A stretch of 40,797 nt of DNA from an uncultured Saprospiraceae bacterium (GTDB lineage: Bacteria; Bacteroidota; Bacteroidia; Chitinophagales; Saprospiraceae): contig CALKXE010000168.1 in the NCBI GenBank assembly GCA_938003955.1, forward strand, positions 1-40,797. Direction: 5' to 3'. The translations under genes were made by a program, and so were the position numbers. The notes under the pieces were generated by a model. That model was given only the letters and a program-made list of their open reading frames with translations. It was not told the origin of the DNA and searched no databases. Below are positions 1 to 40,797 of the stretch, piece by piece. Each line of letters starts with the position of its first letter. The first letter of the stretch is position 1.

Positions 1-2
1 GT

Positions 3-116
3 TTCATACATAGTAATGAAGACAATTTGCGCAGCATAAACGCACAAATTGAAACTCAGGGATTTAAATATATTACAAATTATAATATCAACACTAATCG
101 ACTAAAAATGTATTGA
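3..116 (+). CDS. C-terminal tail of a gene cut by the window edge
   Basis: From base 3 an open frame of 37 codons runs to a TGA at 114-116. It has no start codon of its own and continues out of the left edge. The peptide (beginning FIHSNEDNLRSINAQIE) has a normal coding composition: mixed charged residues, no low-complexity run and a plausible amphipathic stretch. The other two forward frames stop early, at bases 11-13 and 37-39. I do not recognise the family from 37 residues. No clear terminator hairpin follows. Confidence 0.55.
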   Translation, partial: FIHSNEDNLRSINAQIETQGFKYITNYNINTNRLKMY

Positions 117-453
117 CACATCGTAAAAATATACTTTGTAATTGAAACTAGCACAATAAGTGATGCATTAGTTTTGTCAAAACAAAGTAAAAGCCAACTA
201 TAATTTTAGTTTTGGGACTCACGAAGACAAATATTCGTTGAAACAACACTAAAATTAATTTCCATCCATTCATCATCATCAATATAAAACTTATTTAAAT
301 AGAGTTAAGAATATATTATTTAAGCTAGCCAGTGCATCATTATATGCTTAAAATCGGTTATAAGAGTATTAAAAATAATAGGTAAGCATTGGATAATCAT
401 GTAAAACTGCTAAGTTTATGGTCAAATGCAAATAAAAAACAAAAGTTGACAAG
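117..453. other. 337-bp intergenic region
   Basis: No open frame of convincing length or composition lies here. The sequence is very AT-rich. The only functional element I can support is the promoter at 389-418 for the next gene. No tRNA, repeat array or strong hairpin was seen. Confidence 0.5.
389..418 (+). promoter_or_regulatory. Bacteroidota-type promoter for the outer-membrane protein gene
   Basis: A TTG (-33) at 389-391 lies 19 bases before TAAGTTTA at 411-418, one mismatch from the -7 consensus TAnnTTTG. The ATG of the next gene is 36 bases downstream, which leaves a short leader. Confidence 0.5.
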
Positions 454-1074
454 ATGAAAAAGATATTGATCCCATTTTTATTATTAGTATTTATGTTTTC
501 CTTAGTGGATGATGCCTCTGCGCAAAGAAGAGGAAAAAAGAAAAGAAGAACCGAGGAAAAAACAGAAGAAAACGATAAAAAAAGAAGTTCTAGAGATGAT
601 GATGATGAAGACTATGGTCCATCAGGGTTAAAGGAAAAACTAAATACTGAGATCAAGATTGGAAATTTGAATTTCTTTGGTAATCAGTTCTCCCTTTCAC
701 TTAAGTCTAACTTAGGCTATAAACTAAACAATACATTTAGTGCTGGACTTGGTGGTAAGATGTATTATGATTACATAAATATTCTAAATAGTTCTGATGA
801 CTTTCATTTTACGAGTTTCGGAGGTCTTGCTTATGCTAGAGCAAAAATCACAAAACAGCTATACGTGCAGGCAGAATATAATGTACTGAGTCTAGAATAT
901 GCTCAAACAGTGACCTTGAGGGAAACTTTACTTTATCCATCCGCAGGGATAGGTTATATGTATGAAGGATTTAATTGGAGTTCAGGAATAGAAGTATTGG
1001 TTCCATTTAATGATGTTGTTAGAGACAGAACTGGTATCATTGAATACTGGATTACTTTTAGCCACAACTTCTAA
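454..1074 (+). CDS. small outer-membrane beta-barrel-like protein
   Basis: The 206-residue protein starts with a clear Sec signal peptide (basic MKK, hydrophobic stretch, cleavage expected after residue 23 at ASA-Q). A very charged linker follows at about residues 24-55, with RRGKKKRR and then a run of Asp/Glu. The remaining ~150 residues alternate polar and hydrophobic positions in short segments rich in Tyr, Gly, Asn and Phe, and the chain ends in Phe. This is typical of a small outer-membrane barrel exported to the surface and folded by Bam. That the charged linker is periplasmic is an inference. No specific family is recognised. The start ATG sits 36 bases after a good promoter, which supports it. 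It is transcribed alone: the next gene is 129 bases away. Confidence 0.75.
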   Translation: MKKILIPFLLLVFMFSLVDDASAQRRGKKKRRTEEKTEENDKKRSSRDDDDEDYGPSGLKEKLNTEIKIGNLNFFGNQFSLSLKSNLGYKLNNTFSAGLGGKMYYDYINILNSSDDFHFTSFGGLAYARAKITKQLYVQAEYNVLSLEYAQTVTLRETLLYPSAGIGYMYEGFNWSSGIEVLVPFNDVVRDRTGIIEYWITFSHNF

Positions 1075-1203
1075 TGTTTTAGAATATCGGCTCATTCAAA
1101 ACTACTTAATGTAGTGAGTTGACCTCTACATGTATAAAATAAAGGACTATAATAAAAATTTCGTCGGTCAAGGCTATTCGGTAGATAGTTAAAGCTTGCA
1201 AAG

Positions 1204-2799
1204 TTGGAAAATGAATATTCATCCACTTATAAAGCTAATACTATGGACAATGCTCACTATGAAATAGAATCAAATCAACTTTTTTCGAAAAGTAAAATTT
1301 GGGACCTTAATAGAGACTTCTACCAAAAAAAAGGACCTCGCGCCTTTAGCGAAGAAATAGTACCTCACAACCTAACAAGCAGCTCTTCAGTAGGTAAAAC
1401 TTATGCGCAACTTATATTTGGGTTTCTAAAAGATCTATCCGCTAAAGGAAAAACAACTGATACCGTTTATATTTTGGAACTTGGTGCGGGTCATGGCCGG
1501 TTGGCATTTCATATTCTTGTACATTTAGACAAGCTTATTCTTGCGACCAATAGCAAACTTCCACCTTATTGTTATGTACTAAGTGACATAGTAGAAGATA
1601 ATCTTTCTTTCTTTATCGACCACCCTCAGTTCCAGTCTTATTTCAAAAAAGGAGTTTTGGATGTATCATATTTTGATGCCGTCGAAGGAGACGCATTGCA
1701 TTTGAGATACTCAAACCAACATATAAAATCGCAAGAGCTCAATCAGCCAATAATAGCACTCGCAAATTACTTTTTCGATTCTTTACCCACCGAATTATTT
1801 TTAGTTCGAGACAAAGAGATTGCTACCTGTTCCATTTCTCTATCGACATCCGTTGATCCAGAGAATCTAGATTCAGAGGCATTAATAAAAGACTTAGATA
1901 TAAATTTTCAAACTGGAGTAATTCCCGTCCCTGTATATGACAACCCTCTCATCAACGAAATACTATCAGAATATAAGGATCAAATCAATCAGACATATTT
2001 ATTTTATCCAGTTACCTCAATGCAGTGTATTGACAACGTGAAAAATCTATCAACAGAGGGACTTTTCTTATTATCACTAGATAAGGGATATCATCAAGCT
2101 CATGATCTTGAGAATAAACCTTTACCGGAAGTAATCACACATGGCAGTTTTTCTATTTGGGTCAACTATCATGCACTTGGACTATACTGTTATAAAAAAG
2201 GTGGTGAAAGTATGTTTCCAACACATTCTACTTTTAATTTGGAATTGGGAGCCATGGTGTTTTTAGATCAAAGTGACTCATATTCTGAAACCATAAGCGC
2301 ATATCAAAATTTTGTAAACGATTTTGGACCAGATGACTTCAATACTATAAAGAATCTTTCCTACTCCAATGTTGCAAAACTAAACGTGGAGGAATTAATT
2401 GCCCACTTTCGCCTAAGTGCTTATGATTCTACATACTTCGCTAAGATGTTACCACGCCTCAAACAAGTATCAAGCTCTATTACTCACAATGAGCGTACTC
2501 GAATATATGAGACGATGCACAATGTATGGAACATGTACTTCTACATAGGTGAAACTTTTGATCTTGCCTACGCCATGGGAGGGCTTTGTTATGATTTAGG
2601 CTATTATAATGATGCATTGATTTATTTCGACAATTCGATTAACACACATGGCCACAAAGCAGATACTTATTATAACACTGCGTTAAGTTATTATCAACTG
2701 AGACAAGACCAGATGTTTTTCAAAACATTAGAAGAAGGGAAAAAAGCTTTTCCTGGTTATGACCGGTTTACCGAATTAGATAAATTGGATGTGAGTTAA
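1204..2799 (+). CDS. MidA/NDUFAF7-like SAM-dependent methyltransferase with C-terminal TPR region
   Basis: A 531-residue protein. A Rossmann-type SAM-binding motif LELGAGHGRLA lies at residues 91-101, followed by an acidic loop (YVLSDIVEDNL, about 124-134) and a segment ANYFFDSLPTELF at 187-199. That order and wording resemble the MidA/NDUFAF7 (DUF185) methyltransferases, whose human member methylates an arginine in a complex I subunit. Residues from about 430 onward look like tetratricopeptide helices (YFYIGETFDLAYAMGGLCYD, then ALIYFDNSIN and TYYNTALSYYQL), which is not part of canonical MidA. The substrate is unknown; the TPRs probably bind a protein partner. The longest frame starts with TTG at 1204. 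An in-frame ATG at 1243 is an equally reasonable start and would remove 13 residues. No signal peptide, so cytoplasmic. Confidence 0.7.
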   Translation: MENEYSSTYKANTMDNAHYEIESNQLFSKSKIWDLNRDFYQKKGPRAFSEEIVPHNLTSSSSVGKTYAQLIFGFLKDLSAKGKTTDTVYILELGAGHGRLAFHILVHLDKLILATNSKLPPYCYVLSDIVEDNLSFFIDHPQFQSYFKKGVLDVSYFDAVEGDALHLRYSNQHIKSQELNQPIIALANYFFDSLPTELFLVRDKEIATCSISLSTSVDPENLDSEALIKDLDINFQTGVIPVPVYDNPLINEILSEYKDQINQTYLFYPVTSMQCIDNVKNLSTEGLFLLSLDKGYHQAHDLENKPLPEVITHGSFSIWVNYHALGLYCYKKGGESMFPTHSTFNLELGAMVFLDQSDSYSETISAYQNFVNDFGPDDFNTIKNLSYSNVAKLNVEELIAHFRLSAYDSTYFAKMLPRLKQVSSSITHNERTRIYETMHNVWNMYFYIGETFDLAYAMGGLCYDLGYYNDALIYFDNSINTHGHKADTYYNTALSYYQLRQDQMFFKTLEEGKKAFPGYDRFTELDKLDVS

Positions 2800-2904
2800 T
2801 CGTAACAACAAAAATAATACTGTCGATATTTAATTTTTACTCGTTCAACGTAAAATAATTATATCTCGATTGCATTCAATAAAACACATTTACAAAGAAC
2901 TTTA

Positions 2905-2912
2905 TATATTTG
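2905..2912 (+). promoter_or_regulatory. -7 promoter element TATATTTG upstream of the DUF5606 gene
   Basis: A perfect TAnnTTTG (TATATTTG) followed by GC lies 67 bases before the ATG at 2979. A -33 box at the usual distance is not obvious. Its position means that the longer frame opening with TTG at 2928 would leave a leader of only about 10 bases. Confidence 0.5.
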
Positions 2913-2978
2913 CGCCACTTTTGACTATTGAACGTCGTTTTCAATATTCAAATCAACTTTATCAATAAAAGAAGAGAA

Positions 2979-3386
2979 ATGAATCTTAAAGATATATTAG
3001 CAATTAGTGGACTTCCTGGACTTCATAAAATGATGGATTCAAGAGGAAATGGACTATTAGTACAAGGAATGGATGGTGGAAAAACTAAATTCTATTCTAT
3101 GCGAAAGCATCAGTTTACTCCAATGGAGACTGTAGCGATATATACGATGAGTGACACGATCGAGTTAAGTGAAATATTCCAAAGAATGTTAGACCAGGTT
3201 GTTGAAAACCCACCTGCAGGCGTTAAGGAAAGCAAAGAAAAAATAGAAGATTACTTCTCTAGCATAGTCCCTGATTATGATGAAGACCGTGTTTACGTTA
3301 GTGACATGAAAAAAGTGATTAAATGGTTTGCCATCCTAAATGAAAAAGGATATTTGACTATGGAACCAGAAGATGAAGAAGAGTAA
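2979..3386 (+). CDS. DUF5606 family protein
   Basis: The protein from the ATG at 2979 has 135 residues and begins MNLKDILAISGLPGLHKMMD, the characteristic opening of the DUF5606 family, a small cytoplasmic protein widespread in Bacteroidota and of unknown function. The frame is open upstream to a TTG at 2928, but those 17 residues do not look like the family and lie almost on the promoter, so I place the start at 2979. The first ~60 residues form the domain (short beta strands, then MRKHQFTPMETVAIYT). The C-terminal half is helical and acidic, ending in a Glu/Asp tail. No membrane segment. Transcribed alone. Confidence 0.8.
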   Translation: MNLKDILAISGLPGLHKMMDSRGNGLLVQGMDGGKTKFYSMRKHQFTPMETVAIYTMSDTIELSEIFQRMLDQVVENPPAGVKESKEKIEDYFSSIVPDYDEDRVYVSDMKKVIKWFAILNEKGYLTMEPEDEEE

Positions 3387-3460
3387 AAAACTCTAAACTT
3401 CTTCTGAAACCAATGAAATAATTCATAAGTTATTCTCCAAACGATGTAAAATACGTTTGG

Positions 3461-4282
3461 ATGAATGTGAATTCATTTCTATATTGCTACATGCTAAAAA
3501 ACCTCAACACCAAGGATGCTTTCTCTCATGCTTCTAATTGTGCAGAAGTAATGATGTCCACTTACAGTTTTTTCATGGATAATAAACTGTGGAGAGGCTT
3601 TTTTAAACATAAGTGGATCGCTCTAGCGACTATAGCGATTTCAATACTATTCAGCTACTGGATGATATGTGACGTATCAACTTACTTCACTTCTCCTGTT
3701 GTAGATATCCCTATAAATGATGCTGGTGTTATTTCTGATCAAATGAGCGATGAGTCTAAAAGAGAAAATGCTCAAACTGCAATATCAAGTGGATCAAAAT
3801 ATCTCCTCCTCATCATTCTTGAGATAGTTATTTTTTATTTTTCGGTTAAGACTATAGAAATACTATCTGGTAAAGAACAACCAATAAACATCTCCAATTT
3901 CTGGAAAGCGGAAATTCGAATGATTAAAGTCCTGATTCGTGGATTTGTGCAAGCTTTAGTTGTTCATATTCTTCTCTCTATATTGTTGGGTATTTTTGGC
4001 GTACCTGCAGTTGTAAAAAAGGTTGCCATGTTCTTCGTTTATGCATTCTTTGTCGGACACGCTTTTTTTGATAATTACAATGAGCTCCACAATCTATCTA
4101 TAAAAAATAGTGAGATCACGACAAAGTATCACTTCGGAGCTACACTTGCCTTAGGCACAGTATCTAGTATATTATTAATGATCCCAATAATTGGACCTAT
4201 TATAACACCTATTTTTGCCGCGCTTACCGCTAATATCTATGGATATCGTTATAGATTAAATGAAGTAATATTAAAACAATAA
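3461..4282 (+). CDS. multi-spanning inner-membrane protein of unknown function
   Basis: The longest frame gives 273 residues. Hydrophobic segments lie at about residues 51-69, 113-131, 156-177, 186-200 and 225-262, suggesting four to six membrane helices. A soluble loop at about 75-110 separates the first two. Short pore- or transporter-like turns (GFVQALVVHILLSILLGIFG; MIPIIGPIITPIF) are visible, but I recognise no named family. The start is uncertain: the ATG at 3461 directly follows a -7-like element TACGTTTG (3452-3459), which would put transcription initiation inside the frame. The ATGs at 3491, 3551 or 3554 may therefore be the real start; from 3554 the protein begins MSTYSFFMDNKLWRGFFKHK and still holds all helices. 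Confidence 0.65.
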   Translation: MNVNSFLYCYMLKNLNTKDAFSHASNCAEVMMSTYSFFMDNKLWRGFFKHKWIALATIAISILFSYWMICDVSTYFTSPVVDIPINDAGVISDQMSDESKRENAQTAISSGSKYLLLIILEIVIFYFSVKTIEILSGKEQPINISNFWKAEIRMIKVLIRGFVQALVVHILLSILLGIFGVPAVVKKVAMFFVYAFFVGHAFFDNYNELHNLSIKNSEITTKYHFGATLALGTVSSILLMIPIIGPIITPIFAALTANIYGYRYRLNEVILKQ

Positions 4283-4364
4283 TTGAACATTTAAGTCCAT
4301 GACTGATTGAATTTGATTTAGATCAAATTCTCATTCTCTCGAAATTTCAAATGAAAATTTCCAC

Positions 4365-6788
4365 CTATGAACCTACTCTCTTAGATTCGTCTTCTATGCC
4401 TGTCTTTCTATTTCTTGATTTCACATTTCTGTTACCAAAATTATAACTTACACTGACCGCGATTCTTCTGCTATCCCAATTACCATTCCCTTCTCCAATC
4501 AGTCCATCAAAGTTAGATACACCATCCCAACCAGATTGATAGAAAATATCATTGGCGCTTAATTTCACGTTCATCATATCATTGAAGAACTTCTTCTGCA
4601 GACCAAGATTAAGAGCCCATGTCGCATTGTACTTAAATACTCCACCCCAAACTCCAGGACCAGAATAATACCCAGAAACCTCTCCCGTAAATCCTTTTGG
4701 AAGGGTAAATGTATGTTGTTGAAACATTGAATAAGTAAATGCCTGAATATCTACTACCGCTCCATCACCATAGTCAGCTTGATTATTAAGGTAACCACCG
4801 CTGATGTTTACAAATGCATTCCACCAAGGCTTAACAGTAAATGGCAATGCTGCATTAAAACCATATATAGATTGTTCTGCAAGATTTGCCCAAGTAATAA
4901 ATCCAGCTCTAGGGTCTTCATCATCCGGTGCTATTAGTCTTGTAATCTGATTCGTCGTCTTACTATAGCTTAATTTGAAATTATACCTATAATTCAGTGT
5001 ATAGCCAAGTTCTACATTATTTACTATTTCTGGATTAAGAGATTCATTTCCTTTCATGAATGACAACTCACTCAGTTGTACAGTAAATGGATTCAAGACA
5101 TTGTAATCTGGTCTATTGATTCTTCTACCGTAGTTAAGCGACCAAGTCTTATTGTGTGCTTGTTGGAAAGTAAATCCTGCTGATGGGAAATAATTTGTAT
5201 AATCCAGATTTACAGGATCTTCTTGTAGTTCCTCCTTAAATGCTTGCAAATCACCTACTGCATCTGTTTTCTCTACCCTAAGTCCTGCAGACATACTCCA
5301 CTTTGTGTTTATGACTCTTTGATAATTGGCATATCCAGCATATACATTCTCATCATATAAAAAGATGTTTGACCTTACGTCATCTCTTTCTCTTTGACTG
5401 TTTTCGATATTGTAAAACAAGAATGAATTATCTGTAGATACTTTACTGAACTTTGACCCTAGGCCTATTTTACCCCCGAATACATCTGTTTCATAATCTA
5501 TCTTACCCGTATAAATATCAATATTGATCGGCGTATCGTACTCCGTCAAAACTTCCGTCAAAAGTGTAGTCTCATCATCCAAATAGTATCTATTAGGTTG
5601 TACATATGCATAGTCGTTTCTATATCGACCGTAATCCATATCAATATTTAGCGAATGTTTCTTATTATCGAATGCATAGTTAACATTATAAGTACTTTGG
5701 TCTCTTGTTTGATCAGATGCATTTTCTGCAATTAATACACTATCAATATTATTCACATTACTTAGAGCAGAAATTTTAATCTTATTGTCAGAATCATTAT
5801 CACTTGTCTGATTCTGTCCCGATACTAAGAATCCAATCGTCTGATTTTTACCTATAAAGAAATCAGTACCCCATCTATAATTTATCCCAGTAGTGGCATT
5901 CTTCATAAAATTGGTTTCATCAAGAAGTAGTCCATTCTGATTATTTCTAAATGCCATTTCATTGAAACTTGAACCACCATTATAACCGATAGTTCCAAAA
6001 GTATTCAATGCTTTATTTCGATAATTCCCAACTGAACTTATATTTCCTTTTCCGAATCTACCTTTACTTAATGATCCACTGATCGAGCCATTCATACCGT
6101 GACTTTTATCTCTTTTTAGTCTTATGTCAATAATCCCTGCATTTCCTTGTGCTTCATATTTAGCACCTGGATTAGTGATAATGTCCATTCGATCTATTTG
6201 CTCGGCGGGTAAGTTACTTAAGTAAGCAGTAAGATCATCACCTGTCAACGGCAATCGTTTTCCGTCGATATATATAAGTACACCTGATCGACTTAGTACA
6301 GTCACGTTATTATTATTATCAACAAGAACTCCAGGAGCCTTTCTTAGTAGTCCTAATGCATCATCTCCGGCACTATTGATCGTGCCTTCTACGTTGAATA
6401 CTGTTCTATCTGGCTTAACTTCAATGAGTGCACGTCTTGCCTTCACAACAGCTGTTTCTAACTCTACAGAATTAGTCTCCATCATGAAATCCGACAATAC
6501 AATGTCCTCTCCTTTCATAGTTATTGGATCAGACTTGTAATTAGTGTACCCAATAAAGCTTGCTTCTATATAATACGATCCATCCTCCAAATTCCTAAAA
6601 GCAAATTTACCATCATCGTCTGATGATTCTACTTTTATCATTTTGGCATCCGGAGAAGAATACAAAACAACATTGGCAAACATGACCGGTGTTCCATCAC
6701 CATCCAACAACTTACTCGATAGACTATTTTGAGCATTGATTGCTATCGAAGAAAATGATAAGAATATTAATAGTAGTAAATTTTTCAT
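4365..6788 (-). CDS. outer-membrane beta-barrel family protein, TonB-dependent-receptor-like
   Basis: An 807-residue protein with a Sec signal peptide (residues 1-19, cleaved at SIAINA-Q). A carboxypeptidase-regulatory-like beta-sandwich domain lies at about 22-110 (LLDGDGTPVMFANVVLY). A plug domain lies at about 120-225, with the family-typical wording LRKAPGVLVDNNNNVTVLSR, YIDGKRLPL and IDRMDIITNPGAKYEAQG. The rest, about 230-807, is a large barrel of the OMP_b-brl_3 type. Such proteins resemble TonB-dependent receptors and are common in Bacteroidota; the transported ligand cannot be read from sequence. No SusD partner is adjacent, so it is not a classic glycan utilisation locus. It is convergent with the preceding gene and stands alone. 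The chain ends in a polar KRVGS rather than an aromatic residue, which is slightly unusual for a barrel. Confidence 0.85.
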   Translation of the reverse strand: MKNLLLLIFLSFSSIAINAQNSLSSKLLDGDGTPVMFANVVLYSSPDAKMIKVESSDDDGKFAFRNLEDGSYYIEASFIGYTNYKSDPITMKGEDIVLSDFMMETNSVELETAVVKARRALIEVKPDRTVFNVEGTINSAGDDALGLLRKAPGVLVDNNNNVTVLSRSGVLIYIDGKRLPLTGDDLTAYLSNLPAEQIDRMDIITNPGAKYEAQGNAGIIDIRLKRDKSHGMNGSISGSLSKGRFGKGNISSVGNYRNKALNTFGTIGYNGGSSFNEMAFRNNQNGLLLDETNFMKNATTGINYRWGTDFFIGKNQTIGFLVSGQNQTSDNDSDNKIKISALSNVNNIDSVLIAENASDQTRDQSTYNVNYAFDNKKHSLNIDMDYGRYRNDYAYVQPNRYYLDDETTLLTEVLTEYDTPINIDIYTGKIDYETDVFGGKIGLGSKFSKVSTDNSFLFYNIENSQRERDDVRSNIFLYDENVYAGYANYQRVINTKWSMSAGLRVEKTDAVGDLQAFKEELQEDPVNLDYTNYFPSAGFTFQQAHNKTWSLNYGRRINRPDYNVLNPFTVQLSELSFMKGNESLNPEIVNNVELGYTLNYRYNFKLSYSKTTNQITRLIAPDDEDPRAGFITWANLAEQSIYGFNAALPFTVKPWWNAFVNISGGYLNNQADYGDGAVVDIQAFTYSMFQQHTFTLPKGFTGEVSGYYSGPGVWGGVFKYNATWALNLGLQKKFFNDMMNVKLSANDIFYQSGWDGVSNFDGLIGEGNGNWDSRRIAVSVSYNFGNRNVKSRNRKTGIEDESKRVGS

Positions 6789-7004
6789 TTGCAGGTAGAT
6801 TATAGATTGAATGCAAAGATTACATTTCGAATTATTATTATATGTATCTATTAGATAAAAGATACAAATTCATCTATGCATGTGACAATTATTCTATGTT
6901 TCGTGCTATTAATGTGATATAAATCGATTTCAATCTTGATTCGTATGCGTTCCCTTTTCTATTTCATAGCTGAGACGAATGATACTAGCTTCATCATATA
7001 CAAT

Positions 7005-7018
7005 TACAACTAGTTGTA
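7005..7018. promoter_or_regulatory. 14-bp perfect palindrome, operator-like
   Basis: TACAACTAGTTGTA is a perfect inverted repeat without spacer, in a region otherwise poor in genes. Its size and form resemble MarR/OhrR-type operators. Its last base is the first base of the ATG of the tiny ORF at 7018. Which regulator would bind is unknown, as no MarR-family gene lies in the window. Confidence 0.35.
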
Positions 7019-7101
7019 TGACAAACATCAAAAAAAATGTAATTTTACCTTCTGTAGCACAGTTAAATGAGCTTCGGAGACAGTTAGGAAAAAATAATTA
7101 A
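7018..7101 (+). CDS. possible 27-residue small ORF or gene remnant
   Basis: ATG at 7018 to TAA at 7099 encodes MTNIKKNVILPSVAQLNELR followed by RQLGKNN. Composition is protein-like, with a basic amphipathic end. The opening resembles the first residues of HipB/XRE-type regulators in this phylum, but it stops before any helix-turn-helix. It may therefore be a broken regulator, a genuine small protein, or chance. About 100 bases downstream, at 7163-7234, another frame reads KIPEDDRIVALKKMEKLIGF before a stop. That could be a shifted continuation of the same remnant, but nothing proves it. Confidence 0.25.
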   Translation: MTNIKKNVILPSVAQLNELRRQLGKNN

Positions 7102-7212
7102 GAACGTTGAAGTACGTTTTACTGCCTTAAGTTTTTATTAAGATGCAGATTGACAAGCTAGAAAGATCCCAGAGGATGATAGAATCGTGGCTTTAAAAAA
7201 AATGGAGAAATT

Positions 7213-7279
7213 GATCGGCTTTTGTAGAATTTATTGACTGGCTTTTGTAGCATTTATTGACTGGCTTTTGTAGCATTTC
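7213..7279. repeat. three tandem copies of a 23-bp unit (array A)
   Basis: Units start at 7213, 7236 and 7259 with the core GGCTTTTGTAGCATTTATT preceded by GACT or GATC. The second and third copies match over their shared length except for the last bases. The core is a diverged inverted version of the unit in the adjoining array at 7284-7400, so the two arrays face each other. Confidence 0.8.
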
Positions 7280-7283
7280 AAAG

Positions 7284-7400
7284 AAATGCGGGAAAACAGT
7301 CAAAAAAGAAATGCGGGAAAACAGTCAAAAAGAAATACAGGAAAACCATCAAATGCCGGAAAACCATCAAATGCGGGAAAACCATCAAATATGGAAAACA
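7284..7400. repeat. array B: 18-bp units in inverted orientation to array A
   Basis: The core AAATGCGGGAAAACAGTC occurs at 7284 and 7309. Variants AAATACAGGAAAACCATC, AAATGCCGGAAAACCATC and AAATGCGGGAAAACCATC follow at 7333, 7351 and 7369, with a degraded sixth copy at 7387. The first three are separated by A-rich linkers (spacing 25 and 24); the later ones abut at exactly 18 bases. The junction of arrays A and B folds into a hairpin at 7259-7301: GACTG/CAGTC at the base, TTTT/AAAA in the middle, GCATTT/AAATGC at the top with loop CAAAG. The array ends 49 bases before topB. Confidence 0.8.
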
Positions 7401-7448
7401 CGATTAAAAATAAATGGTCGATCTTATTGGAAATAAAATTTTAACCAT

Positions 7449-9809
7449 ATGAAAGTCTGTATCGCTGAAAAACCATCTGTAGCTAGAGAAATAGCTGCTG
7501 TAATCGGAGCCAAATCAAGAAGAGATGGTTACTTCGAGGGCAATGGCTATGCGGTAACATGGACTTTTGGTCATTTTTGCTCTCTTTATTCACCAGATGA
7601 ATATAAACCAAGCTGGAAGCGGTGGGATCTGAACTCTCTACCAATGTTACCTGAAAAGTTTGAGACTCGATTGATAAATGATTCGGGTGTAAAGAAACAA
7701 TTTAAGGTTATAAAGGGCCTATTCAAATCAGCTTCTGTTGTCATAAACTGCGGTGATGCAGGAATAGAAGGAGAACTCATTCAAAGATGGGTTATTAACC
7801 AAGCAAAATACAAAGGTCCTGTCCAAAGATTATGGATTTCTTCCCTTACAAATGAGGCAATCAGAGAAGGCTTCGGAAAGTTAAAACCCGGAAGTGATTT
7901 TGATAAACTGTACTACGCTGGTAGTGCCAGAGCGATCGGCGATTGGCTATTAGGAATGAATGCTACTAGACTCTATACACTAAAGTATGGAGGATATAAA
8001 CAAGTGCTATCAATAGGCAGAGTACAGACTCCTACCCTAGCAATGATCGTAGAACGTCATCATGAAATCAATAATTTTGTCTCGAAGCCGTTCTGGGAAT
8101 TACAGACGATATATAGAGACACTGCATTCAATAGAATAAAAGGAAGGTTCGAAAAAATAGAGGATGGAAATACAATATTAGATAAGATAAAAGATGCTCC
8201 TTTCGAGATCGTCTCAGCAGATAGAAAAGAAGGTAAGGAATATGCTCCTAGACTATTTGACTTAACAAGTCTGCAAGTATTCTGCAACAAAAGATATAGC
8301 TATAGTGCCGATCAAACACTAAAACTCGTTCAGAAACTCTATGAGATGAAAGTCGTCACTTATCCAAGAGTGGATACTACTTATTTGCCTACTGATCAGC
8401 ATCCCAAGATCAAGGGTATAATGCAAGGAATGAAATCATACAGTCAGTATACTCAGACCGTATTATCCGCTCCGATAAAAAAGACCAAAAGAGTATTCGA
8501 CGATAAGAAAATTACGGATCACCATGCTATCATCCCTACTGGTAAAGAATCACATCTTGATGGTGGACTTGCTAATGTGTATGATGTGATAGCGAAAAGG
8601 TTTATAGCGAACTTCTATCCAGAATGTAAAGTGGCCAATACTACTGTTATCGGTAAAGCAGTGGATGAAGAATTCAAGGCAACAGGTAAAGAAATTCTTG
8701 AACCTGGATGGAGAATACTATTCCCAAAATCAAAGAAGAATGCCCCCGACAAAAAGGAGAAAGACGAGGATAAAATACTACCCTCTTTTAACGTGGGTGA
8801 ATCTGGACCACATGATCCTACTCTGGTAGAAAAGAAAACTCAACCACCTAAGTATTATACGGAAGCTACGCTCCTGAGAGCCATGGAAACAGCAGGAAAG
8901 TCTGTCGATGATGATGAACTGAGAGAACTAATGAAAGCCAATGGAATAGGACGACCGTCAACAAGAGCAGCGATCATAGAAACCCTATTCAAGAGAAAAT
9001 ACGTAAGAAGAAACAAGAAGAATCTAGTCCCGACTGACATAGGCGTCCAATTGATAGACACCATAAATAACACCATGCTAAAGTCTGTAGAACTAACAGG
9101 TCAATGGGAGAAATTATTAAAGGACATTGAAGCGGGAACTTACAACCCCAAAGCATTCATCCAGAACATGAAGAAAATGGTGGACGACCTAGTTACAGAG
9201 GTCAGAATGGAAAAGAAAAAATCATTTATAACTAATGATACCACGTCAAAGTATTCTACGAAAGGAAGTAAGTCCAAATCAACAAAAACTACTACCACAA
9301 AAACTAGATCTACACAATCAAGCAAAGCACCAATAACACAGTCAAAATGCCCCAAATGTAATAACGGAACATTGATAAAAGGAAAGACAGCTTTTGGTTG
9401 CTCTCAATGGAAATCAGGCTGTAAGTTCATGTTGCCATTTCAGATTTATGGCAAAAAAATATCCGAGAATCAATTGCGAAGACTGATCGTAAAAGGTTGT
9501 ACAACTAACCTCAAAGGCTTCACAATCAATGGAAGCAAAGCAGATGGACTTGTGAGGTTCGGCGAAGATCATGCTATAGTATTCGAACCTAAAAAAGGAA
9601 CAGCTCCTAGTCCTCCATCTCAAAAAGCAGATCCGCCGCCGTTATGCCCAAAATGCAAAAAAGGAGCAATTATAAAAGGTAAAACAGCTTATGGCTGCGG
9701 TAATTGGAAATCAGGTTGTGATTTCAAGTTTCCTTTTGATAAAATCAAAGAAATGGCAGCGGGAAAAGCACTGACTAAAGAATTAGTGATGAAGATTATT
9801 AGTGGATAA
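7449..9809 (+). CDS. topB: DNA topoisomerase III (type IA)
   Basis: This 786-residue enzyme relaxes and decatenates DNA by cutting one strand and passing another through; it normally works with a RecQ-type helicase. An N-terminal Toprim domain starts with MKVCIAEKPSVAREIA (catalytic Glu7) and holds GDAGIEGEL at 102-110. The active-site tyrosine is Tyr305 in VTYPRVDTTYLP. The conserved end of the core (MKANGIGRPSTRAAIIETL) is near 497-515. A low-complexity Ser/Thr/Lys linker (about 590-630) leads to two Cys4 zinc ribbons, CPKCNNGTLIKGKTAFGC and CPKCKKGAIIKGKTAYGC, flanking a small domain. The acidic triad reads Asp103-Ala-Gly-Ile-Glu107: the usual second Asp (position 105) is Gly, as I recall for other Bacteroidota TopB proteins. 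No partner helicase adjoins. The upstream region is an unusual repeat array. Confidence 0.95.
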   Translation: MKVCIAEKPSVAREIAAVIGAKSRRDGYFEGNGYAVTWTFGHFCSLYSPDEYKPSWKRWDLNSLPMLPEKFETRLINDSGVKKQFKVIKGLFKSASVVINCGDAGIEGELIQRWVINQAKYKGPVQRLWISSLTNEAIREGFGKLKPGSDFDKLYYAGSARAIGDWLLGMNATRLYTLKYGGYKQVLSIGRVQTPTLAMIVERHHEINNFVSKPFWELQTIYRDTAFNRIKGRFEKIEDGNTILDKIKDAPFEIVSADRKEGKEYAPRLFDLTSLQVFCNKRYSYSADQTLKLVQKLYEMKVVTYPRVDTTYLPTDQHPKIKGIMQGMKSYSQYTQTVLSAPIKKTKRVFDDKKITDHHAIIPTGKESHLDGGLANVYDVIAKRFIANFYPECKVANTTVIGKAVDEEFKATGKEILEPGWRILFPKSKKNAPDKKEKDEDKILPSFNVGESGPHDPTLVEKKTQPPKYYTEATLLRAMETAGKSVDDDELRELMKANGIGRPSTRAAIIETLFKRKYVRRNKKNLVPTDIGVQLIDTINNTMLKSVELTGQWEKLLKDIEAGTYNPKAFIQNMKKMVDDLVTEVRMEKKKSFITNDTTSKYSTKGSKSKSTKTTTTKTRSTQSSKAPITQSKCPKCNNGTLIKGKTAFGCSQWKSGCKFMLPFQIYGKKISENQLRRLIVKGCTTNLKGFTINGSKADGLVRFGEDHAIVFEPKKGTAPSPPSQKADPPPLCPKCKKGAIIKGKTAYGCGNWKSGCDFKFPFDKIKEMAAGKALTKELVMKIISG

Positions 9810-9813
9810 CATG

Positions 9814-9850
9814 AAAAATGCCGCTGCATGCGTGATAAGCAAACAGCGGC
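9814..9850 (-). terminator. rho-independent terminator of the sigma-factor operon
   Basis: GCCGCTG (9820-9826) pairs perfectly with CAGCGGC (9844-9850). On the minus strand the stem is followed by ATTTTTCAT, giving a U tract. It lies just past the stop of the leftward gene ending at 9877. The plus-strand side lacks a T run, so topB is less likely to use it. Confidence 0.7.
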
Positions 9851-9876
9851 ACCAATAATCTCAAACCATTAATCAT

Positions 9877-10947
9877 TTATTTATCTACCTCTTTCGTCAT
9901 TTCATCCTTTATTAGTAACCATTTCTCGCCAAATGCTTCTATAAATTGTGATCTATATTTATCAACATACTTCTTATCACCTTGCCAAATAATCATTCTT
10001 ATTGCTGGTCTCGCATAATCTACTCCTACCATTTTCGCTGTTGGAATACCATATTCTTCAATTATTTTAGCAACTTCCTTTCTGTTCTTATTGCCAAAAA
10101 AATGACTACTATATACATCATCCATTGATTCGATAAACGGTCCATAACCCATCGCTGTCAATTCCAAACGCGATATTGGAGCCATTCTTTTTTTTCCTTG
10201 ATCTTCGATATATACTTTGATTAGTCTATCTCTTAATTCTGGCTGCGTTGGGGGCTGCGGTGTATGATCGGTTGTTCTCACATTGATCCATTTTCCTTGT
10301 TCAGAATGTAGAATGATCTTATTACCTGTCGGATTTGTCAAGTTGAAGCTATCTTCATTAGCTCCAATACTAATCTTCCCTCTTGCACTTGCCTTAATTC
10401 TTGGATGCAATTCACTAGGTACCAAAAGACTAATCTCTCCATGGTACGAATCCAATGATACTAAGCTATTCTTTTGCATATGAGGTATTATAGCTTTTAT
10501 CTTTTCGTATGTAACAACAGAAATAGATCCCGAAGTTCTAACTAGATGCACATAATAACCGTCCGCATTAATTTCAACTTCTCCATCAGAATCAAACACA
10601 TGGATGTAATGCATATCTCTACTATAAATGTACTGCCCCTCAAAAACAATTGCTTCAGGTTCTATTTTGATATCCATTGTTTTTGGTATGACAATCTTTA
10701 CTCTTAGGTTACCTGTAAAACTCAATTTTGTAACCTCCCCATCCTTGTACAAGGAATATCCGGTCGAAACCAATTGTCCTGTGAGTAAATCAGTTATTGT
10801 CAATTCTTCTATATTATCATTTCCATGGACTGCGACTTGTTGAAATCCTCCTGTAATAAATATAGATTGTGCTCCTCTAATTTGATTTGAAAACCCAATG
10901 AGCATAAGAACAAAGCCCACTATTATATTCCTTTTTATAAAATACAT
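9877..10947 (-). CDS. exported protein with adhesin-like beta region, third gene of sigma operon
   Basis: A 356-residue protein. A hydrophobic N-terminal segment (residues 8-25, FKR-type basic start) ends near RGA-Q and acts as a signal peptide or anchor. Residues ~28-225 alternate short strands with repeated patterns (EVEINADGYYVHLVRTSGSI; VSLDSYHGEISLLVPSEL), resembling the DUF4097/DUF2807 putative-adhesin beta-helix; that assignment is tentative. A Pro-rich linker (PQPPTQPEL, ~230) leads to a C-terminal region of ~120 residues with helices (GPFIESMDDVYSSHFFG; NRKEVAKIIEEYG) that I do not recognise. It lies 47 bases after the HEAT-repeat gene on the same strand and ends at a good terminator. 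It is therefore probably the output or sensory gene of the ECF sigma operon. Confidence 0.6.
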   Translation of the reverse strand: MYFIKRNIIVGFVLMLIGFSNQIRGAQSIFITGGFQQVAVHGNDNIEELTITDLLTGQLVSTGYSLYKDGEVTKLSFTGNLRVKIVIPKTMDIKIEPEAIVFEGQYIYSRDMHYIHVFDSDGEVEINADGYYVHLVRTSGSISVVTYEKIKAIIPHMQKNSLVSLDSYHGEISLLVPSELHPRIKASARGKISIGANEDSFNLTNPTGNKIILHSEQGKWINVRTTDHTPQPPTQPELRDRLIKVYIEDQGKKRMAPISRLELTAMGYGPFIESMDDVYSSHFFGNKNRKEVAKIIEEYGIPTAKMVGVDYARPAIRMIIWQGDKKYVDKYRSQFIEAFGEKWLLIKDEMTKEVDK

Positions 10948-10994
10948 ACTTAATATTTAAATGATTAAAAAATGGAGGTGCGCATCTCACTATA

Positions 10995-11600
10995 TTAGAA
11001 TTCCGTTGTTCCATTTTCGAACAATGAATTTTCTTTTGTTTTACTTTCTAGTAAGGCGTCCCATTGTTGGACACCTTGATTTTCTTTGTAGAAGTTTAGG
11101 GCTTCTATTACCTTCATTTGGATATAAGGATCATTACCCGCCGCTAACTCGTCAAGCATAGCAATCCTTACATTTTCATTATCTATGTATTTTGTAAGGA
11201 CTCTCACTGCTGCTAATTGGACATTCTTACTTTCATCCAACTGCATCCTCTCTATCAATATTTGAATGATATCATCATCCGCAACCTTCACATCATCTAC
11301 CATATTTACGGCTAATATTCGCTGACTGGTTTTTTCTCCATTGGCCAAGGCTGCCATTTGCAATTTCAGTTCCGAAGACATATTAAAACCCTCATTTTCA
11401 GCGGTTTTAGATGTTGAAAAAAATAGATATGCAGAACATATAACAATAATGAAGGAGCTGGCTAATTTTAACCAAACAGGGATACTCCTTATCTTAGTCT
11501 TCTTTTTTCTTGTATCAATAATATTCTCCCACATTTCCTCCCTAGGAGAACCGTGCTGTATATTTTCTTTATTCGACTGTAAGTATTCTTCAAATTTCAT
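10995..11600 (-). CDS. membrane-anchored HEAT-repeat protein, putative anti-sigma factor
   Basis: A 201-residue protein encoded directly after the ECF sigma gene and overlapping its end by 11 bases, the usual position of an anti-sigma factor. The N-terminal ~40 residues are polar cytoplasmic sequence with REEMWENI, as in anti-sigma domains. One membrane helix spans about 43-63 (VWLKLASSFIIVICSAYLFF). The periplasmic part (about 75-185) is a series of paired helices typical of HEAT repeats (IQILIERMQLDESKNVQLAA; VRIAMLDELAAGNDPYIQMK). The likely role is to hold the sigma factor at the membrane until an envelope signal is felt through the repeats. That is inferred from gene order and topology; a zinc-type anti-sigma (ZAS) motif is absent. 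Confidence 0.65.
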   Translation of the reverse strand: MKFEEYLQSNKENIQHGSPREEMWENIIDTRKKKTKIRSIPVWLKLASSFIIVICSAYLFFSTSKTAENEGFNMSSELKLQMAALANGEKTSQRILAVNMVDDVKVADDDIIQILIERMQLDESKNVQLAAVRVLTKYIDNENVRIAMLDELAAGNDPYIQMKVIEALNFYKENQGVQQWDALLESKTKENSLFENGTTEF

Positions 11601-12120
11601 CCGAGTACATTTTGGTAAGGATTTGTCTTAAACATGATTTTGCATATCTATACTGAGTTTTCGATGTAGATATAGAAATGGAATGTGCACTCGCTATTTC
11701 TGAATGTTTATATCCCTCCAAAGCATATAATACGAAGACCGTTCTAGCACCTAGCGGCAATTGTTGGATTCCTACTTTGATCTGATCAAAACTTATATCA
11801 TTGTACCAGTACTTCTGATCCTCGACTTCTATTTGATAGTCCCCTAACTCCTTAAAATTGATTTTACTTTTTACTGCTCGTAGACTATTATTAATCACGA
11901 TTCGTCTTAACCAGCCTTGATAGTTTGATTGATTTTCTAATGTCTCAAGTTTATTGAAAGAAGTAATAAAGGCCTCCTGCACTGCATCTTGGCTAAGCGT
12001 TCTACTGTTTGTAATCCTGAAAGCAGATGAATACATGTCATCCACATACATATCATAGAGATGCTTAAGCGATGTTCGCTCTCCATTGATTGCTTTTTGT
12101 ATTAAATGAGTTGTATCCAA
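11590..12120 (-). CDS. ECF-type RNA polymerase sigma factor
   Basis: A 176-residue protein with region 2 at about 8-75 (LKHLYDMYVDDMYSSAFRIT; DAVQEAFITSFNKL; NYQGWLRRIVINNSL) and region 4 at about 110-165 (QLPLGARTVFVLYALEGYKH, then SEIASAHSISISTSKTQYRYAK). This is the normal layout and length for group IV (ECF) sigma factors, which redirect RNA polymerase to a small regulon. In the family such factors usually activate their own operon. It heads a minus-strand operon with a membrane HEAT-repeat protein and an exported protein. The stop codon lies inside the next gene, suggesting translational coupling. The start ATG at 12118-12120 gives the full region 2. Confidence 0.9.
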   Translation of the reverse strand: MDTTHLIQKAINGERTSLKHLYDMYVDDMYSSAFRITNSRTLSQDAVQEAFITSFNKLETLENQSNYQGWLRRIVINNSLRAVKSKINFKELGDYQIEVEDQKYWYNDISFDQIKVGIQQLPLGARTVFVLYALEGYKHSEIASAHSISISTSKTQYRYAKSCLRQILTKMYSDEI

Positions 12121-12220
12121 TTATCCGATTTCTAAACATAAGATACTTAGAAATGTAAATGGTTGTAATTATGTAGTATAAAAAAACTAAAAAAGGAAAC
12201 TAAATGTTCGTTTTCAAAGT

Positions 12221-12237
12221 TGTACCAATACGGTACA
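12221..12237. promoter_or_regulatory. operator of the toxin-antitoxin operon
   Basis: A perfect inverted repeat TGTACC-AATAC-GGTACA lies 16 bases before the antitoxin ATG. YefM/Phd antitoxins are known to autorepress through palindromes with TGTAC-type cores, so this is probably the antitoxin/toxin complex binding site. Confidence 0.65.
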
Positions 12238-12253
12238 CATAAATATTTATATC

Positions 12254-12505
12254 ATGTTAGTTATAAGCAGTAGAGAATTTAGACAAAATCAAAGAATGTA
12301 TTTTGACAAAGTAGATAAAGGTGAGCAAATAATAGTCCAACGAGGTAAGGACAAATCTTATGCTTTGACACCAGTTGTCGAAGATGATATATACTTTAAT
12401 GAGAAAATGATTAAGCGAATCAAGGAGAGTGCTAGTCAAGCAAAGAATGGTGAATACACAGAGTTGTCATCCGCTGAAGAAATCAAAGATTTATTAGGTC
12501 TATGA
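12254..12505 (+). CDS. Phd/YefM-family antitoxin
   Basis: An 83-residue protein. The N-terminal half (VISSREFRQNQRMYFDKVDK then GEQIIVQRGKDKSYALTPV) is the Phd/YefM fold: a short beta strand, helices that dimerise and bind the operator, and a strand with R-G-K. The C-terminal half is charged and probably unfolded until it wraps the toxin. It neutralises the YoeB-like toxin encoded next, overlapping it by 4 bases (ATGA at 12502-12505), which implies translational coupling. A palindrome upstream (12221-12237) suggests autorepression. The pair is divergent from the ECF sigma operon. Confidence 0.85.
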   Translation: MLVISSREFRQNQRMYFDKVDKGEQIIVQRGKDKSYALTPVVEDDIYFNEKMIKRIKESASQAKNGEYTELSSAEEIKDLLGL

Positions 12506-12780
12506 TATACAAACTAAGACTTACTCCGACTGCTATAAAAGATATAAATAGGCACAAGAAATCAGGAGACAAAAAACTACTTCAAAAGATTGCAATTTTA
12601 TTGGAAGAACTTAGAAACCATCCAAGAACAGGCACTGGAAAACCTGAGAGGTTAAAACATGATTTAGAGGGCCTTTATTCTAGAAGAATCGATAAGAAAC
12701 ATAGAATGGTTTATGAGATCGAAGATGAAATTATTACAGTGGTAGTTTTGGCTGCATACGCACATTACGATGACAGATAA
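12502..12780 (+). CDS. Txe/YoeB-family mRNA interferase toxin
   Basis: A 92-residue protein of the RelE/YoeB fold, which enters the ribosomal A site and cuts mRNA. The family wording is complete: GTGKPERLKHDLEGLYSRRI, KKHRMVYEI and a terminal AAYAHYDD. The Glu of KPE, the Arg of HRMVY and the His near the C-terminus correspond to E. coli YoeB Glu46, Arg65 and His83, so it looks catalytically intact. Length is close to YoeB (84 residues). It is the second gene of the operon with the Phd-like antitoxin and shares ATGA with it. A long inverted repeat follows at 12818-12866. Confidence 0.88.
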   Translation: MIYKLRLTPTAIKDINRHKKSGDKKLLQKIAILLEELRNHPRTGTGKPERLKHDLEGLYSRRIDKKHRMVYEIEDEIITVVVLAAYAHYDDR

Positions 12781-12817
12781 AAATTCAAAATCAAAATCAT
12801 GATTTCAAATAAAAATC

Positions 12818-12866
12818 TTGATCGGAAAAACTGATGTATATGATACACTACACTTTTTCCGATCAA
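12818..12866. terminator. 13-bp perfect inverted repeat between convergent genes
   Basis: TTGATCGGAAAAA (12818-12830) pairs with TTTTTCCGATCAA (12854-12866). A smaller stem TGTAT/ATACA sits inside the 23-base loop. It lies between the convergent toxin gene and the DUF3467 gene. The T run is inside the stem rather than after it, so it is not a textbook terminator. A bidirectional transcription barrier is the best guess. Confidence 0.5.
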
Positions 12867-12884
12867 CTATCTATTACCTCTAAA

Positions 12885-13208
12885 TTATGCTTGCGCCGTT
12901 GGCGTAAAATTCATTGGAGGAAAATTATTGTTATTATTCTCTGGCTCACTAATTTTACCATGTTGAGCTTCGTATTTCTTAACATTATCTACTAATGCTT
13001 TGAGCAATCTCTTCGCATGCTGGGGAGTAAGAATGATTCTTGACTTTACCTTGGCTTTTGGTACATTAGGGAGAATCTTTACAAAATCAACAACAAACTC
13101 TGACTGAGAATGAGCGATAATCGCTAAATTAGAATAGATACCTTCCGCTACCTCTTCTGACAATTCAATATTCATCTGATTGCCTTTCTTTTTATTTTCT
13201 TCTGCCAT
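12885..13208 (-). CDS. DUF3467 family protein
   Basis: A 107-residue cytoplasmic protein. The central part (ELSEEVAEGIYSNLAIIAHS; EFVVDFVKILPNVPKAKVKS; RIILTPQHAKRLLKALVDNV) is the DUF3467 domain, a small conserved protein found across bacteria with no established role. The N-terminus is Lys-rich. The C-terminal ~20 residues are Asn/Pro-rich and disordered. It follows ruvB by 38 bases on the same strand and is probably cotranscribed with it. Confidence 0.85.
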   Translation of the reverse strand: MAEENKKKGNQMNIELSEEVAEGIYSNLAIIAHSQSEFVVDFVKILPNVPKAKVKSRIILTPQHAKRLLKALVDNVKKYEAQHGKISEPENNNNNFPPMNFTPTAQA

Positions 13209-13246
13209 TTTCCTTATTTTTCTATTTCAATGTTTTGATTCCTCCT

Positions 13247-14269
13247 CTAAAACAAACTACCTGTCTGTGTCGGGGGAACAATTCCTATATGCTTATAAGC
13301 CTTTGCCGTAGCTTCTCTACCACGTTGTGTTCTTTGTATATAACCTTCCATGATAAGAAACGGTTCATGGACTTCTTCTATAGTTCCAGCTTCTTCCCCT
13401 ACAGCTGTAGCAATTGTACTGATCCCGACAGGTCCACCTTTGAATTTTGTAATAATCGCACTCAATATCTTATTATCCATTTCGTCCAATCCACCATCAT
13501 CAACATTCAATGCTTCAAGGCCATATCTAGCTATTTTTTTATCAATAGATCCATTTCCTTTTATTTGAGCGAAGTCTCTGATTCTTCTAAGCAGTGCATT
13601 TGCAATTCTTGGTGTGCCTCTACTTCTTCTGGCAATTTCATTTGCGCCCTCTGCATCAATTGGTACTTCTAATATCTCCGCACTACGGAATAGTATATTC
13701 TCTAATGTTTTTATGTCATAATAATCGAGCAGACATGTAATTCCGAATCTTGCTCGCATTGGAGCAGTCAATAATCCCATACGAGTCGTCGCACCTACCA
13801 ATGTAAATGGATTGAGCGTCAATTGTATGCTTCTTGCATTCGGACCACTATCTATCATGATATCAATACGATAGTCTTCCATAGCACTGTAGAGATATTC
13901 TTCAACTACATTATTGAGTCTATGGATCTCATCGATAAATAAGACATCACCTTCATCTAGATTTGTCAATAGCCCTGCTAAGTCGCCAGGCTTCTCTAAT
14001 ACAGGTCCGGATGTAATCTTGATATCCGATTCCATTTCAGTTGCAACAATATAAGACAACGTCGTCTTACCCAGTCCAGGAGGACCGTGCAATAAAACAT
14101 GATCAAGCGCTTCTTCACGTTGCTTGGCAGCCTGAATGAATACTTTTAGATTCTCTACAATCTTAGGTTGCCCACTAAAATCACCTAGTGATTTGGGACG
14201 TAAGGCTTTTTCTACTTGCTTATCTTCGCTAGTAAATTCGGATTCTGATGGATCGAGATGTGGATTCAA
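13247..14269 (-). CDS. ruvB: Holliday junction branch-migration helicase RuvB
   Basis: A 340-residue AAA+ motor that drives Holliday junction migration together with RuvA. Walker [10 protein letters not shown] is near residues 61-69, Walker B ([10 protein letters not shown]) near 109-118 and sensor 1 in [11 protein letters not shown] near 157-167. The family's opening ([12 protein letters not shown]) and the C-terminal winged helix ([20 protein letters not shown]) are complete. Length is normal for the family. ruvA and ruvC are not adjacent. The gene downstream encodes a DUF3467 protein in the same direction. Confidence 0.97.
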
Positions 14270-14296
14270 ATTGTATATTACGTATTATGGAAAATA

Positions 14297-14304
14297 CAAA
14301 TATA
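14297..14304 (-). promoter_or_regulatory. -7 promoter element for ruvB
   Basis: On the minus strand TATATTTG is a perfect TAnnTTTG, 28 bases before the ruvB start. The nearest TTG boxes are 9 and 23 bases further upstream, so the -33 element is not clearly placed. Confidence 0.45.
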
Positions 14305-14399
14305 TGGTTTTTTCAATTAGCCAGTCACAATTCATTCTTAAGGTGCATTTCAATCTTCCCATTTTATTAAAAAATTCTAATTGAATTAACTTTATTTTT

Positions 14400-14435
14400 G
14401 CTGAATCGCTGAATCGTCAGAATTGCTGAATCGCT
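14400..14435. repeat. short direct repeat GCTGAATC
   Basis: GCTGAATC occurs at 14400, 14408 and 14425 (the first two in direct tandem), with a related CGTCAGAATT between. It sits in the intergenic space between divergent ruvB and the LysE-type gene. No function is evident. Confidence 0.5.
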
Positions 14436-14525
14436 TTATGATGTTGACCTTCTAGTTGATTTTAAATCAAAAAAGTATAAGATATTTTGAAATAATAATT
14501 TAGAAAATATCATGTATATTTTAAG

Positions 14526-14533
14526 TAAATTTG
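14526..14533 (+). promoter_or_regulatory. -7 promoter element for the LysE-type gene
   Basis: TAAATTTG matches TAnnTTTG and lies 31 bases before the ATG at 14565. No well-placed -33 TTG was found. Confidence 0.4.
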
Positions 14534-14564
14534 GTGCATTCAAAACATGTTTTGTACAACTTAA

Positions 14565-15179
14565 ATGGAAATTACTCACATAGGTATCGGATTCATTTTG
14601 GCATTTGTTGGTTTCATCACTCCTGCTATGTTAAACATGACAACTGTTCGCACCTCTATAGAACAAGGTCGTGGTCAAGGTATTCTATTTGGAGCGGGAG
14701 CCGCAACTGTAAATTCAATTCATGGATTACTTGCATTTACTTTTCTAAGATACTTGGATGCTAATCCTGACATCATACTTTGGCTAAAACGAATCGGTGT
14801 AATTGTTCTTATTGCCTTGGCTTTCTTTTTCTACAATAAATCAAAAAAGGTCGTTGCAGCAAAAGATAAAAAGGGAAACATGCCTCCCTACTTCGAAGGA
14901 CTTATTATGTCCTCTATCAATATGCTCGGGCTACCTTATTATTTCACTACTGCATTGCTATTGGATGCACAATCGTATATTTCTGCAACAGCGCCATATG
15001 TATATTTCATGGCTTTAGGTGTCTTCTTAGGCGGCACAACGATGTTTGCCATCTATTCGATTGCTGCAGAAACGATTGCCAGGAAATCAGAATATGTAAC
15101 CAAGAATATTAACCTTATCCTTTCTGGAGTATTCATAATTTTGGCGGGGATCGTTCTGATTAATTTATTGATTGGTTGA
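14565..15179 (+). CDS. LysE/RhtB-like membrane exporter
   Basis: A 204-residue membrane protein with about six hydrophobic helices (near 5-22, 40-60, 72-88, 108-128, 140-160 and 180-202). The N-terminal segment GFILAFVGFITPAMLNMTTV has the position and Pro-bearing wording of the LysE superfamily signature (P-G-P in classic members, here TPAMLNM). Known family members export amino acids such as lysine or homoserine; the substrate here cannot be told. It is shorter at the loop than RhtB but complete. It has its own promoter-like element and is followed by an unrelated T9SS cargo gene 134 bases away. Confidence 0.7.
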   Translation: MEITHIGIGFILAFVGFITPAMLNMTTVRTSIEQGRGQGILFGAGAATVNSIHGLLAFTFLRYLDANPDIILWLKRIGVIVLIALAFFFYNKSKKVVAAKDKKGNMPPYFEGLIMSSINMLGLPYYFTTALLLDAQSYISATAPYVYFMALGVFLGGTTMFAIYSIAAETIARKSEYVTKNINLILSGVFIILAGIVLINLLIG

Positions 15180-15313
15180 TTATATGCGCTGCACTTCATT
15201 GAAATAGTGAAAGCGAATGAGAATAATACTTTGTTAAAACCAATCAAAATTCTGTTTACCTGATAGTGTGAGAATATTCCTATTTTGTGTGTTAAATTAA
15301 AATAAACACAATT

Positions 15314-16831
15314 ATGAAAACATATTTACTCTATGCATTTTTCACTTTATTCTCTCTGACTTTATATTCTCAAGATGGGATATTGGACACCTCATTTGGC
15401 AATAATGGTTCTGTAAAAATTCCATATTATGAAAGTAACGCACAGATCTTTACCATTTTGAAGATTGGCAATAACATATTTGCTGGTGGGTATACAAAAG
15501 AGTCGAAAGAAGATTTCTCAATCATTAAAATGGATACAGATGGAAATCTTGATTCTAATTTTGGAGAGAATGGCACTTTACGCTTTGTAATAGGGCAAGG
15601 ATTTGGAAGATGTAGTAAACTGCTTCAACATCCAGATGGAGGGTTAATAGCCATCGGATGGGATCGAAATATAAACAAAGATGAATATATCTTAATCAAA
15701 ATGGATACAGATGGAAATCTTGACCCTAACTATGGCGTCGATGGGATTGCTTCTGGTAATTGGGACTCATCTTCATTCGCAGAATCTGAGATCGCAGATG
15801 CTGCTTTTTTATCAGACGGCAGATTGATTGCTGCAGGGAGATCTTATAATGGAGGCAATACTGATTTTGTTGTTGCATGTTATGATGCCACAGGAAACCC
15901 ATGTACAGACTTTGGTGATAACGGGGTCATAGTCCAACTATTTAATGATGTTGACAAATGGGAAATCGCCGAAGAGTTAGTCGTCGATGCAAATGATAAT
16001 ATATATGTTAGTGGTGAAAACGATGACGATGACAATCTTGTACTTAAATACGATAGCAGTGGCAATCTTGTCAACAGTTTTGGATCTGGTGGAATTCTAG
16101 AGTTTACTAGTTCTTCGCAAGAAACAAGTAGAATAGGTGATCTAGCCATTGACAACGACAATAGACTAGTCGTGTCAGGTAGTGTATATTCAGGTTCGAG
16201 CTCAGGTTTTATATCTAGATATGACAACAATGGAAATCGTGATCTTAGCTTTGGTCAGCAGGGGGAAGTAGTGCTTTCTTCTGTTATTAGTTTTGGAATT
16301 AATGATGCCAAAATTATTGATAATAATGCGCTAATAGTTGCAGGAAACACTTCTGGATTTGGAACTCGCCAAGTCATTGTCAAATTAGATAACTCAGGAA
16401 ACATAGCTACTAATTTTGGTACTGATGGAGTCACAACTATTAAATTGTCTTCTGGATTCACTAGTGCTCGAGAGATGGCAATAGATTCAGAATCTATTTA
16501 TATTGGAGGAGATACTTACGAAAGTGACTATTTTGAATTCGCAGTGACAAAACTATCCAATCAATCAGTCAACACAGAGGATGTTTTCAGTGATCAAGTA
16601 AGTATCCGTCTTTATCCAAACCCTGTGAGCGAACTATTGAACGTGGCAGCCGCAGAAGGAATGAAATCAATAAAAATATTTGATATTTCTGGTAAAGAGG
16701 TATACAATACTGTGTGGTCTAAAACTACTTACAATCATAAGATAAATACCAATAAATGGAATAATGGTATTTATAACATCGTTGTTAAAAATGGTACTAG
16801 GAATAAAGCCATGAGATTTATTAAACATTAA
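15314..16831 (+). CDS. delta-60 repeat protein with T9SS sorting tail
   Basis: A 505-residue secreted protein. A signal peptide spans residues 1-19 (cleaved before QDG). About seven repeats of ~57 residues follow, each carrying a D-x-x-F-G-x-x-G element (LDTSFGNNGSV, LDSNFGENGTL, LDPNYGVDGIA, PCTDFGDNGVI, LVNSFGSGGIL, RDLSFGQQGEV, IATNFGTDGVT). This is the delta-60 repeat, thought to form a beta-propeller. The last ~75 residues (YPNPVSELLNV, IFDISGKEVYN, NNGIYNIVVKNG) are a type A T9SS C-terminal domain, so the protein should be exported across the outer membrane. Two repeats still share 26 identical bases (15527-15552 and 15698-15723), evidence of recent internal duplication. The binding target is unknown. 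Confidence 0.88.
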   Translation: MKTYLLYAFFTLFSLTLYSQDGILDTSFGNNGSVKIPYYESNAQIFTILKIGNNIFAGGYTKESKEDFSIIKMDTDGNLDSNFGENGTLRFVIGQGFGRCSKLLQHPDGGLIAIGWDRNINKDEYILIKMDTDGNLDPNYGVDGIASGNWDSSSFAESEIADAAFLSDGRLIAAGRSYNGGNTDFVVACYDATGNPCTDFGDNGVIVQLFNDVDKWEIAEELVVDANDNIYVSGENDDDDNLVLKYDSSGNLVNSFGSGGILEFTSSSQETSRIGDLAIDNDNRLVVSGSVYSGSSSGFISRYDNNGNRDLSFGQQGEVVLSSVISFGINDAKIIDNNALIVAGNTSGFGTRQVIVKLDNSGNIATNFGTDGVTTIKLSSGFTSAREMAIDSESIYIGGDTYESDYFEFAVTKLSNQSVNTEDVFSDQVSIRLYPNPVSELLNVAAAEGMKSIKIFDISGKEVYNTVWSKTTYNHKINTNKWNNGIYNIVVKNGTRNKAMRFIKH

Positions 16832-16842
16832 AATTGTTGTTG

Positions 16843-16903
16843 CTATAATCCGATCATGAATAAGTTGGAGAGGAACTAATAACTTATTCATGATCAATTA
16901 TAG
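16843..16903. terminator. long AT-rich inverted repeat between convergent genes
   Basis: CTATAAT (16843-16849) pairs with ATTATAG (16897-16903), and ATCATGAATAAGTT (16853-16866) pairs perfectly with AACTTATTCATGAT (16881-16894), giving 21 pairs with a small internal loop. It fills the gap between the delta-60 gene and the end of the exosortase operon. There is no T tract, so a bidirectional RNA-end hairpin is likelier than a classic terminator. Confidence 0.55.
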
Positions 16904-19702
16904 TTAGTTGAATGGTTGAACACGCTGTTTTTTCTTGTGTTTTAACCAAAGAAATAAAAAGATCAATAGTAGCACCCATAAACCTGGTTCCGACATTTGT
17001 TGTGGATCACCACTTAAATCCATATTTTTATCTCCAGACAAAACTTCTTTTTGCTTACGAAGCAGAACTTCTTTTTGTGCCTCATTCTCAACTACAATAA
17101 ACGAAGTCAGCGGAGTCATTATCCTAGCTCTAAAACTGTTTTGAATTATTGTATACCATAAGCTCTTTCCTATTTCTGGATATAAATGCATCATCATCCA
17201 TTGTCCGTGCATTGATAGTCCATTTTCCCACGGAGTACTCGGCTTTGTTGTAGCTTCATTTTTAATTATAAAAACACTAGACATCTGATTATCTTTAAGA
17301 TAAACTTCTGGATTATCGAGACTAGGCCATACTCTCGTTTTTACCTTTCTATCAAATGGCACAAAATCAAGCTGCGCATTCGAAATATCATAAAGTGAAT
17401 GACAGTTGATCGTATCCTGATTACCTATTAAATACAAATTTTCTAATTCTGGAACAGCGAAGCTCAAATCAGAATAATCATTTTCAAAGATGGCATTTCC
17501 AAAATCTTCTGCATCTAATACTATTACAGGATAGTTAATACTCGGGTTTTTATATGCGTTCGTTAGTATTGACTTTATAGCTCTATCTAAATAAAATCCT
17601 CCTTCATAGTCAATCTCTAAATGGCTGACATCTTTATTTCCATCAAACTCATGTGTTCTAATATTAGAATTCACAAAACTTATCTGGGCATTAGTCGAAA
17701 GGTCTGGATAAACTCCCATCAATTCGGAATATCGTTCAATATCGTTTTGGATAGAGTTCTTTTTACTCAATGAAGCATCGACGATAAAGTGAAAATATGG
17801 TTTTCTTTCCACCGTCGAAAGTTCATTTTTTTCTACTCCTGATAAGTAAACTACATTGCCAACCTGCACTTCTGACTTTTGAGGGGTTTTATTTCCTAAT
17901 TGTAAAGTCTGTCCATCAATATCTAATTCGAAAGGGTCCTTGGACGAGAACTGAATTCCTGTCCTCCTAACCTCTTTTGGTGCAAAAGGAAACACTTTAA
18001 ACGACACTGAATTGCCTTTGTCATAGCTAAGTAGTCCTGGATCTTTATTTTGATTTCTTATTTGATTATAAATCCAATTGGCAGATTTCTTATCTGTAAG
18101 TATTCCACTTTCTTTTCTATCTCCGACATACAAGTAATAATCACTAATCCACACCCCTTCAGGGAGCTCTATCTTCGTAACATATTCTTTAAAACCAACA
18201 TTAGTTGTGTTTTCTATTTCAAAATTCACCCATGAGTTCCAACTCTTACTGGCTTCATCATATTCTGAAGATTGATCAAGTGATTTAATTTCTATTCCTC
18301 TCGAGCTCTTTCCTAAAACCTGTGGATTTCTATTGAAGGGCTTATCAAGAAAAACAGCTTCCAGCTTTCTTATCTTATTTCGAGACAGTGTCAAATTATC
18401 AAGAACTATATTATTATAATAACTAGTTAGAAAAGGCAAATGATTACTCCCCATGAAATCTGGTCTTCCTTTCTTATTTTCTTTTATATTTTTAATCACT
18501 GTAGACAGCTTATCTATATTGATATTAATTTTCTCATCAAAAGAAGCATCATATACTTTGTCTAATGCATCTGTAATCGTAGACCTATCTTGAAAATACG
18601 AAGTTGTAATGACTGCAGGAATACTAGCCAATCCAATAATTAAAACAATGGACAAAGCCCATTTCGTGAAATAGTTACTTAGAAACTGCCAATCATCAAA
18701 CAAATCTTTTGACTGAATTACTATTAAAAATAACGGCGAAAGCAATAAAAAACCTAGCCCAAAAACAAAAACACCAGGTAATGAAAATGGAACATATGGT
18801 AAAAACACCAAAACGAAATATAGGATAAACATATACGTCACAGACCTTCCAAAAAATCTGAATAGATTATATCTAGTACCCTCTCTATCTGGAAGTAAAA
18901 AGAAAATAGCATTTAAAAAAGTCAATCCATAAAACCATAAACTATGAAAATCACCGAATACCCCCGATCCAGAAGCACTTGCAAAGATGTCAATCGCTCC
19001 GTTATTGACCATCAACCCTAGAAACGGTAAGACCACAGATAATAACACTCGGTAGATCCAAGATTCAGTTTTAAAAGCATTTCGTTTTAGCGCTACTCTG
19101 TATATCCACGACAAGAAGAAAAATAAGAATGCAACACTCAATATCACACCAAATATCACAAATACATGCTCTGGAAAATTATGACCAAATGGATTCCATA
19201 TTGGAACAATAACTTGAGAAAACAAATAAATGGAAAGTGGAATTGCTAATGCATACAACAAACTGAAGAAGGGTCTTGATTCTCTTGATAACTTCACTGC
19301 CCACACAACTAAATGAACGAGTGAATAAATCAATGTAGGCATCAAAAAACTTCCTATATACATATTCAAATCCTCAGGTACCATCCATCTGGGGATTGAC
19401 CACGGTACTAGTGAGATGTCATCTATACCATAAATACAAAACAAGGTTAAATAGCCAATAAGTATCAGCGCCGTAAAAACAGTCGATACTAATCTTTTCC
19501 TGTACATAAGCACACAGGAATATGCACCAACAGAAAAGGTCATTAAACCAAGTACGCTTGCATATAGAGCCCAGGCATCAGTTTCATCTACTTGCAACTG
19601 ACTCTTAACTACTGACCATATATTATATCCCAGAATCATTAATATAATTGACGGGACTGTATTTAAAAGAATTAACCAAATAGGATTGTTGATCGACTTC
19701 AT
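16904..19702 (-). CDS. MSEP-CTERM polytopic membrane protein with VIT and vWA-like domains
   Basis: A 932-residue protein and the likely single substrate of the exosortase encoded just upstream. The N-terminal ~390 residues hold about ten membrane helices. A VIT domain follows at ~490-600 (YLYVGDRKESGILTDKKSAN, later FAPKEVRRTGIQF). A vWA-like region at ~630-800 begins with a MIDAS-type DxSxS (IVDASLSKKNS). The extreme C-terminus has the tripartite sorting form: motif Met-Ser-Glu-Pro at 903-906 (encoded at 16985-16996), hydrophobic GLWVLLLIFLFLWL, then basic KHKKKQR. These features and gene order match the MSEP-CTERM family (TIGR04286) paired with XrtK. VIT-bearing targets are also known for XrtN, but the literal MSEP favours XrtK. 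It follows the exosortase gene by 24 bases. The physiological role is not known. Confidence 0.85.
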   Translation of the reverse strand: MKSINNPIWLILLNTVPSIILMILGYNIWSVVKSQLQVDETDAWALYASVLGLMTFSVGAYSCVLMYRKRLVSTVFTALILIGYLTLFCIYGIDDISLVPWSIPRWMVPEDLNMYIGSFLMPTLIYSLVHLVVWAVKLSRESRPFFSLLYALAIPLSIYLFSQVIVPIWNPFGHNFPEHVFVIFGVILSVAFLFFFLSWIYRVALKRNAFKTESWIYRVLLSVVLPFLGLMVNNGAIDIFASASGSGVFGDFHSLWFYGLTFLNAIFFLLPDREGTRYNLFRFFGRSVTYMFILYFVLVFLPYVPFSLPGVFVFGLGFLLLSPLFLIVIQSKDLFDDWQFLSNYFTKWALSIVLIIGLASIPAVITTSYFQDRSTITDALDKVYDASFDEKININIDKLSTVIKNIKENKKGRPDFMGSNHLPFLTSYYNNIVLDNLTLSRNKIRKLEAVFLDKPFNRNPQVLGKSSRGIEIKSLDQSSEYDEASKSWNSWVNFEIENTTNVGFKEYVTKIELPEGVWISDYYLYVGDRKESGILTDKKSANWIYNQIRNQNKDPGLLSYDKGNSVSFKVFPFAPKEVRRTGIQFSSKDPFELDIDGQTLQLGNKTPQKSEVQVGNVVYLSGVEKNELSTVERKPYFHFIVDASLSKKNSIQNDIERYSELMGVYPDLSTNAQISFVNSNIRTHEFDGNKDVSHLEIDYEGGFYLDRAIKSILTNAYKNPSINYPVIVLDAEDFGNAIFENDYSDLSFAVPELENLYLIGNQDTINCHSLYDISNAQLDFVPFDRKVKTRVWPSLDNPEVYLKDNQMSSVFIIKNEATTKPSTPWENGLSMHGQWMMMHLYPEIGKSLWYTIIQNSFRARIMTPLTSFIVVENEAQKEVLLRKQKEVLSGDKNMDLSGDPQQMSEPGLWVLLLIFLFLWLKHKKKQRVQPFN

Positions 19703-19726
19703 AGTTTATTGATTGTAAAACATGGT

Positions 19727-20296
19727 TTAATTGATAACAGAAAGACTAGAAGTGGTTTGGAGGTCGTTCTCCAAAGGGGAATCCACTCTATTCTTTATTA
19801 ACACTATATCTACAATAAGGAATGAGATGACTAATAAGACTAGATAAATAAAACCACCAACCGCTTCGTGACTCCATCCGTCCTTAGCGATTCCAAATTG
19901 ATTTAACTTTAATAATATGATGATCCTCGACACATTCGAAATAACAGCAAGAACAAAACTTCCTATTAATATAGCGATAATGTAGCCAACTACAACCCGT
20001 GTAGACCTTATCAAATCAAGGCAAGTAAAAAGAAAAGTCAGAAAACAAATCAGAAAGAAATTTCCACCAGAGCATGATTTATTTATCACAATATTAAACT
20101 CAGGATAGTAATAATCATTCGTCGAAGAATACTGCCATTCCGAATTCTGCATAAGTGAAAACAAAAAATTAGTCGGCCGCAAGAGAATATTAACATCCTC
20201 ACTAGAGCTGTACTTGAACAACAACTTAAGAACAATAAAAATCATAAGCCCTATGACTAAGTATACGATCTGATTTATCTTCATTTCACTTTTCAC
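19727..20296 (-). CDS. xrtK: exosortase, XrtK type
   Basis: A 189-residue polytopic membrane protein with about five helices. The exosortase catalytic triad is visible in the expected order: Cys75 in NKSCSGGNFF, Arg124 in NVSRIIIL and His143 in WSHEAVGGF. Exosortases cut their substrates at a C-terminal sorting signal in the cytoplasmic membrane, probably as a transpeptidation. The compact length and the neighbouring MSEP-CTERM protein point to the XrtK subfamily (TIGR04287). It lies between creD (10 bases upstream) and the substrate gene (24 bases downstream) on one strand, so the three are almost surely cotranscribed. Exopolysaccharide genes, typical neighbours of larger exosortase systems, are absent. 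Confidence 0.85.
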   Translation of the reverse strand: MKSEMKINQIVYLVIGLMIFIVLKLLFKYSSSEDVNILLRPTNFLFSLMQNSEWQYSSTNDYYYPEFNIVINKSCSGGNFFLICFLTFLFTCLDLIRSTRVVVGYIIAILIGSFVLAVISNVSRIIILLKLNQFGIAKDGWSHEAVGGFIYLVLLVISFLIVDIVLIKNRVDSPLENDLQTTSSLSVIN

Positions 20297-20306
20297 ATTT
20301 AGGAGT

Positions 20307-21662
20307 TTAGCTTAATACCGCATCCACATTTCCTTTAGACACTTTACTTTTCTCACCGTACCAATCCATATTTCGACTAAGATACATAGATATCGCCAAG
20401 ACCATAAACAATCCAATACTTCCAACTAACAGTGCAAATTCTTCCATTTGTAATAGTATATAAATATAAGTGTATAGGCCACCCAATATCAAAGTCAATA
20501 ACATCACGTTGTTTCCTTGTCGCAACATGAACTTACTGTACCAGCTAATAAGTCCCACAACAGCTCCTGCTGCAATCAAGTACGCAGATCCAAAACCAAT
20601 GTGTTCCGATAGTGAAAGTAGTAATGAATAAAAGATAGAAAGCGCTAGTCCTATAAATATATACTGCACTGGATGAATTCTGCTTCCTTTTAAGGTTTCA
20701 AAAAAGAAAAACACTAAGAAACTAAGACTGATAATAAGCAATGCATACTTAGCACTTCGCATATTTTTCTGATAATGACCTACTGTCTGCACCAAATCTA
20801 CACCAAATGCTTCTCCTCTATGAGCAAGTTTAACATCAGCATCTTTCCAGGTATCTTTGAACGGCCGATTATATTCTGTCGACTTCCATGTGGCTACAAA
20901 TCCATTTTCAGAAATTTCTCTTTTAGCAGGCAACGGAAGCCCCACAAACCCGGGTGAATCCCAGTCACTACTTATTGTAACTTGAGTGTTACTTGCGAGT
21001 GGCAGATATTTGATAGCCTCACTACCATTGACCCCTATTTCAGTATCAAATGTGATCGTCTTGCTCAAAGTGTCTACATTTATATTGGCATGAATAGCTG
21101 AGGGAAATATGTCGGAATCAGAGGCACCAGATTCCATTTTGTAATTGACATTGTTGCATTTAATATTTACTATATTATCTAGGCTGGCTGATGATGTAAA
21201 GCCTATATCGATTTTAGCATCATCCCAATGGATTTTTGAAACATTTTTTCCAAAACTTGACATCTCCGGCTTATTAAAATGGCCACTAATATTATGATTA
21301 GCAGTATATAAAATTGCCTTATATATGCTCTTTTTCCTTTCTTCCGTATTCAATTGCACATCAATACCGAGTGATTCAGGCAAAACTCTTAATACATGAT
21401 CCTTAGTAATTATTCCATCATCGGTCTTGATTTTTTTGCTATATGGTATACTTAGTATAGGCCCCATCATCTTCTGACTTGGCCCCCAACTGGCAGCAAT
21501 ATCTCTTTGTGATTGACTTTCGAGTCCTTGTCGTTCGTAGATCAGCCCTTTTATGAGCATATTCGGTATCATTAGTAAGAGAATCAAAACAAGGATAAAC
21601 CCTATCTTCAAAAATAGCTTCTTTTGGTCTCCTTTACTCACATTTGCATTCATAACATTCAT
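20307..21662 (-). CDS. creD: CreD-like inner-membrane protein
   Basis: A 451-residue protein of the CreD (CetA) family. One N-terminal helix (about 14-37) is followed by the conserved LIYERQGLESQSQRDIAASW and GPILSIPY. A large periplasmic domain spans about 60-300, and five or so C-terminal helices span about 305-430 (VFFFFETLKGSRIHPVQYIF is the family's typical junction). In gammaproteobacteria creD is the CreBC-induced gene linked to envelope integrity and colicin tolerance; the biochemical role is unknown. Here no creBC two-component genes are present. Instead it heads the exosortase/MSEP operon, only 10 bases from xrtK. The start could be Met1 or Met4. Confidence 0.88.
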   Translation of the reverse strand: MNVMNANVSKGDQKKLFLKIGFILVLILLLMIPNMLIKGLIYERQGLESQSQRDIAASWGPSQKMMGPILSIPYSKKIKTDDGIITKDHVLRVLPESLGIDVQLNTEERKKSIYKAILYTANHNISGHFNKPEMSSFGKNVSKIHWDDAKIDIGFTSSASLDNIVNIKCNNVNYKMESGASDSDIFPSAIHANINVDTLSKTITFDTEIGVNGSEAIKYLPLASNTQVTISSDWDSPGFVGLPLPAKREISENGFVATWKSTEYNRPFKDTWKDADVKLAHRGEAFGVDLVQTVGHYQKNMRSAKYALLIISLSFLVFFFFETLKGSRIHPVQYIFIGLALSIFYSLLLSLSEHIGFGSAYLIAAGAVVGLISWYSKFMLRQGNNVMLLTLILGGLYTYIYILLQMEEFALLVGSIGLFMVLAISMYLSRNMDWYGEKSKVSKGNVDAVLS

Positions 21663-21858
21663 GTTTTTAGTATTAGAATATGATGTAAATATTAGTCTTG
21701 AATTGCCTTTAATCCATACACAACTTTTATCCGTAGTATCTAATCGAGTATTTGATTAAACTTTCTTAAAATTCGTACATAAATAAGAAACGATTTGTAA
21801 TACTGGCGTCACAAGAACCCTTGTTGTTGTTTACAGCCCAAAGAATCATAAGAATTGT

Positions 21859-21866
21859 TATTTTTG
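21859..21866 (+). promoter_or_regulatory. -7 promoter element for the structured RNA
   Basis: TATTTTTG followed by CAC matches TAnnTTTG. Three overlapping TTG triplets (21821-21829) lie upstream but at a longer than usual spacing. The expected start of transcription is close to 21872, just before the RNA stem. Confidence 0.5.
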
Positions 21867-21871
21867 CACTT

Positions 21872-22008
21872 TAAAGTAAAAAAGATCCTAAATTTTAACT
21901 ATCCCTCCACAAGAGGATGGCGCAGTTGATATTTTTTTTCAATCTTATAAGGTCGGAAATCGGATCTTTTTTGTCATAAGGCGTTTTTATGTAAAAACAC
22001 CTTTTTTA
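21872..22008 (+). ncRNA. candidate structured small RNA or leader RNA
   Basis: An 11-bp perfect closing stem (21878-21888 with 21962-21972) encloses an 8-bp hairpin with one bulged C (21899-21920, CCTC/GAGG around loop CACAA) and a weaker hairpin (21925-21943), so the fold is a multibranch junction. A promoter element sits at the front and an intrinsic terminator at the back, with no start codon opening a meaningful frame between. Length is about 135 nt. The lipoprotein gene and then metK follow on the same strand, so it could be a terminated sRNA or a riboswitch-like leader. I could not match it to the known SAM riboswitch cores, SRP RNA (no GGUCAGG...GGAAGG apex) or 6S RNA. Confidence 0.45.
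21978..22008 (+). terminator. rho-independent terminator of the structured RNA
   Basis: AAGGCGTTTTT (21978-21988) pairs with AAAAACACCTT (21993-22003) with one C-A mismatch and a 4-base loop, followed by a T run to 22007. Immediately after, at 22013-22028, CCGACGCAAGCATCGG can form a second small hairpin on the minus strand (with one G-U pair). Confidence 0.7.
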
Positions 22009-22056
22009 TAACCCCGACGCAAGCATCGGAGAATTTAAGTATTAAAAACATAGAAA

Positions 22057-22722
22057 ATGAGAATAATATTACTTCTTATCATTACTGCCTTCATCTCATG
22101 TAAGTCAGATAGTACAACCGTAACTTCAAGCGATAAACCAGCTACAGAAGAAACGAATCAAAACCCTGCGGTTCAAGAATTTTTAGACAGTAAGCCTACA
22201 GTGACCAGTGCAAAAGCTGGATCTACAGCAGGAGGAATCGAGACTAACTTTAATAAAAGCGGCATTCCGGATGCATGTGATCTACTTACACAAGAGACGA
22301 TTGCTAAATACGTTGGTTTTCCATCAGCAAGTATCATGTTGTCTGACGGATCAAGTCCAAAAAACAAACTGCAACGAGCATGTTTTTTTAAATGGGACGG
22401 ATCAGAGATAAAAAATGCTGGTGTAATGGTACAAGTCCAACAAAACCCTGTTGCTGATGAGGTACCTGAATACCTAACATATATGATCCAAAGTTTAAAA
22501 ACGGATGGCGAAAATAATATGTCTGGTGCTAATGTTAAATTCCAGGATTGGCCAGAATTTGGAGATGATGGTGCATATTCTACTGAAGTTGGAAAGTATA
22601 TGTGGAGAGTAGGTAATGATTGGGCTTTCATGGTAGCATTTAATACAACTATGAATGCACGTGATCAACAAAAAGCTGCTAAAGCTTTCGCCAAAGAAGT
22701 AATGGATAGAATGACATTCTAA
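22057..22722 (+). CDS. lipoprotein of unknown function
   Basis: A 221-residue protein with a lipoprotein signal (MRIILLLIITAFISC, lipid-modified Cys15) and a Thr/Ser-rich linker to about residue 65. The folded part (about 70-221) opens with DACDLLTQETIAKYVGF, has an ACFFKWDG element with a second Cys, then GVMVQVQ and a late W-R-V-G-N-D-W. This pattern (an early Cys in D-x-C-x-L-L and a later Cys before an aromatic strand) is seen in DUF3558-like exported domains, but the match is loose. It lies 49 bases after the terminator of the structured RNA and 72 bases before metK, which has its own promoter element. Confidence 0.7.
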   Translation: MRIILLLIITAFISCKSDSTTVTSSDKPATEETNQNPAVQEFLDSKPTVTSAKAGSTAGGIETNFNKSGIPDACDLLTQETIAKYVGFPSASIMLSDGSSPKNKLQRACFFKWDGSEIKNAGVMVQVQQNPVADEVPEYLTYMIQSLKTDGENNMSGANVKFQDWPEFGDDGAYSTEVGKYMWRVGNDWAFMVAFNTTMNARDQQKAAKAFAKEVMDRMTF

Positions 22723-22749
22723 TTTTAAACACATCTGGTTATAAATTAT

Positions 22750-22757
22750 TACATTTG
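22750..22757 (+). promoter_or_regulatory. -7 promoter element for metK
   Basis: TACATTTG followed by CATT matches TAnnTTTG and lies 37 bases before the metK ATG. It suggests that metK can be transcribed independently of the lipoprotein gene. Confidence 0.5.
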
Positions 22758-22794
22758 CATTCCCAAATAGTTACAAATAAGAAAAATATATAAT

Positions 22795-24051
22795 ATGCCA
22801 TATTTATTTACATCAGAGTCAGTATCAGAAGGACACCCAGATAAAGTATCCGATCAGATTTCTGATGCACTAGTAGATCATTTTTTAGCCTTTGATCCCA
22901 ACTCAAAGATTGCATGTGAAACATTAGTTACCACAGGTCAAGTGATATTAGCTGGAGAAGTAAAATCAAAAACTTACCTCGATGTTCAACAGATTGCAAG
23001 AGATGTAATCAATAGAATTGGATATACTAAGTCAGAATATATGTTTGATGGAAATAGCTGTGGCGTACTATCAGCTATCCATGAACAATCTCCAGATATC
23101 AACCAAGGTGTTGATAAAAAGAAAAAAGAAGATCAAGGTGCCGGTGATCAAGGTATGATGTTCGGTTATGCTACAAGCGAAACAGAAAACTACATGCCAC
23201 TTGCATTAGATCTATCTCATAAGATTCTTCAAGTTCTTGCTGCCATCAGAAAAGAAGGTAAGAAGATGAAATATCTAAGACCTGATTCAAAATCTCAAGT
23301 AACTATTGAGTATTCTGATGATAATAAGCCGCAAAGGATTGATAGTATAGTAGTGTCTACTCAACATGATGACTTTGATGCTGATAAAAAAATGCTTAAG
23401 AAGATCAAAGATGATGTAATCAACATTGTGATCCCTAGAGTACAAAAACAACTAAAATCGAATATCAAGAAATTATTTACAAACAAAATTACTTATCACG
23501 TAAATCCTACGGGGAAGTTTGTAATTGGTGGACCTCATGGTGATACTGGACTAACAGGAAGAAAAATAATAGTAGATACTTATGGTGGAAAAGGTGCTCA
23601 CGGTGGAGGAGCATTTTCAGGAAAAGATCCAAGTAAAGTAGATAGATCAGCTGCATATGCAACAAGACATATAGCTAAGAACATGGTAGCCGCTGGTATA
23701 TGTGATGAAATATTAGTTCAAGTATCTTACGCAATTGGTGTAGCTGAACCTACGAACATCTATGTAAACACTTATGGAAGTGCAAAAGTAGATATGAATG
23801 ATGGTGAAATAGCTGATAAAGTGTATTCTATCTTCAAAATGACTCCATATGCCATTGAAACAAGATTGAAATTAAGAAATCCAATCTATTCTGAAACTGC
23901 TGCTTATGGTCACATGGGTAGAAAACCTGAAAAGAAAACAGTAACATTCACAGATGGATCTGGAAACACGAAAACTAAAAAAGTTGAGACCTTTACATGG
24001 GAAAAACTAGATTACGTAAGTAAGGTGAAAAAAGCTTTTAAGATTAAATAG
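22795..24051 (+). CDS. metK: S-adenosylmethionine synthase
   Basis: A 418-residue enzyme that makes SAM from methionine and ATP, acting as a tetramer in the cytoplasm. The three domains are complete. The N-terminal signature [20 protein letters not shown] contains the ATP-binding His. [12 protein letters not shown] is the first family signature, and [20 protein letters not shown] with [19 protein letters not shown] is the catalytic C-terminal part. Length is at the upper end of the usual 380-420. A terminator follows directly. It is the only SAM-pathway gene here; a SAM riboswitch of known class is not visible before it. Confidence 0.98.
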
Positions 24052-24077
24052 AATAATCTTAATTCAAAACATAATGA

Positions 24078-24109
24078 AGCCCAGTCAATATAATGATTGG
24101 GCTTTTTTT
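24078..24109 (+). terminator. rho-independent terminator of metK
   Basis: AGCCCAGTCA (24078-24087) pairs with TGATTGGGCT (24094-24103), with one G-U pair and a 6-base loop, followed by seven T. It lies 26 bases after the metK stop. Confidence 0.9.
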
Positions 24110-24209
24110 ATTTTAGTGCTTTCGCATCAAAATAAAAGCTAAAGTATTGTCTTTCAAATTGATCAATAAATCACTATCTTTAGTTCTAAGTTCACCCTCA
24201 TATACATCT

Positions 24210-24447
24210 ATGATATATACACAGTATTTTAGTAATTTGCCTTAGTCTAACTTCATATGGTCAGAAGGAACATTTAGCACCTTTCGGATCGCCATCGGTT
24301 AAATCCGATTTGTTGAAAAATTACAAAAACCCAGAAACCTATCAGAAAAGGGACGGTGAAATACTTTGGGCACCAATCGCTGTAACTTCAGCCGGTACAG
24401 ATCAAGGCTTGGGCTTGGGCTTGGACTTAAAATTAAAGCAAAACTAA
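24210..24447 (+). pseudogene. frameshifted remnant of a small exported protein gene
   Basis: A frame ending at TAA 24445-24447 reads SILVICLSLTSYGQKEHLAP, a signal peptide with cleavage expected before QKE, and continues about 60 residues (KNPETYQKRDGEILWAPIAV) to a tail GLGLGLDLKLKQN. The frame has no ATG, GTG or TTG at its front and meets TGA at 24211-24213. An ATG at 24210 in another frame reads MIYT. A one-base shift near 24222 would join the two into a normal signal peptide. A -7-like TATCTTTA lies at 24175-24182. I conclude it is a gene with a +1 frameshift, or a sequencing error. The family is not recognised. The 3-fold GGCTTG repeat near 24402-24421 may mark slippage. The remaining gap to 24588 holds nothing else I can support. 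Confidence 0.45.
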
Positions 24448-24588
24448 TATCTAATGCTGATCAACTATCTATAGAAAATAAAAACTGAATTGATGCAGAG
24501 ATCAACATTACAAACGATATAGAAAAATCTGTTTTCCATTCAAAAACAAAGGATAGAAATCTAAATATCACCACTGAGAACGAGAACA

Positions 24589-25149
24589 GTGGAATATACC
24601 TTGTCTCTTTTAGAAAAGGAAATTCAATTATTACTCGAAAACTGCTCTAACAAAATAAGTACTTTGGAAAAAATAGTTGAAGATTGGAAAGCAAATGCTA
24701 AGGGAAATTTAAATGAAAATAAAGCATTCCTAAAGTCAATCCCTAAGCACAAATCAACAGACAAACTAGTTTCTGACTTGCATGATCAAGTTTTCAAAAA
24801 AGTGGACTGCCTAAAGTGTGCTAATTGTTGTAAAACGACTCCGGCATTGGTAACTAGACCTGACGCTAAGAGAATCGCTAAGCACCTATCTATACCCCCT
24901 AAAACATTTATACGAAAGTACCTTTTAGAAGATATCGATGGGGAATTGATGATAGCTAGAGTGCCTTGCACTTTCTTAAATGAAGATAACACATGTCAAA
25001 TATATGAAGTGCGTCCTCAAGCTTGCAGAGAATACCCTCATACCAATCAGACTGGATTTAGCCGAAGATCAAAAATGAATGCTAATAATACTATAGTCTG
25101 TCCGGCTGTATTCGAAATTGTAGAGCGTCTAAAAAAAGCCGATCTTTGA
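24589..25149 (+). CDS. YkgJ-family cysteine-cluster protein
   Basis: A 186-residue cytoplasmic protein with the CxxCxxCC signature (DCLKCANCCKTTPAL, about 77-91) and further Cys residues in VPCTFLNEDNTCQIYEVRP, QACREYPH and IVCPAVF. These are the invariant positions of the YkgJ (UPF0153) family, presumed to bind zinc or an Fe-S cluster; the function is unknown. The N-terminal ~60 residues are helical. No ATG is available: the frame opens with GTG at 24589, with TTG at 24601 as an alternative. It lies 55 bases before the hexapeptide-repeat gene on the same strand and may be cotranscribed. Confidence 0.85.
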   Translation: MEYTLSLLEKEIQLLLENCSNKISTLEKIVEDWKANAKGNLNENKAFLKSIPKHKSTDKLVSDLHDQVFKKVDCLKCANCCKTTPALVTRPDAKRIAKHLSIPPKTFIRKYLLEDIDGELMIARVPCTFLNEDNTCQIYEVRPQACREYPHTNQTGFSRRSKMNANNTIVCPAVFEIVERLKKADL

Positions 25150-25204
25150 TAATTTCAGTCAATACGCCTCATTGTTCCATTTAAGTTATTGTAAATAAGA
25201 AATC

Positions 25205-25801
25205 ATGATATTCGAATTTAAAAAATTCATTCCTGTTATAGATAAGAGCGCATTTGTACATCCACAAGCTACTATAATAGGAAATGTAACAATAGGAAAA
25301 GATGTATACATTGGACCCCATGCTGTTATAAGAGGTGACTGGGGAGAGATCATAATAAAAGACGGATGTAATATTCAAGAGAATTGTACTGTACATATGT
25401 TTCCTGGAACTACTGTTGTATTCGAAGAAGGTGCACATGTAGGACACGGTGCTGTTATTCATGGGGCACATCTTGGACGCAACTGTATGGTCGGCATGAA
25501 CACTGTAGTAATGGATAATGTGAATGTCGGTGAAGAGTCTATTATAGGTGCTATGGCATTCGTGAAAGCTGACACAATAATACCACGAAGGAGCCTTGTC
25601 GTAGGAAATCCTGCAAAAATAATCAAACAGGTAACTGATGAAATGGTAGCTTGGAAAACTAAAGGTACTAGACTGTATCAGTCATTGCCAGCTGACATGC
25701 ACAATACCCTAAAAGAAGTAGAACCTCTCACTAGTCCACAAATAGACAAGCCCTCCCAGGATGTTCTATTTACGACTTGGAATGAAATTAAAAGCGAATA
25801 A
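25205..25801 (+). CDS. gamma-carbonic-anhydrase-like hexapeptide-repeat protein (PaaY/CaiE type)
   Basis: A 198-residue left-handed beta-helix protein. Hexapeptide repeats run from about residue 12 to 135 (ATIIGNVTIGKDVYIGPHAV; EGAHVGHGAVIHGAHLG; NVNVGEESIIGAMAFV; LVVGNPAKIIK), followed by a C-terminal helix. The metal-site histidines of the gamma carbonic anhydrase family are present: the His in TVHMFPG, and the HxxxxH pair in GHGAVIHG. The wording fits the PaaY/CaiE branch, whose members act as thioesterases or hydratases. Cytoplasmic trimer expected. Whether it is an active anhydrase is not decidable here. It follows the YkgJ-type gene closely. Confidence 0.88.
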   Translation: MIFEFKKFIPVIDKSAFVHPQATIIGNVTIGKDVYIGPHAVIRGDWGEIIIKDGCNIQENCTVHMFPGTTVVFEEGAHVGHGAVIHGAHLGRNCMVGMNTVVMDNVNVGEESIIGAMAFVKADTIIPRRSLVVGNPAKIIKQVTDEMVAWKTKGTRLYQSLPADMHNTLKEVEPLTSPQIDKPSQDVLFTTWNEIKSE

Positions 25802-25999
25802 TTATTGGTCACTTAATCACCAATTTAATAAATCCAATTCCCGATTAAGTAAGCTTCAAAACATTTTAAAATTGATAGGTTTTTGTGGCAATTATTAGAT
25901 AATTATACGATTGTTTAACCTCAAGGTGAACAAAAAGTAAGTAATACTCGTTTACCAAAGTGCGCGCTAATCTAGCAAAAGCAAAAGAAGAACACAACA

Positions 26000-26680
26000 A
26001 TGTTGAAAAACACAAATAATACGTCAATCAGAAATGATGATGAAATAGGAGAAGAACATAGGATGACGTCTATCGAAACTCCAATGAGAGCGGATGCATT
26101 TGACTTAAGCGATAATGAAAAAATTGAGGTTATTGCTAAGCATTTTAAAGTGATCATGGAGACTATCGGCTTAGATCTAAATGATGACAGTCTTGCTGGC
26201 ACTCCAAAGAGAGTAGCTAAGATGTTTATAAAAGAAAAATTTAAAGGCCTAAACAAAATGAATAAGCCATCAATATCATTGTTTGATAATACATATCAAT
26301 ACAGCAAGATGTTGATAGAGAAAAACATTAAAGTCGAATCAACATGCGAGCATCATTTTCTTCCTATTACTGGTATGGCGCATGTTGCATATATATCAAC
26401 TGGAAAAGTGATCGGACTTTCTAAGATCAATAGAATCGTAGACTTTTATGCAAGAAGACCTCAAGTACAAGAGAGACTTACAAGACAAATCGTCGAAGCG
26501 TTAAAGGAAGCATTAGATACACAAGATGTAATCGTTGCAATGGAAGCTAAACATCACTGTGTATCAAGTAGAGGGATAGAAGATCCTCATTCTACAACTG
26601 TTACTTTAGAGTACAGTGGAGAATTTGATAATCAAGCTAGAAGAAATGAGTTTATGGATTATGTAAGAAATAAGATGTAA
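26000..26680 (+). CDS. folE: GTP cyclohydrolase I
   Basis: A 226-residue enzyme converting GTP to dihydroneopterin triphosphate, the first step of folate and pterin synthesis; decameric and zinc-dependent. Family motifs are intact: STCEHHFLPITGMAHVAYI (zinc Cys and His), GLSKINRIVDFYARRPQVQE and AKHHCVSSRGIEDPHSTTVT (second zinc Cys). About 35 residues of polar extension precede the first helix (LSDNEKIEVIAKHFKVIMET), a common variation. The start ATG at 26000 gives the longest form; the ATG at 26063 (MTSIETP) would also give a complete domain. It is followed by a bidirectional terminator. Confidence 0.97.
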   Translation: MLKNTNNTSIRNDDEIGEEHRMTSIETPMRADAFDLSDNEKIEVIAKHFKVIMETIGLDLNDDSLAGTPKRVAKMFIKEKFKGLNKMNKPSISLFDNTYQYSKMLIEKNIKVESTCEHHFLPITGMAHVAYISTGKVIGLSKINRIVDFYARRPQVQERLTRQIVEALKEALDTQDVIVAMEAKHHCVSSRGIEDPHSTTVTLEYSGEFDNQARRNEFMDYVRNKM

Positions 26681-26704
26681 ATTATCTCAAAGAAATAAAT
26701 TGAA

Positions 26705-26745
26705 AAGCCTGGCTAATTTATTTTAGCTAGGCTTTGTTATTTTAT
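26705..26745. terminator. bidirectional terminator between folE and a convergent cargo gene
   Basis: AAGCCTGGCTAA (26705-26716) pairs with TTAGCTAGGCTT (26723-26734), with one G-U pair and a 6-base loop. T-rich sequence follows on the plus strand (TTTGTTATTTT). On the minus strand the stem ends in CTTTTC. Confidence 0.85.
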
Positions 26746-26769
26746 ACTAAAATCCATTTCTCTTTTTAA

Positions 26770-27465
26770 TTAGATTTTACACATCCTTAGTGTTCTAACC
26801 TCTTCACCATCTTGATTTTCGAGTCTTAATAAGTACGTTCCTGACTTCAATTTAGAAATATCATGTGTCATTCCTCGAGTATGGTTCAGTTTACTGATTT
26901 GACTACCTATAATATTAAAAATGCTTATTGTCGAGATTCTATCATCGTTAATCAATCGGAACATATCCCTTGATGGATTGGGGTAGATGACCATATCTTC
27001 TATTTCTATTTTATTAGTTGATACAACACATGACGTTTCAGCTATTGGATCTATAAAATCAGTATTATCAAACAGTCTTAATACTCCAGATGAAGATCCT
27101 GAAATATTATATGTATTCTTCCAATCACTTTGATTACTTCGGATCTTCACAGCAAATGCATGCGTCGCTCCTGGTTCAAAATAATTAATTAAGAAAGTGC
27201 TTGTACTAGACTGTCCAACATTCCAATTATAATGAAGTTTTAAATCGGTGATCTCAAATTTCCAATCTTCAGGAAAGTCCGCTGCTGGTTCAAATTGCCA
27301 AACTAAGCCTACTTCCTCAGCCCCATTATTAGTTATGTCGATTAATATGTATAGTTGCTCAATATCATCAGCCTCAAACATCAAACAGCCTGGTTCGACA
27401 GTCACTTGAGCGTGTCCAAAACCTAGAGACAAAAGAATGAAAATATTTGTAATTGCAAGTTTCAT
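26770..27465 (-). CDS. T9SS cargo protein, paralogue of the next gene
   Basis: A 231-residue secreted protein. A signal peptide is cleaved before residue ~20 (FGHA-Q). The mature domain (about 20-145) begins VTVEPGCLMFEADDIEQLYI and has an immunoglobulin-like beta pattern (WQFEPAADFPEDWKFEITDL). The last ~80 residues are a type A T9SS sorting domain: VIYPNPSRDMFRL, SIFNIIGSQIS, GTYLLRLENQDGEEVRTLRM. It is clearly homologous over its full length to the gene at 27571-28269, on the same strand, so the two arose by tandem duplication. A strong terminator lies between them, so it probably has its own weak promoter or depends on read-through. The mature domain is not in a family I can name. Confidence 0.8.
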   Translation of the reverse strand: MKLAITNIFILLSLGFGHAQVTVEPGCLMFEADDIEQLYILIDITNNGAEEVGLVWQFEPAADFPEDWKFEITDLKLHYNWNVGQSSTSTFLINYFEPGATHAFAVKIRSNQSDWKNTYNISGSSSGVLRLFDNTDFIDPIAETSCVVSTNKIEIEDMVIYPNPSRDMFRLINDDRISTISIFNIIGSQISKLNHTRGMTHDISKLKSGTYLLRLENQDGEEVRTLRMCKI

Positions 27466-27515
27466 AAAGTTGAGTTATCGTTTTATTACATAGCTAATCG
27501 GACGCTATAAAACCA

Positions 27516-27546
27516 AGAAAGGCACGGATAAAATCCGTGCCTTTCT
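27516..27546. terminator. perfect 14-bp stem terminator between the two cargo paralogues
   Basis: AGAAAGGCACGGAT (27516-27529) pairs perfectly with ATCCGTGCCTTTCT (27533-27546) around a 3-base AAA loop. On the minus strand the T-rich arm leads into CTTTCTTGGTTTTAT. It ends the leftward transcript of 27571-28269. Confidence 0.85.
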
Positions 27547-27570
27547 ATTCTATTTATTTTTCAAAAGATA

Positions 27571-28269
27571 TTATCTTTTACTTAATCTCATTGCTTTTAC
27601 CACTTCACCATTTTGATTTTCTAATCTCACTAAATACATTCCAGCTCTTAGATTAGATACATCATGAAACATTCCTTGAGAATGGTTTACAGTACTAATT
27701 TGTCTTCCAACTATATTATAGATACTAACAGTTGATATGTTCGCATCATTCTTTATTTGGAAAACATCAGTAGTAGGGTTTGGATAGATTACTAAATCTT
27801 CAATATCTACATTAATATTTGACACTGAACATGATGTTACAGCAGAAGGATCAACAAAATCAGTATTTCCGAATATTTTTAAAGTGCCAGATGACACTCC
27901 AGATATTGGAAACATAGTAGTATCGGTATTTGCGATATTGTGAATTTTCAATGTATATTTTGCAGTTGCACCCGCAGCTATTCTATTTATAAGAAAAGAT
28001 GAAGTACTTGACCTCGTTACATCCCAGTTATAACAAAGATTTATATCACATATTTGAAATTTCCAATCCGACGGAAAGTCATCAGCTGGCTCAAACTCCC
28101 AATACCCTAATTCTTCTTCGGTTCCAGAGTTCGTGATAAAAATATCCATATAAATCTCGTCTATATCATTGGCTTCTAGATTAAGACATCCTGGTTCTAT
28201 TGTCAATTGTGCTGAAGCAAAACTTACAGCTACGAAAAACAATATATTTGTTAGTATAATTCTCATCAT
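27571..28269 (-). CDS. T9SS cargo protein, paralogue of the neighbouring gene
   Basis: A 232-residue secreted protein with a signal peptide (cleaved at SFASA-Q, about residue 20). The mature domain opens with LTIEPGCLNLEANDIDEIYM and contains WEFEPADDFPSDWKFQICDI, the same pattern as its paralogue at 26770-27465. A type A T9SS sorting domain lies at about 155-232 (VIYPNPTTDVFQI, SIYNIVGRQIS, GMYLVRLENQNGEVVKAMRL). The function of the mature domain is unknown; surface or extracellular localisation follows from the tail. It has a well-formed promoter at 28295-28325 and a terminator after its stop, so it is a single-gene unit. Confidence 0.82.
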   Translation of the reverse strand: MMRIILTNILFFVAVSFASAQLTIEPGCLNLEANDIDEIYMDIFITNSGTEEELGYWEFEPADDFPSDWKFQICDINLCYNWDVTRSSTSSFLINRIAAGATAKYTLKIHNIANTDTTMFPISGVSSGTLKIFGNTDFVDPSAVTSCSVSNINVDIEDLVIYPNPTTDVFQIKNDANISTVSIYNIVGRQISTVNHSQGMFHDVSNLRAGMYLVRLENQNGEVVKAMRLSKR

Positions 28270-28294
28270 ATGACGGTTTTAAGATTAGATAAAT

Positions 28295-28325
28295 CAAATA
28301 TAACAAACTAGACTCTATTTTTCAA
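28295..28325 (-). promoter_or_regulatory. Bacteroidota-type promoter for the T9SS cargo gene
   Basis: On the minus strand a TTG (28323-28325) is followed after 20 bases by TATATTTG (28295-28302), a full match to the -33/-7 pair. The gene starts 25 bases further on. Confidence 0.65.
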
Positions 28326-28562
28326 GCTCAACCCAATAAAAGCAATGATTTAGGATAAAATTATGATTTATTACATATTCAACGACATTTTAGATCGTTG
28401 AAAAAAGCAAATAATTTATACAAACGCTTTTAAATCCCTTTGCTGAAAACTTTAAGAAGCCATTTCTTTAGTATTAATCACTTCATTTATTACAAAAAAA
28501 AAGCTCTGAGTTGCCTTAAATCGGACTGTTCATCTCTCATTCTTAAAATGATAATCATATGC

Positions 28563-29720
28563 TCAATTAACGATTTCAAAACCACGAGATACTGCATATG
28601 ATATTAATGCTTCGAAATGATCATCTACAATGGGCATATTAACATGCTCCATCAATGTTTTTAATTGCTCATTATCAAATTCGAAGGCTTCGTCATTTAT
28701 ATAAGGCTCGAAGGATGGAGCTACTTTAGTTTGATATGTGCGTTGATATGGATTTTCTGGTACATTATGTTTCTGCACAAATTTATAATTACTATACCCT
28801 ACCGTTTTAAGAAGAAGCCTTATTTTACTTTCACTGCAACCTTTCTTGGGAATAATATTAAGTTCTTTTACAGAAGATTCGGTGTACGCCTTCGATATTG
28901 CTTTTGCTACATAATCAACACTCACCAAGTGAAGTGAAGTATTAGGATTCACTCTGATGTAAATACACTCATCGACACCTCGCGTTTTGAGACTATGAAA
29001 AAACGCAGCAAAAGCATATACTACATTATACTTTGGCAGAAAATAAAGTGGCCGATCTATTAATCTTCCTACAACTACTCCCGGTCTTAGTATTTGATAT
29101 TCAATATTCGATTCTTTACACTTATCCGCTAGCGCTCTTTCTGTTTTGAATTTGTATTCTTCGTAGGGATTTTTAAAGACAGGAGACTCAAGAACACTAT
29201 ATTCATTTTTTACTACTCCAGTCAATTGTCCACAGGCATATACCGTACTTATATAAGTAACTTTACTTACCAAGTCTTTACATGATTCGAATAAATTTAG
29301 AGAACCTTTATAATTGACCTCATGATTTTCAATTTCTGCAGAGTCACTTGGAGATAAATTAGTGCTTGCAGCAGAATGAATAAGAAATACATTCTTCTCC
29401 ATTCGAAATTTACCAAGAATATTGGAAAGATCATCTTTACCAAATTCGCACTCGATAACTTCAATATAGGCTAGCAGCTCTTCAGAAGTGGCCACTTTTA
29501 GATAATCAGGCACATAATCCGCTGAAAGCATCAATCTAATTCGGTCAATTCCACTGATCTTTCGCTTTGAATCCGCTCTAACAAGTAGTATTATTCCACC
29601 CTCAAATGCGCCTTCAATTAATTGTAATAATAACTCGTACAACACATGAGACCCCACCACTCCTGTAGCACCTGTTAATATTATAGTCCGTCTTTTGGAA
29701 TTAGTAGTTTTTAAATTCAA
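28563..29720 (-). CDS. extended SDR / thioester-reductase-like NAD(P)-binding protein
   Basis: A 385-residue cytoplasmic protein. The NAD(P)-binding GATGVVG lies at residues 17-23, and the SDR catalytic set is present: Ser158 (YISTVYA), Tyr186 and Lys190 (YEEYK). The wording (LTGATGVVGSHVLYELL; LLVRADSKRK; NHEVNYKGSLNLFESCK; LRPGVVVGR) fits the NAD_binding_4 group (male-sterility / fatty-acyl-CoA reductase and thioester reductase domains), which reduces acyl thioesters to aldehydes or alcohols. No carrier-protein or adenylation domain is attached, so the donor must come from elsewhere. The divergent neighbour is an alcohol dehydrogenase, which could act on an aldehyde product; that link is only an inference. 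Confidence 0.75.
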   Translation of the reverse strand: MNLKTTNSKRRTIILTGATGVVGSHVLYELLLQLIEGAFEGGIILLVRADSKRKISGIDRIRLMLSADYVPDYLKVATSEELLAYIEVIECEFGKDDLSNILGKFRMEKNVFLIHSAASTNLSPSDSAEIENHEVNYKGSLNLFESCKDLVSKVTYISTVYACGQLTGVVKNEYSVLESPVFKNPYEEYKFKTERALADKCKESNIEYQILRPGVVVGRLIDRPLYFLPKYNVVYAFAAFFHSLKTRGVDECIYIRVNPNTSLHLVSVDYVAKAISKAYTESSVKELNIIPKKGCSESKIRLLLKTVGYSNYKFVQKHNVPENPYQRTYQTKVAPSFEPYINDEAFEFDNEQLKTLMEHVNMPIVDDHFEALISYAVSRGFEIVN

Positions 29721-29744
29721 TAATTCTTAAAATTTAATTTGTTG

Positions 29745-29778
29745 CAAAAATAAACTAATATTATTGTGATTTACCAAA
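29745..29778 (-). promoter_or_regulatory. Bacteroidota-type promoter for the SDR gene
   Basis: On the minus strand TTTG (29775-29778) precedes TATTTTTG (29745-29752) by 22 bases. It lies 24 bases before the SDR start, in the space shared with the divergent alcohol dehydrogenase gene. Confidence 0.55.
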
Positions 29779-29827
29779 CAACTTGAATACTTACCTTGTT
29801 TCAACGATTACAAATTAAAAGAGATCC

Positions 29828-30988
29828 ATGAATAATTTCGAATATAAGAACCCTACTAAAATCATCTTTGGAACAGACCAAATAAAGACTATTGCTAACG
29901 AAATCCCTAAAGGCTCGAAAGTATTGATGCTGTACGGTGGTGGAAGTATAAAACGAAATGGGATTTATGAACAAGTCATGTCGTCTCTAAAAGAATTCGA
30001 TGTTATTGAATTCGGCGGTATCCAAGCTAATCCTGAATATGCAATTTTACTGGATGCCCTAGATTTAATAAAGCTTAACAAAATAGATTTTATGCTCGCA
30101 GTAGGCGGCGGATCTGTATTAGACGGCACCAAATTTTTATCCTCTGCTGCACTATATAAAGGTGATAATCCATGGGACATATTAACTAAACGAATTCCTA
30201 CATTAAAAGGATTGCCGTTTGGTACTGTTTTGACTCTTCCTGCGACAGGTTCGGAAATGAATTCCGGAGCAGTAATCACTAGAGCGGAGACAAAACAAAA
30301 ATTAACAATGGGAGGCGCAGGATTATTTCCTGTATTTTCTGTACTTGACCCTAATGTAGTATCTTCTATCCCATCTAGGCAGATTGCAAATGGTCTTGCA
30401 GACTCATTCACTCATGTACTCGAGCAATACATGACCTACCCTATTGATGCCAAGATTCAAGATAGGATTGCCGAAGGTATAATGCAAACATTAATAGAAA
30501 CAGCGCCAAGTATTATGGCAGATCCATCCGACTATAAAGCAGCGGCCAATTTCATGTGGGCGTGTACAATGGCACTTAATGGATTGATTCAGAAAGGTGT
30601 TCCTACTGATTGGGCGATACACATGATGGGACACGAACTTACAGCACTCTATGGTATAGATCATGCAAGAACATTGGCCATCTTAGCTGAAAGCCACTAT
30701 CAATATAACTTTGACACAAAAAAAGAGAAACTTGCTCAATATGCGGAGCGTGTATGGAATATTTCTGAAGGAACAATAGAAGAAAAGGCAAAAGCTGGAA
30801 TTCAAAAAACAACAGCGTTTTTCCAATCTATTGGCATTGACACTAAATTATCTGATTACACAAAAAACTATAAAGGTACAGCCAAAGAAGTTGCATCTCG
30901 ACTCGAAGAACGGGGACTGATAAAACTTGGTGAACATCGATCAATTACACCTACAGATGTGGAAAAGATTGTAGAGATGGCGTATTGA
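29828..30988 (+). CDS. iron-containing alcohol dehydrogenase (YqhD/BdhA-like)
   Basis: A 386-residue group III alcohol dehydrogenase. The opening NNFEYKNPTKIIFGTDQI and the nucleotide-binding AVGGGSVLDGTKFL (near 92-105) are typical of the YqhD/butanol dehydrogenase branch, which prefers NADPH and reduces a range of aldehydes. The metal-site segments are present: NGLADSFTHVLEQYMTYP (about 189-206), and HMMGHELTALYGIDHARTLA near 266-285 with the two metal-binding His. Length is normal. It is divergent from the SDR gene with a short shared upstream region, so the two may be co-regulated. Confidence 0.92.
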   Translation: MNNFEYKNPTKIIFGTDQIKTIANEIPKGSKVLMLYGGGSIKRNGIYEQVMSSLKEFDVIEFGGIQANPEYAILLDALDLIKLNKIDFMLAVGGGSVLDGTKFLSSAALYKGDNPWDILTKRIPTLKGLPFGTVLTLPATGSEMNSGAVITRAETKQKLTMGGAGLFPVFSVLDPNVVSSIPSRQIANGLADSFTHVLEQYMTYPIDAKIQDRIAEGIMQTLIETAPSIMADPSDYKAAANFMWACTMALNGLIQKGVPTDWAIHMMGHELTALYGIDHARTLAILAESHYQYNFDTKKEKLAQYAERVWNISEGTIEEKAKAGIQKTTAFFQSIGIDTKLSDYTKNYKGTAKEVASRLEERGLIKLGEHRSITPTDVEKIVEMAY

Positions 30989-31110
30989 TAAATCTTATGT
31001 TTATTATAAGATTTGGTTCAGGCAAAAGTCATAGAATTAAAATGTGTTTGATGTAAATGCAATTTTACAACTTTAAAATTCGTTTCGAAAGCCTAAATAT
31101 TTAATCCTCT

Positions 31111-31938
31111 ATGCGTATATACTCACTATCAAAAGTTCTAGGAACTCCGATTACAGTCGGAACTATTGTACTTGCCTACTATCAATATGCTAATAGTATT
31201 ACGATAGGTTTATGGATTTTAATACCCATATTTCTATTGGTTATTTTGTTTATATCACATGGCTACATTGATTTTTGGTATCATACTAAATACCCAGTTC
31301 CACTTGATAAAAAGATAGTCTCGTGGCTTAAAAAATACGCTACATTTTATCAAAACCTAAATCCTTCTGATAAAGAAAAGTACGAATACAGAATGAGCTT
31401 GTACCTCGAAGGCAGAAGTTTCATGTCAGTAGGCTCAGAACAAAAAGATCTACCAGAGGATATTAAAGCCATCATTTCTACTAGTGCCATCCAAATGAAC
31501 TTTAACAAAAAAGACATATTGGTTGGTGAATTCGATAGGTTATTTGTCTACAAACATCCATTCCCTTCACCAAAACATCAATTTCTTCATGGCGTAGAAA
31601 CTGATGGTGAAGATGGAGTGATTATATATTCGCTAGAGCATCTCATTCCTGGCATCACTAATCCTGATACTTATTATAATATAGGGATGCACGCATATGT
31701 GGAAGCATTTACATTAGCATATCCTACTTTGGAATACCCTTGGAATTTAGATGCTGGATGGGAAGATGTAGAGACTGTAAGTGGATTAAGTAAAAAGGTA
31801 ATCCTTTCTACTATTGGATTCGAAACTGTCGATCTATTTATCGTTTTGGCTACTTGCTATTTCACTTATCCCACAGTTTTTAAGAACAAATTACCTAAGT
31901 TAAATCAGGAATTGGAAAAACTGTTTGGAGAGGAATAA
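31111..31938 (+). CDS. MtfA-like (peptidase M90) membrane protein lacking the HExxH motif
   Basis: A 275-residue protein. Two membrane helices (about 11-27 and 31-50) precede a soluble domain. That domain follows the MtfA/peptidase M90 order: helical LYLEGRSFMSVGSEQKDLPE, IKAIISTSAIQMNF, FDRLFVYKHPF, DGVIIYSLEHLI, then the helix where MtfA carries HEFAH. Here that helix reads IGMHAYVEAF: His194 is kept, but the catalytic Glu is Ala195 and the second His is Glu198. Zinc peptidase activity is therefore doubtful. In E. coli MtfA binds the repressor Mlc, so a binding role is possible. It is not near other recognisable protease genes; the next gene (HAD) is convergent. Confidence 0.65.
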   Translation: MRIYSLSKVLGTPITVGTIVLAYYQYANSITIGLWILIPIFLLVILFISHGYIDFWYHTKYPVPLDKKIVSWLKKYATFYQNLNPSDKEKYEYRMSLYLEGRSFMSVGSEQKDLPEDIKAIISTSAIQMNFNKKDILVGEFDRLFVYKHPFPSPKHQFLHGVETDGEDGVIIYSLEHLIPGITNPDTYYNIGMHAYVEAFTLAYPTLEYPWNLDAGWEDVETVSGLSKKVILSTIGFETVDLFIVLATCYFTYPTVFKNKLPKLNQELEKLFGEE

Positions 31939-31955
31939 GTCCATTTATAAATTAA

Positions 31956-31989
31956 AAGTGCCTGACATTTATTTTAACGCCAGACACTT
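31956..31989. terminator. imperfect hairpin between convergent genes
   Basis: AAGTG-c-CTG (31956-31964) pairs with CAG-a-CACTT (31981-31989) with one mismatch and a 16-base loop. The minus strand continues in CTTTTAATTT, so it can end the HAD gene. On the plus strand a TTTTT follows 8 bases later. Confidence 0.5.
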
Positions 31990-31998
31990 GTAACCTTT

Positions 31999-32421
31999 TT
32001 ATCTTTTGAATACTTCAATATCTTTTTTCTTGATTGTAAGATCAGTAAACTTTCCTTTGAAACGAGTTGCTCTCACAATGTGATTATCAATCCAATGGTA
32101 GTTCCCTCCTCTTGGCTTACCCATGACCATTCCATGGTATTTGAAGCCATGCTTATTTAGCCAAGTCTCCGTGACTGCTCTATGTTCTTCGGTCCTAGAT
32201 GTGAAGAAGTATATGATATGACCTTCATCGTACCACTTATTCAGGGTTTCTAATGCATCTCCGTAAGGAAGGCAAGTAACCATTCTTTCTGGCTCCTCAT
32301 TTGGCACATCATCAGTGATCGTACCATCGATATCGATAAGATAGTTTTTTACACCATCCGCTAATGTAGGGCTTAGTGTATCCCCTTTGTCGTCGGTGAC
32401 TTGTTTTAAGTTGTGACTCAT
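31999..32421 (-). CDS. small HAD-superfamily phosphatase-like protein
   Basis: A 140-residue cytoplasmic protein. The HAD nucleophile motif YLIDIDGTITDDVP lies near residues 27-40 (DxDGT with two Asp). The second motif is FFTSRTEEHR (Ser/Thr, near 72-81), a Lys occurs in VMGKPRGGNY, and a late WIDNHIV may supply the acidic motif. It is compact and has almost no cap domain. Homologues in Bacteroidota are often labelled phosphoheptose isomerase or phosphatase without evidence; I would call the substrate unknown. It is in the same direction as the M23 peptidase gene, 78 bases away. Confidence 0.75.
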   Translation of the reverse strand: MSHNLKQVTDDKGDTLSPTLADGVKNYLIDIDGTITDDVPNEEPERMVTCLPYGDALETLNKWYDEGHIIYFFTSRTEEHRAVTETWLNKHGFKYHGMVMGKPRGGNYHWIDNHIVRATRFKGKFTDLTIKKKDIEVFKR

Positions 32422-32499
32422 AACAGTAATCTTTTCTATTTGTAAATTGTAATAATTGTAATTTGTAACTTATTGCCCCAAAGATAACCGAAAATTCTT

Positions 32500-33321
32500 C
32501 TATTTAAAGTTGACAAAGTTTTCTGGGTTCACGGGATTCCCATCATACCACAATTCGAAGTGAAGGTGCGGCCCATCTGTCAACTCTCCAGTGTTGCCGA
32601 TTATGGCTATTGCTTCTCCAGCACTTACTTTATCCCCGGATTTTTTAAGTAGTGCACTATTGTGTTTGTAGATAGATATTACGTTGTTATGATGCTGTAT
32701 GGATATCGTATTTCCAGTATCTAAAGTAAAATCACTTCCAATGACTACTCCCGCAGCAATAGCTTTTATAGGTGTATCCTTTGGTGCGATTATGTCAGTG
32801 CCAAAATGATTATTAGCCCTATCATATGCAGCACTTATATCTCCTATTACTGGTGGTACAAAATATTGATTATCTAACGAGCTGGTAAGCTTAGATTCTT
32901 TTAAATCTGCGTCCGAAATTGCCACCTTAGATGATTCTGTAGAAGCTGGTGTAATGCTTGATGTTGGAATTGACACTTCACCGTTTCCAGATAACATGTT
33001 TTGCAGCCCTTGCGTATAAACGACTTGTACCTCAAGCTCTTCTTCGAGATTTATTATTTTCTTACGCAACTCTATAAACTTTGAATTCTCCTCAATGTCC
33101 CCATATCCTGGCAGAAGCCTCTTTAGTGGTGTAAATGCAAGCAATGAGATCAGGATAATCGCAAAAATAAGTCCTGTAGTCAGTATGTAAGTATAGATAC
33201 GCCCCATCGATAGTTGATAATTACCTACTTCTTTTAGGTCCTCAACGTCAATAACTACGATACGGTAAGTATCTTTTAGTTTTTCCTTGAATTTCTTCTT
33301 GTCATTTGTATCTGCCGACAT
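32500..33321 (-). CDS. M23-family (LytM-type) metallopeptidase
   Basis: A 273-residue inner-membrane-anchored protein. A cytoplasmic N-terminus (1-42) and one membrane helix (about 43-64) are followed by a coiled-coil stretch (about 78-110, KFIELRKKIINLEEELEVQV), a Ser/Thr-rich linker and a LytM domain at ~155-272. Zinc-binding residues are intact: His172 and Asp176 in NHFGTDI, and His252/His254 in HLHFELW. The family cleaves peptidoglycan cross-links or regulates amidases. With all ligands present, this one is expected to be active. It is divergent from porW/sprE, with 373 bases between. Confidence 0.92.
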   Translation of the reverse strand: MSADTNDKKKFKEKLKDTYRIVVIDVEDLKEVGNYQLSMGRIYTYILTTGLIFAIILISLLAFTPLKRLLPGYGDIEENSKFIELRKKIINLEEELEVQVVYTQGLQNMLSGNGEVSIPTSSITPASTESSKVAISDADLKESKLTSSLDNQYFVPPVIGDISAAYDRANNHFGTDIIAPKDTPIKAIAAGVVIGSDFTLDTGNTISIQHHNNVISIYKHNSALLKKSGDKVSAGEAIAIIGNTGELTDGPHLHFELWYDGNPVNPENFVNFK

Positions 33322-33432
33322 GAGAATATGATCTTTCTTGGTGTTGAATTTGTCCTTGATTACAGAACAATTTCTTTAATATTTTAACATACGAATATTC
33401 ACTACAAATATGATATACTACCATATTTAAAA

Positions 33433-33440
33433 TAAATTTG
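33433..33440 (+). promoter_or_regulatory. -7 promoter-like element upstream of porW
   Basis: TAAATTTG followed by CAC matches TAnnTTTG. It is distal, 254 bases before the porW frame, and could be a second promoter. Confidence 0.35.
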
Positions 33441-33585
33441 CACAAATCTAGTTATATAAGCGGTTTTTAGGGCAAGTATAGCTCAAAAAACATGTGTCTT
33501 TCATGCTAGAATTGTAATAACATTCGTTCTACTGTTATATCATTTAAAGAATTAACGTAGGAATGAGAGGCAAAAATTTCAATAG

Positions 33586-33617
33586 TTGAAATTGTAAAGT
33601 TGCAATATCTATGTTTG
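33586..33617 (+). promoter_or_regulatory. Bacteroidota-type promoter for porW
   Basis: TTG at 33586-33588 is followed after 21 bases by TATGTTTG (33610-33617), a full match to the -33/-7 pair. The coding frame begins 77-98 bases downstream. Confidence 0.6.
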
Positions 33618-33694
33618 AAATGAAATTATATGGCTTAATTTTGGCTGTTATTAAATGAAGTGGTTTAGGCATTCTGAATCATTCCACAATCAAT

Positions 33695-36600
33695 TTGTTT
33701 ATAAAAAGTAATACTTTGAAATATATATTTAAGCTATCCTTACTATTGATCCTGTCCGTTGCTATATTTTCAGGCTGTGCTTCAAAGCGTAAGAAAAAAG
33801 GTGAAGAACCTTCAAAGCTCAGTAAATTCTACCATAACACAACGTCTCTATACAACGGTTACTTCAATGCGAATGAGCTAATGAAGGAAAGCTACTTGAC
33901 GTTAAGGCAATCTCACAAAGACAACTATACTGAGTTACTTCCATTATACGACTACGTAACCGTTGCTGACCCTAAAGTAGTATATGCAAACCTAGATAAA
34001 GCTATAGAAAAAGTAACTACTGTAGCTGCCCTGCATGAACCAAGTAAGTGGGTAGATGACTGTTATGTTCTGATGGGAGAAGCACAATACCTCAAACAAG
34101 AATTCGAAACAGCAGAAGAAACATTTGCATATTTTAAAGATGAATTCAATCCGAACAATCCTTTTGGAAGAAATTACAAGAAGAAAAAGAAAAGTTCTAA
34201 GCAAATAAAAAAGGAAAAAGATAAGGAGAGAAAGGAAGAGAAAAAAGACAAGGAAGAGAAAAAAGAAGAAGAGAAAAAAACAAAAGAAGAAGAAAGAAAA
34301 GCTAAGAAAAAAGCAAGAGAGGAAGCCGATAAAGCCAAGCAAAAAGAACGAGACGCTAAAAAGAAAGCAAGAGAAGAGGCAAAAAAGAAAAAGAAGAAAA
34401 AGAAAACTAAAAGAGGAGGTAAAAAGCAAAGACCTGAAAAGGAAGATAAAAAGGAAGATGTAAAGAAGAAAGAGGAGTCTAAAGTTGAAGAAGTAATTAC
34501 TGAAAAAGAATCAACAGTAAGTGCTAAAATAGATGACAAAAAGATAGAAAAAAAATCATCTAGAGATGACGAAGAAGAGAGAGACGAGGAGTTCGTAGAG
34601 GACAAGAAAAAAGATCAAAAGAAGAAAAAAGATAAAACCGCTTACTCAAAGGGTATGATGTGGTACGCAAAGACATTAGTGCAAAGAGATAAGCTATCTA
34701 ATGCTTCTTACATGGTGAAAAGAATGAAGGAAGATGGCGAAATGCCAGATGAGGCGAGAAGAGAAGTTCCAGTAATACTAGCAGACATAAACATAAGAGA
34801 GGAAAACTACGGTACAGCCATCACTTACTTAGACGAAGCAATCGAATTGGCAAAAGAAAAAGGTCTAAAAGCCAGATATGCTTTTGTACAAGGACAACTT
34901 TACATGAAGTCTAACGACTATGTTAATGCTAGTCAATCATTTTCAAATGCAAAAAAATGGGCTAAATCCTTCGAGATGAAATTCATGGCAGAACTGAATG
35001 CTGAGAAGTCTAATATGATGGGTGGAAGTAAAACCGATGAAGCAGTAATTGCTAAGTTGGATAAAATGGTGAAGGAATATAAATACAGTGAATTCTTGGA
35101 TCAACTTTACTTTACAAAGGGTGAAATATTACTTGAAAATGGAAATTTTGATGAAGCACTTAAAAGTTTTTCTAATTCAATCTCAAATAATACTAGTAAC
35201 ATAGCATTAAAACAAGAGACGTATTTCAAATTAGCTTACCTATTTTACGATAAGGAAAACTATGTAGACTCTAAATCTTACTTTGACTCCACACTTATGG
35301 TATTAGAAAAAGAGGATCCTAGATATCGAGAAGTAAGCAACTACTCAGAAAACCTAATTGAAATAGCCCAAAATATACAAATAATAAAAATGCAGGACAG
35401 CCTACTAAACATGGTAGCATGGTCCGATGAAAAAATAGAAGAAGTAGCAGAAAAGCTTGTCGAAGAGAATCTATTAGCTCGTGAACTGGCTGGTAAAACA
35501 GGTGCTGCACCTGGTCGAATAAGTACTGCGCTGATTAATGGTCTGGGTGGTGGAAGCTTAAAATCTTCTAGTTTCTTTGCCTATGATCCTTTGGCTAAAC
35601 AAAGGGGGCAAAAAGACTTTGCCAATAAATGGGGTGACATCGAGTTATCAGATAATTGGAGAAGAAGTGACAAATCAGGAATCTTCGGAACAGAGGAAGA
35701 AGAGGAAGAGGAGGAAAAAGTACCAGAAGATGGATTTCAAGAAGACGAAATTGGTCAAATGATCAATACAATAAAAAGTCAAATTCCTTATAGCGACGAA
35801 GCAAAATTGGTCATCAATACTAAATTGGAGAAAGCATTCTACGAATTAGGAAAAGGCTATAGAGACAAGATTCAAAAATTTGAGAAATCCGCTAATACAC
35901 ATGAGGAACTGCTAAAACGTTTCCCAGCTTTTAATAATAAACTTGATGTGTACTATTATCTATATCTATCATATTTAGATCTTAATAACAAAACAAAAGC
36001 AAACTACTACAAGGAGAAAATACTATCTGAATTTCCAGATACTGAATTTGCAAAAGCAATATCTGATCCTAACTATGCAGCTGGCAATCTGAGTAAGGAG
36101 CAAAAACTAAATAAGTACTATGAAGAAACTTATCAACTTTTCGAAAAAGGGGATTATCAAAGTGCTTACACCAAGGCAGATCAGTCAGAGAAAATATTTG
36201 GAAAAACAAACGAACTAAGGCCAAAGTTTGCTCTTGTAAAAGCAATGGCAACAGGTAGCGTCGAAGGAAAAGCTCCATATATAACTGCATTAAAAGATGT
36301 AATAACAAGATATCCTAATACTCCAGAAAAAGCAAGAGCGAATGAAATACTTAGATTTCTCCAAGGAGACAAGGATGCATTTACTGGTATTGACATAGAA
36401 GAAGTAGATGATATTTTCTCTGTCGAAGACGAGAAGTTACATTATGTTGCAATCGTGCTATATGGTGTTACGCCAGCAAAAGTTATAGAGGCTAAAATAC
36501 AAGTCAGTAACTATAATAAAAAGTACCATAAGTTGAAGAAACTTCAACTTGGTGAATCTCCTCTTGATAGAGATAAAAAATCCGAAATCGTACTCGTAAG

Positions 36601-36793
36601 AAGATTTGATAATAAAGAGAAAGCGATGGAGTATTATACCGAAGTAATCAAATCTAAAAATGAATTTGTTTCTGAAGAGATTGCGGGATACACTATATAC
36701 CCTATCACTCAAAGAAACTACCGTAAGATGATAATCGAGCGTAGTGATGCGAGATATAGATTATGGTTTGAAATAAACTATCTAAACAAGTAA
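33695..36793 (+). CDS. porW: T9SS/gliding-motility lipoprotein PorW/SprE
   Basis: A 1032-residue outer-membrane lipoprotein needed, in known members, for type IX secretion and gliding. The lipobox FSGC gives Cys28. The family-typical start KLSKFYHNTTSLYNGYFNAN follows, with TPR-like helices before and after the insert and a C-terminal region (EIVLVRRFDNKEKAMEYYTE; IYPITQRNYRKMI). There is no ATG: the frame opens with TTG at 33695, while TTG at 33716 (then KYIFKLSLLL) would give a more usual lipoprotein leader. Residues ~161-315 are an almost pure Lys/Glu/Asp/Arg insert, encoded by a purine-only-like strand (34175-34639). It causes long but spurious open frames on the opposite strand. A shorter acidic run (EEEEEEEE) lies near 668. 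The window's four cargo proteins would depend on this system. Confidence 0.9.
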   Translation: MFIKSNTLKYIFKLSLLLILSVAIFSGCASKRKKKGEEPSKLSKFYHNTTSLYNGYFNANELMKESYLTLRQSHKDNYTELLPLYDYVTVADPKVVYANLDKAIEKVTTVAALHEPSKWVDDCYVLMGEAQYLKQEFETAEETFAYFKDEFNPNNPFGRNYKKKKKSSKQIKKEKDKERKEEKKDKEEKKEEEKKTKEEERKAKKKAREEADKAKQKERDAKKKAREEAKKKKKKKKTKRGGKKQRPEKEDKKEDVKKKEESKVEEVITEKESTVSAKIDDKKIEKKSSRDDEEERDEEFVEDKKKDQKKKKDKTAYSKGMMWYAKTLVQRDKLSNASYMVKRMKEDGEMPDEARREVPVILADINIREENYGTAITYLDEAIELAKEKGLKARYAFVQGQLYMKSNDYVNASQSFSNAKKWAKSFEMKFMAELNAEKSNMMGGSKTDEAVIAKLDKMVKEYKYSEFLDQLYFTKGEILLENGNFDEALKSFSNSISNNTSNIALKQETYFKLAYLFYDKENYVDSKSYFDSTLMVLEKEDPRYREVSNYSENLIEIAQNIQIIKMQDSLLNMVAWSDEKIEEVAEKLVEENLLARELAGKTGAAPGRISTALINGLGGGSLKSSSFFAYDPLAKQRGQKDFANKWGDIELSDNWRRSDKSGIFGTEEEEEEEEKVPEDGFQEDEIGQMINTIKSQIPYSDEAKLVINTKLEKAFYELGKGYRDKIQKFEKSANTHEELLKRFPAFNNKLDVYYYLYLSYLDLNNKTKANYYKEKILSEFPDTEFAKAISDPNYAAGNLSKEQKLNKYYEETYQLFEKGDYQSAYTKADQSEKIFGKTNELRPKFALVKAMATGSVEGKAPYITALKDVITRYPNTPEKARANEILRFLQGDKDAFTGIDIEEVDDIFSVEDEKLHYVAIVLYGVTPAKVIEAKIQVSNYNKKYHKLKKLQLGESPLDRDKKSEIVLVRRFDNKEKAMEYYTEVIKSKNEFVSEEIAGYTIYPITQRNYRKMIIERSDARYRLWFEINYLNK

Positions 36794-36848
36794 ACTTATA
36801 TCAATTATCGAGCGAAACGTTCGGTAAATCAAAGATTTACATACTTAT

Positions 36849-38639
36849 ATGAGTGCTTTCTGGAAATTGATTCATCGCGTAAGAAAGTACAAAGGATATT
36901 TTGGACTAAGTATATTCTTTAATATTCTTCTTTCGATATTTACTGTGGCCAGTATCCCAGTGATTATCCCGTTTTTTGAAATCCTATTTGATCGAATACC
37001 GTCCACCGCTTCCGCTGAATCGTTAGATGGGGTAAACGCTTATTTCCAAAACCTTATCTATTCTAAGGGAAAAGAAAGTGCTCTTTTGATTGCATGTGGA
37101 TTGATTCTATTGATCTTCTTCTTAAAGAATGTATTTAGGTACTTAGCACTTTACTTTGTAGTGCCTATGCGAACTGGAATTGTAAGGGATATCCGTTCAG
37201 AGCTATTTGATAAATACCTTAGACTTCCCCTCTCTTATTATAGTGACCAACGGACTGGCGATCTAATCTCGCGAATTACGCTTGATGTACAGGAGGTAGA
37301 AGTCAGTATACTCAAAGTGATCGAGATCGTCTTCAAAGCACCGTTGATAATAATTGGCAGTATTCTATACATGATATATGTGAGCCCACAGCTTAGTTTA
37401 TTTGTGTTGGTCTTGTTAGTATTTACAGTTTTTGTAATCGGAGGCATTAGCAAAACACTAAAAAAACAATCTCAAAAAGCTCAACAGAGACTAGCTAACA
37501 TAACCAGTACAGTAGAAGAAAGTATAGGTGGCATCAAAATTATTAAAGCATTCAATGGTGAAAAAAATCAATTATCACGATTCTCCAAAGAAAATGATGG
37601 CTACAGAAATACGCTTATATCATTGATGAATAGACAGAATTTATCATCCCCACTTTCTGAATTTCTAGGTATATCAGTTGTAACTGCCCTACTCTGGTAC
37701 GGATCAAAACTAGTCTTTGCAGAAAGCCTAGAACCACAGACGTTCTTCGCATTCATATTTGCGTTTTACCAAGTCATAGAGCCCGCTAAAAGCTTCAGTA
37801 ATGCTTACTACAATATCCAAAAAGGAATGGCCGCTGTTGAACGGATTAATGATCTAATGATAACAAATCAGGAGAATGCGACTACAAATCCGAAACAGTT
37901 ACACTTTACAAATAGCATAGAGATCAAAAATGTTAGCTACCAATATCAAGGAGATAACAAAATTGTACTTGATGATATTAATCTTACAATTAACAAAGGT
38001 GAGGTGGTCGCATTGGTAGGCCCTTCTGGATCAGGAAAAACGACATTGGCTGATCTAATAATGGGATTCTACCCTATCCAATCCGGTAAAATTGAAATTG
38101 ATGGAATAGCAATAGCTAATCAAGATTTAGGTAGTGTAAGATCATTATTTGGTCTTGTAAGTCAAAATGCTATACTGTTCCATGACACCATAGAAAACAA
38201 TATTACTTTTGGTAAAACACTAACCTCTAAAGAACAAATAGAACAATCTGCAATCATTAGCAATGCTCATGAATTCATCACAGAGCTTCAAGATGGGTAT
38301 AATACAATCATTGGTGACAAAGGAATGAAACTATCCGGAGGCCAACGACAGAGATTAACAATAGCCAGAGCCATCCTTCATAATCCACAAATACTAGTGC
38401 TCGATGAAGCTACTTCAGCCCTAGATTCAGAATCAGAAAAACTAGTACAAGATGCACTAGACAAGATATTACATGATCGTACATCGATCGTAATTGCACA
38501 TCGTCTATCTACAATCAAAAATGCAGATAAAATTGTAGTCATGGATCAAGGGCGCATCATCTCGGTCGGCAATCATGATGAACTTTATCGCACCTCTCCG
38601 CTGTACAAAAAGTATGTCGACATGCAGGGCATTGGATAG
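36849..38639 (+). CDS. ABC exporter, fused permease/ATPase (MsbA/lipid exporter type)
   Basis: A 596-residue half-transporter that works as a homodimer in the inner membrane. Six helices span residues ~1-320. The ATPase follows, with Walker A GPSGSGKT at 391-398, the Q-loop in FGLVSQNAILF, the ABC signature LSGGQRQRL, Walker B ILVLDEAT and the switch His in VIAHRLSTI. The architecture and length fit MsbA and related exporters of lipid A core or other lipids; the substrate is not proven. It lies 55 bases after porW on the same strand and may be cotranscribed. It ends about 150 bases before an unrelated cargo gene with its own promoter. Confidence 0.92.
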   Translation: MSAFWKLIHRVRKYKGYFGLSIFFNILLSIFTVASIPVIIPFFEILFDRIPSTASAESLDGVNAYFQNLIYSKGKESALLIACGLILLIFFLKNVFRYLALYFVVPMRTGIVRDIRSELFDKYLRLPLSYYSDQRTGDLISRITLDVQEVEVSILKVIEIVFKAPLIIIGSILYMIYVSPQLSLFVLVLLVFTVFVIGGISKTLKKQSQKAQQRLANITSTVEESIGGIKIIKAFNGEKNQLSRFSKENDGYRNTLISLMNRQNLSSPLSEFLGISVVTALLWYGSKLVFAESLEPQTFFAFIFAFYQVIEPAKSFSNAYYNIQKGMAAVERINDLMITNQENATTNPKQLHFTNSIEIKNVSYQYQGDNKIVLDDINLTINKGEVVALVGPSGSGKTTLADLIMGFYPIQSGKIEIDGIAIANQDLGSVRSLFGLVSQNAILFHDTIENNITFGKTLTSKEQIEQSAIISNAHEFITELQDGYNTIIGDKGMKLSGGQRQRLTIARAILHNPQILVLDEATSALDSESEKLVQDALDKILHDRTSIVIAHRLSTIKNADKIVVMDQGRIISVGNHDELYRTSPLYKKYVDMQGIG

Positions 38640-38720
38640 TCATTTAGTTTACTAAACGCCACAATAGGTTGTTAATCTTGAACTTAAACTCTAAAATCTT
38701 AAACTTAATTCTTTTAATAA

Positions 38721-38728
38721 TTATCTTT
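38721..38728 (+). promoter_or_regulatory. -7 promoter element for the T9SS cargo gene
   Basis: TATCTTTG matches TAnnTTTG and lies 65 bases before the ATG at 38794. A TTG at the right distance was not found. Confidence 0.45.
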
Positions 38729-38793
38729 GGTATAAGTTAACAAACGCTATATAATATCGTTTTGATAATGAATGTCTATAAAATAAGAAAATT

Positions 38794-39939
38794 ATGAAGA
38801 AAAAATTACAATCATTATTTGCATTTTTAGCAATCATACTCCCCTCTGTACTTGTCGGTCAAATAACCGTAACAAACTCTATATTTCCAGTTCCTGGAGA
38901 TACTCTGAGAACAGTATCAGCTGAAGATGCAGGAGGATTTGACACAGACATGATAGGATCAAATCTCGAATGGGATCTTAGAGGTATTACTAGCGATGAA
39001 GCTATCCTAACAATTTACACAGAAGCTTCAGAAGGAGATGCGACTGACACATTCCCAGATGCAGACCTTCTTGATAAGAGTGAAGCTCAAGAGATCTACT
39101 ATAAATCATTCAACAATAAAATAGTAGAAATCGGAAGAAGCGGATTAGATCCAGTACTTAATGCTATTAACCTATCATTTACAAACGACGGTGAATCTGT
39201 ACTAAGAAGAGCTCCTATGTCTTTCGGTGATGCCTATGATGATGAGTCAAGCTTTAGAATTGGAGCTCCAGCTACAGTAATCCCTGATACTTTGTTTCCT
39301 GGTTTGTCAACCTTGATAGACTCGATAAGATTAACTGTAGAAACAGAAAATGATGATTTTGTTGATTCATGGGGTACATTAAGATTACCAGATGGTGATT
39401 ATGACGTATTGAGATTAAAGAGAACAACTAGTACGAATGCCATTCTAGAAGTAAAAGCACCATTTATTGGTTGGTCGGTTTTAGATGAGAACAACCCATT
39501 AACTGCTGCACTTGGCGACTTTGCAGACCTTTTAGGTGAAACAATAACAACTAGCTACCAATTCTATGGTAATGAGGATAAGGAAATTCTTGCTAATCTA
39601 ACATACGATGATCAGGGTATCTTAATCAATGCTACTTACAAAGGGGAACTTTCTACAGCAACAGAAGAAATTGACTTTAGGAATGTAGGTGTAAAAACAT
39701 ATCCTAATCCAACTTATGGTGATGTAACGTTTGAGTTAACTAATCTTCCTAAAGGAGAATATAATGTAGTTCTATACAATATTATTGGCAAGAGACTTTG
39801 GTCTGATAGATTTGATAATAACTCTGGTAGACTAAATGCAAACCTTAGTCACTTGAAAAAAGGAACATACTTATACAGTATTGTGGATAAAAATGGCAGA
39901 AAAGTAACTACTAAAAGACTAATGATTATAACTCCTTAA
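38794..39939 (+). CDS. T9SS cargo protein of unknown function
   Basis: A 381-residue secreted protein. A signal peptide (about 1-22, cleaved at LVG-Q) leads to a ~270-residue beta-rich domain (GDTLRTVSAEDAGGFDTDM; FPDADLLDKSEAQEIYYKSF; ADLLGETITTSYQFYGNEDK). This resembles a group of Bacteroidota exported proteins without an assigned role. The last ~75 residues are a type A T9SS sorting domain: VKTYPNPTYGDVTFEL, VLYNIIGKRLW, KKGTYLYSIVDKNGRKVTTK. The sorting tail means export across the outer membrane, with the tail removed by the T9SS sortase. It is transcribed alone. Confidence 0.82.
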   Translation: MKKKLQSLFAFLAIILPSVLVGQITVTNSIFPVPGDTLRTVSAEDAGGFDTDMIGSNLEWDLRGITSDEAILTIYTEASEGDATDTFPDADLLDKSEAQEIYYKSFNNKIVEIGRSGLDPVLNAINLSFTNDGESVLRRAPMSFGDAYDDESSFRIGAPATVIPDTLFPGLSTLIDSIRLTVETENDDFVDSWGTLRLPDGDYDVLRLKRTTSTNAILEVKAPFIGWSVLDENNPLTAALGDFADLLGETITTSYQFYGNEDKEILANLTYDDQGILINATYKGELSTATEEIDFRNVGVKTYPNPTYGDVTFELTNLPKGEYNVVLYNIIGKRLWSDRFDNNSGRLNANLSHLKKGTYLYSIVDKNGRKVTTKRLMIITP

Positions 39940-40032
39940 AATAATTTCAATTTATTTTTCAGCATGAAAGACTGATAATCAAAGCGATAAGTAAAACAAG
40001 GAAAAATAGTTAAATAAAAAGTTCTGTTGGTG

Positions 40033-40063
40033 TTGTATAATGTCAAAATGAATTCTAAATTTG
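40033..40063 (+). promoter_or_regulatory. Bacteroidota-type promoter for tRNA-Asn
   Basis: TTG at 40033-40035 is followed after 20 bases by TAAATTTG at 40056-40063, a full match. The tRNA begins 39 bases downstream. Confidence 0.65.
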
Positions 40064-40102
40064 CATTCGCTTAGAGATAATTTAAGCATCCTATATGGAA
40101 AC

Positions 40103-40176
40103 GGTCCTTTAGCTCAGCTGGTTAGAGCATCTGACTGTTAATCAGAGGGTCCAAGGTTCGAGTCCTTGAAGGACCG
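40103..40176 (+). tRNA. tRNA-Asn (anticodon GTT)
   Basis: A 74-nt cloverleaf. The acceptor stem GGTCCTT/AAGGACC has 7 pairs. The D arm GCTC/GAGC encloses AGCTGGTTA. The anticodon stem TCTGA/TCAGA encloses the loop CTGTTAA with GTT at positions 34-36. The T arm CAAGG/CCTTG has loop TTCGAGT, and the discriminator base is G. The genome continues CCG, so CCA is not fully encoded. It has its own promoter and a terminator. Confidence 0.97.
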
Positions 40177-40185
40177 CCGTTTTCT

Positions 40186-40230
40186 AACCCTAGCAATTTG
40201 ATAATCAAGTTGTTAGGGTTTTTTCTTTTT
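40186..40230 (+). terminator. rho-independent terminator of tRNA-Asn
   Basis: AACCCTAGCAA (40186-40196) pairs with TTGTTAGGGTT (40210-40220), with one G-U pair and a 13-base loop, followed by a long T tract (TTTTCTTTTT). Confidence 0.9.
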
Positions 40231-40299
40231 ACAAAGGGGCGGTCATTGTGGCGGTTTCACGTAAAACTTATTGATATACATTCGATTAAAATTTAAATC

Positions 40300-40656
40300 A
40301 TGAGATACCTTATTCCATTATTACTAACAACTTTTTTATTCTCTTGTAAAGGAAAAGAAGATCCAGCATACACCAAGTATGTAACATTAAAAGATCGAAG
40401 TTGGTCAAAGGTAGATAATAATGTATCTGGTGTTATCCATAATGTAGGTGATAAAACAGTTGACAGAGTAGCAATTAGATACAATGGATATAGTGAAGAT
40501 GATATTTTTGGTTATAAATTAATCCTAGATACTATTATTAATGTGCTCGAAGAAATTGAACCTAATTCAAAAATAGAGTACAGTGAGCATGTTCAAGTAC
40601 AAGGAACGAAAGTTAACAGAATGCTTCCCGATTCGTATGTAGTTTACACTAAATAA
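40300..40656 (+). CDS. small lipoprotein, FxLYD-like
   Basis: A 118-residue protein with a lipoprotein signal (MRYLIPLLLTTFLFSC, Cys16). The mature part has a short beta-sandwich pattern: SGVIHNVGDKTVDRVAIRYN resembles the FxLYD domain, in which an exported protein carries a comparison of residual and new hydrophobic strands. That match is tentative. It ends PDSYVVYTK. It is transcribed after the tRNA-Asn terminator. No partner gene is visible before the window ends. Confidence 0.6.
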   Translation: MRYLIPLLLTTFLFSCKGKEDPAYTKYVTLKDRSWSKVDNNVSGVIHNVGDKTVDRVAIRYNGYSEDDIFGYKLILDTIINVLEEIEPNSKIEYSEHVQVQGTKVNRMLPDSYVVYTK

Positions 40657-40658
40657 AA

Positions 40659-40686
40659 AGATGATTACAAATTAATGTAACCATCT
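40659..40686. terminator. hairpin after the small lipoprotein gene
   Basis: AGATG-a-TTACA (40659-40669) pairs with TGTAA-c-CATCT (40676-40686) around a 6-base loop with one A-C mismatch. The T tract lies on the minus-strand side (CATCTTTTTATTT), so it would best stop leftward transcription. On the plus strand A residues follow. Confidence 0.5.
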
Positions 40687-40758
40687 AAAAGGCATTAAGA
40701 ATGTGTTTCGTATTCGTGCTGTTATCTATTCAAAACTTCGACCACTAATTAATAAATC

Positions 40759-40791
40759 TTTGTTCCTTCCATTGTCTGGCAAATATATTTG
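40759..40791 (+). promoter_or_regulatory. strong Bacteroidota-type promoter reading out of the window
   Basis: TTTG at 40759-40762 is followed after 21 bases by TATATTTG at 40784-40791, then CACC. Both boxes are full consensus. The gene it drives lies beyond the right edge. Confidence 0.65.
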
Positions 40792-40797
40792 CACCTG

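Follow-up and report, generated by a model that had tools for sequence, protein, structure and literature searches.

The window, which is the whole 40,797-nucleotide stretch of DNA analysed here (contig CALKXE010000168.1 of an uncultured Saprospiraceae bacterium), contains three consecutive genes on the minus strand: creD, xrtK and an MSEP-CTERM gene, with gaps of 10 nt and 24 nt between them. Taken as a whole, this locus is probably best explained as an XrtK-MSEP pair lying downstream of creD, in which the exosortase would act on the tail of the MSEP protein by transpeptidation, CreD being merely a fellow member of the operon. The presence of a dedicated XrtK with a single substrate is supported, as was claimed in the initial annotation, made from the sequence alone; its further claim, which makes CreD a third functional part of this sorting unit, is not supported. 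The coordinates, strand and spacings given at that stage were right, and the features are as follows.

20307..21662, minus strand: creD, first gene of the unit, encoding a 451-aa inner membrane protein (PF06123, 472.1 bits; NF008712, 459.9 bits)
19727..20296, minus strand: xrtK, exosortase K, 189 aa from a GTG start (TIGR04287, 106 bits)
20072..20074, minus strand: codon of the catalytic Cys75 of XrtK (invariant in 67/67 XrtK sequences)
19925-19927, minus strand: codon of XrtK Arg124 (invariant in 67/67)
19868-19870, minus strand: codon of XrtK His143 (invariant in 67/67)
16904..19702, minus strand: gene for the 932-aa MSEP-CTERM protein, on which XrtK is predicted to act (TIGR04286, 810.8 bits)
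18602..19681, minus strand: membrane domain at the N-terminus of the substrate (residues 8-367), with 11 helices predicted (hydropathy, positive-inside loops, models with a pLDDT of about 86)
17957..18220, minus strand: VIT domain, residues 495-582 (PF08487, 33.4 bits)
17315..17815, minus strand: vWA-like domain, residues 630-796 (structure-model matches)
16985..16996, minus strand: Met-Ser-Glu-Pro sorting motif, residues 903-906 (family conservation; stretch with pLDDT < 50 before the last helix)
16910..16981, minus strand: membrane helix at the C-terminus together with the basic tail, residues 908-931 (helix in the model; charge count)

The profiles suggested for the three proteins (TIGR04286, TIGR04287 and PF06123) were all matched, and the scores to TIGR04286, TIGR04287 and the CreD model NF008712 lie above the curated cut-offs of 150, 55 and 275 bits, respectively. 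The best exosortase match of the window protein is XrtK itself, rather than a family outside it, and XrtK was the sole exosortase found in the window's genome (G000; 304 contigs, 94% complete) at E <= 0.001. The Cys75/Arg124/His143 triad noted earlier is present, and it is proposed that XrtK is a Cys-Arg-His transpeptidase acting on the MSEP tail. Residue numbering depends on the choice of start codon, an in-frame ATG being found four codons downstream from the GTG. Several regulatory elements were sought in the unit and dismissed: predicted sigma-70-type promoters (20, versus 25.3 in shuffled sequences) and terminators (3 versus 2.5) were at about shuffle level, and no RNA element in the interval between creD and the divergent gene reached its gathering score, the only such match in the window being a tRNA and three weak RNA-family matches at 21600-22100 each falling below their own. 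The window also encodes two T9SS type A tails (15314-16831 and 26770-27465), which are the basis for describing the organism as a putative T9SS bacterium. The coexistence of an exosortase and T9SS in one cell would not be unique, as XrtF and T9SS are both reported for F. johnsoniae (PMC10936215).

The MSEP protein matches TIGR04286 over residues 3-927 (profile positions 2-918 of 920). By hydropathy, the soluble part is preceded by 11 membrane helices and followed by a single one, versus the "about 10" counted previously, and the polytopic nature of the protein stands. Residues 1-396 folded alone gave no PDB match at E <= 0.001, which is not evidence for a new fold, and assigning the membrane domain to a fold already known was given up. 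The model of the protein resembles human inter-alpha-inhibitor heavy chain 1 (PDB 6fpy; Foldseek E 1.8e-9), which has a VIT plus vWA arrangement and was matched across residues 467-879 in a VIA search (Z 10.6, rmsd 8.9, 304 aligned). Unlike the MSEP protein, this heavy chain is secreted and has no membrane domain; it undergoes its own C-terminal processing and forms an ester link to a glycan, which is an analogy only. Residues 630-796 of the model match many vWA/I domains, and the vWA-like fold reported earlier is therefore backed by the model; the DxSxS motif on which it was first recognized (D642, S644, S646) is not family-wide, the aspartate being found in 49/50 sequences, the first serine in 46/50 and the last in only 6/50. 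A metal-binding MIDAS as a working site was rejected because of this lack of conservation.

The C-terminus of the protein carries all three elements of a sorting tail: residues 899-907, which hold the motif, have a pLDDT < 50 and are followed by a helix in the model, and the last 12 residues include five K/R and no D/E. The sequence M[STD]EP is conserved in 62/62 complete proteins adjoining XrtK (L097, L114 and L129, which are truncated by the end of a contig, were left out). For 26 of the 27 genomes, a model of the tail gave a single strong match, any others being no better than E 0.0036; the one miss, G137, has a tail that reads MDEP. In the window's genome, the tail model finds one protein and XrtK is the only exosortase detected, so the description of a dedicated, one-substrate system holds. 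The best reading of the MSEP protein is that of a polytopic VIT-vWA protein, C-terminally remodelled by a dedicated transpeptidase and often encoded inside an inner-membrane regulon.

The predicted layout of this substrate comprises an 11-helix inner membrane part, a periplasmic VIT-vWA region, a flexible MSEP linker and a final helix that leads to a basic tail in the cytoplasm. XrtK would cut at the MSEP motif or close to it, on the periplasmic side, and would then attach the C-terminus so created on the VIT-vWA region to a further molecule of the envelope. As the protein would still be held by 11 other helices, the outcome would be covalent bridging or an altered state rather than secretion. 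The sequences themselves show family membership, the pairing, the single substrate, the conservation of the tail, its exchange along with the exosortase, and how the operator is distributed; cleavage, transfer and a role in envelope integrity are steps that we infer. It is also possible, if somewhat doubtful, that XrtK acts as a proteolytic switch, removing the last helix and the basic tail without transfer and so making the VIT-vWA protein change its state or become more or less stable; this would fit with the 11 remaining helices, since the cut alone could not release the protein, but exosortases and archaeosortases are considered to be transpeptidases. Archaeosortase substrates are reportedly anchored to lipid, to judge from the title of PMC7157517. 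Transpeptidation of the MSEP tail is retained below as the preferred reading.

We know of no purpose assigned to XrtK and MSEP, which are a named pair, and a search by titles of the open-access literature yielded no paper on MSEP-CTERM, XrtK, XrtN, PID-CTERM, or exosortases together with Hymenobacter. The pairing itself is invariable: xrtK lies no more than 400 nt from the MSEP gene, on the same strand, in 65/65 loci in which XrtK was found (80 named loci), with a 17-nt overlap of the two genes as the commonest arrangement (39/67); L043 and L044, from the same genomes as L070 and L087, were left out of the locus maps. XrtK and MSEP are a constant pair, and CreD is not a constant companion. The window has the same two families above their cut-offs as the TIGR04287/TIGR04286 pair, in the same order and with one substrate per genome, but it differs from the typical pair in having creD directly upstream and a 24-nt gap rather than the 17-nt overlap, and no regulator or operator was found in the window's genome or locus.

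Tails and exosortases have been exchanged on this protein family. No XrtK match at E <= 0.1 was obtained in 12 Hymenobacter-type genomes, and the MSEP-family proteins of these genomes end in a PID-CTERM-like tail, which passes the PID_CTERM cut-off in 10/12 when genomes are searched and in 7/12 by hmmscan, five falling below the curated cut-off by the latter method. Each of these genomes has one exosortase above the general cut-off, XrtX, so that in this protein family the XrtX/PID-CTERM system (NF046081/NF046080) stands in for XrtK and its MSEP tail; these genomes have small PID-CTERM proteins as well. Two Hymenobacter genomes with XrtK keep the MSEP tail despite also holding XrtX. No PID tail was detected in the window's genome at E <= 0.1. 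Since the genomes without XrtK swapped the MSEP tail for a PID-like tail, and all have XrtX, an exosortase tail on the MSEP-family protein seems to be needed, whichever the enzyme; the exchange speaks for processing itself as what matters. The exchange may represent one or two events, and the 12 genomes are not 12 independent tests. The XrtN system (TIGR04476/TIGR04477) also has a dedicated, adjacent exosortase and a homologous VIT substrate, aligning with the membrane part at 21-22% identity; in three systems, the substrate likewise ends in a tail with VPEP ahead of a final helix. It differs from the XrtK system in its exosortase (a 406-position model) and in the type of tail. The window protein scores 63.5 bits to TIGR04477, below the substrate cut-off of 250 bits, and XrtN was not among the exosortase matches of the window. 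VIT/vWA proteins with exchangeable tails (GlyGly-CTERM, PEP-CTERM, LPXTG) and the corresponding enzymes are described in PMC3237569, and resemble the MSEP family in that one family bears different sorting tails; section 12 of that paper treats other tails, and an MSEP-to-PID exchange tied to XrtK loss is absent there.

In some relatives, XrtK-MSEP is found at several different slots of an operon encoding a membrane protein of about 203 aa, an HTH_34 regulator and CreD or a DUF4153 protein, and having an inverted repeat, CTTTG-N5-CAAAG. Sixteen loci with XrtK have both the ~203-aa gene and HTH_34; the repeat follows HTH_34 in 16/16, and in 15/16 it is at most 150 nt away from where the ~203-aa gene is called to begin. 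Away from the operon, the repeat was found shortly before 8 of 48 lone XrtK-MSEP pairs, 12/12 MSEP genes of the XrtK-less Hymenobacter-type genomes and 2/3 XrtN-system genes (both positives in one genus code); L071, which has no upstream sequence, was left out of this count, and L190 and L197, duplicates of L218 and L203, were left out of one operon/operator comparison. VIT proteins weakly matched by TIGR04286 (22 loci, L020-L031 and L033-L042) have no exact copy of the repeat at 400 nt or less from the beginning of the frame (about 1.1-1.4 kb of upstream sequence available; L030, with a longest frame open at its 5' end, excluded). The regulator search covered 34 genomes: 20 with the site before a standalone cassette, 12 without it, G328 (the genome of L071) and G000, the last two being left out of the comparison. 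The regulator was found in 20/20 of the genomes with the site, versus 5/12 of the genomes with a repeat-less standalone cassette, which were hand-picked rather than exhaustive (5/13 with the window's genome). CTTTG-N5-CAAAG is a putative HTH_34 operator, both binding and direction of control being surmised. In Hymenobacter, the left half of the repeat fits a -33 box and, because the site overlaps this box, HTH_34 probably acts there by repression; the left half as a -7 box, which fits only 9/51 sites, was dismissed. Titles in the open-access literature revealed no paper dealing with this operator, nor any that connects HTH_34 and creD.

This putative regulon is apparent in relatives only. The window's genome has no HTH_34 regulator match at E <= 1e-8, no copy of the repeat within two mismatches lies between -250 and +100 of the xrtK start, and a search of the whole window allowing one mismatch returned a single match, at 35105, as expected by chance. 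The three-gene unit of the window looks like the remnant of an HTH_34 operon after the loss of the regulator gene and operator. Alternatively, the adjacency to creD may be incidental, with XrtK-MSEP moving horizontally as a cassette and inserting at many sites, among which is the creD operon. Such a cassette would account for the patchy spread of XrtK (over the cut-off in 4/296 genomes), the 84% identity between MSEP proteins from Balneola (Balneolota) and Aequorivita (Bacteroidota), and the position of 48/66 examined XrtK-bearing cassettes outside the HTH_34-CreD/DUF4153 operon, 40 of these 48 lacking the exact repeat and including a horizontally spread group. We nevertheless consider this explanation unlikely, because the location of 16/55 loci with more than 3 kb of upstream sequence in or beside one operon type, and the occurrence of the repeat close upstream of 20/64 standalone cassettes versus 1/1086 control starts, are far beyond chance, and because the regulator accompanies the repeat in 20/20 genomes with the site.

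CreD is linked to envelope integrity (PMC4689548). The window protein is the only CreD match in its genome, and adjacency is not peculiar to this genome, CreD being found near XrtK-MSEP in 10/65 named XrtK loci. On the CreD tree (excluding L203, L218 and frames of 380 aa or less), the XrtK-linked CreDs require at least six changes, which implies repeated gain or loss of the linkage; an empty site is seen on comparing locus L211 with L087. In Proteobacteria, CreD is controlled by CreBC, and many relatives carry HTH_34 instead. An obligatory partnership was rejected because, of 44 genomes with XrtK-MSEP and no creD seen in the locus, many of them incomplete MAGs, 30 had no CreD match. A functional third component, such as a partner for processing the MSEP protein, is very improbable: the position of creD directly upstream in the window, its recurrence in other loci and the repeated changes on the tree would suit it, but it is countered by these 30 genomes, by the six loci with a DUF4153 protein and no CreD, by the several slots that XrtK-MSEP occupies in the operon, and by the frequency of CreD in the phylum (67/292 genomes) relative to XrtK. 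The creD link is better explained by a shared operon and operator than by a sorting role; CreD would take no part in the reaction and, in relatives, would be a fellow member of an inner-membrane operon under the control of the HTH_34 winged-helix regulator, with XrtK-MSEP pairs often inside it or bearing its operator elsewhere.

We would judge the chances to be even that these systems belong to an undescribed Bacteroidota inner-membrane regulon, in which an HTH_34 repressor and its ~203-aa membrane partner act on ACTTTG-N5-CAAAGT, and a main effector is a polytopic VIT-vWA protein active only once its C-terminus has been processed by an exosortase; the enzyme would be exchangeable (XrtK, XrtN, XrtX), with the tail evolving to match, and CreD and DUF4153 proteins would be alternative companions. 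Over part of the range of XrtK-MSEP, the operator and regulator connect it with inner-membrane genes; they also provide a handle on when the pair is expressed. Hymenobacter constitutes a natural test: without XrtK, the protein was not freed from processing, and instead gained a tail of the kind that the remaining exosortase serves. With this exchange, what an exosortase does to a protein embedded in the membrane can be put to the test in cultured strains.

Three genes on the minus strand of the window form the arrangement proposed in the initial annotation:

16904–19702, minus strand, gene for the MSEP-CTERM protein
19727–20296, minus strand, xrtK (exosortase K)
20307–21662, minus strand, creD

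All three products exceeded curated cut-offs in profile searches, and the XrtK-MSEP pair belongs to a known family (TIGR04287 and TIGR04286). In the corresponding genome assembly (5.24 Mb, 304 contigs), XrtK and CreD each have a single match, that of the window, and no exosortase other than XrtK was found at E ≤ 0.001. An MSEP-tail model (A3, built from 25 rows) matched only the window's MSEP-CTERM protein in this genome. Over 27 XrtK genomes, it gave one strong match in 26, with second matches at E 0.0036 at best; the tail in the one genome missed (G137) is MDEP. The occurrence of one strong tail match per genome supports the earlier suggestion that XrtK would have one substrate. Elsewhere in the window, a YoeB-type toxin gene (TIGR02116, 83 bits, cut-off 51.8) is one of two small overlapping genes at 12254–12780; the other is a Phd/YefM-like antitoxin gene, with a score of 24, just under the gathering score of 29.8. 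A 15-bp inverted repeat identified by eye at 16852–16895, perhaps a two-way terminator, separates the convergent ends of a T9SS-tailed gene and the MSEP gene.

Hydropathy analysis of the MSEP-CTERM protein indicates 11 helices, a 534-residue soluble stretch and one final helix. The alternation of K/R-rich loops predicts that the soluble part faces outward, with the N-terminus and the final 12 residues on the inner side. In a structure model based on 50 sequences (mean pLDDT 85.7, pTM 0.85), residues 908–931 form a helix, and residues 899–907, containing MSEP (903–906), have a pLDDT below 50. A cut at MSEP would leave 11 helices, consistent with the initial view that the protein would remain membrane-bound. 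Structural searches matched the soluble part to inter-alpha-inhibitor heavy chain 1 (Foldseek E 1.8e-9; Z 10.6, rmsd 8.9, 304 residues aligned); the membrane domain, when folded by itself (pLDDT 86), gave no PDB match at E ≤ 0.001. The MIDAS-like DxSxS of the window protein is not conserved across the family.

XrtK is present in 65 of 80 named loci encoding MSEP relatives (the best 80 of 125 matches), always within 400 nt of the MSEP gene and on the same strand (65/65); a 17-nt overlap of the two genes is the most frequent layout (39/67). CreD, initially considered a third functional component, lies near 10 of these 65 XrtK loci (Aquimarina, Marinifilum, Labilibaculum, Saprospiraceae, Roseivirga and Flavobacterium). 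Among 44 genomes with XrtK-MSEP but no creD at the locus, many of them MAGs, CreD was found in 14 (two as partial matches) and was not found in 30. A survey of the phylum detected CreD in 67 of 292 genomes, and XrtK and MSEP over cut-off in 4 and 5 of 296, respectively. The pair, therefore, does not need CreD, nor is CreD special to the pair, and a role for CreD as a component of the sorting unit is unlikely. Stenotrophomonas envelope integrity is reported to require CreD (PMC4689548), and deletion of xrtF in F. johnsoniae to impair biofilm formation and surface colonisation (PMC10936215). In an Aquimarina locus (L083, 10001–12822), the MSEP gene is in two frames (144 + 796 aa), through a frameshift or sequencing error.

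Sixteen of the 65 XrtK loci share an operon type with genes for a membrane protein of ~203 aa (the one searched had no Pfam match) and an HTH_34 protein of ~98 aa (PF13601, 104 bits in the single case tested), accompanied by Coq4-like, DUF1361, CreD or DUF4153 genes; the identity of DUF4153 was checked in all six loci having it. The operon also exists without the pair: in 15 of 20 longer CreD loci (L199–L218), from genomes picked for CreD, CreD has both HTH_34 and the ~203-aa gene nearby, and XrtK was found in none of the 20. The pair occupies various slots: after CreD, DUF4153, HTH_34 or DUF1361, or flanked by HTH_34 and either Coq4 or the ~203-aa gene. In Flavobacterium sp. 9AF (L087), it occupies a site where a relative (L211) has just a 144-nt spacer, the operon proteins of the two being 96% (HTH_34), 92% (~203 aa), 87% (CreD), 74% (DUF1361) and 53% (Coq4-like) identical. 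Over the 59 rows of a CreD tree, linkage to XrtK requires six changes, all forced by well-supported branches, and the operon label requires 12 on an MSEP tree of 82 rows, three of them forced. A diacylglycerol kinase gene (PF01219, 104 bits), another inner-membrane gene of the operon, separates creD from xrtK in Marinifilum (L052, 9080–9469).

The operon spacers carry an inverted repeat, a putative operator, with the consensus TTTACTTTG-N5-CAAAGTACTTT. It follows HTH_34 in 16/16 operon loci; in 15/16 it lies ≤150 nt from where the ~203-aa gene is called to start, some starts being called too far upstream. Scanning from 250 nt before to 100 nt after the called cassette start revealed the exact repeat at 8 of 48 XrtK-containing cassettes outside the operon (Dysgonomonas and a Prevotella MAG, Hymenobacter, Aureivirga, Nonlabens) versus 1 of 1086 control starts in the same loci. 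Of the 16 loci in which XrtK does not adjoin MSEP, 12 have the exact repeat in this range, namely all the Hymenobacter-type ones. A strong HTH_34 match was obtained in 20/20 genomes with a standalone repeat, versus 5/12 tested genomes without a repeat at the cassette (Fisher p 0.0002, uncorrected for relatedness). The ~203-aa gene adjoins the regulator gene in all 26 strong regulator loci, 24 of which have at least two repeat sites; none was found at four weaker HTH_34 paralogues (about 70 bits).

Bacteroidota −33/−7 promoters consist of TTTG, about 20 nt and TAnnTTTG. The left arm of the repeat (TTTG) lies 19–21 nt before TAnnTTTG in 13 of 14 Hymenobacter-type loci; of 28,000 stretches of 32 nt drawn at random from these loci, 129 contain that box. 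No such box was evident at the six non-Hymenobacter standalone sites. The regulator would be a repressor, if this promoter reading holds, because the left arm coincides with the −33 box. Two XrtN systems (L047 and L049) also have the repeat ahead of their VIT gene, at distances of 22 and 26 nt, and it was not found before that of a third (L032), all three being assigned by TIGR04476 and TIGR04477.

M[STD]EP occurs within the last 60 residues of 62/62 complete proteins beside XrtK in the named loci. In 12 Hymenobacter-type genomes (including G166), XrtK had no match at E ≤ 0.1, and the MSEP-family protein has a tail such as TPIDGG plus a helix. PID_CTERM was over cut-off in 10/12 of these proteins by genome search (recognised by frame length, 948–1013 aa) and in 7/12 by hmmscan. 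A single exosortase per genome exceeds the general cut-off, and in 12/12 it is XrtX, whose gene adjoins a PID-CTERM gene in L144. Two other Hymenobacter species have both XrtK and XrtX and retain MSEP. Loss of xrtK from the site is probable, since an aconitase gene (family identity checked in L110) lies ≤5 kb upstream in 7/12 XrtK-less loci and in both XrtK Hymenobacter loci. Hymenobacter rows form one group on the MSEP tree, with 11 XrtK-less rows in one well-supported set and L126 outside it, in an unresolved position, so the exchange of MSEP/XrtK for PID/XrtX represents one or two events. The remaining four loci that lack XrtK next to MSEP come from genomes encoding XrtK elsewhere (partial in that of L053); the contigs of L053 and L068 stop before MSEP, and the tails are MSEP or MTEP (L053, L068, L119) or MTAP (L124). 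Hymenobacter norwichensis (L089) has kept MSEP with a last helix, LLLLLAGG, already PID-type in look by eye, perhaps an intermediate between tail types. Aconitase is found near the MSEP gene in Hymenobacter (L048, L110) and near the XrtN system of L047 (TIGR01340 over 1100 bits for L110 and L047), by chance or through a common insertion site.

The MSEP proteins of six loci (L051, L057, L061, L066, L070, L104) are 84–95% identical across families, a range spanning Balneolota (L070) and Bacteroidota, and the pair was probably transferred horizontally among them recently. Its presence in bins labelled Fibrobacterota, Pseudomonadales, Treponema and Elusimicrobia (L092, L096, L098, L101, L106, L069) reflects genuine transfer or mis-binned contigs.

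The swapping of GlyGly-CTERM, PEP-CTERM and LPXTG tails on VIT-vWA proteins has already been noted (PMC3237569). A title search of the open-access literature found no paper on XrtK, MSEP-CTERM, PID-CTERM or the operator repeat; the operator, the recurrence of the pair at different slots of one operon type and the replacement of MSEP/XrtK by PID/XrtX are new as far as seen. Membership of an inner-membrane regulon is observed in relatives and was not found in the window's genome: no HTH_34 regulator was detected in that genome, nor the repeat near the three genes, and creD is thus the only trace of the operon there. The neighbourhood of the pair and creD is better explained by a common inner-membrane regulon than by CreD as a component.
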